Shown: positions 1 through 64,000 of the stretch, piece by piece | How positions within the stretch are numbered: the stretch's first letter is position 1 | Layout: each line of letters starts with the position of its first letter | The notes under the pieces: model-generated | The model's database searches: none | Told to the model about the DNA's origin: nothing | What the model saw: the letters and a program-made list of their open reading frames with translations, nothing else | Program-made: the position numbers and the translations under genes | Assembly (NCBI GenBank): GCA_944389535.1 | Contig: CALXMS010000001.1 | Span: 167,202-231,201, forward strand | Direction of reading: 5' to 3' | Length of the DNA: 64,000 nt | DNA from: an uncultured Alphaproteobacteria bacterium | GTDB lineage: Bacteria; Pseudomonadota; Alphaproteobacteria; Rs-D84

Positions 1-1101
1 CCGTAATACTATTTTTGCGTCTATCTTATTTTTACCGCCATAATCGCCATACTTACCCGTTGCCCCTATTACCAAATCTGTTTCCAACCTATCTTCTTTA
101 CTGCATTGTCCTATATCAAACCTAGATTGCCAACCATTTGGTATGACAAATGTTCCCTGAGATATTAAGACAATATTTGATTGTTGTGATAAAAATTCTT
201 GCAATGTTTTTGTATTTATTTCGGGGCTTACGACCAGCGCACGACCAACTACGCCGGGGATAGACATTTTTACATTACTTTCCCCAAACGCAGGCAATAA
301 ATTCATCCATATAATAGGATTATCGCTACGGGGGTAAACACGATATACATCTATATCCCACGCAATCATATACTTTTTTGATGCTATATCAGAAATTATT
401 TTTGCCACTTCTCTTTCTGTCTGATAATTTCCTTCAAACACCAACGTTTTATCCTGCCAATCAACTAACAAATTACGCACATCTGCACCATGCATAGCAT
501 CCAATAATGCCATTATTATACTTTCGTTTTTCGGCATTTTTATCATCCATTTGGCACGGTTATCTAAATGTATTTCACCGAATTCTGCGTCATAAGAATA
601 ATATGCACGCCCCATTTTTGCTATCAGTTCTACACTATCAGCAAGGTTACCAGACGAAATAGAACCAGATATCGTTTCTGTTAATTCACCATCTTCAATA
701 ACAGCAATATCCACACCGTCTAATAGTTTATCAAGCGTTTGCTTAACCGTAAGTTGCTCAAATTCATAATCTGTAACTTTTAAATCTGGTAAATCATCAC
801 CGGTTCCCAGACGTATCATTTCAATAGGTTCTTCTGGAACGACGGAAACGATTGTTTGATTATCCCAATTCACCTGACAACGTTTAGGCAATTCTATAGA
901 AAATCTTTGTGCGGTATCCGTCGTCAAAGCGGCTTTTTTCGGGAAAATCGGAACAGAATTTTCATCTATAACAAAATTTTCTACGACATTGATAGTATCA
1001 TATTGTGGGACATTTTGTTGGTCTTGTTGAACGCACCCAGCAAATAACCCGGCACCAGTCACAAGCATTATAACCCCAAATAAGTGTCTGATATTTTTCA
1101 T
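1..1101 (-). CDS. Secretin-like outer-membrane lipoprotein (PilN-like), 3' end outside window
   Basis: The reading frame is open from an ATG at 1101 to the window edge (367 residues, no stop). The first 23 residues form a lipoprotein signal ending in a lipobox (F-A-G-C23). A clear ribosome site (AAGGGG) lies just upstream of the ATG. The middle part resembles the repeated N-domains of secretins: short beta-alpha-beta units and a segment reading LTVKQTLDKLL. The family forms the outer-membrane pore of type IV pili or type II secretion. A PilO2/PilP/PilQ/PilR block at 20582-25269 suggests it is the PilN of an R64-type thin pilus. The C-terminal pore domain is not visible, so the call rests on the N-terminal half. 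Another periplasmic lipoprotein is possible. Confidence 0.5.
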   Translation of the reverse strand, partial: MKNIRHLFGVIMLVTGAGLFAGCVQQDQQNVPQYDTINVVENFVIDENSVPIFPKKAALTTDTAQRFSIELPKRCQVNWDNQTIVSVVPEEPIEMIRLGTGDDLPDLKVTDYEFEQLTVKQTLDKLLDGVDIAVIEDGELTETISGSISSGNLADSVELIAKMGRAYYSYDAEFGEIHLDNRAKWMIKMPKNESIIMALLDAMHGADVRNLLVDWQDKTLVFEGNYQTEREVAKIISDIASKKYMIAWDIDVYRVYPRSDNPIIWMNLLPAFGESNVKMSIPGVVGRALVVSPEINTKTLQEFLSQQSNIVLISQGTFVIPNGWQSRFDIGQCSKEDRLETDLVIGATGKYGDYGGKNKIDAKIVLR

Positions 1102-1119
1102 TTCGTCCCCTTGTTCCTT

Positions 1120-1446
1120 TTAAATGTTCATAATACGTTCGAACTCTTCCAGCGTCATCTCGTATATAGGTTTTTGAGTTGGCGTCGTCAAACCCTTTAC
1201 CCTTTCATATTGTTCACCGAAACGCTTTATTACCGAAACCACATCTGCTGGCACAGAATTTTTATTTACCTCAATCAAACGCCGTCCATATTCATAAACA
1301 TATTCTAACACGTCTGCCAGAAAAAAGCGCCCCACATAATTTTCCATTGCAATACCGCCCTTTTGCACACATATTGCAGACATAACCATCGTCATCTGGT
1401 TATAAAGGTTTGCCAGTTTTATGAAATTCTGAACTGTTATTGCCAT
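1120..1446 (-). CDS. Small hypothetical protein upstream of the secretin-like gene
   Basis: This 108-residue protein is not recognised. It has no signal peptide and looks mainly helical, with a charged C-terminal half. An AGGAAA ribosome site lies upstream of its ATG. It ends 18 bp before the secretin-like gene and reads the same way, so the two are probably cotranscribed. Its job may be tied to pilus assembly, but nothing in the sequence shows this directly. Confidence 0.55.
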   Translation of the reverse strand: MAITVQNFIKLANLYNQMTMVMSAICVQKGGIAMENYVGRFFLADVLEYVYEYGRRLIEVNKNSVPADVVSVIKRFGEQYERVKGLTTPTQKPIYEMTLEEFERIMNI

Positions 1447-1486
1447 ACTATTTCCTATATTCTCTTTTACTCTATTATAAAAACTA

Positions 1487-1515
1487 TTGCCCCCCTAAGG
1501 CAATTAAATTATAAT
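1487..1515 (+). promoter_or_regulatory. Promoter for the lipoprotein gene at 1523, probably leaderless
   Basis: A perfect TATAAT lies at 1510-1515 and a TTGCCC -35-like hexamer at 1487-1492, with a 17-bp spacer. Only 7 bases separate the -10 box from the ATG at 1523. Transcription would start at or within a base or two of the start codon, leaving no room for a ribosome binding site. Confidence 0.5.
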
Positions 1516-1522
1516 ACAAAAT

Positions 1523-1903
1523 ATGAGAATTAAATACATAGTTTTTGTACTGGCATTATCCGCCTGCGCATCAGTAAATCGCGGCAGTATTGACGATGCC
1601 ACGATACTAAATTGGGAAAACGAGTCTGTAACGATGGAACAATTTGTTCGTGACCATAAGGCATGCCTTGGTATAAACGAACCCTCATACATGCCCAGAT
1701 CTCGCATTGCTAAACTTTTATCGCCGAATCAAAGCAGTCTTATGCCAGATTGGGACGGTTTATGGGTAACTTTTCAGTCTAATGAATATAAAGACGTTGG
1801 ACAGCGGGCTTTATTATCGGTTCCACGAAATACTACGTCAAAATCAGTTGGTTCTTATCGTAAGTGTATGTTTAGACGTGGTTACTTGTTAAGAGCCAGC
1901 TAA
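1523..1903 (+). CDS. Small lipoprotein, function unknown
   Basis: This 126-residue protein starts with a short signal peptide and a lipobox (L-S-A-C at about residues 12-15), so it is probably anchored in a membrane facing the periplasm. No domain is recognised in the rest. The ATG lies 7 bases after a perfect TATAAT, so the mRNA may be leaderless. It is followed by ftsQ, which has its own similar promoter, so the two need not be cotranscribed. Confidence 0.6.
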   Translation: MRIKYIVFVLALSACASVNRGSIDDATILNWENESVTMEQFVRDHKACLGINEPSYMPRSRIAKLLSPNQSSLMPDWDGLWVTFQSNEYKDVGQRALLSVPRNTTSKSVGSYRKCMFRRGYLLRAS

Positions 1904-1918
1904 ATTTATACCCCACTC

Positions 1919-1947
1919 TTTCCAAGATTAATATTTTGTGATATAAT
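1919..1947 (+). promoter_or_regulatory. Promoter for ftsQ, probably leaderless
   Basis: TATAAT at 1942-1947 lies 7 bases before the ftsQ ATG (1955). A TTTCCA hexamer with a 17-bp spacer (1919-1924) is an acceptable -35. The arrangement matches the one ahead of the gene at 1523. No ribosome site is visible before the ATG. Confidence 0.5.
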
Positions 1948-1954
1948 TTACAGC

Positions 1955-2638
1955 ATGAAACGTTCAATCTGGTTTTGGTTATATTTTAGCGCCGCAATAT
2001 TATTAGCTGTATACTTTGCTACACGGGTAATAATGGTTTGTTCCGGGCGAAGCGGTTTGTCTTATGTAAGAAATTTAACTATTTCTGCCGATATACCAAA
2101 CAAAGATTTAACGCCCATCGCTGCCGCTGCCGCATTATCTCCAGGTACGAAAGCGTATGGAAAAACTTTAGAAGAAATAAATTCTCGTATAGTATCCAGT
2201 CCTGGGGTAAAAAATTCCGCAACCAGAAGACTTCCATCTGGTAACTTAATCGTTCATGTAGAGCTTTATCAGGCTGTTGCTCAATGGACAGACGGCAATT
2301 TTTATTATCCTTTATCTGCTGATGGTACAATTGTAAACAAACCGTCAGAAGAAAGACACATAAACACCGTCGTTTTTCGGGGAAACGTACCTGATGATAT
2401 ATCAGAAATAACTAACACTGCCCATACCATGGCCAAAGATATTGATTATATAGAATTTATAGAAGACAGACGATGGAACATTCATACAATTGGTGGTATA
2501 ACGATTATGTTACCCGAAAAAAATCCTGCTGCTGCGATTGCTAGTTTAATGGTGTTAAACAATAACTATAAAATTTTATCAAAAGACATTAGCGCTATCG
2601 ACATGCGAGACGACGCAAGAATACTAGTAAAAAAGTAA
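1955..2638 (+). CDS. ftsQ: Cell division protein FtsQ
   Basis: This 227-residue bitopic protein has a short cytoplasmic start and one membrane segment (about residues 5-27). A periplasmic POTRA-like domain follows, with a pattern typical of FtsQ/DivIB (V-K-N-S-A-T-R-R-L-P-S-G-N-L-I-V-H-V, then a stretch ending in D-G-T-I-V). FtsQ links FtsA-bound early divisome components to FtsL/FtsB and septal peptidoglycan synthases. It ends one base before the FtsA fusion gene, the classic ftsQ-ftsA order, which supports both calls. It is a little short for an alphaproteobacterial FtsQ. Confidence 0.8.
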   Translation: MKRSIWFWLYFSAAILLAVYFATRVIMVCSGRSGLSYVRNLTISADIPNKDLTPIAAAAALSPGTKAYGKTLEEINSRIVSSPGVKNSATRRLPSGNLIVHVELYQAVAQWTDGNFYYPLSADGTIVNKPSEERHINTVVFRGNVPDDISEITNTAHTMAKDIDYIEFIEDRRWNIHTIGGITIMLPEKNPAAAIASLMVLNNNYKILSKDISAIDMRDDARILVKK

Positions 2639-2639
2639 A

Positions 2640-4433
2640 ATGAACCTTTCTGATTCATCTTTTCTGTGTTTAGATATCGGCACCAGTGGTGTAAGAGGGA
2701 TTGCACATCGCATACGTGGCGGACATTTAACAAAATCATCTATGTATGAAGTAGACAGCTTTGATACAGTATTTGCTTTAAAATCAGTTATAGACGAATT
2801 AGAAAACCAAATCGGCGACAGGTTTGATAATGCATATATAACAGGTAACTTTGGGCCCACAATTTTTAAAATAAGCCCTAAGGCAAAAAAATGGCGTGGG
2901 GAACACAAAATAACTCAATCAGATATAGGTTCAATGATTTCGCAAATTGTTCCTCCAGAGAATTATTATCCATTTCATATTATTCCTTTACGTTACAGTA
3001 CACCAAGCATACAAAAATTATATACCCCAATAGGTTATACTGACACGGGAATAACGGCTATATTTGGTTCAATTTTTTATTCATCTGAATCAATATCAAA
3101 GATTACGTCAATATTACATGCTGCTCACATACAACCATATTCTTTTTATGACCCTCATTTTTTGCAAAATGCTGTATACCATGAAAAAAAGCATACAGAC
3201 ATGTATATTGATTTCGGCGCCCAATTTACAAGCGTTTCTATATGGTTAGACAATGGTCCTATATTTTTTCAGAAAATTCCCGTCGGTGGGACAGATATAA
3301 CAAATGACATTGCACAAAAGCTAAACATTGCGTTTGATGATGCAGAACGTATAAAAAGAAACATAGGAAGTCTTATGCCAAAAGAAATGGACAGGTTTAC
3401 CCCGGCAGATACCGCATATGACTTTTCTCGGGCAGACGTAAATAATATAATAATTCCAAACATCATAGAAATCTGCGATAGAATAAAAGACGCCAGTTCT
3501 GTCCCTTTCAAACATGCAATGCCGAATAATATAATAATATCTGGGGGCGGTTCAGAAATGGAATCAATGACAGATTTTATTGAAAATTTATTTGGTATAC
3601 CAGTCAAAAACATAGGTCGAACGGCATCGGTGCAAGCCTTATCTGAGTACATATGGGCAACAGAATTACCTCATAGAAAAGCATATGAGGCACGTACGAC
3701 AAGAATAAAAAACGCATCAAATAAAATTATTTCCATATTTAAACCGCGGCATAAAAAAAAGAAAATACAATTCATACCAATCATGCCAAGTACATTATGT
3801 TTTGATATGAAAAACGACGCAACTTATACTATGTTTAAATCTGGTGGCATATCCATGATTCACGTTGACATAATGGATGGTTTATACGTTGAAAATATTC
3901 GTGGTAGTATATCAGAACTAAAATATATTAGATCACACACCTTAGCACACTTACATGTACATTTGATGACAGAAAGTCCAGACATATGGGCAGAAGAAGC
4001 CATTAATGCAGGTGCAAATACAATTATAGTTTCAACCAACACGTCTGGTGTACGTGCTGCATTACGAACGATACGGGCAGCTGGTCGTCGTGCAGGTGTG
4101 GCATTAAATCCAGATTCTTCAATAGAAATACTGAAACCTATAATCCGTGAAATTGACGAGATTATGGTTATGACTGTAACCCCCGGTGCCGCCGGTCAAA
4201 AATTTGATGATTCTTGTTTACATAAAATATCTGCTCTTGCAGCGACACGAAAAAAATACGGTTTAAAATATTTAATTTCTGTTGATGGCGGAATAAATGC
4301 GGATAGCGCACAAAAATGTTGGGCGGCTGGTGCAGATTTGTTGGTAAGCGGTTCTTATTTAGCAAACAACTCTGACTTTCCTTTGGCTGTACAAAGTCTT
4401 TTAAAACGTAAAACAGAAAAAAGCTCCTTATAA
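2640..4433 (+). CDS. ftsA-rpe: FtsA fused to ribulose-phosphate 3-epimerase
   Basis: One unbroken 597-codon frame. Residues 1 to about 350 are an actin-like FtsA: phosphate-1 loop LDIGTSGVRG at 11-20, second phosphate loop around 190-200, and an SGGGS adenosine motif at 301-305. Residues 354-375 form a basic amphipathic stretch like the membrane-targeting tail that normally ends FtsA. A complete RPE barrel follows directly (about 377-590). It keeps the four expected metal/catalytic ligands: H408 and D410 (HVDIMDG), H441 (HLM) and D549 (VDGGIN). The VTPGAAGQ phosphate loop is at 513-520. FtsA anchors FtsZ at midcell; RPE converts ribulose 5-phosphate to xylulose 5-phosphate. The joined form would tether a pentose-phosphate enzyme to the divisome. 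No ftsZ follows. Confidence 0.9.
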   Translation: MNLSDSSFLCLDIGTSGVRGIAHRIRGGHLTKSSMYEVDSFDTVFALKSVIDELENQIGDRFDNAYITGNFGPTIFKISPKAKKWRGEHKITQSDIGSMISQIVPPENYYPFHIIPLRYSTPSIQKLYTPIGYTDTGITAIFGSIFYSSESISKITSILHAAHIQPYSFYDPHFLQNAVYHEKKHTDMYIDFGAQFTSVSIWLDNGPIFFQKIPVGGTDITNDIAQKLNIAFDDAERIKRNIGSLMPKEMDRFTPADTAYDFSRADVNNIIIPNIIEICDRIKDASSVPFKHAMPNNIIISGGGSEMESMTDFIENLFGIPVKNIGRTASVQALSEYIWATELPHRKAYEARTTRIKNASNKIISIFKPRHKKKKIQFIPIMPSTLCFDMKNDATYTMFKSGGISMIHVDIMDGLYVENIRGSISELKYIRSHTLAHLHVHLMTESPDIWAEEAINAGANTIIVSTNTSGVRAALRTIRAAGRRAGVALNPDSSIEILKPIIREIDEIMVMTVTPGAAGQKFDDSCLHKISALAATRKKYGLKYLISVDGGINADSAQKCWAAGADLLVSGSYLANNSDFPLAVQSLLKRKTEKSSL

Positions 4434-4446
4434 AAAGGAGCTTTTA
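4417..4446 (+). terminator. Terminator of the ftsQA run
   Basis: The stem AAAGCTCCTT / AAGGAGCTTT encloses the TAA stop of the FtsA-RPE gene and is followed by a short T-run. It is close enough to form as translation ends. Confidence 0.6.
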
Positions 4447-4588
4447 CAAACGATGCTTTAATGGATTTTTCCATTGGGATGTGGGTTCAAGGTTATTATA
4501 AAACCTTATCGTGCAAAGTTTGCTGTGGTTGTTAACAACAATTTTTAAACTATCTTAATAAACCACCCTTTTCAACAGGTAGGTTTTC
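4447..4588. other. Structured intergenic stretch between converging genes
   Basis: There is no open frame here. Several small inverted repeats sit close together: AATGGA/TCCATT around a T4 loop, AAGGTT/AACCTT, and the palindrome TTGTTAACAA. It separates the ends of the FtsA-RPE and tsaE genes. It may hold the tsaE terminator or a small RNA; no known RNA family is recognised. Confidence 0.3.
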
Positions 4589-4993
4589 TTAACAACCTTG
4601 TATTTTTAACGTCCGCTTATTCCCATCGCCAGATAAATAAATATGTATTGTATCAGAAGGTAATATATCAGAAGCAATTTCTGGCCACTCTATCAAAGTA
4701 ATATCATTTGCAATGGCATAAGGTAATCCTATTTCTGTTAACTCAGATTTATCTTCTATTCTGTATAAATCAAAGTGAGAAATACCGTCATAATTCTGTA
4801 CGATTGTAAAAGTTGGACTTGACACAACTGTATTTTCACCTCTCAATGCTTGAATTATGGTTCTTGCAATTTCTGATTTACCCATACCTAAATCTCCGTG
4901 AAGAGCCACTATACAAGGAGTTTTTAAAGTTTTAGCGAAATTACGCGCCCAATTTCTTGTTTCTTCTATATTATTTAATTCATATGTTTTCTG
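4589..4993 (-). CDS. tsaE: tRNA threonylcarbamoyladenosine biosynthesis ATPase TsaE
   Basis: A 134-residue protein of the normal family length. The Walker A loop GDLGMGKSE lies near residue 33 and the ending IEWPE...Y motif is typical of TsaE (YjeE). With TsaB and TsaD it makes t6A at position 37 of ANN-reading tRNAs. The start is set at 4993 because GGAG sits seven bases upstream. A longer in-frame start at 5023 would overlap uvrB and has no ribosome site. It follows uvrB by 7 bp and is probably cotranscribed with it. Confidence 0.88.
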   Translation of the reverse strand, partial: QKTYELNNIEETRNWARNFAKTLKTPCIVALHGDLGMGKSEIARTIIQALRGENTVVSSPTFTIVQNYDGISHFDLYRIEDKSELTEIGLPYAIANDITLIEWPEIASDILPSDTIHIYLSGDGNKRTLKIQGC

Positions 4994-5000
4994 CATATTT

Positions 5001-6989
5001 TTACTCCAACAATAATAAATCATCTTCTAATTTATGAACTGCATCACGCAATTCAGCGGCCCTTTCAAATTCTAGATTTTCTGCCGCATCGCGCATCTGT
5101 TTTGTTAACTTTTTAATTTCTTTACGTAAAGTATCAGCATCCATTACACCGTCAGTCGTATAAACAAAACGACGCTTTTTATCGGTCTTTTCTTGCTTAT
5201 CCGTAACTTCATTAAAGACTGCTTTTGTAACAGTTCGTGGCGTAATATTATTAGCTTTATTATACGCCATTTGTTTTGCCCGACGACGATTTGTTTCATC
5301 TAAAGCGGCGCGCATAGAATCAGTAATCGTATCTGCGTATAATATTACCCGTCCGTTTGCATTTCGTGCGGCCCGACCAATAGTTTGAATTAATGATCGC
5401 GTAGAACGTAAAAAACCTTCCTTATCTGCATCCATAATTGCAACTAATTCACATTCTGGTACATCAAGACCTTCTCGTAACAAATTAATACCGACAAGTA
5501 CGTCAAATTTACCAAGACGCAAATCACGAAGTAATTCTATACGTTCTAATGTTTCTATATCACTGTGCAGATATTTTGCTTTTACCCCATTTTCAACAAA
5601 ATAATCCGTCAATTGCTCTGCCATTTTTTTAGTTAACGTTGTAACTAAAACTCTACCTTCTACTTTCTTAACCTCATCTAATAAATCATCTACCTGATGA
5701 GTTGTTGGACGAACTTCACAAACAGGATCTAATAACCCAGTAGGTCTAATAACTTGCTCGGACACGATACCACCGGATTGTTCAAGCTCCCATTCTGCCG
5801 GGGTTGCAGAAACGAAAATTGTCTGTGGACGAAGGTTATCCCATTCTTCAAAAGTTAATGGTCTATTATCAATACATGCAGGCAGACGAAAGCCATATTG
5901 TGACAATGTTTCTTTACGCGCTCTATCACCACGAGACATCGCACCAATCTGTGGTACAGTTACATGACTTTCGTCTATAAATAGAATCGCATCTTTCGGC
6001 AGATATTCAAATAACGTAGGTGGCGGTTGCCCAGGTGCACGTCCTGATAAATACCTTGAATAATTTTCAATTCCACGACAGGTGCCTGTTGATTCCATCA
6101 TTTCTATATCAAAATTAACTCTTTCACGCAGTCTTTGCTCTTCTATATACTTCATATTTTTATGAAAATATTCTAACCGTTCTTTTAAATCATTACGAAT
6201 TTCACCTATGGCCTGCAATATTGAAGGCATTGGCGTCGCATAATGCGTATTCGGATATACCGCAATTCTGTCTAGCTGACGTAATTTGGCACCAGTTAAT
6301 GTATCAAATTCCCAAATTTCTTCTATTTCGTCGCCCCAGAAAGATAATTTCCAGCCTCTGTCTTGAGAATGCGAAGGAAACAAATCTAATGTATCCCCAC
6401 GAACGCGAAAACAACCGCGTTCAAACGCCATATCATTTCGCTTATACTGAATATCTACCAACGCATGCATTACATCTGTAATACCAATTTTGTCTCCGAC
6501 TCGTAAAGTTACCTTCATTCCAGAATATTGTTCTGGTGCCCCCATACCATAAATAGACGAAACAGAAGAAACAACAATTACATCACGTTCTTCAAGCATT
6601 GCCCGCGTTGCACTATGGCGCATTCTATCTAGTTGCTCGTTTATGGAGGCGTCTTTATCAATATATGTATCAGTAGTCGGCAGATATGCTTCTGGCTGAT
6701 AATAATCGTAATAAGAAACGAAATATTCTACATGATTATTTGGGAAAAAAGCTTTCATTTCTGTATACAACTGCGCAGCCAGAATTTTATTTGGAGCCAT
6801 AATCATAGCAGGTCTACCTAGTTCTGCAATTACATTGGCCATTGTAAAAGTCTTACCTGAACCCGTTACACCCAACAATACCTGACTAGGGCGACCATCG
6901 CGAACACCCGCAACCAATTCTGAAATTGCCTGCGGTTGATCACCCATAGGTTTATAATCACTTTGAAGATCAAATATTTTTTTATTCAC
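5001..6989 (-). CDS. uvrB: Excinuclease ABC subunit B
   Basis: A full-length 662-residue UvrB. The Walker A loop GVTGSGKT is near residue 40, the beta-hairpin region [12 protein letters not shown] follows, then the helicase motifs DESH and SATP and the QTIGRAARN motif VI. The C-terminal UVR domain (about 620-655) contains the [11 protein letters not shown] repeat that contacts UvrC. It verifies DNA damage in nucleotide excision repair. It is transcribed away from the AsmA-like gene across only 46 bp, with tsaE downstream. Confidence 0.97.
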
Positions 6990-7035
6990 AAGATATAATA
7001 TAATTCATTATAATCAAAATACAAGGAAAGAGAGA

Positions 7036-9510
7036 ATGGCACTAAAGCCCAGATATAAACGCAGAATTTTATGGTCCCTAATTACTGCACTAGGGGTTCT
7101 TATCATGGCGATAGTAGTTATTCCGCCAATGATAAACTTGAACTATCTTAAACCAAAAATAGAACAAACTATCGTTGATCAGACCGGTGTAAAAGCCCAA
7201 ATAAACGGGGATGTTAATTTTAGCCTGATTGGTAAAGCGACGCTTGTTGCACACGACGTATCTGTAACCCAGGGCACAATTGGTGCTGTAATGTTCAGTG
7301 TACCTTTTTCGGACATTTTCGATTTAGAAAACGCGACGTTAACCGGTAAAATTACAATATACAATGCAAAAGCTTCTTTAAGCACACTAATTCCACAAAG
7401 CTTTAATACGCCGATAGAAATATACAACTCTGATATAACTTTCAAAAATCGCAGTTTTGAAATCATAAGCGCCACATTGAATTATGGACACCTTGTCGGT
7501 GTAATTCGTACAAAAAACCATAAATACGATGTGGATTTTGAAAACGATGAATTTTACGTAAGAAATAGAAATGATAAATTAAAAATATCAGGTCGCCTTT
7601 TTGCCGACGGTGGTGCACGCGGCAACATAACAATGGAAACTGCTAACATAAACAATTGGTTTGGTTTTGCCGAACCCCGCATAGATAAAACCATTAAATT
7701 AACGATGGATTTTGATTGGGATGGTGGTCTTGGGTGGGACTTTAAAAACATAGATATGGGTAACATTAAAGGCAACATCAGTATCTTACCTGATGGCGAA
7801 AAAATAATTCAATTACGAGGGAATAATGTAAATTTTGATTTTTCGTTTTTAACGGAACAATCTAAAATATTTTATCAAACGAAATTTGATTTAGATTTTA
7901 CTGGTAACCTACAATTTGGTGAATATGTTTTTAAGCACTTAAAAATAAATGCGACAGGGACAAAAGATGCGCTTAACGTTAATAATATAATAGCTGACGA
8001 TATAGCCATAACTGGTGGTAAAATAGACGCCAACGGTGCCCAAGCAGTCTTAATAACGATGCCATATGAAGGCGTTCCAGCAACTTGTATGTTTTATGGC
8101 ACACCAGAAAATTGGCGGTGTACACGTTTTTCTTATGACGACTATGTCGGTGCAATAAGCATAACACCTGAAAAATTTGACTTACTTATTTATTCTCAAA
8201 AACCTATGCCTGAAAGAACTAAGGTCATAAAGCAATTATTAGAACTTGCACCGCGCGGATACATAGATTTCGAATTTGCCGACATAGCTGGAACATATAC
8301 AATAGATAAAGACAACATTATACCTACATATAAATACGCCTATGGAAAATCATTAAATTGGCTAGACCCTAATTTAACACAAATGCCTAAATTCATGTAT
8401 AACGATATAGGCGACTTTTCTTGGGATGGAGATTTAATGCATTTTGCGCCATACTCTGGTACATGGGATTTGTACTTAACTAAAACATATTTTTCTTTAT
8501 CAGGTACAAATATAAAAGATTGGCTACCGAATTTAGATCTAATTGCGTTTAAAGATATGCCATATAAAATATCCGGGAATTATAACGCTGATAAAGCTTC
8601 TAATTTAGAAATACAAATCGGAAATCAAACATTTACCGGCAGTCTTAACGGTAATAATATAACTTTATACACAGATATATTTAATATCGATTCTTTTATA
8701 AACCAATATTATTTAGATAATTACGAAGAGCTTGGGTATCTAACAGCGTCTCCTATAACGATACCGTTCTTGCTGCCAATTAATATATCAATATCTGCCA
8801 ATGAATTAATATATAATGGAACAGCCTTTAAAAATTTCGTATATTCATTAAAACCAAACATACAAACTTTCTCGATTACAGACAACGATCGAGGAAACTT
8901 ATTAGCCACATTTAAACGCAACGGAAATAAATACGATATATTTGCACAATTAAATCGCTTCGTGACAGATGGTTATTTGTTATCTTCAACAATGCCGCTA
9001 AACGTGAAAGACGCTATGATCACAGCAGAGATCAGAATGAACACTTCTGGCAATATCGCACATGATCTTGAATATAATCTGGAAGGAGATATGGATTTAA
9101 CTTTTGACGGCGGTTATCTGATTGGCCTAGGAATCGATGAATTTTTTGCTTCTGCGGAAACCATAACCACTTTTAACGCAGAATATGTTTTATCATATGC
9201 ATTAGAGAAAGGGGAATCTGCCATAAAAAATATGCGTGTAATTGGAAAATACAAAAACGGTGATTTTAGAACGACAAAACCAATTGCATTACAGTTACGT
9301 CACACAGACGCTACAGGAGAATTATCTATATCAGATGGTTTAATGAGCGGTTCTTTTAATTTAATATTAAGAGGCACCTCACCTATCCCTGCGCCAATAA
9401 ATTTAACCATTAATCCAGACGGGACACGTAAATATTCTTTATCAGAAATTATGATTAATTTCGATCCAACGTTTATGCGTGATTTTATTCGCACACATAA
9501 TAAATTCTAA
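7036..9510 (+). CDS. AsmA family protein
   Basis: An 824-residue protein with one N-terminal membrane anchor (about residues 10-30). The AsmA start pattern follows: a hydrophobic helix, then LKPKIEQTIVDQTGVKAQINGDV. A very long beta-rich periplasmic part follows, ending in an AsmA-like C-terminal segment (LSISDGLMSGSFNLILRGT). Family members span the periplasm and are linked to outer-membrane assembly or phospholipid transport. A good ribosome site (AAGGAAAGAG) precedes the ATG. Its last 4 bp overlap the converging gene at 9507. Confidence 0.75.
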   Translation: MALKPRYKRRILWSLITALGVLIMAIVVIPPMINLNYLKPKIEQTIVDQTGVKAQINGDVNFSLIGKATLVAHDVSVTQGTIGAVMFSVPFSDIFDLENATLTGKITIYNAKASLSTLIPQSFNTPIEIYNSDITFKNRSFEIISATLNYGHLVGVIRTKNHKYDVDFENDEFYVRNRNDKLKISGRLFADGGARGNITMETANINNWFGFAEPRIDKTIKLTMDFDWDGGLGWDFKNIDMGNIKGNISILPDGEKIIQLRGNNVNFDFSFLTEQSKIFYQTKFDLDFTGNLQFGEYVFKHLKINATGTKDALNVNNIIADDIAITGGKIDANGAQAVLITMPYEGVPATCMFYGTPENWRCTRFSYDDYVGAISITPEKFDLLIYSQKPMPERTKVIKQLLELAPRGYIDFEFADIAGTYTIDKDNIIPTYKYAYGKSLNWLDPNLTQMPKFMYNDIGDFSWDGDLMHFAPYSGTWDLYLTKTYFSLSGTNIKDWLPNLDLIAFKDMPYKISGNYNADKASNLEIQIGNQTFTGSLNGNNITLYTDIFNIDSFINQYYLDNYEELGYLTASPITIPFLLPINISISANELIYNGTAFKNFVYSLKPNIQTFSITDNDRGNLLATFKRNGNKYDIFAQLNRFVTDGYLLSSTMPLNVKDAMITAEIRMNTSGNIAHDLEYNLEGDMDLTFDGGYLIGLGIDEFFASAETITTFNAEYVLSYALEKGESAIKNMRVIGKYKNGDFRTTKPIALQLRHTDATGELSISDGLMSGSFNLILRGTSPIPAPINLTINPDGTRKYSLSEIMINFDPTFMRDFIRTHNKF

Positions 9511-9878
9511 AAAATATTTTTACGATAAAAGTTCTGAAGAAAGGTTTCTCTTGTAATAATATTTCCATTATCATCGGCATAATACCTATACCTTCGCCCT
9601 ATTGGTGCACTATAAAAACCACCCGCACAAAATTGTATGCCGCGTGTATTGCGTACTAACATTTTATTTTCACCGATTAAATCAGCAGAATTTCCAAAAA
9701 ATAATATGTGTAAAAAATTTAATACTTTATTTGACGTTGCAACCCGCGGTGCATATAAAGCGCTGCCTCTCTTAATTAACCCAGACAATTTATAAACATC
9801 AGGATGAGACTTTAAAACATTTCTTTGATACAGACTTAAACCTAAAACATCTGCTAATTTATCGATATCAGAGTTCAT
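9507..9878 (-). CDS. Hypothetical protein
   Basis: This 123-residue soluble protein is not recognised. It is basic, with a helical first half and a Tyr/Arg-rich C-terminal part (around RRYRYYADDNGN). It has no signal peptide or membrane segment. Its 3' end overlaps the AsmA-like gene by 4 bp in convergent orientation. Composition matches its neighbours, so it is probably a real gene. Confidence 0.5.
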   Translation of the reverse strand: MNSDIDKLADVLGLSLYQRNVLKSHPDVYKLSGLIKRGSALYAPRVATSNKVLNFLHILFFGNSADLIGENKMLVRNTRGIQFCAGGFYSAPIGRRYRYYADDNGNIITRETFLQNFYRKNIF

Positions 9879-9948
9879 TCCCTTACCCCGTTTTAATTCA
9901 TAAAATTATAACCGTCTATAATATATTTTTTAATAGGTTTGATTTCAT

Positions 9949-9982
9949 AAAAAAAATCAAGGCAACCAATGGTTGCCTTGAT
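9949..9982 (-). terminator. Terminator of aspS
   Basis: A perfect stem ATCAAGGCAACC / GGTTGCCTTGAT with a 3-base loop is followed, on the minus strand, by a run of eight T. It sits 20 bp after the aspS stop. Confidence 0.88.
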
Positions 9983-10002
9983 TATCATGCACATAGCGAT
10001 GC

Positions 10003-11772
10003 TTATCCCTTTTTACGAACCTGGATATGAACTTCGCGAAGTTGTTTTTCTGTTACTTCACTTGGACTGCCCATCATTAGATCTTGTCCACGTTGATTTG
10101 TTGGGAAAATAACAACTTCACGTAAATTAGGTTCATTCAACATAATCTGAACTAATCTATCCAGACCAAACGCACATCCACCGTGCGGTGGGGCGCCATA
10201 TTGGAAAGCAGTATACATACCACCAAATTTCTGCTTTACGATTTCTTCATCATAACCAGTTATTTCAAAGCAACGTAACATAATCTCAGGATTATAGTTA
10301 CGTAAACCGCCACTACATATTTCAGCACCATTTAATACCATATCAAACTGTGCGGCTTTAATAGATAATGGGTCTTTTGTTTTCAATTCTTCCAACGTCG
10401 CCATTGGGAATGAGAATGGGTTATGAGTAAACGCCAATCCTGTCGGAGATTCTTCATCTTCTTCAAAGAAAGGGAAAGATTCAATCCAGCAAAGACGAAA
10501 CTCTTTTGGATCAATCAAACCTAAATCTTCGCCCAATTTATTACGCAATTTACCGGCGGCCTTTGCTGCAGTTTCTTCCTTATCGCAAATAAAGAATAAA
10601 GAAGAATTATCACCAGATATTTCACGTAATTTTGCAATGCGATCAGCATCTAGCTTCTTTGCGACAGGACCTTTTGCTTCATCTGAAAAAACGATATAGC
10701 CTAACCCACCAAGCCCCAGTTCTTTAACAGCATATTCGCCAAGTTTATCAAACCAAGAACGTGGTTTGTCTGCGCTATTAGGTGCAGGAATTGCCCGAAC
10801 CACCGCCCCCTGCTCTATGGCACTTGCAAAAATACCAAAATCAGAACCACGGAATATTTCTGTAACGTCAGAAATAATAATTGGGTTTCTTAAATCAGGT
10901 TTATCACTGCCATACTTCAACATTGCTTCATCAAACGGTATATGCGGGATTTCCGGGCATACTTTCGCATCTGGCACAAATTCTTTAATGATTGCAGGCA
11001 TTAAAGTATTTCCAACAGCCTGAATATCTGGCAGATCAACAAAAGACATTTCTAAATCTAATTGATAAAATTCTAACAATCTATCAGCACGCAAATCTTC
11101 GTCACGAAAGCACGGCGCAATCTGAAAATATCTATCAAACCCAGATATTTGAATTAATTGTTTAAACTGCTGTGGCGCCTGTGGTAACGCATAGAACATC
11201 CCATGATGATAACGTGACGGAACAATAAAGTCACGTGCTCCTTCTGGACTAGAAGCTGTTAAAATAGGTGTCTGGAATTCTGAAAAACCCATTTCCCACA
11301 TTTTATCACGAATGAATTTAATCATTTTGTTACGCATTAAAATGTTGCGATGTAAAGATTCGCGACGTAAATCTAAATAACGGTATTTCAAACGCAAATC
11401 TTCTGATACGGAATCATCGTCACCGAAAACTTGGAAAGGCAAAACATCAGCATTTGTTAAGACCTCCCAAGATTCAGCTTTGACTTCTATTTCCCCTGTT
11501 GGGATTTTATCGTTTATAGCAGCGGAATCACGTGCAACAACAGTCCCTGTAATTTTAATAACTGATTCTGGACGAACTTTTTCCAAAGCTTCGTTACCGC
11601 CATCAAATACACATTGCGTAATGCCATAATTATCGCGCAAATCGACGAACAATAACGCACCGTGGTCACGTTTACGATGTACCCAACCAGAAAGCGTTAC
11701 AACTTCGCCCACGTTTTTCTTTGTTAATTCACCACACGTATGTGTTCTATACTTAGATTTTAAAGATAACAT
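10003..11772 (-). CDS. aspS: Aspartyl-tRNA synthetase
   Basis: A 589-residue class II synthetase. An N-terminal OB-fold anticodon domain (LSGWVHRKRDHGALLFVDLR) is followed by motif 2 around FRDEDLRADR and a bacterial insertion domain. Motif 3 is near the C-terminus (GCAFGLDRL). It charges tRNA-Asp. The start is set at 11772, where GGGACC lies just upstream. A longer in-frame start at 11868 would read through the T-box structure and is rejected. The gene is isolated from its upstream neighbour by a 218-bp leader. Confidence 0.97.
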   Translation of the reverse strand: MLSLKSKYRTHTCGELTKKNVGEVVTLSGWVHRKRDHGALLFVDLRDNYGITQCVFDGGNEALEKVRPESVIKITGTVVARDSAAINDKIPTGEIEVKAESWEVLTNADVLPFQVFGDDDSVSEDLRLKYRYLDLRRESLHRNILMRNKMIKFIRDKMWEMGFSEFQTPILTASSPEGARDFIVPSRYHHGMFYALPQAPQQFKQLIQISGFDRYFQIAPCFRDEDLRADRLLEFYQLDLEMSFVDLPDIQAVGNTLMPAIIKEFVPDAKVCPEIPHIPFDEAMLKYGSDKPDLRNPIIISDVTEIFRGSDFGIFASAIEQGAVVRAIPAPNSADKPRSWFDKLGEYAVKELGLGGLGYIVFSDEAKGPVAKKLDADRIAKLREISGDNSSLFFICDKEETAAKAAGKLRNKLGEDLGLIDPKEFRLCWIESFPFFEEDEESPTGLAFTHNPFSFPMATLEELKTKDPLSIKAAQFDMVLNGAEICSGGLRNYNPEIMLRCFEITGYDEEIVKQKFGGMYTAFQYGAPPHGGCAFGLDRLVQIMLNEPNLREVVIFPTNQRGQDLMMGSPSEVTEKQLREVHIQVRKKG

Positions 11773-11950
11773 ATTTGGTCCCTTTTTTATTAATCGGGAA
11801 CAGAAAATAAAGAACTTTCGGCACCCGACAAGATTTATTACAGGGGCGCAATTTTTGCGCGGTGCCACCCTGATTTATAACTTTATTGGGTTTAGCCTAT
11901 TCCATGGTTGTCAATCATATCATCACAGACGCGCCCTTAAAAACTTGAAT
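11773..11950 (-). promoter_or_regulatory. T-box leader ahead of aspS
   Basis: At 11871-11858 (minus strand) the leader contains AGGGTGGCACCGCG, matching the T-box consensus AGGGUGGNACCGCG at all 14 positions. It forms the standard antiterminator: CAGGG pairs with CCCTG across a GCGCAA/TTGCGC hairpin. The variable base of UGGN is C, which would pair with discriminator G73, the base found in tRNA-Asp. A competing pairing exists: GGCACC inside the T-box with GGTGCC about 25 bases downstream. The stretch before the T-box is short (about 75 bases from the predicted start), so Stem I would be reduced. The specifier loop could not be placed with confidence; a GAC codon is present in this part. There is no clear poly-U terminator, so control could be translational. 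Confidence 0.82.
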
Positions 11951-11953
11951 TAG

Positions 11954-11982
11954 ATTTTATACCGAGATTTTCAGGATTTCAA
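11954..11982 (-). promoter_or_regulatory. Promoter for the aspS leader
   Basis: On the minus strand TTGAAA (11982-11977) and TAAAAT (11959-11954) are separated by 17 bp, just after the end of the Slam-like gene. This would start the T-box leader near 11947 and make aspS independent of the lipoprotein-exporter genes. Confidence 0.5.
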
Positions 11983-11990
11983 GTATTATC

Positions 11991-13340
11991 TTAAAAACGC
12001 TGTTGCATTGAAAAGAATACAGAAAATTTATCAAATTCGCGCTGCCATATATTTGAATCTCGTCTAGTATAATTAAAAGTTAATGTCGGAACAAAACCCC
12101 ATATATCAAACTTATTATTCGATATTGATAACGAATACATATGCGTAAAATCTTTTTCTGTCATTTTAATATACTGATTATCTTTTACTGTCCATTTTAC
12201 GTCATCATAAATTGTCCAATATAGAGCAGGCTCTACATAAACATGGAATCCCCACGGCAATTCGGCGCCCAATCCAATTGATGCAACAGGTTGCCAATAT
12301 GAATAACTAGGATTTACAGTATCCTCACGCTGCAATCCGACAGATAAAGAAGTATATATACGCGAGTTAAATGAATAAAATATTCTTGAATTAGCAGAAT
12401 ACGTCTGTCCATCTAAAAAATCACCGTATTCGTCATATGTATTTTCCATGAATCTTAAATATAACCCACCGGACAATTTGTTTGTAAAATCATAATTAGT
12501 ATCTAAGCGCACCCCAGCAGACCAATTATATTCATCCCAACCATACCAGCGACGCGCAGCAATTCCTGCCAACCATACGTCACCCCTATTCCATACAAAG
12601 CGTGGACCGGTCGATGCAGATAGGTAAAGATCATCGTACTCGTGCTTATCATAAACATTGGAATAAATGCTTGCCTCTGATTTCCAGCGCCACTGATCAG
12701 ATAATTTAAACTCATAATTTCCGCCAAGCGTTAAGTTAGCTCCAACAGCGGATACAGGTTCAACTAATTCATTACACCATAGCCCGCCCATAAATTCTAT
12801 GCACTCTGTTCCACCGACAGCATTATTTACGTTATTATCTGGCGCAGCACCAAAATTAAACCATACGTTCCAATTTTTATTCTGCCGTACTATATAACGA
12901 TAATAGTTCATAACGTTTTTTACGGCGACCGGTAAATCATCATCTGCCATGGCTAATCGCAGATGGTAATCAGCCCTTTGCCATTTTTCTGTATGCATAT
13001 AACAAACGGCCAGTTCGAACCGTACCCTGGCTAAATCTGGGAACTTATCTAACAATTCACGGTAAATTTCTATGGCTTTATCATAGTCGCCTTGCTTTTG
13101 TGCGATTTGCCCCAATAAAAACCAACGTTCTATTTCCAGCGGTAAAACACCTGTTTGAGGCGTTTTGGTTAACAACTGTGTTGCATGCTCAAAGTCACCA
13201 TTATCAACCAGCGCACCGGCTAGTTGCATAACTTCGGTTGCAGTCATTGAAATTTCTGTTGTGTTTTCTGCAGAATTAGATTCTGCCAGCGCAAAAGCCG
13301 GCAGAATCATTAACATCAACACAACTATAATTTTTTTCAA
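11991..13340 (-). CDS. Surface lipoprotein assembly modifier (Slam-like) outer-membrane protein
   Basis: A 449-residue protein. It has a signal peptide ending at ALA (about residue 19), TPR-like helices (about 30-150, e.g. GQIAQKQGDYDKAIEIYREL), and a C-terminal barrel of about 280 residues rich in alternating aromatic strands and ending in F. TPR plus a DUF560-type barrel is the Slam layout. Slam proteins move lipoproteins such as TbpB to the cell surface. It starts with TTG directly after the TAA of the upstream lipoprotein gene, with GGAAAGG as ribosome site. The upstream gene encodes a TbpB-like lipoprotein, so the two look like exporter and substrate. Confidence 0.78.
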   Translation of the reverse strand: MKKIIVVLMLMILPAFALAESNSAENTTEISMTATEVMQLAGALVDNGDFEHATQLLTKTPQTGVLPLEIERWFLLGQIAQKQGDYDKAIEIYRELLDKFPDLARVRFELAVCYMHTEKWQRADYHLRLAMADDDLPVAVKNVMNYYRYIVRQNKNWNVWFNFGAAPDNNVNNAVGGTECIEFMGGLWCNELVEPVSAVGANLTLGGNYEFKLSDQWRWKSEASIYSNVYDKHEYDDLYLSASTGPRFVWNRGDVWLAGIAARRWYGWDEYNWSAGVRLDTNYDFTNKLSGGLYLRFMENTYDEYGDFLDGQTYSANSRIFYSFNSRIYTSLSVGLQREDTVNPSYSYWQPVASIGLGAELPWGFHVYVEPALYWTIYDDVKWTVKDNQYIKMTEKDFTHMYSLSISNNKFDIWGFVPTLTFNYTRRDSNIWQREFDKFSVFFSMQQRF

Positions 13341-14678
13341 TTATTGTGCCTTTCCACCAAAACCTAAAAATACATTTAGATTTCCGTCTTCTTGTGATTG
13401 CCCTACGTGTTGCTGATATTGCAACAACATTACAGCCTCTTCTGGCACACCATTATCACCGAAGTAACCTTTTTCAAAACTTAATACCTCATTTTCACCG
13501 GCGTTTAGCGGCGGGTTCTTTAATTGATAAATATCATCTATTTGACGCCCCATATCATCTACTTCAAAAGATTGAACTCTATCGCCTTTATTTACCAGCT
13601 TTACATCATACCAATTATTAAAACTGGCAGAAAAAGTTTCTTCACCTGTTGCTTTATTGAATACCAACGTCGCATTTTTATCTTCGATACCTAAATCGAC
13701 GGCACCCGTTTCATTGGCTGGGTTTACCATACCTTTGGCAATTCCCTTAAAAGTAACATCTTCTTTGATATTTTCTGTACTTATATTTTTAGCCAAATAT
13801 CCGCCCATAAAAGGTATAACCGCACCGGATTCGTCTCTGCCAGACAATGTCGTTCCTTCTGCCGCGGTAAAAGTTCCAAAATCAGAATATTGTAACCCTA
13901 ACTCTTTAGCATAAGATTCCATTATAAGTTCACCAGAAGTATTATCCGAATTAAAATCAAATCTGTCTGTATCACCAACGCGACTTAACCAGGTATATAA
14001 TTTTGCTGGACTGTATTTAGAAGAACCGGAACCTACGTCTTCAAACTTAACACCGACAACTTTACCTTCATCATTAATTTTTAATTTCATCACATCACTG
14101 GCACCGGTTGTAATTAAAGCACTAAAGAACGTACCATCTAGTCTTATTTCCTCTGGTTGTCCCTGACCAGGTGTTTCATAAACTTCTTCTGCTTTATTTT
14201 TTATTTCATCAGCATGTTCTTTTACATATGCTTTTATATCGTCCCAATTACCAGGTAAAGCATCTTTGAAACCGGCCGCGATTAAGGCATAACGAACCCC
14301 CTTTGCATCTAAAGAATCAAGATTATCCAAATTTTGCAGCGTTTCTAACATCTTATCAAAAAGCAATTGGTTACAATCGCGTTCTGATTTACATATATTA
14401 TCACCACCGGCGCGAACAGAACCATTTCTATTTAAAGAAAATAAAACCGGCGAATCTGTTTGTTGAATTGCGGCCATAACATCATCATATTCATCACCGA
14501 AAACGGTTTTAAGATATGCTGTTCTTTTTGTTTCATCAGAAACAGTAGAATTCATAGTTAAAACTTCTGCGTTACTTGCCTTGACTTCTTCTGATACAGA
14601 ACCGAAACTTGGATTGATTATTATGTCACCACCAGGATTAGTTACAGCACCGCCGCCGCCACCCGAGCCGCCGCCCAC
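13341..14678 (-). CDS. TbpB-like surface lipoprotein, mature part (frame-shifted from its signal peptide)
   Basis: The open frame begins with GTG and a Gly-rich tether, then about 430 residues ending in a beta-barrel domain of the Slam-dependent lipoprotein type (barrel-like segment with GGYLAKN, TFKGIAKG and a C-terminal FLGFGGKAQ). The signal peptide and lipobox Cys lie just upstream in another frame (start 14724). Removing one G from the GGG at the Cys codon boundary would join the two into a normal lipoprotein. The gene is thus a one-base frameshift, a phase-variable gene or a sequencing error. The protein family commonly binds host iron or haem proteins; the ligand here is unknown. It is cotranscribed with the Slam-like gene. 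Confidence 0.7.
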   Translation of the reverse strand: MGGGSGGGGGAVTNPGGDIIINPSFGSVSEEVKASNAEVLTMNSTVSDETKRTAYLKTVFGDEYDDVMAAIQQTDSPVLFSLNRNGSVRAGGDNICKSERDCNQLLFDKMLETLQNLDNLDSLDAKGVRYALIAAGFKDALPGNWDDIKAYVKEHADEIKNKAEEVYETPGQGQPEEIRLDGTFFSALITTGASDVMKLKINDEGKVVGVKFEDVGSGSSKYSPAKLYTWLSRVGDTDRFDFNSDNTSGELIMESYAKELGLQYSDFGTFTAAEGTTLSGRDESGAVIPFMGGYLAKNISTENIKEDVTFKGIAKGMVNPANETGAVDLGIEDKNATLVFNKATGEETFSASFNNWYDVKLVNKGDRVQSFEVDDMGRQIDDIYQLKNPPLNAGENEVLSFEKGYFGDNGVPEEAVMLLQYQQHVGQSQEDGNLNVFLGFGGKAQ

Positions 14679-14724
14679 AAGCAGTTAAAGCCAATAAACT
14701 AGTTAAAAATATGATTTTTTTCAT
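14676..14724 (-). other. Detached lipoprotein signal peptide of the Slam substrate
   Basis: An ATG at 14724 with AAAAGGATG upstream starts MKKIIFLTSLLALTAC, a full signal peptide with lipobox L-T-A-C (Cys16, codon 14679-14677). This frame then runs into Arg/Trp codons and stops after about 12 residues. The Gly-rich tether continues in the neighbouring frame. Confidence 0.8.
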
Positions 14725-14848
14725 ACCGCATCCTTTTTATATTAAAAACATTAAATAAAGATACCACGCTATGTGATAATGGTAATATCGGTATATACCT
14801 AAAGCAAGTTTTAATTATGGATAAAAAGAAAGCGTCTATATATTTTAG

Positions 14849-14922
14849 TGGTGCCCTAAGCAAGAATCGGACTTGCGACTCGTCCTTACCAAGGACGTGT
14901 TTTACCACTAGACTATTAGGGC
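14849..14922 (-). tRNA. tRNA-Thr (GGT)
   Basis: A 74-base cloverleaf with encoded CCA. The acceptor stem is GCCCTAA/TTAGGGC with discriminator A. The anticodon arm is CGTCC-TTGGTAA-GGACG, anticodon GGT. The T-arm is recognisable, with CCGATTC in its loop. Confidence 0.88.
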
Positions 14923-14996
14923 ATATGTACCGCTCATTATAAGGTAGGCACCTGAAAAATCAAGAATAAAAAAACTGGCAAATGCCAGATATGTCT

Positions 14997-15073
14997 TGGT
15001 AGCGGGAGAGGGACTTGAACCCCCGACACGTGGATTATGATTCCACTGCTCTAACCTGCTGAGCTATCCCGCC
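14997..15073 (-). tRNA. tRNA-Met (CAT), elongator type
   Basis: A 77-base cloverleaf with encoded CCA and acceptor stem GGCGGGA paired to TCCCGCT (one wobble). The anticodon arm is GTGGA-ATCATAA-TCCAC, anticodon CAT. The first base pair is G-C/U-type rather than the C-A mismatch of the initiator, and the overall sequence resembles alphaproteobacterial elongator tRNA-Met. A CAT tRNA-Ile2 is the alternative. Confidence 0.88.
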
Positions 15074-15184
15074 AATGCCTCGAATTATATCAAAGAAAAT
15101 CTCAAAAGCAAGAGAAAGAATAAGCATACTACTTAACGAATAAAATCTTAAGCAAAAATCATTATGCTTTTTAATAAAATACTA

Positions 15185-15213
15185 TTGAAAATGCACTAAA
15201 TCTATTATATATT
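15185..15213 (+). promoter_or_regulatory. Promoter for the PagL-like gene, probably leaderless
   Basis: TTGAAA (15185-15190), a 17-bp spacer and TATATT (15208-15213) are followed by only 6 bases before the ATG at 15220. No ribosome site is visible. Confidence 0.5.
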
Positions 15214-15219
15214 TCATAC

Positions 15220-15777
15220 ATGAAAAAAATCGCATTATTTTTATGTATTTTGTGTTTTACAGTCCCAGCATATGCGACTGACAATCCATTTATGGGAAAT
15301 CATAAAAATCAAATTGCCTTTAATATTGGTCAAGGGGTAAATAGTGGTTTTCTAATTCCGCCACCGACACAACTCGTACCTTTTTACCTGACCCATATTC
15401 AATATTCACAACCAACAACCTTTTTTAAAATTCCTGCGCGTCAATCGATAAACATTGGTCAAACGTTGGGGTTTGGTCAAAGATATGGTTGGAACTGGGA
15501 TAAATACACTATACCTATGATATTTTTATCCGAAGATGTTGCTGTTGCACATGGTAAAAGATGGTACTTTTCAACTGGATTTGGTGTCGGGTTGCAAGCG
15601 CAACAAAACGAACGCATAGGATCAAAATTACTGTTTCAGTTTAAACTTATTGGCGGTTATAGAATTACCGACAATTGGGCCATCGAATTATTTATGCAAC
15701 ATTTTTCAAACGCTAATACGGCGATTGAAAACAACTCTTATGCTTTTTACGGTCTTGGCATGGCTTATAGTTTTTAA
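15220..15777 (+). CDS. PagL-like lipid A deacylase
   Basis: A 185-residue outer-membrane barrel protein. The signal peptide ends at A-Y-A (about residue 19), then come eight or so amphipathic strands ending in an aromatic C-terminus (MAYSF). The segment QHFSNA (160-165) carries the His-X-Ser pair (H161, S163) that forms the active site of PagL, which removes the 3-O acyl chain of lipid A and dampens host TLR4 sensing. Family size and motif position agree. It stands alone between tRNA genes and ung, with its own promoter and terminator. Confidence 0.78.
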   Translation: MKKIALFLCILCFTVPAYATDNPFMGNHKNQIAFNIGQGVNSGFLIPPPTQLVPFYLTHIQYSQPTTFFKIPARQSINIGQTLGFGQRYGWNWDKYTIPMIFLSEDVAVAHGKRWYFSTGFGVGLQAQQNERIGSKLLFQFKLIGGYRITDNWAIELFMQHFSNANTAIENNSYAFYGLGMAYSF

Positions 15778-15779
15778 TA

Positions 15780-15808
15780 AAAAAGCTGGCATTTGCCGGC
15801 TTTTTTAT
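15780..15808 (+). terminator. Bidirectional terminator between the PagL-like gene and ung
   Basis: AAAAGCTGGC-ATTT-GCCGGCTTTTTT has a 9-bp stem with one G-T pair. It is flanked by A-runs and T-runs, so it can serve both converging genes. Confidence 0.85.
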
Positions 15809-16470
15809 TACCAAATTATCGGCGTTTTTCCGTGTTCTATTAAATATTGATTTGCCCGAGAAAAATGGTGGTTTCCAAAAAAACCGCGACTTGCCGATAA
15901 AGGTGACGGATGAACGCTTTTTAATATAAGATTTCGTTCTGGGGCAACAAACTCTGCTTTCCTTTGAGCATATGCGCCCCACAACATATAAACTATATGT
16001 TCTTGTCTGGAAACAGCGCGTATTACTGCATCTGTAAATTGTTCCCACCCCTTCCCCGCATGAGAAGCCGCCATATGAGCCTGAACGGTCAATGTAGCAT
16101 TTAATAATAAAACCCCCTGTTCCGCCCAATACGTTAAATCACCATGCGTAACAGATGGTTTACCCAAATCATTTTGAATTTCTTTATAAATATTTATTAA
16201 AGACGGCGGTATCGGCGTCGGCGGTAAAACAGAAAAACACAAACCATGCGCTTGACCAGGTTCATGATACGGATCTTGTCCGATAATTACAACTTTTACT
16301 TTATCTAATGGGCATAAATTAAATGCGTTAAATATATTGGCGGGAGCAGGATAAACAGCTTTACCAGACAAATATTCACCACGTACAAAATCAGTTAACT
16401 TAATAAAGTAATCTTTATCAAATTCATCTGCCAATGCCTCTTTCCAAGTTTGTTCTATTTTTACATTCAT
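15808..16470 (-). CDS. ung: Uracil-DNA glycosylase
   Basis: A 220-residue family 1 UDG. The water-activating loop GQDPYH is at 64-69 and the DNA-intercalating loop HPSPLSA lies near the C-terminus. It removes uracil from DNA as the first step of base excision repair. The start is set at 16470, where the ATG overlaps the upstream TGA as ATGA, indicating translational coupling with the HhH glycosylase gene. An upstream in-frame start at 16503 would cause a longer overlap. Confidence 0.96.
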
Positions 16471-17114
16471 AATTTTATCAACCCATTTTGACAAGCTTTC
16501 CATAAAACAACATCTATATACCCACGCGGCAAACCTGTTTCTTTTACCAAATGCGCAAACATATCGTCACATGCCGTTTTTACTTCTTTGTCTAATTTAG
16601 CATTATTTATTTTTTCTTTCAACGCACTATTGCCTGCATACATAACGCCAAGACGCTGAATCCATATATCATATTTTACAATATCTTCACCAAGATTTCT
16701 TGCTAAATGATTTGCTGTAATTTTTCCGATGTGCGGTAATTTTTGTAAATATACCAAACGTGAATTTAAATCATGCAATTTATAATATTCGTCACAAAAA
16801 ATTTTGCGATTTTGCCATACTTCACAAATTGCTTTAATTTTATTTTTGTTATTAAAAATGCACAATAAGTCATTATAATTAAACGTATTATCAACTATAA
16901 AATTCATGATTTTTTTATGAATATTTTTTGCTGTTTTTTGAGAAAAACCACCGGCTAAGATCACATAGATCACCTGCTCTGCAAATTCGCCATCAGATAA
17001 TACGCGACGACACGATAAATTTTCTTTTATTTCATCAAACGTCTGCGCATCAGAATCAAGCCCCATTTTGCGCAAACGAGAATCTAAATCAAAGAACCAA
17101 TTCGCCGAAAACAT
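16467..17114 (-). CDS. HhH-GPD family DNA glycosylase-like protein
   Basis: A 215-residue all-helical protein. A helix-hairpin-helix ([13 protein letters not shown], about residues 131-143) is followed by the GPD aspartate region (KYDIWIQR). The position where bifunctional enzymes such as Nth carry the catalytic lysine is Ile here, with a Lys one residue earlier. No iron-sulfur cysteines are present. It may act as a monofunctional base glycosylase, or on 8-oxoguanine-like lesions. It is linked to ung by ATGA and to the upstream small gene by TAATG, so the three form one operon. Confidence 0.6.
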
Positions 17115-17428
17115 TATCTATTTTGTTGTTCTTTCCATGCTGCCACAATTTTAGATTTATCATCCGTTTTTCCAATACGATCCAGATTTTTTTGTTTTGC
17201 TTTCAATAGTGCCATTCCTTTAACCATATCGTCTATCTTAAGAATTTTCTTCAATTCTTCATAACGCGCCAATTTTGCAGGATCTGTGGTTGGGTGTCCA
17301 TGATTGTTAAGAACCTCATATTCTAACAAAGAATATTCTTTTTGAAGCTTATCCATTTCTGTTTTTTCGATATTTCTATCTTCATTAAACAAAATGGTTC
17401 CGTCTTCTTTTATTTTATAATCAACCAT
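17114..17428 (-). CDS. Hypothetical protein, coiled-coil
   Basis: This 104-residue, highly charged protein is rich in Lys, Glu and Asp and probably helical (LQKEYSLLEYEVLNN, YEELKKILKIDDM). It has no signal peptide or recognised domain. It follows gyrB by 14 bp and overlaps the HhH glycosylase start by one base (TAATG), placing it in a gyrB-to-ung transcription unit. Confidence 0.6.
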   Translation of the reverse strand: MVDYKIKEDGTILFNEDRNIEKTEMDKLQKEYSLLEYEVLNNHGHPTTDPAKLARYEELKKILKIDDMVKGMALLKAKQKNLDRIGKTDDKSKIVAAWKEQQNR

Positions 17429-17442
17429 TTTTTACCTTTCTG

Positions 17443-19842
<2,400 letters not shown>

Positions 19843-19983
19843 TTATATTCCTTTCTTTTTTCTATGTAAAGATAGCAATTTATGCTATAATTATCAAGAA
19901 AAAAGGGGCCGTTTTCACATTGGAGTAAAAACAACAAAAAAACCAGAAATTCGGTCTTTTCATGCCAAATAAGGAAGGTAAAA

Positions 19984-20553
19984 ATGAGATTTAAACTATT
20001 ATATTTCGGAGATATATTAATTAACCCCAAAAAGCGCTCGCAGCACATATCCGATATACGCATGCAATTCCATCCGCAATTAAAAAAGTTATTAGAACAC
20101 CAACCATGGGATAACATGACAAAATACATGATGCCGACGGCCACAAAAAGCCCTATTACAACGCGTCATATAGGTGGAATTGATTGGAATCCGATAATCA
20201 CACCAAGTTTAAAACTACTTGCAGAAATCGATATTCAAATGATGCATCCTGAAATAGTCGGTCTTCCTCATAGTGACATAGATAATAGAGTAAAAACTAT
20301 ACTAGACGGATTACGCTGTCCACAAAACGAACACGAAATTGGGGAAAATACTCCTCGTGACATAGGGCCGATTTATACACTATTAGATGATGATCATTTA
20401 ATAACAAAACTTTCTGTAAACACAAGTCACTTACTATCCACAGAACTGTTTAACCCGAATATTTCTCATACTGCTGATACAATATTCATGCTGTTAGATA
20501 TAAATGTACGCGTAGCAGAAGGAACTTTAGAAAACCTACCTTTTATGGTATAA
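19984..20553 (+). CDS. RusA-like Holliday junction endonuclease family protein (tentative)
   Basis: A 189-residue protein. The middle part (SDIDNRVKTILDGL ... LLDDDHLITKLSV) matches the acidic core of RusA, where D-X-D-N and a downstream Asp-Asp pair coordinate Mg2+ for junction cleavage. It is longer than the 120-residue phage RusA, with an extra N-terminal segment of about 60 residues and a C-terminal extension. RusA proteins are usually prophage-borne; here it stands alone beside gyrB, in the opposite orientation. The fold call rests on the acidic motif and needs a profile search. Confidence 0.5.
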   Translation: MRFKLLYFGDILINPKKRSQHISDIRMQFHPQLKKLLEHQPWDNMTKYMMPTATKSPITTRHIGGIDWNPIITPSLKLLAEIDIQMMHPEIVGLPHSDIDNRVKTILDGLRCPQNEHEIGENTPRDIGPIYTLLDDDHLITKLSVNTSHLLSTELFNPNISHTADTIFMLLDINVRVAEGTLENLPFMV

Positions 20554-20555
20554 AT

Positions 20556-20584
20556 AAAAAAACGCCTTTTAAGGCGTTTTTTTA
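20556..20584 (+). terminator. Bidirectional terminator between the RusA-like gene and pilR
   Basis: AAAAACGCCTT and AAGGCGTTTTT form a perfect stem with almost no loop, flanked by A and T runs. It overlaps the last bases of pilR. Confidence 0.85.
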
Positions 20585-21655
20585 TGTCAAAACATTTGTA
20601 ATTTGATCTTGCATTTGGAATGTACCTAAAACAACCCAAGCAATTATACCAGAAACCAATAATATACCTATACTGTTCATAGCATTTGAAATAGATTCTA
20701 TTTTTCTAACAGATTCTTCAAAATAATCGTTTGCAACACGAGATAAATTTTCATCAAACGAATTCATATCTGCATAAATGGCCAAATCCCCAATTATTTC
20801 TTTATTAGGAAATTCTCTACCTGTATTTCTTAAAGCATTACCTAAATTATCACCGTTAGCAATATAATGCAGGGTATCTTCCAAAATATTTCTTAAATAT
20901 CTATTGGATGTATCGGCTAACATTCTCATAGAATCTGGAATGGTTATACCGGCTGCAACCATTGAAGAAAGACTCATTAACCAACCCACTGACATTTTTA
21001 CTTTATATACATTCCACGGGGGTAATTTATCAAATACAGTGCGTAAGCGCCCAGTCCAATTTGGAAGAGTTAACCATATTAAACAGACAATGGCAATGAA
21101 TCCGAAAAGAAACGTAAACCAATACTTTACAGAGAACTCAGACAACCAGATCAAAGATGAAGCCATTCCGCGCCAAATCATACCATCACCTGCAATTTCT
21201 GCAAGTGGCGGTACTAAGTAAATCCCAACAAGCATTATTATGCCAAAAGTTAGCAACAACAAAAATAAAGGATACGCTATGGCGCTTATCATAGCACGGT
21301 TTATTCGCTGCGTACCATCAACAACTCGACTTACGTTTTCCAAAGCAACTACTAAATCTGACAAATTTCCAGAAGTAACTAATAATGTTTCTTCTGGCGG
21401 GACCCAACCGCGCGTTGCATCAGAAAAACTCATACCTTTTTCTAAGTTTTTTTGCCATTCTCGCATAACGATAGCAAAAGGTTCGTTGGGTTTTTTTCCA
21501 TTATGAGACTCTATCATTTCAAGACGCCCTAAAGCGTCCATCAAAGTAAAATCGTTTCGTAACAAAGACGCTAGCTTTCTAGCTGTAGCCATACGTTTTT
21601 CAGTATTCAGTCTAAAAACTATTTTTGCATACCACAGGTCCAGCTTGGTTGTCAT
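20582..21655 (-). CDS. pilR: Type IV pilus inner-membrane platform protein (PilR/GspF family)
   Basis: A 357-residue GspF-fold protein. It has two cytoplasmic helical domains (about 15-120 and 215-310) and three membrane segments (about 125-150, 170-190 and a final one near 325-345). The motif SSMVAAGITIPDSM marks the second repeat. It forms the platform on which the assembly ATPase acts. It starts 2 bp after the PilQ-type ATPase gene. It is last in the visible block; no prepilin or prepilin peptidase gene follows. Confidence 0.85.
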   Translation of the reverse strand: MTTKLDLWYAKIVFRLNTEKRMATARKLASLLRNDFTLMDALGRLEMIESHNGKKPNEPFAIVMREWQKNLEKGMSFSDATRGWVPPEETLLVTSGNLSDLVVALENVSRVVDGTQRINRAMISAIAYPLFLLLLTFGIIMLVGIYLVPPLAEIAGDGMIWRGMASSLIWLSEFSVKYWFTFLFGFIAIVCLIWLTLPNWTGRLRTVFDKLPPWNVYKVKMSVGWLMSLSSMVAAGITIPDSMRMLADTSNRYLRNILEDTLHYIANGDNLGNALRNTGREFPNKEIIGDLAIYADMNSFDENLSRVANDYFEESVRKIESISNAMNSIGILLVSGIIAWVVLGTFQMQDQITNVLT

Positions 21656-21657
21656 TT

Positions 21658-23295
21658 TTAATATACTCCCGGTCTATCTAACAATCCAACCCAACGCTCT
21701 AACTCATCAACGCCAATTATTCCTTGTAACATTAAAGACATTGCTGCCTCTTTTAATGTACGACCATCCATTTCTTCCAGCCAATATTTATATGCACCAT
21801 CTGTATTACCAGATAACGCCATACGTAAGAATTCACTATTAGTAATAATTATTTCTCCGGACTTGATACGCCCCAAGGTTCCGGTACCCTTACATTCCTC
21901 ACACCCGGCACCGCGAATATATACCTGTTGAAGGCCAAGTTCCCCAAACGCCTCTAATACCCTATTATATTCTGGTGCTTCTGGATGGTCTATTAAACGT
22001 TCTTTACAATATGGGCAAAGCTTTTTAAATAGTCGCATTGATATTAAACCACGCATCAAAGTTTCTTCTTTTAACTTGAACGCTTCTATCCCCAAATCTA
22101 ACAAACGCGTCAACGCAGCCATTGCGGAATTCGCATGCAACGTAGTCCAAACATTATGTCCCGACAATGCGCCACGAACAGTTAACTGCGCAGCGGCTAA
22201 TGTACGAATTTCCCCTACCATCAATGTATCTGGGTCACTTCGTAATGCGGCCGCCAAGGCTTCCGTATATTTTTCTTCACGCTGTTCTTCTGTTGAAGCG
22301 TTTACAACAGGCATTTGATGCGCACCGAAAATTTTCTGTTCAACTGGATTTTCAACGGTTATAAGATTTATTTCATAATGGTGTTCTTTTAACATTAATG
22401 ACATGTTCCTAACCAGCGTAGTAGACTTACCGGAGCTAGTTGGACCAGCAACAATAACCAAACCTGTTGGAAAAGAACGCAATCTCATTAATAACTTTTG
22501 TTCATATTCACCAAATTCTTGCTCTGTTTTTATGCCTTCTGAAGGATTATCATAAAGTAATCGCATTACAACGTATCTGCTTCCGAAAGCAATCGGATTA
22601 AACTGCATACGAATACTTAAAATACCACGGGGAAGATACAAATCTTTCGTTCCACGCAAAGGCGTTCTTCCGTCTTTTTGAGCCGACTGATACTCATTCT
22701 GTGCATAATTAGCATTAGACATATCAGACGATGCAAAAGCGGCACGAACAAACGATTCACCCCATCCTGAATTATACTCTAAAACGGGTTGCATACTTCC
22801 ATCGATACGGAAATATATTGTTGTTTGATCTGCTACTTCTATATGAATATCAGAAACTTTGTTTGCAGCTGCTTTAGCTATTATATCAACAAAGTCTTTT
22901 TGCATTTGATTGTCATAATCTTGACGCGAACGTGCGACGCCTCCTAAACGACCCTCATAAGCCTTATATATACTAGATACCAAACCTAAATCAGAGTAAA
23001 AAGGTATGCGCATCGGTCTGGCGCGCTTTTTTAAAAGATCAAGAAAAGCTAATACACGTCCGTCATATCTATGTGTTCTGGATATTATTATTTCCCCACC
23101 AGAAAAATAAGCAATTAAACTTTGTGTGTCTTTAGGAAGTTCTTGTTCAGCACCTGTGGCTGTTAATAACCTATTCCCGTTAGAAAACAAATAATCTACA
23201 ATATCTTTATTATCTGCGTTTTCTAATCCACTGGGAACTGACGGTTTATTAGAAACCGGTATATTATTCAAGATATCGTTTTCTGCTTCATTCAT
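21658..23295 (-). CDS. pilQ: Type IV pilus assembly ATPase (PilQ/GspE family)
   Basis: A 545-residue secretion ATPase. It has Walker A GPTSSGKST, an Asp box and Walker B region (TLMVGEIRT), a His box (TTLHANSA), and a metal site made of two CxxC pairs (CPYCK and CEECKG), typical of GspE/PilB. It drives pilin polymerisation from the cytoplasm. Order PilO2-PilP-ATPase-PilR is that of the R64 thin pilus, where this gene is named pilQ (not the secretin PilQ of Pseudomonas). Confidence 0.92.
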   Translation of the reverse strand: MNEAENDILNNIPVSNKPSVPSGLENADNKDIVDYLFSNGNRLLTATGAEQELPKDTQSLIAYFSGGEIIISRTHRYDGRVLAFLDLLKKRARPMRIPFYSDLGLVSSIYKAYEGRLGGVARSRQDYDNQMQKDFVDIIAKAAANKVSDIHIEVADQTTIYFRIDGSMQPVLEYNSGWGESFVRAAFASSDMSNANYAQNEYQSAQKDGRTPLRGTKDLYLPRGILSIRMQFNPIAFGSRYVVMRLLYDNPSEGIKTEQEFGEYEQKLLMRLRSFPTGLVIVAGPTSSGKSTTLVRNMSLMLKEHHYEINLITVENPVEQKIFGAHQMPVVNASTEEQREEKYTEALAAALRSDPDTLMVGEIRTLAAAQLTVRGALSGHNVWTTLHANSAMAALTRLLDLGIEAFKLKEETLMRGLISMRLFKKLCPYCKERLIDHPEAPEYNRVLEAFGELGLQQVYIRGAGCEECKGTGTLGRIKSGEIIITNSEFLRMALSGNTDGAYKYWLEEMDGRTLKEAAMSLMLQGIIGVDELERWVGLLDRPGVY

Positions 23296-23306
23296 GAAAA
23301 GGTGCC

Positions 23307-24017
23307 TTATTTGCTCTTTGTGATATTCAACGTTTGTGTATCTTTACCATTATAAAAAACCACACCATCATCTAAAGATATCGATTGTACAGTATAACCA
23401 TCTAAAACCTTACCAACAGATATTGTTTTAGTTTGTCCTGTACTTAAGTTTTCTATTTTAGCTTGTAATTGAGAACCTATACCTATCACATTTACTAAAC
23501 GATACTGTTCGTCAAAATTAATTGTGTCTTCGTTATTTTTATTTGATGATGCAGAAGAGCTTGTTTGCATATTAGATGATGCACGTAAAGCTAATTCTTC
23601 TGTTTGCGCTTCTAATTCTTCCTTTTCTTTTTCCAATCTTGCCGCTTCTGCCTCAAGTTGAGCCTGAGCATTTGCTAATTCTTGCTGTTGTTGCTCTGCC
23701 CGCCCAGACAATTCTTCTATTTCCATATGTAGTTTTATTTTTTCTGCGGCAAGTTTATCCAACTCCAAATCTAATTGGGCGCGTTCTTTTTCTAATTCCA
23801 TCAAAACTTTTTCTTGTTCTAAGTCTATGATTTGCTGGAATAAAGAACCTGTAACTTCATACGAAGCAATTGCATCAGCAGCAACAGCGTCGCTTTCAAT
23901 CGCAATATCTTCTTCACTAACTGTTATAACCTGACCGTCTTCCGCATGCGAGTAAACAGGTACAAACATCAGCATAAAAAAAGAAAAAATTGATAATAAT
24001 ATATTTTTACTTTGCAT
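23307..24017 (-). CDS. pilP: Type IV pilus biogenesis protein PilP
   Basis: A 236-residue protein with an N-terminal signal peptide (about 1-26) and a long Glu/Gln/Lys coiled coil (about 60-140). A small beta-rich C-terminal domain (RLVNVIGIGSQLQAKI ... VQSISLDDGVVFYNG) resembles the HR domain of PilP/GspC, which contacts the secretin. Its start overlaps the end of the PilO2 gene by 11 bp. It probably connects the inner-membrane platform to the secretin encoded at 1-1101. Confidence 0.75.
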   Translation of the reverse strand: MQSKNILLSIFSFFMLMFVPVYSHAEDGQVITVSEEDIAIESDAVAADAIASYEVTGSLFQQIIDLEQEKVLMELEKERAQLDLELDKLAAEKIKLHMEIEELSGRAEQQQQELANAQAQLEAEAARLEKEKEELEAQTEELALRASSNMQTSSSASSNKNNEDTINFDEQYRLVNVIGIGSQLQAKIENLSTGQTKTISVGKVLDGYTVQSISLDDGVVFYNGKDTQTLNITKSK

Positions 24018-25269
24018 AGATTCTCACCTCATAGTTCCAGATACGCGTTGATGCATCCCACGCACAAAGCGTCATATACACCCCACCAAATTCTTCAAAT
24101 ATTTTCATAAACTGTATAGGATCTAACTTTGACTGCACAGCAATTTCTACGACGTCTAAATTAACAACATCGACTCCATTAGTAAACGTGTCGATAACCA
24201 TCTGTATTTCAGCGTTCATATTAGAATACTGAAAAGCCGTAACAACATCTCTTGTAAGTGTTTCAACATCTCGTTCATCCAAAGACGCTTTCGTTGGTAC
24301 GTTTGGTAACTTTGCTCTTACATATAAAGAATCATCTGATTCTTTCTGCACGAAAACTCCTGGCATAATTTGACTTGCGATTAAATAAAAGTCTCCTAAT
24401 GTACCAAAACCTCTGTTAAATATTACGTTTGCATAATCCTCTCTGCACTCAACAGATACCTGATTCCAACCTATTATCGGTTGCATAAGAAATGCAATTG
24501 CTTGATAACATACTTCCGCGCGTTTTTGTGGATCCGGCAAATAATCATACGGTAAAACTATCGGCTCTGGTTTTTGCGAACGTTGTATGTTAAATTGAGC
24601 GTCTAGTTCTTTATTTTTTTCTTCTATCTGCTTTTGGTATTCTGCCGCAATTTCTGGTGATACCTCCGATATCTCAGGCTGAGGATTTACCATTTGTTCT
24701 AAAGGGACGCGAAAGAACCACCCTATTCCAAATAAAAATAACAGCATCAATACGAGAGACAAAACACCTGAAAACAACCGACTAATTGGTCGTAAAATGA
24801 TTTTAGGTCCCTGTAAAAGTAAATCTGATAAATTGCGCTCTACTGCGCGAGGCATTCCCCACGCACCAGGAGCAAATAAAGCCCCCCAATCTGGTACTTC
24901 TGATAATCTAAAATACTCTGTACGAGCTTCTTCTTCTTTCTCAAATAACTTGTCTTCTAATATGACGCCATTACGAACAGCCACAAGATAAAAAAACTTA
25001 TCAACTGAAAAAACCGCCAAAAAAGAAGTATATTCACTAAATGCTTCTGTAACTGCTGCAGCTACACTATTCATACCTACACGATGGCCGTATTTTTTCG
25101 CTCCTAAACCGACCATTCCTCGGTATTCTGTATATAAATTTAACTTTTTATCTACGCTTCTAGCCAACATACGAGCATATGAACGTGCAACATACCCAGC
25201 ACCCGTCGGTTGCCAAAATAAACCAACAGCGTATTTCTTTCTATCAATTGTTATAACTTGACTTGGCAA
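24007..25269 (-). CDS. pilO: Type IVb pilus assembly protein PilO2
   Basis: A 420-residue protein. The N-terminal cytoplasmic part of about 170 residues resembles an R64-type PilO (an actin-fold/PilM-like part), starting ITIDRKKYAVGLFWQP. It has one membrane segment (about 170-195) and a periplasmic coiled coil plus a beta-alpha domain. It starts with TTG preceded by AGAGAG. It is first in the pilO-P-Q-R block. The R64 genes make a thin pilus used for adhesion or mating in liquid. Confidence 0.75.
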   Translation of the reverse strand: MPSQVITIDRKKYAVGLFWQPTGAGYVARSYARMLARSVDKKLNLYTEYRGMVGLGAKKYGHRVGMNSVAAAVTEAFSEYTSFLAVFSVDKFFYLVAVRNGVILEDKLFEKEEEARTEYFRLSEVPDWGALFAPGAWGMPRAVERNLSDLLLQGPKIILRPISRLFSGVLSLVLMLLFLFGIGWFFRVPLEQMVNPQPEISEVSPEIAAEYQKQIEEKNKELDAQFNIQRSQKPEPIVLPYDYLPDPQKRAEVCYQAIAFLMQPIIGWNQVSVECREDYANVIFNRGFGTLGDFYLIASQIMPGVFVQKESDDSLYVRAKLPNVPTKASLDERDVETLTRDVVTAFQYSNMNAEIQMVIDTFTNGVDVVNLDVVEIAVQSKLDPIQFMKIFEEFGGVYMTLCAWDASTRIWNYEVRIYAK

Positions 25270-25340
25270 TTTCTCTCTCTATTATTTCAAGTAATTATAA
25301 CATAAAAAAACTACCTTTGGCAAACATAGATTAAAAAAAT

Positions 25341-25377
25341 ACCCCGCTTAATTAATAAAAGCAGGGTATTTTATTTT
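25341..25377 (-). terminator. Terminator after the lipoprotein gene at 25386
   Basis: On the minus strand, TACCCTGCTTT and AAGCGGGGTA pair around an A/T loop and are followed by seven T. It separates the lipoprotein gene from pilO. Confidence 0.7.
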
Positions 25378-25385
25378 TTAATTCC

Positions 25386-25826
25386 TTAACAACCATTTTG
25401 ACTGCCATACATGTCATTAACACATGTATCATACTGCTCTATAATGACTGGGTTTGTATCCTGTTGTGTTCCACCGTCTTTTGCAGTACGAACATTATTT
25501 GGATACGGACAATCATAAACATTGGCAACTAATATAAACGAACGTTCTGGACCAAACATTACCCATTCATTTGGACGTGTACGCTGACTGGTTATCCAAT
25601 AAGCATTTCCACCACGAGCCTGATCAGCAATTCTATTTTCTAAATAAACACGCGCATCATCTGCATCGTATACAGAAACTTCTGATTCTATTTTATATAA
25701 AAAAGTACAACCTATTGGTTCTGCATCTAGTTGTTTTATATATTGGCTGCCGTTTTCAGGTTTTATCATGCCACCACACCCCGTCAAAAATAACAACAGC
25801 GACAAAAAAGCAATTTTTTTGTTCAT
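25386..25826 (-). CDS. DUF4156-like lipoprotein
   Basis: This 146-residue protein has a lipobox (L-T-G-C at about 14-17) and a small domain with E-N-R-I-A-D-Q-A-R-G-G-N-A-Y, reminiscent of DUF4156/RcsF-type lipoproteins. Six or more cysteines remain in the mature part, including a C-terminal cluster, so disulfides are likely. AAGAAGG precedes the ATG. It stands alone between the pilus and lipid A blocks. Confidence 0.6.
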   Translation of the reverse strand: MNKKIAFLSLLLFLTGCGGMIKPENGSQYIKQLDAEPIGCTFLYKIESEVSVYDADDARVYLENRIADQARGGNAYWITSQRTRPNEWVMFGPERSFILVANVYDCPYPNNVRTAKDGGTQQDTNPVIIEQYDTCVNDMYGSQNGC

Positions 25827-25904
25827 TTTAACCTTCTTTTTATAGTTATTATCATTTAACCTTCTGTTAAATCTGTTTTTATTTCCATTTTTTTACCTTT
25901 GTCT

Positions 25905-26837
25905 TTACATTATATCATAATTTGCTTTATCACTGAATAATTTTTTAAGTACAAGATTATTCAAAGCATGACTTCCTTTGAATGATTCAAGTTTACCTAT
26001 TATAAAACCTCCGCTTGTATACATATCACCAATGGCATCTATTATCTTATGACGAACAAACTCATCTGGCCAAATCGTTTGATTTAAAGTTCCGTCACCT
26101 TTATCGTTTAACGCAATCACATTTGTTTCGTCTGCGCCTCTTGCCATTCCATGTTTTTTTAAATACTCCCATTCAGAATATTTTCCAAATGTACGTGCGC
26201 TTGCTATATTTTTCACGAAATCCTCAACTGATTTTTTATTATCTTTAAAAACATAAGAATATGTTTGACTGCCTATGATTTTTTCAGGATATATCAACGT
26301 AGCAACTATTTCTAATCCATTATTGCTAGTCGGTTCAAGCTTTACATATCCGTTACTTTTCCGCCCAGATAAAGTATTTATAATCCACCATTTTATGCGT
26401 GTAAAAACACCTAATTCTTTACGTAATTCCGCTGCATACGCAACAACAGGGCGTTTAACTATTATTTTTTTTCTTTTACTGCTTGTAACACCTGCTTTTA
26501 TAAAAAATTCATAAAATTTTGCTGCGCTTCCATCCAAAATCGGCGTTTCTGAACCGTCAATTTCAATTATCGCGCTATCTATACCAGCCATAAACAAAGC
26601 TGCCATCAAATGCTCAATAGTTTGTACATGTGCCGATTTTATGTCGCCAATTGTTGTATTGCGCATTTTGGTGTCACCGACGTTATCGTATAAAGCTGGT
26701 ATTAAATCGCTATCAGCAACGTCAATTCTGCGAAAAAAGATTCCTGTTTTTTTTGACGGTTTTATAATCATATTAACAGGTAAACCAGAATGAATACCTT
26801 TACCGTTTATTCTGACTTGTTTTTTTAACGTTGACAT
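25905..26837 (-). CDS. lpxC: UDP-3-O-acyl-N-acetylglucosamine deacetylase
   Basis: A 310-residue zinc deacetylase, the committed step of lipid A synthesis. The conserved sites are all seen: TIEHLMAAL with the first zinc His, HKIIDAIGD with zinc His and Asp, and the general acid His in FKGSHALNN. Length matches the family. Its start overlaps the end of lpxK by 13 bp, so the two are translated from one message. Confidence 0.95.
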   Translation of the reverse strand: MSTLKKQVRINGKGIHSGLPVNMIIKPSKKTGIFFRRIDVADSDLIPALYDNVGDTKMRNTTIGDIKSAHVQTIEHLMAALFMAGIDSAIIEIDGSETPILDGSAAKFYEFFIKAGVTSSKRKKIIVKRPVVAYAAELRKELGVFTRIKWWIINTLSGRKSNGYVKLEPTSNNGLEIVATLIYPEKIIGSQTYSYVFKDNKKSVEDFVKNIASARTFGKYSEWEYLKKHGMARGADETNVIALNDKGDGTLNQTIWPDEFVRHKIIDAIGDMYTSGGFIIGKLESFKGSHALNNLVLKKLFSDKANYDIM

Positions 26838-27739
26838 TTAAGTTTTTCTCCTAACCATATCCAAAAATTATCATCAATTATCATATCAAGACGTGCATAT
26901 TTTATTTCGTTACGAAGTTCAACTGGTAATCTTACCCAATCTTTTTCTGTTGTAATAAGTTTAGCATTTTTTTTACGAGCAATCTCTATTAATGAATTTA
27001 TGTCTTTATCCGTATATTGATAATGATCCGAAAAAGATTTTTTTCCGGCAAGATTTTTTAAAGCACTAAAAAATTTTTTAGGATACCCAATACCAGCAAA
27101 AGCATATAGCTTTTCATCTTCATCATACGGAGAAACGGTTTTTCCATACGCATAAAACACAGGTATATTTTCAGGCAATTTGAAACGTTTGTTTATTTTT
27201 TTATTTCTAATCACTATTATCGCATCCGCCTTTTTAACTGCAAAACGTGGTTCACGTAAAGGTCCGGCTGGTAATAAAAAACCATTACCAAACCCTAATC
27301 CTTGATCAAAAACCAAAATGGATATATCTTTCTTTATTTTTGGGTTTTGAAAACCATCATCCATAACAATAGGGGTGTCGTCTTTGTTTTGCTTATTTAA
27401 CAAAATAATATTACTTTTTCTATCACCAACATGAACTTGCAAACCGTTACGAGACAACATCATAGCCTCATCTCCGGAATTTCCGGTTTTAGCACTTTTT
27501 TTATACCCACGCATAACAACTGGTGCGTCTAAAAATTCGGCAACGGCACGCACAATTGGTGTTTTACCGACGCCACCGGCCAAAATATTACCTATACATA
27601 TTATTTTTCGCTGCGACTTATACGCGCCAATTTTTCGAAACAAATAAACCAATCTTGATAAACCATAGTATAACCAAGATATAGGCACTAATAAAATTGC
27701 CAAAGGAGTTTTATGTAAAAACCACCACGGTGTTTTCAT
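26825..27739 (-). CDS. lpxK: Tetraacyldisaccharide 4'-kinase
   Basis: A 304-residue protein with an N-terminal membrane-associated helix (about 8-28) and a Walker A loop GGVGKTP near residue 56. A substrate region (MDDGFQN, LLPAGPLREP) is typical of LpxK, which phosphorylates the 4' position of the lipid A precursor. It is slightly short for the family. It follows the DUF374 acyltransferase gene by 7 bp and overlaps lpxC. Confidence 0.95.
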   Translation of the reverse strand: MKTPWWFLHKTPLAILLVPISWLYYGLSRLVYLFRKIGAYKSQRKIICIGNILAGGVGKTPIVRAVAEFLDAPVVMRGYKKSAKTGNSGDEAMMLSRNGLQVHVGDRKSNIILLNKQNKDDTPIVMDDGFQNPKIKKDISILVFDQGLGFGNGFLLPAGPLREPRFAVKKADAIIVIRNKKINKRFKLPENIPVFYAYGKTVSPYDEDEKLYAFAGIGYPKKFFSALKNLAGKKSFSDHYQYTDKDINSLIEIARKKNAKLITTEKDWVRLPVELRNEIKYARLDMIIDDNFWIWLGEKLKCQR

Positions 27740-27746
27740 TATAACC

Positions 27747-28526
27747 CTATTTATGTTTTTTAGCTGCGCGTTCTTCCCGACGTTTTTTCTTAAATTCTGA
27801 TGAAGTTAAATCTTGTTCTACTTGAAAAAGATTAAATTCACCGTCCATTTCACGCACTTGTTGAACCATAATATTTTCTATATTCTTACGCACTTTTTCA
27901 AAGTCTTCTGAACTAATCTTTGAGTCAATAAAGATAGGTTCAGCCAGTTTACAAGTTATTTTAGAAAAAGGTAATGCGACAAGATACCTATCCCAACGAT
28001 CTTGGAACCAAGAATGAGAACAAGAATAACAAACAGGTATTATAGGTGCACCTGTCATTTTTGCAAAATATAAAGCCCCCTCTTGAACGCGTAAAGAAGG
28101 TCCCCCAGGTCCATCAGGAGACAGACACATAGAATGATCACCGCGACGTAATACCCGTACCCCTTCACGAAGAACAGAAATACCGCCTTCTGATGTACTT
28201 CCATAAATAGATTTTAAACCGAATAAACGTTGTAATTTAGCCATCATACGACCATCTTTATGACGGCTTGCGACCGCATACGCACGCATTCCACCAATGC
28301 AAACGATTGGTGACAACATCATACTACGACCATGCCAAAATATAAATATAGCCGGTTTTCTGCGATATTTTTTAAAAATTTCCCAATTAGTAATTTTTTT
28401 GCGGCAAGTAAAATATACAAACCATATGCATACAGCCATAAAAACTGCCACAACCCACTGAAAGAACGATAATCTTAAAATAGGTTCCCAAAAAGCTTTC
28501 CATAACTTTCTAAATTTCTGATACAT
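27747..28526 (-). CDS. DUF374 lysophospholipid acyltransferase family protein
   Basis: A 259-residue protein with an N-terminal membrane segment (about 20-42). The DUF374 motifs are F-W-H-G-R (the family's H-x4-D-like site), GSTSEGGISVLREGVRVLRRG and SPDGPGGPSLRVQEGALYFA. Family members sit beside lpxK in many alphaproteobacteria and are thought to acylate lipid A or related lipids. It leads the lpxK-lpxC run. The C-terminus is a very basic tail. Confidence 0.85.
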   Translation of the reverse strand: MYQKFRKLWKAFWEPILRLSFFQWVVAVFMAVCIWFVYFTCRKKITNWEIFKKYRRKPAIFIFWHGRSMMLSPIVCIGGMRAYAVASRHKDGRMMAKLQRLFGLKSIYGSTSEGGISVLREGVRVLRRGDHSMCLSPDGPGGPSLRVQEGALYFAKMTGAPIIPVCYSCSHSWFQDRWDRYLVALPFSKITCKLAEPIFIDSKISSEDFEKVRKNIENIMVQQVREMDGEFNLFQVEQDLTSSEFKKKRREERAAKKHK

Positions 28527-28632
28527 AAGCTACTCTTTAATACATAAATGTGTATAGGATTTTAGCAGTAAAAAAATCATATTTCAAGACAGTTAGGAAA
28601 AAGGTCATAAAAAGCAAAAAATATAAAAATAT

Positions 28633-28660
28633 TTGACAAATTGACAAAAACATATATAAT
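28633..28660 (+). promoter_or_regulatory. Promoter of the initiator tRNA gene
   Basis: A perfect TTGACA (28633-28638), a 16-bp spacer and a perfect TATAAT (28655-28660) lie 13 bp before the tRNA. A second TTGACA at 28641 is badly spaced. It is one of the strongest promoters in the window by match. Confidence 0.8.
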
Positions 28661-28673
28661 GTGACCTGTTCAT

Positions 28674-28750
<77 letters not shown>

Positions 28751-28756
28751 AGATTC

Positions 28757-28783
28757 AAACCGCAGAAATCTGCGGTTTTTTAT
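28757..28783 (+). terminator. Terminator of tRNA-fMet
   Basis: AACCGCAG-AAAT-CTGCGGTT is an 8-bp perfect stem followed by a T-run, just after the tRNA. Confidence 0.85.
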
Positions 28784-29222
28784 TTTTAATCAAATACCAT
28801 ACAAGATATAGCAAAAACATCATTGCCGAATCTTTGCCGTTTTTTTCTTATTGATATATGAATATTTTGCATATAGAATATACGACGTGAGATAACTTCA
28901 AGCATTTCTGACCTATGTGCTACAGTAAGATACTTACATATAGTACCAAAGTCAGAGAAGCCATTATGGAACGTAGCTAGAAATAATAGCAAAGAATCCA
29001 TAATTGTTGGTCAGGTAGAAAAGACTACAACACCATTTGAAGATATCACCAATCTATCATTGAGTATAGCTATAAAAGCCGTATCTCAGCCAAACAATGG
29101 TTCTCAGCAGACGGTGGTAGCCTTTATTATGAAGCTCAGGATTGGACTCACGCGAGTTGCTTTCGCTTTTCGCTTGACTAAAAACAAAAAGTGTTAAACT
29201 TACGTTGGAGGAAAAGCACCAA
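28784..29222. other. Region between tRNA terminator and the small RT-linked gene; holds a gene fragment
   Basis: No convincing intact gene. 28892-29049 is a perfect copy of the middle of the gene at 29223. In the same frame it runs on to a TAA at 29195 with a different 49-residue ending, but it has an in-frame stop (TAG, about 28875) upstream and no start codon. It is best read as a gene fragment or a noncoding donor copy. Confidence 0.55.
28892..29049 (+). repeat. 158-bp direct repeat, copy 1
   Basis: Identical at every base to 29316-29473. The flanks differ on both sides. It corresponds to about 52 codons of the small RT-linked gene. Confidence 0.95.
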
Positions 29223-29513
29223 ATGAAAACCGAAACACCCACAATAACAGAACGTTTCTTAGATATAAGAATATCCGTTCGACTGAAAGTACTCGACATG
29301 AATATTTTCAGAGATATAACTTCAAGCATTTCTGACCTATGTGCTACAGTAAGATACTTACATATAGTACCAAAGTCAGAGAAGCCATTATGGAACGTAG
29401 CTAGAAATAATAGCAAAGAATCCATAATTGTTGGTCAGGTAGAAAAGACTACAACACCATTTGAAGATATCACGTTCATTGATAGATTGAGAGAACTGCT
29501 GAGAATATCATGA
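29223..29513 (+). CDS. Small protein translationally coupled to the reverse transcriptase
   Basis: A 96-residue protein, not recognised. It is mostly helical with a basic N-terminal part (ERFLDIRISVRLK) and a charged C-terminus (IDRLRELLRIS). The ATG at 29223 is chosen because GGAGG lies 11 bases upstream; a TTG at 29205 is in frame but overlaps that site. The stop overlaps the RT start as ATGA, so the two proteins are probably made together in fixed ratio. Codons for about half of it are duplicated upstream (158-bp repeat). It may be an RT accessory factor, as seen in other bacterial RT systems. Confidence 0.6.
   Translation: MKTETPTITERFLDIRISVRLKVLDMNIFRDITSSISDLCATVRYLHIVPKSEKPLWNVARNNSKESIIVGQVEKTTTPFEDITFIDRLRELLRIS
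29316..29473 (+). repeat. 158-bp direct repeat, copy 2 (inside the small gene)
   Basis: Identical to 28892-29049, with no substitutions of any kind. It lies within the coding region of the 96-residue protein. Confidence 0.95.
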
Positions 29514-30784
29514 AACAAAAAAAATATTCAAATTTTAAAAAATACTATAACAAACTTTACGACCCAAAGGGACTACTCTCTGCTTGGGTATGTGTTCAAA
29601 GAAACGCAAAACAATCAGAATCAAAAACAACTCTACAAAAACTTAAAGAATACGAAAAAAATTTAAATAAAAATTTAGAAAACATAAGACAAAAATTAAA
29701 AAGCAAAACATTTGTCTTTAAAGCACTTGGTGCACCGGTAGAAAAAAAACAAAAAAACAAATATCGACCTGTTGTCTCATTAGATTTTGATAGTCGAATT
29801 GTACAAAGAAGAATATTAGATGTTTTACAATCTAATACTAATATGAAACCATTTATGGAAATAAAAACCAGCTTTGGCGGAATAAAAAACAGGGGGGTAA
29901 AAGACGCAGTATCTGTTATACATAAAAACATCAAAGAAAACGACTTTAATTTCTATTTAACAACAGACATAGAATCTTTTTTTACAAAAATAAAAATAGA
30001 CTCTGTAATCAAAGAAATATCTTCTTTTTGCAAAGATAAAGATTTTATAGATATACTAGAAAAATCTTTAAAATTAGAAATAGAAAATTTATCAAAAATA
30101 CAAAAAAAACATCCCGAATTAGTAGAATACTATAACTACACATCTGAGGGTGTTCCCCAAGGAAGTTGTTTATCACCACTATTTGGAAATATCTATTTGA
30201 ATAAATTTGATAAAAAACTAAATTCTTTTAAAGATATAATATGTTTAAGATATCTTGATGATGTAATCATACTAGGAAAATCCCCTGAAAAGGTAAATCG
30301 TGTTTTTCATAAACATGCATTACCTATGTTAAAAAAACTAGGTCTAAATGCATATACCCCCACCACAAATCCTGAAAAATCTTCTGCTGGAACAACCCAA
30401 AAAGGATTTAATTATTTAGGAGTTAACATTTCGAATACCGCAATAAGACCAGATTCCAAATCTTTAAAAAAAATAAAACAATCCATACATCAACTTTGTC
30501 TAGATTCTTTAAACCCAAATAATAACAAAAACTTGTTCAACATTTTGAACCTAATTAGCGGGAAAATAAAAGGATGGGGGAATCATTATTTCTTCTGTAA
30601 TTCTGAACGAGAATTTAAAAATCTAGACGAATATATAGATAAACAAATGGCAGACTTTATAAAAAAATACCTTACTAAGATTAAATCATTAAAAAGCGAT
30701 AAAGAAATCAGAAAACTTCTTGGAATTCACGAATTAGCAAATTGTAAACATATACCTATTATACAGAAAAAAAAGAAAAATTGA
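29510..30784 (+). CDS. Reverse transcriptase, group II intron-like, without endonuclease domain
   Basis: A 424-residue RT with all palm motifs. The first catalytic Asp is in TTDIESFF (D153), motif 4 is VPQGSCLSPL (215-224), the YLDD box is at 248-251 and motif F-like GFNYLGV at about 299-305. A thumb with KGWGNHYFF resembles the group II maturase X domain. It ends with a Lys-rich tail; there is no HNH/endonuclease domain. Motif 4 is QGxxxSP, not the GxxxSQ of diversity-generating RTs, and retron NAxxH and VTG motifs are not evident. No group II domain V is seen downstream. It probably belongs to an unclassified or defence-type RT group. It is very AT-rich with many AAA Lys codons. Confidence 0.85.
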   Translation: MKQKKYSNFKKYYNKLYDPKGLLSAWVCVQRNAKQSESKTTLQKLKEYEKNLNKNLENIRQKLKSKTFVFKALGAPVEKKQKNKYRPVVSLDFDSRIVQRRILDVLQSNTNMKPFMEIKTSFGGIKNRGVKDAVSVIHKNIKENDFNFYLTTDIESFFTKIKIDSVIKEISSFCKDKDFIDILEKSLKLEIENLSKIQKKHPELVEYYNYTSEGVPQGSCLSPLFGNIYLNKFDKKLNSFKDIICLRYLDDVIILGKSPEKVNRVFHKHALPMLKKLGLNAYTPTTNPEKSSAGTTQKGFNYLGVNISNTAIRPDSKSLKKIKQSIHQLCLDSLNPNNNKNLFNILNLISGKIKGWGNHYFFCNSEREFKNLDEYIDKQMADFIKKYLTKIKSLKSDKEIRKLLGIHELANCKHIPIIQKKKKN

Positions 30785-30789
30785 TTTTG

Positions 30790-30985
30790 GTAGCAAAGTA
30801 TTATACTATATTTCATATAACGTAGGGTGTGGTAACCCTTCAATACGCGTCTGTGTAAGACGAAACTTTGCACGCTTCACAGCTCATGGCTGGGAGGCGT
30901 CAAAATAAGCCTTTGTGCCAATATGGCGCACTATCGTATTGTAGTTACCAACTCCCAGTCGCTCTTTCAGCGACTGTATTTATTT
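30790..30985 (+). ncRNA. Candidate structured RNA downstream of the reverse transcriptase
   Basis: This gap has no ORF but dense, less AT-rich inverted repeats. An outer stem pairs GGTAAC (30831-30836) with GTTACC (30944-30949) and CAATACG (30841-30847) with CGTATTG (30935-30941). Inside are CGTCT/AGACG (30848-30862) and CAGC/GCTG (30880-30892). An 8-bp hairpin, CAGTCGCT/AGCGACTG (30956-30976), follows. No known RNA family is recognised. Bacterial defence RTs and retrons use adjacent noncoding RNAs as templates or partners, so this is the obvious candidate for this RT. A plain leader or terminator for the flanking genes is the duller alternative. Confidence 0.5.
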
Positions 30986-30996
30986 AGGAGAATAGT

Positions 30997-31431
30997 ATGA
31001 GAAACTTTTTTATTCTTTTAATATCTTTATTTGTAAGTGCTTGTAGTTACAGTATATCAGACTTATATTATCTAGCTTTTGGAGCACCGGTACCAGAATT
31101 AATAAAAAATCCGGACTGCGAAATGTTTCCAGATGGAATGCAGGTAGTTTCTGTAACAAACGACGGTATATTAGTTTATTTATTAGACTATATATCAGAA
31201 AACCAGTTCATAAAATCAGACCCAGAAATATTATTTTTTGTAAAAATACATGACGATTACCTAAATACAATGTATGACGATAAAGTAATGAGCATACCAG
31301 AACACTGTTTTATAAAAGACGGTACTTATAAATATACAAATTCGTTTGGAAGCAAAAGAACTGTTCAAAAAATAAAAGATATACAACCAAAATATATTCC
31401 AAATCCCGAATATGAAAAAGCACAAAAATAG
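30997..31431 (+). CDS. Lipoprotein, element cargo
   Basis: A 144-residue protein with lipobox (V-S-A-C, about 13-16) and a TAGGAG ribosome site. The mature part is acidic, with three cysteines and no recognised domain. It follows the candidate RNA and reads with the RT, so it could be a later gene of the same transcript. A membrane-attached partner of an RT defence system is conceivable, but a surface cargo protein is just as likely. Confidence 0.6.
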   Translation: MRNFFILLISLFVSACSYSISDLYYLAFGAPVPELIKNPDCEMFPDGMQVVSVTNDGILVYLLDYISENQFIKSDPEILFFVKIHDDYLNTMYDDKVMSIPEHCFIKDGTYKYTNSFGSKRTVQKIKDIQPKYIPNPEYEKAQK

Positions 31432-31548
31432 TACAACAAAGTACAACAGAACGGCGTTTTTATATAAAAATATATTGTATTATCAATAAATTATATTGTG
31501 TTATACTTTCTGTTGTACTTGTTCTACAACGATTGCAGTTTGTTGTAC
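31431..31548. repeat. Iteron-like GTACAACA repeats
   Basis: GTACAACA occurs at 31431 and 31441 (10-bp spacing), and its complement TGTTGTAC at 31511-31518 and 31541-31548. The longer pair GTACAACAGAA (31441-31451) and TTCTGTTGTAC (31508-31518) is a perfect 11-bp inverted repeat around an AT-rich centre containing TTTTTATATAAAAA. The group lies at the 3' end of a replication-type HTH gene, so it could be a binding array, an origin, or a terminator between converging genes. Confidence 0.45.
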
Positions 31549-31971
31549 ATTCGGCACAGCCATTTTTTTGGTTTTATAATACAGTTCATTCTTAAGATTT
31601 GATACAATACAATTACTTCTATTTTTATTATTTATATTATTTTTATTATCTTTATTTATATGTACCGTATCGACCGTTAACGGTTTTTCAGTAGCCGGTT
31701 TATCGTTTACAGTTATTTTTAACCCATTAAACCGCCCATTTTTTCTAGCAAAAACACTTTTTATCCAACCCGCCATTTGCAACTCATTTATAGCAAAAGT
31801 CACTTTATCTCGACCAAAACCAGTAACTTTCATTATATTGCTTTTATACCAAACCCATTGCATATTCTTTTTACTAGCAAACAATATATACACAAATCTC
31901 GCATTTACCGAAAGGCTTTCATCAAAAATAAGACTATTAAAAACTTGTGTATAACAATTATTGTAATCCAT
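31501..31971 (-). CDS. Helix-turn-helix protein, replication initiator-like
   Basis: A 156-residue protein. Residues 10-90 form a winged-helix unit like those at the start of phage and element replication proteins: LSVNARFVYILFASKK, then VTGFGRDKVTFAINELQMAGWIK. The rest is an Asn/Lys-rich linker and a basic tail. It could open an element origin or act as a repressor. GTACAACA-type repeats overlap its 3' end. Confidence 0.6.
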   Translation of the reverse strand: MDYNNCYTQVFNSLIFDESLSVNARFVYILFASKKNMQWVWYKSNIMKVTGFGRDKVTFAINELQMAGWIKSVFARKNGRFNGLKITVNDKPATEKPLTVDTVHINKDNKNNINNKNRSNCIVSNLKNELYYKTKKMAVPNVQQTAIVVEQVQQKV

Positions 31972-31986
31972 AACTCTACCACCAAC

Positions 31987-32181
31987 CTATTTGTTCATAT
32001 ACTGGTTCAACCAAACTTTGAATTCTTGTTCTGGATACAAAATCACCCGCCCTATTTTTATATAAGGAATATTATATCTCTTAATACACCTCCAATGATT
32101 TAAAGTAGTTACCTTCACTCCCAAAATAGCCGAAACTTCTTTTTGATTTAAAAAATCGTTTTCATGTAATTTTTCAGACAT
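31987..32181 (-). CDS. xis: Excisionase / AlpA-like DNA-binding protein
   Basis: A 64-residue MerR-type winged helix: LNQKEVSAILGVKVTTLNHWRCIKRYNIPYIKIGRVILYPEQEFKVWL, split here only by residue order. This is the HTH_17 pattern of excisionases. The start at 32181 is set by a strong AAGGAG five to seven bases upstream; an earlier in-frame start at 32235 is not supported. Such proteins bend attachment sites or activate the integrase gene. Confidence 0.78.
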   Translation of the reverse strand: MSEKLHENDFLNQKEVSAILGVKVTTLNHWRCIKRYNIPYIKIGRVILYPEQEFKVWLNQYMNK

Positions 32182-32251
32182 TTTTATATCTCCTTGTAAT
32201 TCTATACATAGGAAATATAAAACCATATAAAACAATAGTCATGGGGTGCTA

Positions 32252-33100
32252 CTAGCAGAACCCCAACTTTTTATTTTTCTTCTTTTTTAAATACTCGGCT
32301 ATCCAACTTTCAAGAATATTTATATCACCAACCAAATCGAACAACTCTGTATTTTTACGAATTCTATTTGCTAAAACCTGAGATTTATGAGCTACACTAC
32401 CACTTATAGAATCTACTGTTATATCTATAAAATCATATACAGCTTTACGTCTTTCTCTTATATTTTGAGCTTTTTTCGAGCCACCACTACCAGCAAGCTT
32501 TCTTTTCGATTCTTTTGCTACTTTTTTCAGTACAGATTCATCATGTATATTTACTAAAAACTGAATAAAATTCCTTAAATAAATAGCAGGAATACTTCTA
32601 AAAACATCTATACCAGAATATAATCTATTTAACAAATTACTCAAACAAGCGGTCGTCATAATTATGTCTTTTTCAGATTTATTTGATACATTCATTAAAA
32701 TTATATTATCAAGAACATATAATATTAAAGCTGACACAAAGGCATAATACCCAACAACCACACCCGTATCTTTAATAACGTATTTTAAATTTCTATTTTC
32801 TAATGACAAAAAATCCATATATGGCAAATCTCCAACTGGACGCTTTTGAGCCTCTGATAATATAAAATCTATAACAGAACAAATATCGTCATTTGTCGGT
32901 AAGACCACGTCTTGATTTAAAGCGTCATAATACGAAGATTCAAAAAAGAACATTACCAGCGCAAGAGAATACGCATTAAGCAAATAAGAAGCACTTTCAT
33001 GCGAATAATCTATACTATTTATCAAATCTACACAATCTACAGATAGATATTCTGCTTTATTTATTACATCTGGAATATTTAGAAAATTATTTATATTCAT
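32252..33100 (-). CDS. Hypothetical protein of the element
   Basis: A 282-residue protein, not recognised. It has a helical, partly hydrophobic first part (two long apolar stretches at about 45-60 and 115-135) and a Gly-Ser-Lys-Arg-rich linker at about 205-225 (AGSGGSKKAQNIRERRK). It ends in a basic helix. It follows the integrase gene by 5 bp, so it is cotranscribed with it. A role in element maintenance or defence is possible; there is no direct clue. Confidence 0.5.
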   Translation of the reverse strand: MNINNFLNIPDVINKAEYLSVDCVDLINSIDYSHESASYLLNAYSLALVMFFFESSYYDALNQDVVLPTNDDICSVIDFILSEAQKRPVGDLPYMDFLSLENRNLKYVIKDTGVVVGYYAFVSALILYVLDNIILMNVSNKSEKDIIMTTACLSNLLNRLYSGIDVFRSIPAIYLRNFIQFLVNIHDESVLKKVAKESKRKLAGSGGSKKAQNIRERRKAVYDFIDITVDSISGSVAHKSQVLANRIRKNTELFDLVGDINILESWIAEYLKKKKNKKLGFC

Positions 33101-33105
33101 ACTAA

Positions 33106-34251
33106 CTAACCTTCCATAAATGTATTTATAGCCTTTTCCATACTATTTCTAACTGGGTCATTTGTTAAACGAGCATAAACTTGCGTTGCGCTGGTAGATT
33201 TGTGTCCTAATGACTTTCCAATAACAAGCATACTAGCACCAGTTAAAGCCTCCCAACTTCCCATTGTTCTACGAATATCATGGATTCTTAAATTTTCTAT
33301 GTTTGCTCTACGCAAAATACGATTCCACGCTCTTTTTGGGTCTTCTATATGCCCACTTTTAGATTTACTATTAGGAAAAACCCATTCCGATATTCTTGGC
33401 ATGGAGTTCAATAATTCCATAGCATAAGAAATCAAAGGAACTACTACAGGCTCCCCATTTTTTGTATCTGGAATACGCCACAAAGCACTTTTCATATCTA
33501 TTTGTTCCCAGCGCATTTCAAGAACGTTCGTTTTACGCGCACCTGTAAACAAAGCCATATAAAAATAATTACGTATAATTATATTTTCTTCTAACTTTAG
33601 AGATTCAAAAAAATCCTTAGCTTCATTTGGTTGTAAAAACCTATCACGTTTAACTTCTTTAAACTTCTTAATACCTAATGTCGGATTATCGCTATTCCAG
33701 CCCCACTCTATCGCTTTATTATACATAGCTCTAAGACGTTCTAAGCACCTATTAGCTTGATACAATCCATTTTCATCTCTTATTTTCTCATGTCTACGCT
33801 GAATTTCTGTCCTTTTTATATCGGAAAGACGTCTTTTAAACCAATCGCTATAAAATTTAGGAATCTCTCTTTGGTCGTATACCCAAGATTTTTTCTCTTT
33901 CTTAGAATAACGTTCCATAAATTCTATAAACAAATCCCCTAATTTCTGTTCAGCTCTGTTTGCTTTTTTCTCTTCATTTGGATTTCTACCATTAGCCAAA
34001 TCAGATAAAGTTAACAAGGCTTTATCTCGTGCGTTTTGAATACTTAAGTCTGGATATTGCCCTAAAATAAAACGCCCATCTCTACCATTAACCATTTTGC
34101 GAACAAAGAAAGTTTTTACACCATTGGCAGTAACATATAATTTTAACCCTCTAAACCCCGTATCAAAATATGTAATAACCCCCTTTTCAGGCGGGGTAAG
34201 TTTTTCTATATCAGATTTAGTAAAATTAAATTTATTATTATGTTTATGCAA
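33106..34251 (-). CDS. int: Tyrosine integrase, P4-like
   Basis: A 381-residue integrase. The N-terminal arm-binding domain (DUF4102 type, GLKLYVTANGVKTFFVRK ... ILGQYPDLSIQNARDKA) is followed by a core-binding SAM-like domain and a catalytic domain. Catalytic residues visible are Arg in GARKTNV, His and Arg in HDIRRT, His in LGHKS, and Tyr in QVYARL. It presumably recombines the 48-bp site in tRNA-fMet. It lies about 1.2 kb from attR, with the RhuM family gene between. Confidence 0.95.
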   Translation of the reverse strand: MHKHNNKFNFTKSDIEKLTPPEKGVITYFDTGFRGLKLYVTANGVKTFFVRKMVNGRDGRFILGQYPDLSIQNARDKALLTLSDLANGRNPNEEKKANRAEQKLGDLFIEFMERYSKKEKKSWVYDQREIPKFYSDWFKRRLSDIKRTEIQRRHEKIRDENGLYQANRCLERLRAMYNKAIEWGWNSDNPTLGIKKFKEVKRDRFLQPNEAKDFFESLKLEENIIIRNYFYMALFTGARKTNVLEMRWEQIDMKSALWRIPDTKNGEPVVVPLISYAMELLNSMPRISEWVFPNSKSKSGHIEDPKRAWNRILRRANIENLRIHDIRRTMGSWEALTGASMLVIGKSLGHKSTSATQVYARLTNDPVRNSMEKAINTFMEG

Positions 34252-34259
34252 AACAAAAC

Positions 34260-35297
34260 CTATTCTGTTGTTTTTAAAATTTTTTCAAGCTCTTTGATAT
34301 CTTCTTTATATTCTATCTCTGAATTTTTCTTTTCGACCAATTTTAGATTTTCGCGATATTTAAAATATTCGTTATGGGCTTTTTCTAAAGCCTTTTCTAA
34401 AGAAATCGAACCGGCTTTCGGTAAAATTTCTTTTTTATTAAACGCTAGGAAATCGTCTAATAATACTTCCCAATCCTTCATAAATATTTTCTCTTCTGAT
34501 TCAGCCTTATGTTCTGCATAATCAAGAAATAGGTTTACAATATATCTTAATTCTTTCATTTCAGGTTCTTGTAAATAGTTTTTAGCAATCTCTACATCCT
34601 GTTTTGTCACGCGTCCATCCGGAGAATTTTTAAATGATGTAAGCCCTATATTTTCTTTATTTGAATCGACTCTACTATGAATAATTTCTGGACCTGTCTT
34701 TCCAGATATCGCAAACAAAAGTTTATTTTGAACCTTTGCAAAAAACAACATTGTCTGTTGACGGTTATTATCATAATCTGCCGACAAAGCATAAATATCT
34801 TTAATTTGTTGATATAACATACGTTCACTTGCACGAATTTCCTTAATTCTCTCGCGCAATTCTTTAAAGTATTGTTTATCGGTCTGATATCCTTGTTTAA
34901 AACGTTCGTCATCTAAGGCAAAACCTTTTTGAATATAATCATTAAGCACCTTTGTTGCCCAAATACGAAACTCCGTTGCCTTCTTCGAATTAACACGATA
35001 TCCAACAGAAATGACTACATCCAAACTATAATGAACAGGTTCTGGATTTATCGGGTAAGATTCGGATTTCTCGCTTTTTGCAAATTTTGCAAATGCCTTA
35101 TTTTCATCTATTTCACCCTCTGCCAAAATATTAGAAATATGGCGACTAACACCAGACACATCTGTTTCAAAAATTTCTGCAATCTGTTTCTGAGTAAACC
35201 ACATATTATTATTAAAAAATGGTGCATTTATAGTACGTGTGCCATTCTTTACATTGAAAACAAACATTCCTGTCGGTATTTTTACCTTACTATCCAT
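34260..35297 (-). CDS. RhuM family protein
   Basis: A 345-residue RhuM family member. An N-terminal winged-helix part (FFNNNMWFTQKQIAEIFETDVSGVSRHISNI, read in two pieces around residue 30) is followed by the RhuM signature VISVGYRVNSKKATEFRIWAT. The C-terminal part is Fic/DOC-like in some relatives; here it ends in charged helices. These proteins are common cargo of genomic islands and prophages, with uncertain function, sometimes described as toxin-like. It is the element gene nearest attR and starts the leftward run into int. Confidence 0.8.
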   Translation of the reverse strand: MDSKVKIPTGMFVFNVKNGTRTINAPFFNNNMWFTQKQIAEIFETDVSGVSRHISNILAEGEIDENKAFAKFAKSEKSESYPINPEPVHYSLDVVISVGYRVNSKKATEFRIWATKVLNDYIQKGFALDDERFKQGYQTDKQYFKELRERIKEIRASERMLYQQIKDIYALSADYDNNRQQTMLFFAKVQNKLLFAISGKTGPEIIHSRVDSNKENIGLTSFKNSPDGRVTKQDVEIAKNYLQEPEMKELRYIVNLFLDYAEHKAESEEKIFMKDWEVLLDDFLAFNKKEILPKAGSISLEKALEKAHNEYFKYRENLKLVEKKNSEIEYKEDIKELEKILKTTE

Positions 35298-35456
35298 AAA
35301 AAACCTCTTTATTATCTTATTGCCGATTCATTGCCGAATTTTATATAAACATCTATAAAATTACAAACATATTCATAAACAATATACTTACACAAAAAAG
35401 CTAGAAATACAAGCTTTTAATCATTTTTATAAATTAATATAAATTATATAAATTTT
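35298..35456. other. AT-rich right end of the element
   Basis: No gene. The stretch is very AT-rich with AATTATATAAATT-type tracts just inside attR, consistent with an integrase arm-site region or the RhuM gene promoter. Confidence 0.35.
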
Positions 35457-35504
35457 AGGCTCATAACCTGAAGGTCTGTGGTTCAAATCCACACTCCGCA
35501 ACCA
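35457..35504 (+). repeat. attR: second copy of the 48-bp tRNA segment
   Basis: Identical to 28703-28750 of tRNA-fMet. The bases before it differ, so it is not a full tRNA gene. Confidence 0.9.
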
Positions 35505-35678
35505 GTTAAATGAAAAACGCCCCTGAAATGGGGTGTTTTTTATTTTAGTGTGTTGCTGAATTTGAACCACAGAACGAATGTGGTTCAACCGCGGAAACTA
35601 GGCGGTCGACAGAACGCCAATTTGCGTCAGCAAAAGTTTCAAGGTGACAAAGTAAATCCACACTCCGCAACCAAGATT
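35505..35678. other. Remnant between attR and a third tRNA fragment
   Basis: There is no gene. A terminator hairpin (CCCC-TGAAAT-GGGG plus T-run, about 35515-35543) comes first, then a perfect hairpin TTGAACCACA-GAACGAA-TGTGGTTCAA (35562-35588) whose right arm repeats the tRNA T-arm. The last 25 bases (35654-35678) repeat 28731-28755, that is the tRNA end and five bases of its flank. This looks like the scar of an earlier integration. Confidence 0.6.
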
Positions 35679-35686
35679 TAAAAAAA

Positions 35687-35713
35687 ATACCGGTAAAAAC
35701 CGGTATTTTTTTA
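35687..35713 (-). terminator. Terminator after the lipoprotein gene at 35714
   Basis: AATACCGG-TTTTTA-CCGGTATT, a perfect 8-bp stem with A-runs and T-runs on both sides. Confidence 0.8.
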
Positions 35714-36058
35714 TTAACAATCTGTACATCTTATAAATTCACGGACATAATCCCCGTTTTTTAATACCAATTTATCTTTATCTATACTTGATATTTCATA
35801 TTCTTCTGTAAAATCTATAGTTTGATGATTTCCTATGCTTTTACCTGATAATATCAATCTATTATCTTTTACTTCCCATGCATAATACTGCAATGTCGCC
35901 ATATTTATCGATTCTGCTTTACCACCCTGCTCTAAACTAACCCCCTGTTGTATTTCTGGCATATTTGGAACCGGTTCTACCCATTTACCTTCTATTCCAG
36001 AGTTTTCGCTACATGCAGCCAATAATAAACTGAAAAATACAAACGTTCTTTTTTTCAT
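35714..36058 (-). CDS. Lipocalin-like lipoprotein
   Basis: A 114-residue protein. The start at 36058 gives a proper signal peptide with lipobox (L-A-A-C at about 13-16); the in-frame ATG at 36079 would add seven polar residues and overlap the upstream gene. The mature part begins GIEGKWVEPVP and continues with beta strands, like small lipocalin-type lipoproteins. A C-terminal pair CTDC could form a disulfide. It is last of the virB3-virB4 run. Confidence 0.6.
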   Translation of the reverse strand: MKKRTFVFFSLLLAACSENSGIEGKWVEPVPNMPEIQQGVSLEQGGKAESINMATLQYYAWEVKDNRLILSGKSIGNHQTIDFTEEYEISSIDKDKLVLKNGDYVREFIRCTDC

Positions 36059-36068
36059 AACATTACAT

Positions 36069-36692
36069 TTATAATTCAAAACATTTTTTTAATGATTCAC
36101 CTGTGTTATTTTGATCTATTCTTTTATTTCTAATTTCTTCTGCGGCCTTTATTTTCTGCTTTACTAAAATTAAATCAGGATGAGCCTGTAATTCGGCATT
36201 TAGTTCTGTTATAGCGGCATCTATATCTTCACGATTACGTACAAATATAGGCGTAATAGAATCCGCAGCGCTATATACAGAATCTTTTAACTCTTTTTTA
36301 TAATCATCAATCACCGATAGGTATGTTCTAATATGTTCGTCTTCATGAGATAATATAGCATTATAAGAACATGTTTCCGGTTTGTTTCTTATATCTATCT
36401 GAACCAAGAAATTGCTATATCCTATTGTGGCATACACAGCTTTTAAAGATACACAATACCCATCTTCTATATTAGTGATATCTGCAACAATATCATAATT
36501 ATCAACCATTGTTGCGCTGACGTTACCGTGTAACAAATCCATATGTCTTAAAGGTTGTACAACTTCTTTTGTCCAAACAGGTACATTTAATACAACTTTT
36601 GGTGTAAATTTATAAGGTAAACAATCATCATAAGCAAAAGCTGGCGAAAAAAATAAAATACAAAAAAAACAATAAAAATGTTTAAATTTCAT
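36069..36692 (-). CDS. Secreted HExxH metallopeptidase-like protein
   Basis: A 207-residue protein with a signal peptide ending at A-F-A (about residue 20). HEDEH at 116-120 fits the zinc motif HExxH, in a setting (NAILSHEDEHIRTYL) like DUF922-type predicted zinc proteases. Several cysteines suggest a periplasmic fold. It lies 3 bp after virB4, so it may act on cell wall or secretion components of that system, for example opening the peptidoglycan layer. That role is inference only. Confidence 0.55.
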   Translation of the reverse strand: MKFKHFYCFFCILFFSPAFAYDDCLPYKFTPKVVLNVPVWTKEVVQPLRHMDLLHGNVSATMVDNYDIVADITNIEDGYCVSLKAVYATIGYSNFLVQIDIRNKPETCSYNAILSHEDEHIRTYLSVIDDYKKELKDSVYSAADSITPIFVRNREDIDAAITELNAELQAHPDLILVKQKIKAAEEIRNKRIDQNNTGESLKKCFEL

Positions 36693-36695
36693 TTT

Positions 36696-39113
36696 TTATA
36701 AATCACCTGAACCCTGTTTTTTTAAATATTCTGCAACAAAATTACTACCATATTGTGCATATAATTCTTCTGCTAATAAAACAGATGAACGACCTGATTC
36801 AAATAATCTTAACAAACTACCTAAACCACCAAGTTCTGTGTTTAAAATAACTGATTCTCCTGTAACCGGTCTTGATAATAACACAGCTCTTTTTAAATTT
36901 GGATATGCTTTACCTTGAATAAAAGCCATTTCTAATGGATTTAAATTCCAATATTGATAATCAGATGTGTCTGCCGCAGGATTACGGAAGAACAAAACAG
37001 TTTGCGCCTGACCACGAACAACGTCACCTATACCTAATTTATCTAAAACATTAGCCCGCTGGAAAGCAACCATATATGCTTGTCTATTTTTTCTACCTTC
37101 TTGAAGTCCTGTTATAAAATTATCACGAAACATTTTATTTTCTAACATAGGTGCTGTTTCGTCAATCATAATTAAAGATGGGTTACCACCAGATACAGTT
37201 ATATTATTTATTCTATGTAAAATATATGATATTACAGCAGGCGCCAAAGTTTCATCTTGTAATATTTCTGTAAAATCAAAAGTTGTAAGTCTAGAATTTA
37301 AATCTAATGTATCAGAATCTTCATTAAATAAATCACCGTATTGTAATGGATCAACCCATTTTTTTAATGATGCTCGCATATTTCCCGAAGAAGAAAAACA
37401 ACTTTCCCACAAATTTTTTAATAATCTATCTTCCTCTTTTAAATAATCAAAATTAACAGAAACAGCACGAGCGATTTCATCTGTTGACGTAGTATCGTTT
37501 TGTTCTGTAATCATCGTAAACCATCTACGCAAAAACGCACGATTAGAAGGGGTATCCGGCATTTTTAAGGGGTTTAAATGAGTTTGAAAAGAATCTATAT
37601 TTTTATTATTTTTATCTTTACCAACCATAGTCACATATTTACCACCAACAGATAATGTAAATATTTCTGCACCTTTATTTCTATCGAAGAAAAAGGCTTT
37701 AAGTTTTTTGTGACGTAATGATTGTGCTATTAAAAAACTAAATAAAGTTGTTTTACCACCACCAGTTGGTCCTATTGTCAAAGTATGTGCAACGGCAGCA
37801 GGTTTATCTGATACATGAAATTGGAACTGATATGGAGTACCTTGAGCAGTTGGAAATATAACCAACGGTCCAGGACCCCAATCACAATTTGAAACACCAC
37901 GAGGTGTACTAGACATAGGTATACTTACAGCTGCCGTACGTGATAATAACTTAAAACTTCTTGGAAAAACGTCAAAACCTGGAATTTGAGCAAACCAAGA
38001 AACTTTTGACGCAAAAGATTCAACTATAGGTGACACACCAAAAGATGCGGATATTTTATTAAATTCATCAATATATTTTTCTAATTCTTCAACACTAGAA
38101 CCAAATATTAAAAATAACGGATAATAATTAACAAGGTTTTGGTTTCCAGAAATATTTTCATCCATTGCGGATTCAGCTTCAGAAATTTGTTCCGTAGCAG
38201 AAGTTTCTTTTTCATCAACAGTAGCTTTTCTTTGACGTAGCGTAGATTCTATATCCGCTGCCCCCATAATTCTAAAACTATTCATACAAATCATTTCTGT
38301 TTGTATTGTATAAACAGAATTAAAGAAATCCTCGTCCAGATAATCTGGTGACATTTTAAAAGAAATTGCGGCGGCAAAAGATTGACGACCGTCGCCAATA
38401 TATTTAATTATACCATTATTAAGAAATTCCACATCATCTACTGTTACTACATTAGATATATTCTGATCACAAACAACAGGAGAAGGTTTCGTAATAGGCG
38501 ATAATATACGACCAAAAAACTTAGCCATATTATCAGATGAATCATTACGTAAAACTTTAGGTTTATAAGCAGCTAATATAGATTCTATATAATTACTGTA
38601 TTGATTTAATTTATCCCTTGCGTTTGACCCACTAACAGATAAAACAATATAATAATTATTTGTAAATATTCGTAAACCTTGTGATTTCCATTTGTTATAT
38701 ATTTTTTGTAAAACCGGTTGATCAAATTCATAATTTGTATTTTCACCAACAGCGTCACGAATTGTATAAAAACGTAACACAACATTAGGGTCGCGAATTT
38801 GATTAAATAACTGCGAACGTAAATCTAAGAACTTTGCCCTTTGTTCGTCATCTTGCATGCTTGTTTGAACACCAGATACTTGATAAACTTTTATTATACT
38901 TCCGTCTGTTAAGCTTATAGAATCATCTGTATAAACCGTTTTAAAAGGCAAATACTGAGAATATTTATTATACCCAAATTTTGGAAATATTTTTTTTGTT
39001 AAAACAGGAATATACATCATTAATATAATGAACACAAAAACCACTACCATAACTAAAATAGTGGCTGTTAATGGGAAAGTACCTCCTGCAAAATGTTCAA
39101 AAAAAACGTTCAT
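36696..39113 (-). CDS. virB4: Type IV secretion ATPase VirB4
   Basis: An 805-residue protein with an N-terminal CagE/TrbE-VirB domain. The C-terminal ATPase has Walker A GPTGGGKTT and Walker B (SLIMIDE), with later motifs including QEGRKNRQ and a conserved Gln. A membrane segment lies near the N-terminus (about 15-38). VirB4 powers assembly and transport in type IV secretion. It starts 3 bp after virB3. No other vir genes are in the window, matching the scattered vir clusters of Rickettsiales-type systems. Confidence 0.92.
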   Translation of the reverse strand: MNVFFEHFAGGTFPLTATILVMVVVFVFIILMMYIPVLTKKIFPKFGYNKYSQYLPFKTVYTDDSISLTDGSIIKVYQVSGVQTSMQDDEQRAKFLDLRSQLFNQIRDPNVVLRFYTIRDAVGENTNYEFDQPVLQKIYNKWKSQGLRIFTNNYYIVLSVSGSNARDKLNQYSNYIESILAAYKPKVLRNDSSDNMAKFFGRILSPITKPSPVVCDQNISNVVTVDDVEFLNNGIIKYIGDGRQSFAAAISFKMSPDYLDEDFFNSVYTIQTEMICMNSFRIMGAADIESTLRQRKATVDEKETSATEQISEAESAMDENISGNQNLVNYYPLFLIFGSSVEELEKYIDEFNKISASFGVSPIVESFASKVSWFAQIPGFDVFPRSFKLLSRTAAVSIPMSSTPRGVSNCDWGPGPLVIFPTAQGTPYQFQFHVSDKPAAVAHTLTIGPTGGGKTTLFSFLIAQSLRHKKLKAFFFDRNKGAEIFTLSVGGKYVTMVGKDKNNKNIDSFQTHLNPLKMPDTPSNRAFLRRWFTMITEQNDTTSTDEIARAVSVNFDYLKEEDRLLKNLWESCFSSSGNMRASLKKWVDPLQYGDLFNEDSDTLDLNSRLTTFDFTEILQDETLAPAVISYILHRINNITVSGGNPSLIMIDETAPMLENKMFRDNFITGLQEGRKNRQAYMVAFQRANVLDKLGIGDVVRGQAQTVLFFRNPAADTSDYQYWNLNPLEMAFIQGKAYPNLKRAVLLSRPVTGESVILNTELGGLGSLLRLFESGRSSVLLAEELYAQYGSNFVAEYLKKQGSGDL

Positions 39114-39116
39114 ATT

Positions 39117-39413
39117 TTATGCCGCCAACCTTTTGGGTATTTTTTGTTTTAATAACTGAATCTTTGCCGATATAATCTGTCCTAATTGTGGTTCTTTTTT
39201 TGAATAAAAAGCCAAAAACATATGTACTAAACATACAGATAATAAAAAATATAACGGTAAATTACCAATATCAGCACCATATAAAATCAAACTAATTACA
39301 AAAACAACTATAAAAATGATGAATTGCACAGCAAAATTAATTACCGCCAACGAATACGGTACATAAAATATACGTGCCGGATTTGCCAATGCTTTTAGTA
39401 CTTGTTGTTTCAT
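39117..39413 (-). CDS. virB3: Type IV secretion protein VirB3
   Basis: A 98-residue membrane protein with two adjacent hydrophobic segments (about 20-45 and 50-70), beginning LKALANPARIFYVPYSLAVIN, the typical VirB3 start. It lies immediately before virB4, as usual, and the pairing supports the call. It forms part of the inner-membrane complex. Confidence 0.82.
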   Translation of the reverse strand: MKQQVLKALANPARIFYVPYSLAVINFAVQFIIFIVVFVISLILYGADIGNLPLYFLLSVCLVHMFLAFYSKKEPQLGQIISAKIQLLKQKIPKRLAA

Positions 39414-39681
39414 TTTGGATTTTTACTCCCACCTATTGCTAGAATTATAACAACTTCAACTGTTTTCAACAAGCATAAAAAGTATTTATTAAAATTTGTT
39501 AAAAGTGTTAAAAACTTATATAAAAATCAACTGTTTATTTTAAAGGCAAAATATTCAACAAAATTTATAAAAAGCTTAAAAAGCCTGCATTTTTTTGTTG
39601 AAAACTTGTTAATAAAAAGTTTAAAAAACTTTTCATCAAAATACACATAGCTTATAAAAACAACAAAAATTAATATATTAT
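39414..39681. other. AT-rich intergenic region between virB3 and rpmJ
   Basis: No convincing gene. It is dominated by A/T with repeated TTGTTAA/TTAAAAA-type words. An 11-bp inverted repeat, GTTTTCAACAA (about 39457) and TTGTTGAAAAC (about 39595), spans most of it. It may be a divergent regulatory region. Clear DnaA boxes are not seen. Confidence 0.35.
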
Positions 39682-39709
39682 TTGATTTTTAATAAAAAGT
39701 GTTTATAAT
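39682..39709 (+). promoter_or_regulatory. Promoter of rpmJ
   Basis: TTGATT (39682-39687), a 16-bp spacer and a perfect TATAAT (39704-39709) lie 24 bp before the ATG. AAAGGA at 39721 is the ribosome site. Confidence 0.65.
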
Positions 39710-39733
39710 TGCCACAGAACAAAGGATTAAGAG

Positions 39734-39868
39734 ATGAAATTTTTAAGTTCTTTAAAAGCCTGGAAAAAACGCGGTAACGTTAAACAAGTTCGTCGTGGTA
39801 AACAGGTTATCTTAATTGACCCTAATAATCCTAAATTAAAGGCCAAACAGGGTTTTAGAAAAAAATAA
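39734..39868 (+). CDS. rpmJ: Ribosomal protein bL36, zinc-free form
   Basis: A 44-residue basic protein starting MKFLSSLKAWKKRG and ending KLKAKQGFRKK, the L36 pattern (SLKxxKxR, VRRxG, NP+xKAxQG). None of the Cys/His zinc ligands of the C+ form is present. A longer C-terminal FRKK tail is added. It sits alone with its own promoter and terminator, away from other ribosomal protein genes, as is common for L36 in alphaproteobacteria. Confidence 0.9.
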   Translation: MKFLSSLKAWKKRGNVKQVRRGKQVILIDPNNPKLKAKQGFRKK

Positions 39869-39901
39869 TATACCATATTTATTTGGTTTTTGTTTTTTTA
39901 T

Positions 39902-39925
39902 GTCCGTTATATCGGACTTTTTTTT
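39902..39925 (+). terminator. Terminator between rpmJ and the SufD-like gene
   Basis: GTCCG-TTATAT-CGGAC followed by eight T. Confidence 0.75.
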
Positions 39926-39926
39926 A

Positions 39927-40607
39927 TTAAAACCATGAAAAATCATTTATAAACGCTTCTTTTAAAACGTCTTTTACTTCCGTACCAGATAAACCTGATT
40001 CTCTAAGGTATTCTATCTGTTGTACAGTTGGTTGATAAATAGATGCACTATGTTCTGCTTTCTGTGGTATTGAAGATATTCTTTGTGATGGATGAAATTC
40101 TATTTTTGCTGATTTATCTGAAATCGCGGAAAAACTTATATCAGATTCTGTATTATTACAGTTTTGGTTTATATTAGCAATTCCTGATAGTTTTGAAAAA
40201 GTGTTTTTATGTGCCAATAATTTTGTTTTTACTAAAATTGTTGTGTTACTACTTTCATGTTCTGCACAACAATCAAAGTTTAAATCGTTTTTATTTTCTA
40301 ATATTATTTGCCCGCGAAATTCAGAATTTTTACCGGCATTTTTGATAAAAATATTAAAAAAAGCCGGCTTTTTATTTTTTATTTTAGCGCTTAAAAATAT
40401 TTTCTGGTTTTCTGTAAATATATTTACATTTAACTGGTTTTTACCGGCAATTTCACCGACATATATTATATGTATCGGTTTTTCATAAGTTTTATGAAAA
40501 TCTGTATTTGGTAAAGTTGATAAATCTGGGTAAAATACACCGTCACGGAAAACAACTGTTTCCGCAGGAAAGGTTTTTATATTGAATTCATCCCACATGT
40601 ATGACAT
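39927..40607 (-). CDS. Short SufB/SufD family protein
   Basis: A 226-residue protein. Its last 60 residues match the end of SufD: AKIEFHPSQRISSIPQKAEHSASIYQPTVQQIEYLRESGLSGTEV in spirit of the SufBD core, with a final AF-x-DF. The upstream part is a short beta-helix-like region. Full SufD is 380-430 residues, so about half the family length is missing at the N-terminal side. No other suf gene is nearby. It may be a reduced SufD that still pairs with SufB in Fe-S cluster assembly, with the rest of the suf set elsewhere. Confidence 0.6.
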   Translation of the reverse strand: MSYMWDEFNIKTFPAETVVFRDGVFYPDLSTLPNTDFHKTYEKPIHIIYVGEIAGKNQLNVNIFTENQKIFLSAKIKNKKPAFFNIFIKNAGKNSEFRGQIILENKNDLNFDCCAEHESSNTTILVKTKLLAHKNTFSKLSGIANINQNCNNTESDISFSAISDKSAKIEFHPSQRISSIPQKAEHSASIYQPTVQQIEYLRESGLSGTEVKDVLKEAFINDFSWF

Positions 40608-40634
40608 ATTATCATCATTATAAAGGAAATAAAA

Positions 40635-41714
40635 ATGGGATTCAATTGCGGAATTGTTGGGTTACCAAACGTTGGCAAATCTACTCTTTTTAATGCGTTG
40701 ACGCAAAGTGCGGCAGCGGATGCACAGAATTATCCTTTCTGTACCATAGAACCAAATACTGGTCGTGTCGTTGTTCCTGATGCAACTTTGCATAAATTAG
40801 CAGAGGTTGCAAAATCACAAAAAATAATACCAACACAGCTAGAAATAGTAGATATTGCAGGATTAGTAAAAGGTGCCTCAACTGGTGAAGGTTTAGGTAA
40901 TAAATTTTTAGGAAATATATTATCAACAGACGCGATAATTCATGTTGTAAGATGTTTTGAAAATGAAGACATTGTTCACGTTAACGGTCGTATAGATCCG
41001 TTATCTGATATAGATACAATAGAAACTGAATTAATGTTGGCTGATATAGAAAGTCTTGATAAACAGATAAAAAATCTTGAAAAGAAGGCACATGGTTTAG
41101 ATAAAATTGCAATTAAACAATTAGAAGAAGCAAAACAAATTCGTGAAGGTTTGGCGCGTAGTATTCCTGCCCGTTCATCTGGTTTTAATACATCTGTATT
41201 TAATTTATTAACCGCGAAACCTGTTATATATATATGTAACGTTGATGAAGCTTCAGCAGCAACTGGTAATAAATATTCTGATGCTGTGCGCGAAAAGTTT
41301 GGGAATTATGCACCTGTATTAGTAATATCATCAAAGATAGAAATGGAAATAGCGCAGATAGTTGATACAAAAGAACGTAAAATGTTTTTAGACGATTTAG
41401 GTTTAAAAGAATCAGGTTTAGACCAAGTTATAAGAACAGGTTATGATACTCTTGGTTTGCAGACGTTTTATACAGTGGGGCCAAAGGAAGCGCATGCTTG
41501 GACAATATGCAAAGGTATGACGGCACCACAAGCGGCGGGTAAGATTCATACAGATTTTGAAAAAGGTTTTATTCGAGCCGAGATAATTTCACCTGTGGAT
41601 TTTATAGAATTTGGTGGTGAAGTTGCTGTTAAAGAAGCCGGAAAAATGCGTCTTGTTGGTAAAGAATATATTATGCAAGAAGGTGATATATGTCACTTCT
41701 TGTTTAATAATTAA
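40635..41714 (+). CDS. ychF: Redox-regulated ATPase/GTPase YchF (OLA1 family)
   Basis: A 359-residue Obg-type P-loop protein. It has G1 GLPNVGKST at 9-17, G3 DIAGLVKGAS, a coiled-coil hairpin in the middle and a C-terminal TGS domain (about 275-357). The usual NKxD is replaced by a CNVDE-like motif, as in other YchF, which prefer ATP. It binds ribosomes. It is divergent from the SufD-like gene, and AAGGAA precedes its ATG. Confidence 0.97.
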   Translation: MGFNCGIVGLPNVGKSTLFNALTQSAAADAQNYPFCTIEPNTGRVVVPDATLHKLAEVAKSQKIIPTQLEIVDIAGLVKGASTGEGLGNKFLGNILSTDAIIHVVRCFENEDIVHVNGRIDPLSDIDTIETELMLADIESLDKQIKNLEKKAHGLDKIAIKQLEEAKQIREGLARSIPARSSGFNTSVFNLLTAKPVIYICNVDEASAATGNKYSDAVREKFGNYAPVLVISSKIEMEIAQIVDTKERKMFLDDLGLKESGLDQVIRTGYDTLGLQTFYTVGPKEAHAWTICKGMTAPQAAGKIHTDFEKGFIRAEIISPVDFIEFGGEVAVKEAGKMRLVGKEYIMQEGDICHFLFNN

Positions 41715-41738
41715 AAAACCGGTATTTACCGGTTTTTT
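41714..41738 (+). terminator. Bidirectional terminator between ychF and dnaG
   Basis: AAAAAACCGGTA-TT-TACCGGTTTTTT is a perfect stem at the convergent ends of the two genes. Confidence 0.88.
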
Positions 41739-43356
41739 AAATTGATATAAGAGTATCTATTTTTTGTTGTGCATCTAGTATTTTTTCTTCTATTTCAATA
41801 ATTTTAGATTTTGTATTTTCTTCACCGGATAAAAGTTTTAACGTTAAATCTTTTTTTTCCTTCTGTAGGTATTCTATGTATTTTTGTAATTTTAAAGAAA
41901 CAACATATTTTTCTGCTGATTTTTCATCCATATTCATTTCTGGAACAGGTGATTCAAAATCTATATTCAAATTAGCAAGAAAATCGCCATAGCGTTCTGC
42001 TATTTCTGGATAAGTATTTACTATAAAAACAATCGTATTTTTTGTTATATCATCTATTTGTGGTAAATCAATTTTTTGTACTTTTTGTGAAGATTTTTTC
42101 CATTTATGCCAAGCGTTAAATTTTCTAGAATCATATTCGTGTTCATATTCAGAACGTAAATCTAAATCAGTTATTTTATCTATTTTTTGTTTTAAAAACT
42201 TTTCTGCCCGAGTTCTGCCACCTGGGGTTGATACTGTAAAACCAGCGTTTGCAAGGTTCCATAAGAAATCAACGATAGGTATTGCACTATCTATTATTTT
42301 ATGCATTGCGGATTCACCAGATGTTTTTAAAATTTCATCTGGGTCTTTACCACCAGTTACAAAAGCAAATTTAACTTCAGATGTATCACGTAAAAACGGC
42401 ATTACTATATCGCAGGCACGTGCAGCAGCTTTTTGTCCGGCAGCATCACCGTCAAAACAAAAAACAAGATTACGATTTGATTTACATAATATAGTAATAT
42501 GATCTTCGGTTAAAGCGGTACCAAGTGGAGCAACTGTTTCAGGAAAACCATGACATTGCATTTGAATAGCATCTATCTGACCTTCTACAATTATGCTACG
42601 ATTTGCACGATGAATTGCATCGCGCGCAAAATTAAAACCGAATATAGTTTTTCTTTTATGGAATAATTCCGTGTCGGTTGTGTTTATATATTTGGGTTCA
42701 CTTCCATCTAAAGAACGTCCAGAAAAAGCAACAACTTTATCATGTGCGTTAAATATAGGAAACATTAATTTATCTTTGAAAAAGTCGTACAGACCAAAAT
42801 CACCACGTCTACACATTCCAGTTGCTAATAAATTATCTTGTTTAATATTTACAAACTTGTTTGTAATTATGTTATTTTTTGGTGCGTAACCGATACGATA
42901 TTTTTTTATCATTTCGTCGCTAAAACCGCGTTTTTTTATATATTCTAAAGCAATACTTCCATCTTGTTCGTATAATTTTTTTTGATATATATCACAGGCA
43001 GATTCCATTATTTGAAAGTAGGTATTTTCTTTTTCAACTTGTTCTGCCGGTTTTGGTTTATAATCAGGCATTTTTAATCCTGCCTGTGCAGAAAGTTCTG
43101 TGATGGCCGTTCTGAAATCAACGTTTTCAGATTTCATGACAAAAGATATTATATCTCCATGTTCTCCGCAACCAAAGCAGTGGTAAAAACCTTTATCTTC
43201 GTTTACTGAAAAACTTGGCGTTTTTTCGTTATGAAATGGGCAACAACCCCAATAATTTTGACCCTTTTTTACCAAAGGAACTTTTCGACCAACTATATCA
43301 ACAATAGAAAGTCTTTCACGTAATTCATCGGTAAAATTTCTGTCATATTTTGCCAT
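41737..43356 (-). CDS. dnaG: DNA primase
   Basis: A 539-residue primase. It has a CHC2 zinc domain (CPFHNEKTPSF ... HCFGCG), an N-terminal catalytic domain, a Toprim domain with VEGQIDAIQ and FCFDGDAAG, and a C-terminal helicase-binding part that looks reduced. It makes primers for replication. Its ATG overlaps the topA stop by one base (TAATG), so it is translated after topA. Confidence 0.96.
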   Translation of the reverse strand: MAKYDRNFTDELRERLSIVDIVGRKVPLVKKGQNYWGCCPFHNEKTPSFSVNEDKGFYHCFGCGEHGDIISFVMKSENVDFRTAITELSAQAGLKMPDYKPKPAEQVEKENTYFQIMESACDIYQKKLYEQDGSIALEYIKKRGFSDEMIKKYRIGYAPKNNIITNKFVNIKQDNLLATGMCRRGDFGLYDFFKDKLMFPIFNAHDKVVAFSGRSLDGSEPKYINTTDTELFHKRKTIFGFNFARDAIHRANRSIIVEGQIDAIQMQCHGFPETVAPLGTALTEDHITILCKSNRNLVFCFDGDAAGQKAAARACDIVMPFLRDTSEVKFAFVTGGKDPDEILKTSGESAMHKIIDSAIPIVDFLWNLANAGFTVSTPGGRTRAEKFLKQKIDKITDLDLRSEYEHEYDSRKFNAWHKWKKSSQKVQKIDLPQIDDITKNTIVFIVNTYPEIAERYGDFLANLNIDFESPVPEMNMDEKSAEKYVVSLKLQKYIEYLQKEKKDLTLKLLSGEENTKSKIIEIEEKILDAQQKIDTLISI

Positions 43357-45617
43357 TATTTCTTTTGTGCCCTTTTAAATTTTACACTTGGCTTTTTATT
43401 ATTTATTAAATCAATTGCTGTTTCTAAATCAGGTTGTTCTTTTACAGAAACGTTTACTTTGTTAGAAGAAATATAAGCTCCGTATCTGCCTGTTGCATAA
43501 TAAAAAATAGGTTTATTTGTTACAGGATTAATACCCAAATTTATTGGTTCGGATTTTTTTACACCGTTTTCTAATAAATCTTTTGCTTTTTCTAAAGTAA
43601 TTGTTTCTTCATTATATTGTTTTGCTGGTACATTCTTTTTACCGTCTGTAACATATGGCCCAAATTTACCGACGCGGAAAGATATTCCGTTACCTAAATC
43701 AATATTTACATTTTTACTTTTTGTTGATTTTTCTTCGGCAGTTTGTTCAATATCAACATCTATTAATCTTTTTGTGAAATCACATTTTGGGTAATTTTCA
43801 CATCCGATAAAAGCACCATATTTTGATAGTTTTATACCAAGTTTTCCGCCACATTTAGGACACTTATCATCGCCATCAATAAATAAGTGCGAGTGCATAT
43901 AATCATTTATTGCATTAATTATTTCTGTGGTCTTTATCTCTTTAGCATCATCAATCATCAAAGATGTTGGTAACCAAAAACTTTGTAATGCTTTTACTTT
44001 GTTTTGTTTACCGTTAGATACATCATCTAATGTATCTTCTGTTTTAGCGGTAAAATTAACATCAACAAGATCGTTGAAATATTTTGATAAATATGCAGAT
44101 ATTACCCAACCACCAGGTGTCGGATGAAAACGTCTTTGTTTATCTTGTTCTACGTATTTTCTATCGACAATAGTAGACATAATAGTTGCATATGTTGATG
44201 GGCGCCCTATTCCAAGTTCTTCAAGTTTTTTTACCAAAGAGGCTTCTGTATAACGTGCAGGCGGTTGTGTAAAATGTTGTTCAGGTGAAAGTTCTGCTAT
44301 TTTTATGTTGTCACCTATTGATAAAGCAGGTAATTTTGTTTCGTTATTATCGTCTGCATCGTCTTTATCTTCTGTATAAACACGCATAAAACCATCAAAA
44401 GTACGCGTTGTGCCAACTGCATGAAAAATTGCTTCTTTGTTTTGTGTTTCTATATCAGCTGATACACTATCAAATTCTGCATTTGTCATTTGACAAGCAA
44501 TAGTCCTTTTCCATATTAATTCGTATAATTTTGCTTCATCACCTGTTAACTTTGTATCATTATTATCAAAGTGCGTTGGACGAATTGCTTCATGTGCCTC
44601 TTGGGCATTTTTTGATTTTGTTACATATATATTAGGTGTTTTAGGTGTAAAAGCATCGCCATAATTTTTTGAAATATAATTACGAATCTCGTTTACAGCA
44701 TCTTCTGATAAATTAGTCGCGTCAGTACGCATATATGTAATTAAACCTTGTTCATATAGTTTTTGTGCTGTTGCCATTGTACGTTTTGATGAAAAATATA
44801 ATTTTCTTGCCGCTTCTTGTTGTAATGTGCTTGTTGTAAATGGTGCAGCCGCACGACGAGATGTCTTTTTTTTATCTATAGCTATCACACTTGCATCAAT
44901 TTCAGGTTTACCAATTTTTTCTAGAATTTCATTCATTTGCGCACGGGTTTCAATTGTCATTTTTTCTATTTTTTTACCGCACGCGTTGGATAAAGCTGCA
45001 TTAAACGTTGCATTTTTTGTCTTACAAGATGCGTTTAAAGACCAGTATTCTACGGGTGTAAAAGTCTCTATTTCGCGTTCTCTATCAACGACTAATTTTA
45101 CAGCTACGGATTGAACGCGCCCTGCACTGCGCCCTAAATTACGCCTCCATAATAATGGTGATATGCTAAATCCTATTAAATAGTCTAATGCGCGACGAAC
45201 AAGATATGCGTCTACTAAATTTTTATCTATTTCTCTGGGATGTTGTATCGCCTCAGTTACAGCTTTTTTTGTAATTTCATGAAATGCGACGCGATAGACC
45301 TTTTTCCCTTCTAAAACTTTTTTATCTTTTAATATATCAAGAATATGCCATGCAATTGCTTCCCCTTCTCTATCAGGGTCGGAGGCAAGATATATAGCAT
45401 CTGCTTTTTTTAATTCGGTTATAATTTGTTTTATTTGTTTTTCTTTACCTGGCATAATCTGCCATTGCATTGCGAAGTTATTTTCTGGATCTACACTTCC
45501 GTTTTCTGGGACAAGATCACGTACATGACCAACAGATGCGATTACATGCCATCCACTACCTAGATATTTTTCAATAGTTTTTGCTTTTGAAGGTGATTCT
45601 ACTATTAATAAATTCAT
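43356..45617 (-). CDS. topA: DNA topoisomerase I
   Basis: A 753-residue type IA enzyme. It has a Toprim domain with VESPSKAKTI and DPDREGEAIAWH, active-site tyrosine in GLITYMRTD, and one C-terminal zinc finger (CPKCGGKLG ... CENYPKC). Two GKFGPYV/GRYGAYI repeats typical of alphaproteobacterial TopA follow. It relaxes negative supercoils. It is 5 bp from rodA and overlaps dnaG. Confidence 0.97.
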   Translation of the reverse strand: MNLLIVESPSKAKTIEKYLGSGWHVIASVGHVRDLVPENGSVDPENNFAMQWQIMPGKEKQIKQIITELKKADAIYLASDPDREGEAIAWHILDILKDKKVLEGKKVYRVAFHEITKKAVTEAIQHPREIDKNLVDAYLVRRALDYLIGFSISPLLWRRNLGRSAGRVQSVAVKLVVDREREIETFTPVEYWSLNASCKTKNATFNAALSNACGKKIEKMTIETRAQMNEILEKIGKPEIDASVIAIDKKKTSRRAAAPFTTSTLQQEAARKLYFSSKRTMATAQKLYEQGLITYMRTDATNLSEDAVNEIRNYISKNYGDAFTPKTPNIYVTKSKNAQEAHEAIRPTHFDNNDTKLTGDEAKLYELIWKRTIACQMTNAEFDSVSADIETQNKEAIFHAVGTTRTFDGFMRVYTEDKDDADDNNETKLPALSIGDNIKIAELSPEQHFTQPPARYTEASLVKKLEELGIGRPSTYATIMSTIVDRKYVEQDKQRRFHPTPGGWVISAYLSKYFNDLVDVNFTAKTEDTLDDVSNGKQNKVKALQSFWLPTSLMIDDAKEIKTTEIINAINDYMHSHLFIDGDDKCPKCGGKLGIKLSKYGAFIGCENYPKCDFTKRLIDVDIEQTAEEKSTKSKNVNIDLGNGISFRVGKFGPYVTDGKKNVPAKQYNEETITLEKAKDLLENGVKKSEPINLGINPVTNKPIFYYATGRYGAYISSNKVNVSVKEQPDLETAIDLINNKKPSVKFKRAQKK

Positions 45618-45622
45618 AATGT

Positions 45623-46768
45623 TTAACTTCCTTTCGCAGATAATTGTTGATCTTTATGAATGTGTGCGTTCTGGCATAACCCGAAACCAAACATCAGTGA
45701 TAATAAACTGCTGCCGCCAAATGACATTAATGGCAAAGGCACACCTACCGTCGGCATTAACCCAAGAACCATAGAAATATTTATAAAATAATAAATGAAA
45801 AAGTTCAACATAAAACCAAAACACACAAGTTGACCAAATCTATTTCTGCAAGTTTTTGCGCACCAGAATAAAACCAAAATAATTATTGTGTATAGCATTA
45901 ATAATGAAAACGCACCAAAAAAACCAAACTCTTCGCCAAGCATAGTAAATATGAAATCAGTCTGTTTTTCTGGAAGAAAAGACTGTTGCGATTGTGTTCC
46001 TGCCATATAACCCTTACCAAGCATTCCACCAGAACCAAAAGCTATTTTAGCTTGGTTTATTTGATATCCAGCACCTTGAGCATCGTGTTCAGGGTTTATA
46101 AATGTTATAATTCTGTCTCTTTGATAATCGTGTAACCCACCATACCAGACTAATGGGGCGGCCATTAAACCAAGAATTATTGCGATTATAAACCATTTTT
46201 TCTGCGCCCCCACTATGTAAAACATACCGACGGTAATCATACCTAATGATAAAGCAGTTCCCAAATCCGGTTGTGCCACGATAAGTAAAAAAGGAATCAG
46301 AAGCATTGACGCCGGGACAACGTAATTTTTTATTTGTGTTAATTCTACTGAATTCATCCATGCAAAGTATCGTGCCAAAGCTAAAACCAAGGCTATTTTT
46401 ATAAATTCAGATGGTTGTACATGAAAAAAACCAAGGTTTAACCATCTTTGTGCACCCATACCAGTATGACCGACAAACGTAACCAGTATTATCATGATAA
46501 GTGCAACGATATATATAATGTATGCCGATTTTATCCATGTTTTTATATTTGTAAATGCTGCAAAAAAGAATACCCCGAAACCCAAAAATATTTTGATTAA
46601 TTGCGAAAAAGCAAACGGTTGCCAAGATCCACCACCTGCTGAATATAAAACAACAATGGATACTGCTAAAATTAAACACATTGGTATAAACATTGCCCAT
46701 GAAAAACGGCTAAGTTTTTCTGGAAAACTCATCATATTTGCATTAGAAACTCGTGTTTGGCGCGCCAT
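45623..46768 (-). CDS. rodA: Rod-shape SEDS glycosyltransferase RodA
   Basis: A 381-residue integral membrane protein with about ten segments. SEDS motifs are present: HVQPSEFIKIALVLALARY, QPDLGTAL, and near the end GLMPTVGVPLPLMSFGGSS. RodA polymerises glycan with PBP2 during cell elongation. It lies 2 bp after the PBP2 gene. Confidence 0.95.
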   Translation of the reverse strand: MARQTRVSNANMMSFPEKLSRFSWAMFIPMCLILAVSIVVLYSAGGGSWQPFAFSQLIKIFLGFGVFFFAAFTNIKTWIKSAYIIYIVALIMIILVTFVGHTGMGAQRWLNLGFFHVQPSEFIKIALVLALARYFAWMNSVELTQIKNYVVPASMLLIPFLLIVAQPDLGTALSLGMITVGMFYIVGAQKKWFIIAIILGLMAAPLVWYGGLHDYQRDRIITFINPEHDAQGAGYQINQAKIAFGSGGMLGKGYMAGTQSQQSFLPEKQTDFIFTMLGEEFGFFGAFSLLMLYTIIILVLFWCAKTCRNRFGQLVCFGFMLNFFIYYFINISMVLGLMPTVGVPLPLMSFGGSSLLSLMFGFGLCQNAHIHKDQQLSAKGS

Positions 46769-46770
46769 GT

Positions 46771-48549
46771 TTATTTCTTTTCTTTTAATAATGCTTTCAT
46801 TGTTGCTGCAACTGCACGAGCTGCCGGTCCGCTACTACCGGAATGTTCCGTTATAGCGCATACTGCGTATTTAGGTTTATTTGTTGGGGCATAGCCGACA
46901 AATAAACCATGGTTACGCATATTCCATTTTAATTGTTCGTTTGTTAAAACGCCGCTTTCTCGTTCTTCGCGGGAAATACTTCTAACCTGTGAAGTTCCTG
47001 TTTTCCCGGCCATTCTGGCACCTTTTATATTTATTGCGCTGCCGGCAGCTGTACCACCAGGTTTTGTTACCTGTTCTAGACCGCTCATTACAGATTTTAT
47101 GTTTTTTTGTTGTAAACCAAGATTTGCAAATTGTGGTTTTTCGTCTGTTAAGATTAATCTTGGCATTACGACTTTGTTAGAAACGGTTCTTGCCATCATT
47201 ATGGCTAGCTGTAAACAATTAGTCAGGGTAAATCCTTGACCGATTCCAGAAATAATCGTATCACCATGAACCCACCTATATCCGATCGCTTCTTCTTTCC
47301 AGTACCTGTCTGGAATTACACCAGCCATTTCACGCGACAATATTCCATCCATATATTTCTGAGTAAAACCAAGTTTTATTGCCATATCTTTTATAGAATC
47401 TATACCTATCCGTAACGCTAATTGATAAAAATATATGTCGCAAGAATGTTTTAAAGCATCGGCCAACGTTACCCATCCATGACCTTCTGCTTCCCAGCAG
47501 TGGTATCGTCTATCACCATAGTCCCAATACCCAGGACAGAAAATTTTTTCATTAGCTGTTATAGCACCAGATTCTAATGCAGCTAAAGCAACAACGATTT
47601 TAAAAGTTGATCCGGGTGGATATAAACCTTCTATTGCTTTGTTCATAAAAGGCTTCATATAATCGTTACGTAGCGAATCTATATATTCTTCACCATCATC
47701 AGCACCAAACATATTAGGGTCAAAACTAGGAGCTGATACCATGGCAAGAATATCGCCCGTTTCTATATCAAGAGCGACGCCACAACCTGAACGATGCTGC
47801 ATCAAAGCATCATACATTGCTTTTTGCGCTTCATAATGGATGGTTGTTTGAATGTTTTTGCCTGTAATAGCCTGGCGAAACTGTGATTTATCTTCACCTG
47901 TAACTCTACCCACTGCATTTGCAATCATAACGGTTTGACCAAGCGTACCGGTTAATTCTTCGTTAAATCTTTTTTCTAGTCCTGTTATGCCGGTTGTCAT
48001 AAACGGTGCGTTTGCAACAGGTTCACTTGGGGCACCGACATATCCAAAAATTTGTGCGCCAGCAGGTCCCATTTCATATACACGTGTAAAACCGTTTCTG
48101 ACGTGAAGCCCTGGTATATTCTTAGCCTGTAATTTTGCTAGTTCTTCCCAATTAGAATTTTCACTTATTAATACAGGTTGAAAATAAGCCTGCTTTTTTA
48201 TTTGTTTATAAATTCTTTCTACACGTTTTTGTTTTAACTTTAATTCTTTGGCAACTGTAGAAATCGTAGCTTCTAAATCTTTAGTTTCTTCTGGAATTAT
48301 ATATATTCTATAAGTTTGAGTGTCTCTAGATATTGGGGTACTAGACGAAGATAATATCTTTCCACGCTCTGGCATGTTTATCTGAATTCTGAATGAATTA
48401 TTTTCGCTTTTTTTGGTATATTCACGATAATTAAATAACTGCATTTGTAACATACGTAAAATTAACGCAGAAGTTAAAACCGCACCAGCTGTTAAAAACA
48501 GTGCACTTCGTCTGTCAAAAAGGCGCGCAACTTCTTTATCTATCATCAT
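46771..48549 (-). CDS. mrdA: Penicillin-binding protein 2
   Basis: A 592-residue class B PBP. It has an N-terminal membrane anchor (about 15-35), a pedestal domain, and a transpeptidase domain with SxxK in PPGSTFKI, SxN-like SCD, and KTG in AGKTGTSQ. It crosslinks peptidoglycan of the side wall with RodA. Its start overlaps the mreD end by 14 bp, in the usual mreC-mreD-mrdA-rodA order. Confidence 0.96.
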   Translation of the reverse strand: MMIDKEVARLFDRRSALFLTAGAVLTSALILRMLQMQLFNYREYTKKSENNSFRIQINMPERGKILSSSSTPISRDTQTYRIYIIPEETKDLEATISTVAKELKLKQKRVERIYKQIKKQAYFQPVLISENSNWEELAKLQAKNIPGLHVRNGFTRVYEMGPAGAQIFGYVGAPSEPVANAPFMTTGITGLEKRFNEELTGTLGQTVMIANAVGRVTGEDKSQFRQAITGKNIQTTIHYEAQKAMYDALMQHRSGCGVALDIETGDILAMVSAPSFDPNMFGADDGEEYIDSLRNDYMKPFMNKAIEGLYPPGSTFKIVVALAALESGAITANEKIFCPGYWDYGDRRYHCWEAEGHGWVTLADALKHSCDIYFYQLALRIGIDSIKDMAIKLGFTQKYMDGILSREMAGVIPDRYWKEEAIGYRWVHGDTIISGIGQGFTLTNCLQLAIMMARTVSNKVVMPRLILTDEKPQFANLGLQQKNIKSVMSGLEQVTKPGGTAAGSAINIKGARMAGKTGTSQVRSISREERESGVLTNEQLKWNMRNHGLFVGYAPTNKPKYAVCAITEHSGSSGPAARAVAATMKALLKEKK

Positions 48550-48994
48550 ATACCTTCTTTATAAGAGCTGTGATCGGTATATATAGAGTTGAAACCCATG
48601 CGAACAACCATACGGCGCGCATAAGGTTAGCTAGGTTTAAATGAAACAAAGACAATATAAGCGTTGATAAACCAAAAAATATCATAAATTCGTTTAACGC
48701 GTTTCGATCGACTCTTGTAAGATCAAAAAAAGACTGAAAACCGTTTATCGCGTAAAATAAGCAATACATTATCGTCCAATAAAATAAAGTATCAAATCTG
48801 TAATCTATTAGAAAACAGAATAAAACAGCAATAGGAGAAAACCAAGGCACAGGTCTTACGAAAGAACAATAAAAAATAGGAATAATCGCTAATATTCCCG
48901 CAGGATTCCAAAAAGGAATAGACAACCGCCATAACACAATAAGGACGATGAAAGGAAACGCATTACGTAAAAAAGTTATAAATTTATTTTCCAT
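48536..48994 (-). CDS. mreD: Rod-shape determining protein MreD
   Basis: A 152-residue membrane protein with about five hydrophobic segments and the MreD-type motif PVPWFSPIAVLFCFLIDYRF. It overlaps mreC by one base (TAATG) and PBP2 by 14 bp. It is an elongasome component; sequence similarity within the family is low, so context carries much of the call. Confidence 0.8.
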   Translation of the reverse strand: MENKFITFLRNAFPFIVLIVLWRLSIPFWNPAGILAIIPIFYCSFVRPVPWFSPIAVLFCFLIDYRFDTLFYWTIMYCLFYAINGFQSFFDLTRVDRNALNEFMIFFGLSTLILSLFHLNLANLMRAVWLFAWVSTLYIPITALIKKVYDDR

Positions 48995-49815
48995 TATCTG
49001 TATTCATTTTGTGTATCAAATTGTAGCACTATTACGCGTGATAGTTTTTTGGGTTGTATAACTTTTACATCTGTTTCGTTTAACATTTCGCCGACAGGTA
49101 CACCGTTTGGTAATACACCGCTTATGTTACTTGTTACCAACTTTATACCTTCTGATGATTGAAATTCAGGATCGCTGAAAAAACCCATGGTTGGTGTATC
49201 AGAACCATTTCCCTGAAGAAAACCATATACTTCTGAACCTGCTATACGAACGGCTATGTTTGAACTTGAATCGGTTAGCGATCGTACGCGTGAAAAATAT
49301 GGGGCAACGTCGGTTACGGTTCCGACAAGCATTCCGTCCGTAGAAACGACAGCCATACCTTCTGCCAAACCATGTTTTACACCTTTGTTTATAAAAAACG
49401 TACTATGTTGAAATGCGGTATTATCGTATGTTACGTCGGCAATTATTGCTTTATTAGGTTGGTTTTCTACTATATCTAATTCACGAGATAACTTTTGGTT
49501 TTCCGCGATGGCAACTTCGCATATATTTTTATTTCGTAAGGCGTCGTCTAATCTTACGCGTAATTCTTCGTTTTCTGTGCGTAATTTAGATAATTCTCTT
49601 ATGTTATCAACTGTTGAACCTACGACTCGTATCGGCCATGTTATGACGTCACCGACCCAATTTGCTACGGGTAAGACAATATGAGCCAAACCATTCATGA
49701 TGGCATAATCTGGTTTGGCAATCATTATGTATATAAATAATATAGGCAATACCGCTGCTGCGAATGCGGATTTAATTATGGTACGTAATCTAGAAGATAT
49801 TTTATTCTGGTTCAT
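48994..49815 (-). CDS. mreC: Rod-shape determining protein MreC
   Basis: A 273-residue protein with one membrane segment (about 15-33), a coiled coil (about 65-105, VDNIRELSKLRTENEELR) and two periplasmic beta-barrel domains containing VISTDGMLVGTV and LQGNGSDTPTMGFF. It links MreB to the PBPs. It is first in the rod-shape run; mreB itself is not in the window. Confidence 0.92.
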   Translation of the reverse strand: MNQNKISSRLRTIIKSAFAAAVLPILFIYIMIAKPDYAIMNGLAHIVLPVANWVGDVITWPIRVVGSTVDNIRELSKLRTENEELRVRLDDALRNKNICEVAIAENQKLSRELDIVENQPNKAIIADVTYDNTAFQHSTFFINKGVKHGLAEGMAVVSTDGMLVGTVTDVAPYFSRVRSLTDSSSNIAVRIAGSEVYGFLQGNGSDTPTMGFFSDPEFQSSEGIKLVTSNISGVLPNGVPVGEMLNETDVKVIQPKKLSRVIVLQFDTQNEYR

Positions 49816-49954
49816 CGGGCATAAGTGTAAACGCTAAAAAGCAGATATTCAATAAAAACTTGATTTTTCATTTAAATATGCCAAAATAAAGCCCGTATTA
49901 GGTAAACCGAAATGGCAAAGGCATTGCCATAAGGGGAATAGAAAGAGGTGAAAA

Positions 49955-50158
49955 ATGCCAAAATTAAAAACGAAGTCGTACTTGAAAAAGCGCGCATCTA
50001 TGACTGCGACCGGTAAAATCCGTGTTGCCAGAAATGCCCACAAGAAGTTATTGCGTAATAAATCTAAGCGTGCAAATAACGCTGGGTCAAAACCGCAGTA
50101 TTTAAACGATAACATGGCAGGTCAGGCAAAAATCTTGGCCCCATATGGATTGAAATAA
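49955..50158 (+). CDS. rpmI: Ribosomal protein bL35
   Basis: A 67-residue basic protein starting MPKLKTKSYLKKRAS and containing RVARNAHKKLLRNKSKR, the L35 pattern. A GAGGTG ribosome site precedes the ATG. It is 16 bp before rplT. The infC gene often found upstream is absent; the intergenic region to mreC is 139 bp. Confidence 0.96.
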   Translation: MPKLKTKSYLKKRASMTATGKIRVARNAHKKLLRNKSKRANNAGSKPQYLNDNMAGQAKILAPYGLK

Positions 50159-50174
50159 GTAAGGGGGTAGATTT

Positions 50175-50543
50175 ATGGCAAGAGTTAAACGCGGAACAAC
50201 CGTAAAACAAAAGCATAATAAGATTCTGGCCCGTGCCAAAGGGTATTTAGGGCGTCATAGCACAACATATCGTGCAGCACGTGAAAAAACGGAAAAAGCA
50301 GGACAATATGCATATCGTGATCGTCGCGTTAAAAAACGTGAATTTCGTGGTTTGTGGATTGTTCGTATAAACGCTGCGGTGCGTAATAATGGTATGACAT
50401 ACAGCCAATTTATGAACGGTCTAAAAAAGGCCGGGGTTGCATTAGACAGAAAAGTATTGGCGGAAATGGCCTATGCTGGTGATGCAAATTTTGCTAAATT
50501 GGTAGAAACTGCAAAACGATTTACTTCTGCTGATGCTAAATAA
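50175..50543 (+). CDS. rplT: Ribosomal protein bL20
   Basis: A 122-residue protein with the L20 pattern: [25 protein letters not shown], then [20 protein letters not shown]. It binds 23S rRNA early in assembly. It follows rpmI in the usual order and precedes pheST. Confidence 0.97.
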
Positions 50544-50574
50544 GCCTTGGCGGTAGGTGATTTATTTTGTATTA

Positions 50575-50604
50575 TAAAGCCGTCGTATGACGGCTTTTTG
50601 TTTT
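50575..50604 (+). terminator. Terminator between rplT and pheS
   Basis: AAAGCCGTC-GTAT-GACGGCTTTTTG, a 9-bp stem with T-run, 20 bp before the pheS ATG. It could also act as an attenuator for pheST. Confidence 0.8.
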
Positions 50605-50621
50605 AATTTAAGGTAAAAGTT

Positions 50622-51569
50622 ATGCAAGAACAAATTAAAAATGTTAATACTTTGGAAGATTTGCAGGCACTATATACTGCGACGTTCGGAAAAAACGGTT
50701 CAATGACGCTGCGATTAAAAGAAATGAAAAATCTTGATAACGATGCGCGTGCCGAATTAAATCGTGAAAATACAGAATTGCGCGAATTGTTTAAGCTTCG
50801 ACAGATAGAGTTAGAAAATGCAGCTATGATGGCTGGTTTACAGAAACAGAAACTTGACGTTTCTTTGAACCCAGAACCAGAAAATAAAGGAACGTTGCAT
50901 CCTGTTACTCAGGCTTTGACGGATATTTCTTCTATTTTAGAATCGTTTGGTTATGAAATGTGGACTGGGCCAGAGGTTGAAGATGATTGGCATAATTTTA
51001 CTGCTTTGAATACACCAGAATATCATCCGGCAAGAGATATGCAAGATACATTCTTTTTAGAAAACGGGAATGTAATGCGTACTCAAACATCTGCAATACA
51101 GATTCGAAGCATGGAAAAACACGGTGCTCCAATAAAAATGTTTGGTATCGGTGCAACTTATCGTAAAGAAATGGATGCAACGCATGGACCTATGTTCCAT
51201 CAGATAGAAGGTTTATATGTAGACAAAAATATTACTATGACAGACTTGATAGGTGACGTTAAAGAATTTTTAAAACGCTTTTTTGAAATGGATGAATTAG
51301 AATTGCGCATCCGTCCGTCATATTTCCCGTTTACAGAACCAAGTATTGAAATTGATATGAAATGGCATGGTAATAAGTGGTTGGAGTTAATGGGTGCAGG
51401 TATGGTTCATCCGAATGTTTTGCGTAACTGCGGTATAAACCCAGATGAATATCAGGGGTTTGCGTTCGGTTTTGGTTGGGACAGACTAGCAATGTTAAAA
51501 TACGGTTTAAATGATTTACGTAAAATGTTTGATGGTGACATTCGTTGGTTAAAAAACACGGGTTTCTAA
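50622..51569 (+). CDS. pheS: Phenylalanyl-tRNA synthetase alpha subunit
   Basis: A 315-residue class II catalytic subunit. It has an N-terminal coiled coil, motif 2 (FGIGATYRKEMDATHGPMFHQIEG, read around residues 175-198) and motif 3 (FAFGFGWDRLAML). It forms an alpha2beta2 enzyme with pheT, which follows by 15 bp. It is slightly short at the N-terminus compared with the 330-350 usual; AAGGTAAAA precedes the chosen ATG. Confidence 0.97.
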   Translation: MQEQIKNVNTLEDLQALYTATFGKNGSMTLRLKEMKNLDNDARAELNRENTELRELFKLRQIELENAAMMAGLQKQKLDVSLNPEPENKGTLHPVTQALTDISSILESFGYEMWTGPEVEDDWHNFTALNTPEYHPARDMQDTFFLENGNVMRTQTSAIQIRSMEKHGAPIKMFGIGATYRKEMDATHGPMFHQIEGLYVDKNITMTDLIGDVKEFLKRFFEMDELELRIRPSYFPFTEPSIEIDMKWHGNKWLELMGAGMVHPNVLRNCGINPDEYQGFAFGFGWDRLAMLKYGLNDLRKMFDGDIRWLKNTGF

Positions 51570-51584
51570 TCACAGGGGTTTAAA

Positions 51585-53888
51585 ATGAAATGGACGTATG
51601 ATTGGTTAAAAGATTATTTAAAAACTGAAGAATCGGCAAAACAAATAGCTGATACTTTGACACGTACTGGATTAGAAGTAGAAGATTTAATTATACCTAT
51701 TTCTCCAATTGCTGCAAAGATAGTGGAATGTCAACCTATGGAAAATAGTGATCATTTACATGTTTTAAAAGTTGATGATGGCAGCGGTACTTTGCGTCAG
51801 GTTGTTTGTGGGGCGCCAAATGTACGCGTTGGGTTAATATCTGCACTTGCTATACCGGGTTGCATAATAGAAGGTCACGAAATAAAAAGTGGTAAATTGC
51901 GCGGTGTTTTATCTGATGGAATGATGTGCAGTGGTCGTGAACTTGGTATAAACGACGATCATAGCGGTATAATTGAATTGCCTGCTGATACGAAAATAGG
52001 GTCAGGTGTTTTACAAACAGAAACGGTTTTTGATGCTGGTATTACACCAAATCGTCCAGATTATTTGGCCGTGCGCGGAATAGCACGTGATTTATCTGCA
52101 TGCGGTCTTGGTGAGTACAGGGTTCCCGAAGATAACCAATTAAAACCGGTGTCTGGTTCTAGACAAGTAAACATAAAAACAGACAAATGCCCTGTATATC
52201 AATTTTGTGAAATTCATGATATAAATGTTACGCAAAGTTCTAAAAAAGTGAAATCACGTTTAGCGGCAATCGGCATCAATCCAAAGAACGCACCTGTTGA
52301 TACGACAAATTATATTTGTTATGACATGGGGCAACCAATGCATTGTTTTGATGCAGATGAAATCAAAGGTAATATAACCGTTAGAATGGCATCTGATGGT
52401 GAAGAATTTACAGATTTATTTGGTAACAAGCATACATTAAAAGAAATAGATATGGTAATTGCTGATGATGCCGGTATATTGGCCTTAGCCGGTGTTGTTG
52501 GTGGTGCGCGCGGTATGACGACAGAAAATACCAAAAATATTATTTTGGAAAGCGCGTATTTTAATCCGGTATCCGTTCGCAAAACGTCTAAACGTTTGGG
52601 TATATCGACTGATTCTTCATATAGATATGAACGTGGAATTGACCCAACGATAACTGGTTCTGCATTGGCTAATGCAGCAAGAATGATAATGGATGTGTGC
52701 GGTGGTAAAATAGTAGGAACAGGAATCGGTGGAAAAATACCGACGGAAGAAAGAAAAATAGAATATTCTCCGGATCTATTTTTACAGAAAACAGGAATAG
52801 AGATATCGGCGGATGTTCAACGTGAAATTCTTAAGAAGCTAGGTTTTAAAATCGTTGAACGTAATGGTAAATGGATTGTAACGCCTACGCCTGCACGAGT
52901 TAACATTGAAATTCCAGAAAATATTGTATCTGAGTTAATTCGTATATATGGATATGATAATATTGCTAAGGCAGCAATACATAAACCTACAGATTCTGCA
53001 CCGCATCGTGATTTTTATATGAGTGTTAAACAGGAATTGGCGGCGCGTGGTTTAAATGAAACAAAAGCCTATGGTTTCGGCGATTCAAAAATTGAAGAGT
53101 TAATATCTGATAAGCAGATAATAAAGATTGCAAATCCTATTATAAATAATATGGATACCGCCAGAAACTGTTTATTAGAAACAATGTTGGGCTTTATCGC
53201 AGAAAACGAGAAACGTGGTTTCCCTGATTTGAATATGTTTGAACTGGGGACGGTATTTGATGGCGATAACCCTGGGCAACAACATACTCAGATTTGTATA
53301 GTTAGAACAGGCAATATGTCACCAAAACATTGGCAACATAGAAACAGATCAACGGATATTTATGATGTAAAAGCAGATTTGATTTCTCTTATGCATGGGC
53401 AGAAGTTTACTATATCTACGGAAAATCCGCCTCGTTGGGCGCATCCGTTTAGATATGGTGCTATAATGCAAGGGAAAAAGAAAATTGCTGAGTTTGCAGA
53501 ACTTCATCCTTCAATTGCGTATAAGTTAAAAATAAAAACTAACGTAAACATAGCAATCATAGATGACGTTGAAAATTTACCAACGTCTAGAAAAGTAAAG
53601 GAACCAAACTTAAGCGATTTTCAACCGATTACTCGCGATTTTGCATTTATTGTTGATGTAAATGCAGCCGCAGAAAAATTGGTAAATACTGCTTTTGCGA
53701 CGGATTCTCGTATAACAGACGTTGTTGTATTTGATGCTTTTGACATGGGTGACGGCAAAAAATCTATTGCTTTCACAATAACAATAACGCCAACAGAAAA
53801 TATGTCAGATGATGATTTGCAAAAATTGCAAAGTGCTGTAATAGCAAATGTTGAAAAGAAATGTGACGCAGAAATTCGCGATAGATAA
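51585..53888 (+). CDS. pheT: Phenylalanyl-tRNA synthetase beta subunit
   Basis: A 767-residue beta subunit. An N-terminal EMAP II-like tRNA-binding fold (VVCGAPNVRVG, GMMCSGRELG) is followed by the B3/B4 editing region, the B5 domain and a C-terminal ferredoxin-like anticodon-binding domain. It reads directly after pheS and is closed by a strong terminator. Confidence 0.97.
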   Translation: MKWTYDWLKDYLKTEESAKQIADTLTRTGLEVEDLIIPISPIAAKIVECQPMENSDHLHVLKVDDGSGTLRQVVCGAPNVRVGLISALAIPGCIIEGHEIKSGKLRGVLSDGMMCSGRELGINDDHSGIIELPADTKIGSGVLQTETVFDAGITPNRPDYLAVRGIARDLSACGLGEYRVPEDNQLKPVSGSRQVNIKTDKCPVYQFCEIHDINVTQSSKKVKSRLAAIGINPKNAPVDTTNYICYDMGQPMHCFDADEIKGNITVRMASDGEEFTDLFGNKHTLKEIDMVIADDAGILALAGVVGGARGMTTENTKNIILESAYFNPVSVRKTSKRLGISTDSSYRYERGIDPTITGSALANAARMIMDVCGGKIVGTGIGGKIPTEERKIEYSPDLFLQKTGIEISADVQREILKKLGFKIVERNGKWIVTPTPARVNIEIPENIVSELIRIYGYDNIAKAAIHKPTDSAPHRDFYMSVKQELAARGLNETKAYGFGDSKIEELISDKQIIKIANPIINNMDTARNCLLETMLGFIAENEKRGFPDLNMFELGTVFDGDNPGQQHTQICIVRTGNMSPKHWQHRNRSTDIYDVKADLISLMHGQKFTISTENPPRWAHPFRYGAIMQGKKKIAEFAELHPSIAYKLKIKTNVNIAIIDDVENLPTSRKVKEPNLSDFQPITRDFAFIVDVNAAAEKLVNTAFATDSRITDVVVFDAFDMGDGKKSIAFTITITPTENMSDDDLQKLQSAVIANVEKKCDAEIRDR

Positions 53889-53917
53889 AAAAAGCCGGTA
53901 AATACCGGCTTTTTTTT
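53887..53917 (+). terminator. Bidirectional terminator between pheT and nth
   Basis: AAAAAAAGCCGGTA-AA-TACCGGCTTTTTTTTT, a perfect long stem at the converging gene ends. Confidence 0.9.
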
Positions 53918-54579
53918 TATGTAGTTCTATCTGATGCATTACACCATTTTGCCACAGGACACTCTTTGCATTTTGGGTGTAATGCCTTGCATATATATCT
54001 TCCGTGAAGAACCATAACGTGATTTACAATCGGATGATATTTTTTCGGGATAATTTTTAATAATTGCTCTTCGACTTTTTCTGGTGTATTTGCATCTGTA
54101 CCGACCCAACCATAACGATGGGAATTTCGAAATACGTGAGTATCAACACCGATATTCGGCGCATTCCATAATACGTTCATAATAACGTTTGCTGTTTTTT
54201 GCCCTATTCCTGGTAACTTCATCAATGCGTCACGATTGTGGTATTTTTTCGGAAATTTATAATGTTCGTCTTTACCGTTTTTATCATCCATTAATGCAGC
54301 AGAAAGTCCGATAATACTTTTTGCTTTGTTATTAAAAAAAGATAAAACCCGAATATATTTTTTTAACCCATCTTCACCAAGAGCCAACATTTTTGCCGGT
54401 GATGGTGCCACGCGAAATAATGCTGGTGTAACCTCATTTACTTTTTTGTCTGTTGCTTGGGCAGATAAAATTACCGCCACGGCAAAAGTAAACTCGTTTG
54501 TATGGTAAAGCTCACTGCGTATCGTCATGTCGATTACGCTTGGAACGTGTTTAAAATAAATTTCTGGTGTTAAAGCCAT
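53917..54579 (-). CDS. nth: Endonuclease III
   Basis: A 220-residue HhH-GPD glycosylase/AP lyase. It has the HhH LPGIGQKTANV with catalytic Lys, catalytic Asp in VDTHV, and a C-terminal 4Fe-4S loop with spacing C-x6-C-x2-C-x5-C (CKALHPKCKECPVAKWC). It removes oxidised pyrimidines. It lies 2 bp from the next gene upstream. Confidence 0.96.
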   Translation of the reverse strand: MALTPEIYFKHVPSVIDMTIRSELYHTNEFTFAVAVILSAQATDKKVNEVTPALFRVAPSPAKMLALGEDGLKKYIRVLSFFNNKAKSIIGLSAALMDDKNGKDEHYKFPKKYHNRDALMKLPGIGQKTANVIMNVLWNAPNIGVDTHVFRNSHRYGWVGTDANTPEKVEEQLLKIIPKKYHPIVNHVMVLHGRYICKALHPKCKECPVAKWCNASDRTT

Positions 54580-54581
54580 TT

Positions 54582-54959
54582 TTATTCAGCAAAATTGAAG
54601 TTTTCTAAACGAGATTCGCATAACTTCTGGCAGTCTGAATTGCAAATGTTTTTGACTTCTTCTTCCGAATCACCGTACATTTCAACAGTATCTACCCATA
54701 GGTTTTTATGTTCTGCATTTGATGCAAAGCACAAACATCTGGTTGTATATTTTTCAGACTTAGTTTGTTCGTCTTTTATTACTTCATCGCCAATACGTTC
54801 ATAGTTTGCAGAAAAACTTTTTTCTACGCCGATACCCGTACATTGAGAAGTGATTTTTATTTTATGGTCGTTTGTATCTAATGTGCCGATATAAAATCCC
54901 GCAAAGAATATAACAGCAGCACATACAACCCAGACACATAAGATTAAAAGTTTACGCAT
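54582..54959 (-). CDS. Small membrane-anchored periplasmic protein
   Basis: A 125-residue protein not recognised. It has an N-terminal membrane segment or signal anchor (about 5-26), then an acidic periplasmic part with about seven cysteines (including CLCF, CNSDCQKLC). It lies between ileS and nth in the same direction. Confidence 0.6.
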   Translation of the reverse strand: MRKLLILCVWVVCAAVIFFAGFYIGTLDTNDHKIKITSQCTGIGVEKSFSANYERIGDEVIKDEQTKSEKYTTRCLCFASNAEHKNLWVDTVEMYGDSEEEVKNICNSDCQKLCESRLENFNFAE

Positions 54960-54986
54960 AAGTTATCTCCTTTTCTTACCTTTTTC

Positions 54987-57900
54987 TTAGGCTTTTGTAA
55001 TAGATATGGATAAATTATATCCTTCTATTTCTGTATTATACTCACCAGACGTATTTTGCGACATATTTTTTATTAAGGCTTCGCTCATAATACGTTCTTT
55101 GTGTTGCTCAATCGCATTTGCAAGCGCAGGATCTGCGCTGTATTCCATATTTATGCGATCAGAAACGTCCAGCCCCATCGTCTTACGCGTGTCTTGGATG
55201 AAACGTAGAGCATCGTTTGCCAAACCTTCCGCAACCAGTTCGGAATTTATTTCCGTATCCAACACAACAACAGCAGTGTTGTCTGGTAGTGCAGTACCAG
55301 TGACACCGTCTTTTACAGTTAAACGCTTTTCAAATTCATCGCTATTTAAAGAATAAGAACCAACGTTTAATTTGCCATCAGAGATTTCATATTTTCCCTG
55401 TTTAACAGCAGGTATGATTTCTTTTAATGCGCCACCTAATCTTGCACCGATTTTTGGTGTGATTAGATATACAAAAGAATCGGCAACTGCGGAAATATCA
55501 TCTGTGAATTCTACGTGTTTTACATTTAATTCGTCACGAATTATGTTTGCATAATTTTCCAGATTTGCACCGGCAACAGTAAGCTTTGCCAAAGGTAAAC
55601 GATTGCGCAATTTATATTGTTCACGCAACTGTTTGCCAACAGATACAACAGATTGAACGCGGCGCATATCTTCTACAATTTTATGGTCGTATTCTGTTTT
55701 GTCCGGGAAAGATTGTAGGTGTACACTTTCTGAACCTGTTAGATTTCTGTAGATATAGTCGCTAATAAACGGAGCAAATGGCGCCAATGCACGACATACC
55801 GTGGTCAGAACATAATACAGTGTATCAAATGCATCTTGATCTTCATCCCAGAACCGTTCACGACTGCGACGAATGTACCAGTTGTTTAATACATCTAAGA
55901 ATCTGATAAATTCTTTGATTGCAACATCTGGTTTGTATTCGTCCAATGCATTTCCAACAACAGAAACCAATTCACTTAATTCCGCAATGATGTATTTGTC
56001 TAATGCGCTTTCAGAAACTGCATTATCACGTGCAGTAATATTTCCTGCATTTGCATACAAAGTAAAGAAATGGTACGCGTTCCACAAAGGCGTTAGAATC
56101 GTCTTTGTTGGTTCGGCAAAAACTTTACCTTCTTTATCAACAGGAACAGGTTCTGCCTTTAAAAAGTTAGAACCTTGGATGAACAAGCGAATTGCATCCG
56201 CACCGAATTGTTCAATCTGTTCTTCTGGATTAACAAAGTTCTTTAATGATTTAGAGAATTTCTTTTTATTTTCATCAACTACCATACCATTTGCAGACAC
56301 GGCCTTGAAGGCAGGTTTATCAAACAAAGCAGTTGCTAAAACCATCAGTGAATAGAACCAACCGCGAGTCTGGTCTTGCCCTTCGATAATATAATCTGCA
56401 GGGAAAGTCGCTTTAAATTTATCCTGATTTTCAAACGGATAGTGTAAAGAAGCCCAAGGCATAGAACCTGATTCGACCCAGCAGTCCAAAACGTCTGTAA
56501 TACGTTTCCAACCGTCTTTTGTTAATTTATCCAAAGTCGGTCTATGCAGGTCTTCAACCTTTACCCCAAAGAAATCTTCCAGTTCTTTGATAGAACCGAA
56601 TACTTTATATTCACCGTCTTTTTCCCATATTGGTAACGGTGTTCCCCAAAAACGATTTCTGGAAATAGACCATGGGCGTGCACCCTCTATCCAAGTACGG
56701 AAACGTTCGCCAGCAGATGTCCAATTTACTTTTTTATTATTGGCAATCAACATGTCGCGAATTTTTGGCACGTCAATATACCAAGAATCCGTTGCACGAT
56801 AGATTAACTTTTCTTTACTACGGTCACTATATGGATAACTATGCTTATATTGTTCTTTTTTTACCAAATGACCGTTATCACGCAGATATTGAATAATTTT
56901 TGGGTTTGCTTCAAAAATATTTTCACCGGCCCAATCTTTTACTTCTTCTGTGAAATTACCATAATTATCAACGTTTAAAATAACCGGAAATTTTGGGTCT
57001 ATATCTTTTGCTGCCCAAAAGTCATCAGCACCATATGCGGGCGCAATATGAACGATACCAGTACCGTCTTCGTCAGAAACATATTCTGCCGGTATTACTT
57101 GGTACAATAAATCAGATGTATTTTCATAATAATTAAATAAAGGCTTGTAGTGTAAACCCACTAAATCCTTACCGACTACGTCACCGATTTTTTCAGCATT
57201 TGCAAATTGTTTTTCATAAGCTTTTAATCTAGATTCAGCGATGACATAAACTGCCCCATCACTATCTTTCATGCGCAAGTATTTCATATTTGGATTAACT
57301 GCCAACGCACTGTTTGCAGGCAACGTCCAAGGCGTTGTTGTCCACGCCAGAACACGGTCACCATTTTCTAGTTCAAACCAAACTGTAACGGCATCGTCAA
57401 CAACATCACGGTAATCTTGAGAGGCTTCTGAATTAGAAACAACAGTACCATTTACCCAGTCAAAAGGGTTTACACTATAATCTTTATATAATAAGCCTTT
57501 TTCGTATAAAGATTTCAGCGTCCACAACATAGATTCCATGTAATTTTTATCCATGGTTTTGTAGCCATAACCTTCACCAACATCAACCCAACGCCCCATA
57601 CGTTCAATGAATTTTTCCCATTCTTTCGTATATGTCAAAACGTCTGTACGGCACATATCACAGAATGCATCAATACCCTGCTCGGCCACGATATCTTTTG
57701 CTTGTTTACCCTGCTTTTTTTCAACCGAATTTTCAGCGGGCAGTCCATGGCAATCCCAACCAAGTTCACGCACAACATGTTTACCACGCATAGTCTGATA
57801 ACGTCCAACCATATCTTTAATGGCAGAAACCCCCAAGTGCCCCCAATGTGGCAAACCGTTACCAAAAGGCGGACCATCATAGAAAGAAAAAGGATGACCT

Positions 57901-58013
57901 AGTTTGGTTTTATTCAAAGATTTGTGAAAAGTATCGTCTTTACGCCAGAATTCTAGAACCTGATGTTCCAATTCTGGGAAATTAGCCTTTGGGTCTGTTT
58001 TTGGGTATGCCAT
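54987..58013 (-). CDS. ileS: Isoleucyl-tRNA synthetase, long eukaryote-like type
   Basis: A 1008-residue class I synthetase. The HIGH motif is GLPHWGH, followed by a CP1 editing domain (TTTPWTLPAN) and the KMSKS variant KFSKS. A helical anticodon-binding part and a C-terminal extension without the bacterial zinc knuckle follow. Length, GWDCHGLP and the C-terminus match the IleRS2 group found in eukaryotes, Rickettsiales and some other bacteria, which is naturally mupirocin-insensitive. It lies downstream of tRNA-Thr behind a structured leader. A TAAGGAG site precedes its ATG. Confidence 0.96.
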   Translation of the reverse strand: MAYPKTDPKANFPELEHQVLEFWRKDDTFHKSLNKTKLGHPFSFYDGPPFGNGLPHWGHLGVSAIKDMVGRYQTMRGKHVVRELGWDCHGLPAENSVEKKQGKQAKDIVAEQGIDAFCDMCRTDVLTYTKEWEKFIERMGRWVDVGEGYGYKTMDKNYMESMLWTLKSLYEKGLLYKDYSVNPFDWVNGTVVSNSEASQDYRDVVDDAVTVWFELENGDRVLAWTTTPWTLPANSALAVNPNMKYLRMKDSDGAVYVIAESRLKAYEKQFANAEKIGDVVGKDLVGLHYKPLFNYYENTSDLLYQVIPAEYVSDEDGTGIVHIAPAYGADDFWAAKDIDPKFPVILNVDNYGNFTEEVKDWAGENIFEANPKIIQYLRDNGHLVKKEQYKHSYPYSDRSKEKLIYRATDSWYIDVPKIRDMLIANNKKVNWTSAGERFRTWIEGARPWSISRNRFWGTPLPIWEKDGEYKVFGSIKELEDFFGVKVEDLHRPTLDKLTKDGWKRITDVLDCWVESGSMPWASLHYPFENQDKFKATFPADYIIEGQDQTRGWFYSLMVLATALFDKPAFKAVSANGMVVDENKKKFSKSLKNFVNPEEQIEQFGADAIRLFIQGSNFLKAEPVPVDKEGKVFAEPTKTILTPLWNAYHFFTLYANAGNITARDNAVSESALDKYIIAELSELVSVVGNALDEYKPDVAIKEFIRFLDVLNNWYIRRSRERFWDEDQDAFDTLYYVLTTVCRALAPFAPFISDYIYRNLTGSESVHLQSFPDKTEYDHKIVEDMRRVQSVVSVGKQLREQYKLRNRLPLAKLTVAGANLENYANIIRDELNVKHVEFTDDISAVADSFVYLITPKIGARLGGALKEIIPAVKQGKYEISDGKLNVGSYSLNSDEFEKRLTVKDGVTGTALPDNTAVVVLDTEINSELVAEGLANDALRFIQDTRKTMGLDVSDRINMEYSADPALANAIEQHKERIMSEALIKNMSQNTSGEYNTEIEGYNLSISITKA

Positions 58014-58035
58014 ATTGTGTACTCCTTAGCATTAT

Positions 58036-58084
58036 AAAAAACGGGCGCCTATGCGCCCCAGCCACGTGCAGAAGCGCAGTGCTG
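58036..58084 (-). terminator. Terminator/attenuator hairpins ahead of ileS
   Basis: On the minus strand a first hairpin, CAGCAC...GTGGCTG (58084-58059), is followed by a perfect terminator, GGGCGC-ATAG-GCGCCC with six T (58058-58036), only about 25 bases before the ileS start. TGCGC in the first hairpin can instead pair with GCGCA in the terminator's left part, which would disrupt termination. It may simply end tRNA-Thr transcription, but an AT-rich -10-like TATAAA just upstream makes a regulated leader plausible. Confidence 0.7.
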
Positions 58085-58129
58085 AGTTATTTTATAATAA
58101 TTATCATTGCCTTTTTCATATTAAATCTG

Positions 58130-58205
58130 TGGTGCCGGTTATAGGACTTGAACCTACGACCCCCTCATTACGAATGAGATGCTCTACCAGCTGAGCTAAA
58201 CCGGC
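58130..58205 (-). tRNA. tRNA-Thr (CGT)
   Basis: A 76-base cloverleaf with encoded CCA. Acceptor stem GCCGGTT/AACCGGC, anticodon arm CTCAT-TCGTAA-ATGAG type with anticodon CGT, and T-loop GTTCAAGTC. It is transcribed towards ileS. Confidence 0.93.
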
Positions 58206-58332
58206 ATATGCGTGTTATCTTAATATATGTTTCCATGAATTTCCAGTATATTTTATTTATCTTATTTTATTGCTAAATATGAATAAATTCATTAAGATAT
58301 TTATGCATATTTGACTATAAAAAGGGAAAAAA

Positions 58333-58902
58333 ATGAAAAAAATATTTTTAACAACAATTTTAGCAATATTACCAATATCTGCGTTTGCAGAAATAGAATA
58401 TAAAATTATAAAACCAAAATTTTTTGTAGAATATGGTGCCACTATATTATCAAGTAATGGCATAAAAACCAAAGCTAATGATACAGTTGTTTCAGATGTT
58501 GATACGTTAACTTTTAATGCAGGAAATGCATTATTTGTTGGTGGAGATTTTAATGGTGTTCAATTGGGTTTTTCACCATCGTATACAGACCAAGAAGGAA
58601 CATCAGAATTTGATTTGTTATTAAAGTTAGATATACCTTTTATGGAAGGTAATTTTCAACCGTATTTTTCTTTATCTGCTGGGTTGGGTATAATGAGTAT
58701 GGATGATTTAAATATAGATAACGAGCTTAGTTTTGCATATGGTATAGGTGGTGGAGTGAAATATAGTTTCAGTGAAAATATTTATATGAAATTTGGCTTA
58801 GAATATGCAGGAATAAGTTTTTCTACATCAGTTGAAAATGTAGATATTGATTTAACATCTTCTGGATTTGGGCTAACAGCTAATTTTGGATATGTGTTTT
58901 AA
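58333..58902 (+). CDS. Outer-membrane beta-barrel protein
   Basis: A 189-residue protein. The signal peptide ends at A-F-A (about residue 19), then eight or so amphipathic strands follow and the C-terminus is the barrel sequence FGYVF. It looks like the small OmpA/OmpW-like barrels common as porins or adhesins; the exact family is not clear. AAAAGGG precedes the ATG. It stands alone with its own terminator. Confidence 0.72.
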   Translation: MKKIFLTTILAILPISAFAEIEYKIIKPKFFVEYGATILSSNGIKTKANDTVVSDVDTLTFNAGNALFVGGDFNGVQLGFSPSYTDQEGTSEFDLLLKLDIPFMEGNFQPYFSLSAGLGIMSMDDLNIDNELSFAYGIGGGVKYSFSENIYMKFGLEYAGISFSTSVENVDIDLTSSGFGLTANFGYVF

Positions 58903-58903
58903 T

Positions 58904-58933
58904 AAAAAAGGGCGTATCTAGCGCCTTTTTTAT
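58904..58933 (+). terminator. Terminator between the barrel gene and mnmG
   Basis: AAAAAAGG...CCTTTTTT with an inner GCG/CGC-type pairing, placed at converging gene ends. Confidence 0.7.
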
Positions 58934-60586
58934 TTAGTTGTTTCCACATTTAATTTTACGCAAAACTACCATTATTCCTGCAGGTGTCATACCTGGTATT
59001 CTGGATAAGTCCGCTATGTTTTCAGGACGTGTTGCAGTTAGTTTTTCTATTAACTCATTAGTTAACCCCGGCAGATTTTTATATTCAAAATTTACAGGTA
59101 TTTTCATCGCAGCGTCGCGTTTATATGATGCGATTTCGCGTTCGTTTCTTTGAATGTAGCCAGCGTAAAATTTATCGTTTTCTTTTATCTTTTCTGCGCG
59201 AATTGCATATTTTCTATCAAAATCTTCTTCTGTAATAAGCCCCAGTTTTACGGCAATTTTCCCCAGACGTACAATCGCATTATCACTGCGTAATGATAAC
59301 CTGTATTCCGCACGTGATGTAAACATGCGGTATGGTTCATCTACGCCTAGTGTTGTTATATCATCAATTAATACGCCGATCATAGAATTTGTTCTGTCCA
59401 GATTTAATGTATCCTTTCCTAATGCAAATGCAGCGGCATTAGCACCAGCTACAATACCCTGCGCTGCGGCTTCTTCATAACCAGATGTTCCATTAATTTG
59501 ACCTGCAAAGAACAAACCTGAGATATCTTTTGATTCCAAAGTTTCTTTTAACGCACGTGCGTCAATTGCGTCATATTCAATTGCGTAACCATAGCGCACA
59601 ATTTTGGCCTTTGCTAAACCAGGTATTGTACGAATCCATACGTCTTGAATGTCTGCGCCAAAACTTGTTGATATACCGTTCGGGTAAATCAAATTACTGT
59701 TTAAACCTTCTGGTTCTAAGAAAACATGATGGGACAAGTGTTCTGGAAATCGCATAATTTTGTCTTCTAGTGATGGACAATAACGTGGGCCAGTTCCTCG
59801 TATATCACCGTTATACATCGGTGCATTTGAAATGTTTTCGCGAATTATATCGTGCGTGCGCCGGGTCGTATGAGTTATATAGCATACTGCGTCATAATTA
59901 TTATCTGGATTTGGTGCAGAAAACCAATCGTGTGGATTGTCGCCTGGTTGCAGTTCGCATACAGAAAAATCTATTGATGTTTTATCTATACGTGCCGGTG
60001 TTCCCGTTTTTAAGCGCATTATGTTAAACCCAGCATCTGATAAGATACAAGAAATATTTCTATCTGGTGCTTGGTATTCGCCGCTATCAGTTATACGTCC
60101 TGAAGGAACTTTTTCGTCACCTCTTGTTACCAAACCATGTAAAAAAGTTCCTGTTGTTAAAATGAGGGCTTTTGCAGAATATTTATTGTTTACAACTTTA
60201 TTTGCTATATCTAAATTTTCAACAGTTTCAAAAAGAACAGTTAGATTTTTATAATTTTTCAGAATTTTTACTATTTCGTTGTGGTAAAGTGAACGATCTA
60301 TTTGTGCGCGTAACGCTTGCGTTGCGGCACCGTGGGACGCATTCAAAGTACGGAAATGAATACCAGATGCATCTGCAGCTATGCTCATGACGCCGCCCAA
60401 TGCGTCAATTTCTGCAACCATTTGTGATTTGCCGGGACCACCAATACTTGGGTTACAAGACATTGCCCCTAAGTCCATTTCGCACTGGGTAAGCAACAAA
60501 GTACGTGCACCACGTCGAGAAGACGCTGTTGCAGCCTCTACCCCGGCGTGACCACCACCAATAACGATTACATCGAATTCTGTCAT
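58934..60586 (-). CDS. mnmG: tRNA uridine 5-carboxymethylaminomethyl modification enzyme MnmG
   Basis: A 550-residue FAD protein. The Rossmann loop [12 protein letters not shown] is at the N-terminus, then [14 protein letters not shown] and the GidA signatures [11 protein letters not shown] and [16 protein letters not shown]. With MnmE it modifies wobble U34. It is shorter than the 620-630 residues usual, with a reduced C-terminal region. mnmE is not adjacent. Confidence 0.95.
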
Positions 60587-60601
60587 TTTATATTAGTTAT
60601 A

Positions 60602-61330
60602 TTAGAAACGCCCCATGCCACCGTTTATATGTAATACCTGACCGTTTATATAAGAAGCTTCATCTGAGGCCAAGAATACACATGCGTTTGCAATGTCTTC
60701 TGGTTCACCAAAGCGTCCAGCCGGGATTTGTGCTAAGTATGATTTTTTTAATTCATCAGACAAAACATCTGTCATAGGTGTTTTAATAAAACCAGGAGCA
60801 ATGCAGTTAGCCGTAATACCACGGGAACCTACTTCTGCAGCAATGGACTTAGTCATTGCAATCATACCGCCTTTTGAGGCAGCATAATTTGCCTGTCCTG
60901 GTCCACCGATTGTACCGATTATAGATGCCATGTTAATTATACGACCAAAGCGGTTTTTCATCATCGGCATAATGACAGCGCGACACATTTTAAAGCATGA
61001 ACGTAAGTTAGTGTTTATAACATCTTCAAATTGGTCGTCAGTCATACGCATTAACAAAGTATCTTTTGTGATACCAGCGTTGTTAACGACAATATCTATT
61101 TTACCGGCCGTATCAATTGTTGATTGAACCAAATCAATTGCACCGTTGTCAGACGCTAAATCAATCGGAATTTTAATATATGAGTTGTCAAATTGAGCGT
61201 CTAGTTTATCTATACTGCGACCAGACACAACGACAGTTGCTCCCGCTTCTTTCATTTTTCTTGCGATTGCACCACCTATACCACCTGTTGCACCTGTGAT
61301 TAATGCTACTTTACCTGTTAAATTAAACAT
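60602..61330 (-). CDS. fabG: 3-oxoacyl-ACP reductase
   Basis: A 242-residue short-chain dehydrogenase. It has TGATGGIGGAIA cofactor loop, NNAG at about 88-91 and the catalytic Ser-Tyr-Lys with YAASKGG. It reduces beta-ketoacyl-ACP in fatty acid synthesis. It is 2 bp from fabD, supporting FabG over other SDR roles. Confidence 0.93.
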   Translation of the reverse strand: MFNLTGKVALITGATGGIGGAIARKMKEAGATVVVSGRSIDKLDAQFDNSYIKIPIDLASDNGAIDLVQSTIDTAGKIDIVVNNAGITKDTLLMRMTDDQFEDVINTNLRSCFKMCRAVIMPMMKNRFGRIINMASIIGTIGGPGQANYAASKGGMIAMTKSIAAEVGSRGITANCIAPGFIKTPMTDVLSDELKKSYLAQIPAGRFGEPEDIANACVFLASDEASYINGQVLHINGGMGRF

Positions 61331-61332
61331 TT

Positions 61333-62208
61333 TTATATCTCCAATTTTTTAGATGTCATATCTGAGCAAATGCGCCCAGTTAAACCAGTTAAAACGTTGC
61401 CTGGTCCAACTTCAATTGTTTCTGTAATGCCAAGTTCGTGCATTTTTAGAACAGATTCACGCCAGTGAACGCCATGTGTAATTTGGTATACCAAAGCCTC
61501 TTTTATTTCTGCTGGATCAGACATAGGAGCCGCAGTTTTATTAGATATTAAAATTGCTTTTGGCGTTTTGATTTCTATACTTTCTAACGCTGCGCGCATT
61601 TCGTCTGCGGCTGGTGCTTGAATGCGACAATGTACTGGTACAGATAACGCTAATGGCATAGCTCGTTTTGCACCAGATTCTTTTGCCAATGCCATAGTTT
61701 TTTCTACGACATCTTTTGCACCAGATATAACTACCTGTCCGGGTGAATTATCATTCGCAACATCACAGTCTGTCTGTGTGCAAATTTCACGTATTTTCTC
61801 AATATCTAGACCTAATATAACGGCTGTTAATCCTTCGCCGACGGGAACAGCTCGTTGCATGGCGTCACCGCGTAAACGTAACAATCTGGCGGTATCCGCT
61901 AAAGACAAAGCACCAGCTGCGCATAATGCAGTATATTCACCCAAACTGTGTCCGGCAACGTATTCTGTTAATTGTACGCCACTTGCGCGTAACATAGCTA
62001 TCGATACTGCCATAATTGCCGGTTGAACATTTGTTGTTAAAGTAAGGTCTTCCATCGGACCGTTAAATATAATATCAGATAGTTTTTGATTCAACGCATC
62101 ATCAACCTCATCAAATACGGCGCGTGCGTCAGGATTGTTTTCATATAAGTCTTTTCCCATCCCAACGGTTTGCGAACCTTGACCGGGGAAAACAAGTATA
62201 GATGCCAT
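61333..62208 (-). CDS. fabD: Malonyl-CoA:ACP transacylase
   Basis: A 291-residue protein starting MASILVFPGQGSQ, with the catalytic GHSLGEY serine motif and a C-terminal VGPGNVLTGL. It loads malonyl onto ACP. The start at 62208 is chosen because GGAG lies six bases upstream; an in-frame ATG at 62253 lacks such a site. fabG follows. Confidence 0.95.
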   Translation of the reverse strand: MASILVFPGQGSQTVGMGKDLYENNPDARAVFDEVDDALNQKLSDIIFNGPMEDLTLTTNVQPAIMAVSIAMLRASGVQLTEYVAGHSLGEYTALCAAGALSLADTARLLRLRGDAMQRAVPVGEGLTAVILGLDIEKIREICTQTDCDVANDNSPGQVVISGAKDVVEKTMALAKESGAKRAMPLALSVPVHCRIQAPAADEMRAALESIEIKTPKAILISNKTAAPMSDPAEIKEALVYQITHGVHWRESVLKMHELGITETIEVGPGNVLTGLTGRICSDMTSKKLEI

Positions 62209-62264
62209 ATAAACTCCTTTAAACTTGAGTTCATTATAGAATTGAAAACCCACAATCGCAAATA

Positions 62265-62837
62265 TTATCTGACGGGAACTGTTTTAGATATTGTTTCGCC
62301 CTTTTCATTCGTTTCTTTGCGAATAGAAAATTCACAACCACAATAATTTTGGCGATAAAAGTTAAATTCATGACCTATTTTTTGACGTAAAGCCTCATCC
62401 CAGTTTATTGGAATATATTGAGTACCAAGTGCCGATGTGCCCGCACGATCAACTTGAGACTGGTCCTTGTGACGAGATACCCCAAACACAGATGTAATCG
62501 CATCATAACCGCGTTCTTGGGCCCATTTTTTTGCATATTCAAATCTAAACTGAAAACATTTACTGCAACGTGAACCGCGTTCTGGTTCTGATTCCAAACC
62601 TTTTATAGCGTTGCGCCATTCGTCGTGATTATATTCACCAATGGCATACTTTACGCCAAGTTTTTCACAATATTTAATTTGTTCGTAAAGTCTTTTATCA
62701 TATTCAGCAGCAGGGAAAATGTTTGGGTTAAAGAATAACACTATAAAATCTTCTACGCCAGATATTGCACCTTCTGCTAGTTGTTTTATTGCGCCTGCAC
62801 TGCACGGCGCGCAACAAGACATAAGAACTAACTTCAT
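62265..62837 (-). CDS. queH: Epoxyqueuosine reductase QueH
   Basis: A 190-residue DUF208 protein. Paired cysteines CC (8-9) and the later GSRCSKCF and YCGCEFS clusters are the Fe-S and metal ligands of QueH, which performs the last step of queuosine synthesis and replaces QueG. Upstream is a small Cys-containing protein; fabD is downstream. Confidence 0.93.
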   Translation of the reverse strand: MKLVLMSCCAPCSAGAIKQLAEGAISGVEDFIVLFFNPNIFPAAEYDKRLYEQIKYCEKLGVKYAIGEYNHDEWRNAIKGLESEPERGSRCSKCFQFRFEYAKKWAQERGYDAITSVFGVSRHKDQSQVDRAGTSALGTQYIPINWDEALRQKIGHEFNFYRQNYCGCEFSIRKETNEKGETISKTVPVR

Positions 62838-62838
62838 A

Positions 62839-63105
62839 TTATCTAGTAAATTTATAACTACGCAATCTTATTGCGCGTTTTACTACTGTTATGGCTTTGT
62901 TGTAATCTTTTGTATTTATTTGTATAACGTCATATTCGTTCAAAGTAGTATTCGGTAATCTTTGTTGTATATATTCGTATACTTTGCAATTGTCCATTTG
63001 ATTGCAGTTCATAAAATTACGACATTCCACACACGTCATTCTATCTACAAATACAGTTTGGTTATCATTTGAAATAACTATGTCTATTTTTTTATTAAAT
63101 ATCAT
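62839..63105 (-). CDS. Small Cys-containing hypothetical protein
   Basis: An 88-residue basic protein, not recognised. MTCVECRNFMNCNQMDNC near residues 23-40 clusters four cysteines (spacing C-x2-C-x5-C-x4-C), which could bind a metal. It lies 1 bp before queH and 10 bp after metG, so it is in the same transcription unit. Confidence 0.6.
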   Translation of the reverse strand: MIFNKKIDIVISNDNQTVFVDRMTCVECRNFMNCNQMDNCKVYEYIQQRLPNTTLNEYDVIQINTKDYNKAITVVKRAIRLRSYKFTR

Positions 63106-63115
63106 TTTTTACCTT

Positions 63116-64000
63116 TTATATAACTTTACCTATTTGTACATCTGGGTCTAATTCCACTATATCATTAGAATTTTCACCCTGCCCCAATTCAGCAGCACTG
63201 CACATCATACCATAAGATTCTATACTTGCAACTGTTCTTTGCATTATAGGTTTTTTCGCCCCGGGTAATACACAACCTATGGGAGCAAGTACCCCAATCA
63301 GACCTATACGAACATTTGGTGCGCCACATACAATTTGTAATTCATGATTTGTACCGTCATCAACCGTTAAAATATGCAGATTTTCTTGGGTTGGATGACT
63401 TTTTATTGCGACGATTTTTGCAGCAATTGGTTTTGGTGCGTCATCCAACTTTGGCACGTACTTTTCTTTCAGCGCTGCAATGGTTTCTTCATCTATACGT
63501 GTGAACAAGTTTTCTGGAACAGTAAATTCGGTACCGTCCGCTATACGTGACGTATAAGTTTCTGGCCATGACAGGTTTAAATCTGCGCTAAAGATTTTTC
63601 TGATTTTTTCTGCGGTGTCTGGAATAAAAGGAGCAGATGCACGTGCATATAAATCTATCAGTTGAAAGCATTGATTTAATACAGCACCGGCCGCATCTGT
63701 TTTACCGCCTTTAACCAATGCCCATGGTTCTTTAATGGTCATAAATTCATTACCAAGTGCGTATAAAGAACGCAACGCAACAACGGCTGCACGGAATTCA
63801 CAAGCATCCAACGCAGTTGTCAGTTCAGATAACTTTTCGTTAATCTGTGTGATTAAATTATCATCAGCAGAACCTGCCTTTGGAACCTGCAAACCAAAGT
63901 TTTTTTCTGTCAGTTTGCAAACGCGTGAAACAAAGTTCCCCAACATACCGTTTAGGTCTTTATTTACGATATCGGCAAAGCGAGAGAAGGTAAAGTCGGT
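63116..64000 (-). CDS. metG: Methionyl-tRNA synthetase, C-terminal part (5' part outside window)
   Basis: The frame is open through the window edge; the 295 visible residues start within the catalytic/anticodon region (DFTFSRFADIVNKDLNGMLGNFVSRV, typical of MetG helices). The anticodon-binding helix bundle follows, and the last 110 residues are an OB-fold tRNA-binding domain (IVCGAPNVRIGLIG ... GMMCSAAELG). That domain carries the CGAPNV and GMMCS signatures usual in PheT rather than the usual MetG tail. The gene heads the run that includes queH and fabD. Confidence 0.88.
   Translation of the reverse strand, partial: TDFTFSRFADIVNKDLNGMLGNFVSRVCKLTEKNFGLQVPKAGSADDNLITQINEKLSELTTALDACEFRAAVVALRSLYALGNEFMTIKEPWALVKGGKTDAAGAVLNQCFQLIDLYARASAPFIPDTAEKIRKIFSADLNLSWPETYTSRIADGTEFTVPENLFTRIDEETIAALKEKYVPKLDDAPKPIAAKIVAIKSHPTQENLHILTVDDGTNHELQIVCGAPNVRIGLIGVLAPIGCVLPGAKKPIMQRTVASIESYGMMCSAAELGQGENSNDIVELDPDVQIGKVI

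Follow-up and report, generated by a model that had tools for sequence, protein, structure and literature searches.

A gene fusing FtsA to ribulose-phosphate 3-epimerase marks an alphaproteobacterial family that appears to have lost FtsZ

FtsA is taught as the membrane anchor of FtsZ. The FtsA proteins known from structures (TIGR01174; Thermotoga maritima 1e4g and 4a2a, Vibrio 7q6f, E. coli 7q6d) share an actin-like fold with three nucleotide motifs, are associated with the ftsQ-ftsA gene order and carry an amphipathic helix at their C-terminus, and ribulose-phosphate 3-epimerase (RPE; PF00834; 2fli, 1rpx) is a TIM barrel with four ligands and phosphate-binding glycines, elsewhere a stand-alone soluble enzyme. 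All these traits recur in the fusion described here, in which, however, the helix is internal and RPE follows it, C-terminal to an FtsA moiety that bears the membrane helix, while the FtsA half scores under the equivalog cut-off and the host organism seems to have no FtsZ partner. Chlamydiota, Planctomycetota and Wolbachia J are also FtsZ-less and keep FtsK and FtsQ, with MreB and RodZ in Chlamydia (PMC10591338, PMC12283558, PMC7029139, PMC6956297), but they usually lose ftsA along with ftsZ: the two genes were lost together in Chlamydia and Wolbachia J (PMC10591338), and, according to PMC12283558, Chlamydiota and part of the Planctomycetota have lost ftsZ and, save for few exceptions, ftsA too. 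The Rs-D84 family, by contrast, keeps ftsA, in fused form, and such retention of FtsA without FtsZ, and fused, is unusual.

The window, i.e. the whole stretch of 64,000 nucleotides analyzed here, holds the following features at this locus (coordinates are those of the window).

1523..1903, + strand: small conserved putative lipoprotein gene upstream of ftsQ (ORF; same order in OX097180.1)
1955..2638, + strand: ftsQ, same operon, one base upstream of the fusion (FtsQ_DivIB_C, E 2.9e-8; order-level FtsQ HMM, 1.9e-26)
2640..4433, + strand: ftsA::rpe fusion gene, one open frame, 597 aa
2640..3683, + strand: FtsA-type actin-like half, residues 1-348, with a 1C-like region (Pfam FtsA/MreB/PilM, TIGR01174, AlphaFold model)
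3666..3773, + strand: amphipathic helix 343-367 and flexible K/R-rich linker 368-378 (hydrophobic moment, K/R counts, model)
3774..4409, + strand: RPE half, residues 379-590, with ligands H408, D410, H441 and D549 (profiles, alignment, model)
4419..4445, no strand assigned: palindrome resembling a terminator, at the 3' end of the fusion, where the genes converge (listed on the - strand, near-palindromic)
4589..6989, - strand: convergent neighbours bounding the operon (ORFs), which from their translations we take to be a tsaE-like ATPase (4589-5023) and uvrB (5001-6989)

The fusion gene runs from ATG to TAA without internal stop in its ORF translation, and profile matches place the FtsA-type half N-terminal and the RPE half C-terminal within the 597-aa protein. 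The initial annotation had read FtsA as continuing into RPE without a stop, and a real, single-frame gene was indeed confirmed; both domains look functional. The AlphaFold model (mean pLDDT 90) shows an FtsA fold joined to an RPE barrel by a long helix (343-367) and a flexible basic stretch, the relative placement of the two domains being unreliable at a pTM of 0.61. Upstream, the putative lipoprotein gave no match in a Pfam search; downstream, the tsaE-like/uvrB gene order next to the fusion recurs in OX097180.1.

The FtsA half was recognized by Pfam FtsA (PF14450) above cut-off at residues 189-323 (E 1.8e-17) and by TIGR01174 over residues 47-338 (85.5 bits, E 3.7e-24), the latter score falling short of the equivalog cut-off of 175.85 bits, so that this half is a divergent FtsA-type domain and is not classed as a strict equivalog. 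Its model superimposes on the FtsA structures 3wt0, 1e4g, 7q6f and 4a2a with a TM of about 0.7, and the actin-fold nucleotide motif sites D12/G14, D191/G193 and G302/G303 are invariant in 50 relatives. At the junction, the modelled helix 343-367 is followed by residues of pLDDT <50 (369-376). The linker (residues ~349-378) carries a basic amphipathic helix with a hydrophobic moment of 0.60 in the source fusion and a median of 0.63 in the 50 relatives, to be compared with 0.62 for the helix of E. coli FtsA, and it carries about 10 K/R for 1 D/E in these relatives. In line with the earlier claim that the join lies right after a basic amphipathic FtsA tail, the helix 343-367 is thus predicted to correspond to the C-terminal membrane-targeting helix of FtsA.

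The RPE half matched Ribul_P_3_epim (PF00834) at residues 381-574 (156 bits, E 8.2e-46) and exceeded the cut-off of NF004076 (178 bits vs 165), while reaching 160 of the 213 bits of the TIGR01163 equivalog cut-off; its model superimposes on Streptococcus pyogenes RPE (2fli) with a TM of 0.91. The four residues proposed as metal/catalytic ligands, H408, D410, H441 and D549, were correctly assigned: they align with H34, D36, H68 and D177 of E. coli Rpe and are invariant in 50 relatives. A second rpe, which the initial annotation had suggested looking for, was found neither in the source genome (G000, 8% of which is masked), where the fusion is the one rpe detected, nor on the complete unmasked chromosome OX097180.1. 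In six other genus genomes (G085, G105, G107, G116, G132 and G137), the fusion is accompanied by one more rpe-like match that stands alone. Searches found transketolase and rpiB but no transaldolase, in agreement with PMC12306168. The fusion would supply the cell's RPE activity, giving transketolase its xylulose-5-P from ribulose-5-P.

In all genus loci fetched (L001-L111), one uninterrupted frame of about 590-630 aa encodes the fusion. Numerous studies and hosts are represented among these loci; they were gathered by two search routes, L001-L031 and L032-L111 representing partly the same genomes and L001/L031 the window itself. At the family level, the fusion was matched in 88 of 89 genomes (GTDB family f1, 8 genera, 32-82% identity), nearly all matches covering both halves; G113 gave no match, and the match in G099 starts only at residue 45. 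The single TAA scored in the family match table is the gene's own stop in the genus loci checked. The fusion was absent from five sister families of order Rs-D84, and in 123 other alphaproteobacterial genomes sampled, each of the matches listed covers one half only, the list stopping at the weak end, where FtsA-only matches lie. A search of the available literature yielded no paper that treats FtsA and ribulose-phosphate 3-epimerase together with both fusion and cell division, which, together with these matches, agrees with the earlier remark that no described protein of this kind was known. An A8 run sits at the join, so that an assembly or frameshift artefact at this A-rich junction had to be considered; no relative, however, shows a stop or frameshift near codons 370-380, which had been named as evidence against the fusion, and the identical frame, which recurs in every genus locus across many independent studies and assemblers and with variable linker sequences, refutes such an artefact, whose probability we regard as negligible. 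Relatives with two separate genes, the other sign that had been named, do exist as adjacent ftsA and rpe in sister families, but never inside the fusion family, which points to an ancestral arrangement and not to an assembly error. A separate internal RPE start at M382 was rejected, this position being M or L across relatives and not conserved. On this comparative evidence, the fusion is family-defining in GTDB family Rs-D84 (Alphaproteobacteria), which includes Candidatus Enterousia. The relatives of Candidatus Enterousia are gut bacteria with tiny genomes.

FtsZ was matched by TIGR00065 in none of 35 genus genomes and in none of 20 further family genomes representing all 8 genera (best stray E 0.023), whereas the same profile matched all 24 order and class outgroups, 22 of them above the cut-off. 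No match to PF00091 above cut-off was found among 59 genus genomes, and the sister families of order Rs-D84 have FtsZ. Since 72 kb of the source genome is masked as N (C3:32001-104000, leaving ~92% searchable), so that this genome by itself cannot prove absence, the searches were repeated on OX097180.1, the chromosome of Ca. Enterousia intestinigallinarum (G083), a single contig of 1,001,484 bp with no N, tiled for the search. There, an FtsZ HMM built from order and class sequences, used also with the degenerate form of G038 and with HMMER filters off, found nothing above noise; none of the ribosomal and RNA polymerase genes tested is missing, and a replicon missing genus-wide is thus an unlikely cause of the absence. 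In sister genomes, e.g., G037 and G040, ftsZ adjoins phage-like connector- and terminase-like genes, and this cluster is shared across the order (source genome C2:66000-77300; L208, L210). No ftsZ was found among its homologues in the source genome (C2:67-76 kb), and a divergent FtsZ hidden in this syntenic cluster was rejected, as the place holds what we take, by sequence recognition, to be connector/terminase-like genes and a DnaB-type helicase.

In G038, of sister family f5, an FtsZ-like protein (L174:6522-7787, - strand) scores 31 bits and has no recognisable T4 glycine loop; this genome gave no rpe match and a weak FtsA match (E 4e-4), and its FtsZ-like protein is a possible intermediate in FtsZ decay. 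This degenerate protein and the masked 72 kb would favour an FtsZ that is present but too divergent, or carried on a segment missing from all assemblies; against this stand the gap-free chromosome, where an HMM including the degenerate form found nothing, and the lack of a hit in any family genome tested. We consider a hidden FtsZ highly improbable, and the searches indicate that GTDB family Rs-D84 has lost FtsZ.

Other division and wall proteins are retained in the family, profile searches having found FtsQ, FtsK, FtsW, FtsI, RodA, MrdA, MreB, MreC and Tol-Pal parts, as well as a RodZ-type HTH_25 protein; the mSphere paper on these genomes noted RodA, MreB and MrdA and did not discuss FtsZ (PMC12306168). 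MraY, MurG, FtsW, FtsI, RodA and MrdA are kept in both G000 and OX097180.1, and MurA, MurC, MurD, MurE, MurF and a clear Ddl are missing from both, i.e., wall polymerization without obvious precursor synthesis; PF08245 was absent in 12 family genomes. The source genome also encodes a short 424-aa HSP70-type actin-fold ATPase (C5:72754-74025, - strand; PF00012, residues 8-230) with a weak MreB match. It should also be mentioned that Ffh is cut down to a protein with only the M domain (PF02978 only; G000 C6:10218-10754, + strand, equal to L173:10218-10754; G083:221599-222216, - strand), that neither FtsY nor an SRP54 GTPase domain (PF00448 above cut-off) was found in 12 family genomes, including the gap-free chromosome, and that, in the ~92% of the source genome that is unmasked, no SRP RNA scored as high as the Rfam gathering threshold. 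This is apparently a bacterial family without SRP GTPases.

As to its origin, ftsA and rpe are separate genes in the sister families of the order, where found. They adjoin in G035, G036 and G039, where the amphipathic-helix end of FtsA and its stop lie 0-20 nt before rpe, and in G035 ftsQ precedes them (ftsQ-ftsA-rpe); in sister family f4, other sequence separates the two. Loss of a stop between such neighbours is therefore the simplest origin of the fusion, and the terminal helix of sister-family FtsA probably survives in it as the linker to RPE. In G048, a stop-to-stop frame of 891 aa (L143:6049-8721, - strand) has rpe at its end and overlaps a long same-strand ftsA frame, which may simply reflect overlapping frames in GC-rich DNA. 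Among the relatives, median omega was 0.23 for the FtsA half, 0.13 for the RPE half and 0.41 for the linker, rough values since dS is near saturation, and mean pairwise identity was 54, 73 and 32%, respectively; both halves are under purifying selection, the FtsA half evolving faster than RPE. In trees of each half, the fusions are monophyletic, with a very long stem branch for the FtsA half; trees meant to place each half within the order had long branches and gave no resolved position for either.

Mechanistically, ftsQ, ftsA and rpe would have been adjacent operon genes in the ancestor; ftsA would have lost its stop codon on the family stem, turning the membrane-binding helix of FtsA into a linker to RPE, and ftsZ would have been lost on the same stem. 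The fusion would still be bound to the membrane as an actin-like, nucleotide-binding scaffold, recruiting and organizing FtsQ, FtsW, FtsI and FtsK for division without FtsZ, with help from MreB and RodZ. RPE activity would be delivered from the membrane by the enzyme half, a passenger that is catalytically intact and that may, by associating with itself, help to cluster the scaffold. We give an even chance to this combination of stop-loss, FtsZ loss and an FtsA half that still serves division while carrying the cell's RPE; membrane binding, the scaffold role, enzyme activity and any help from RPE oligomerization are what we infer for it. The division role is suggested by the operon position, the kept motifs and membrane helix, purifying selection and the co-retained late division proteins. 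Constraint on the FtsA half could, however, come from folding or RPE tethering instead of division, which leads to the main rival, a passive fusion in a shrinking genome, where the stop was lost without benefit, the RPE half is what matters and the FtsA half is mainly a tether or stabilizer with little or no part in division. The adjacency of ftsA and rpe in sister families, the faster evolution of the FtsA half, its long stem branch and the disappearance of FtsZ are all in line with such a vestigial half, yet this half is nowhere truncated, its nucleotide-motif residues are invariant, its membrane helix is kept, and it stays beside ftsQ and is under purifying selection, so that we hold this rival to be unlikely, although to be taken seriously.

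The initial annotation had pictured the enzyme hanging from the division ring and linking pentose-phosphate flux to septation. The former image has to be abandoned, since a family without FtsZ offers no canonical ring to hang from; the latter, in which RPE would sense or channel flux at the division site and tune septation, found no direct support. The fixed fusion with both halves intact, which provides the complete chromosome with its sole RPE, does imply that the enzyme and the division protein are obligately co-localized, but regulatory elements or ligand sites other than those of an ordinary RPE were not seen, there is no Z-ring to couple to, and the gene adjacency in sister families offers a neutral route; we therefore judge metabolic coupling to be distinctly improbable. 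It is quite unlikely, too, that the fusion is a replacement division organizer, in which RPE self-association would cross-link membrane-bound FtsA filaments and do the job of the Z-ring. To return to the FtsA half as a retained division scaffold, its divergence and very long stem branch suggest that its partners may have changed, and since a single fusion event and a single loss of FtsZ fall on the same stem, the link between them is suggestive and not statistical.

The fusion is a clean marker of GTDB family Rs-D84, and a concrete protein for testing division without FtsZ. A whole family that has FtsA but apparently no FtsZ, and FtsA in one covalent form only, would be a natural separation of the FtsZ-independent role of FtsA, such as activating FtsQLB/FtsWI, from anchoring. 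It would also be one more independent instance of FtsZ being lost, this time in bacteria that have kept wall-polymerizing enzymes. With FtsZ lost and FtsA kept only in fused form, these cells must divide in a way that has not been described.
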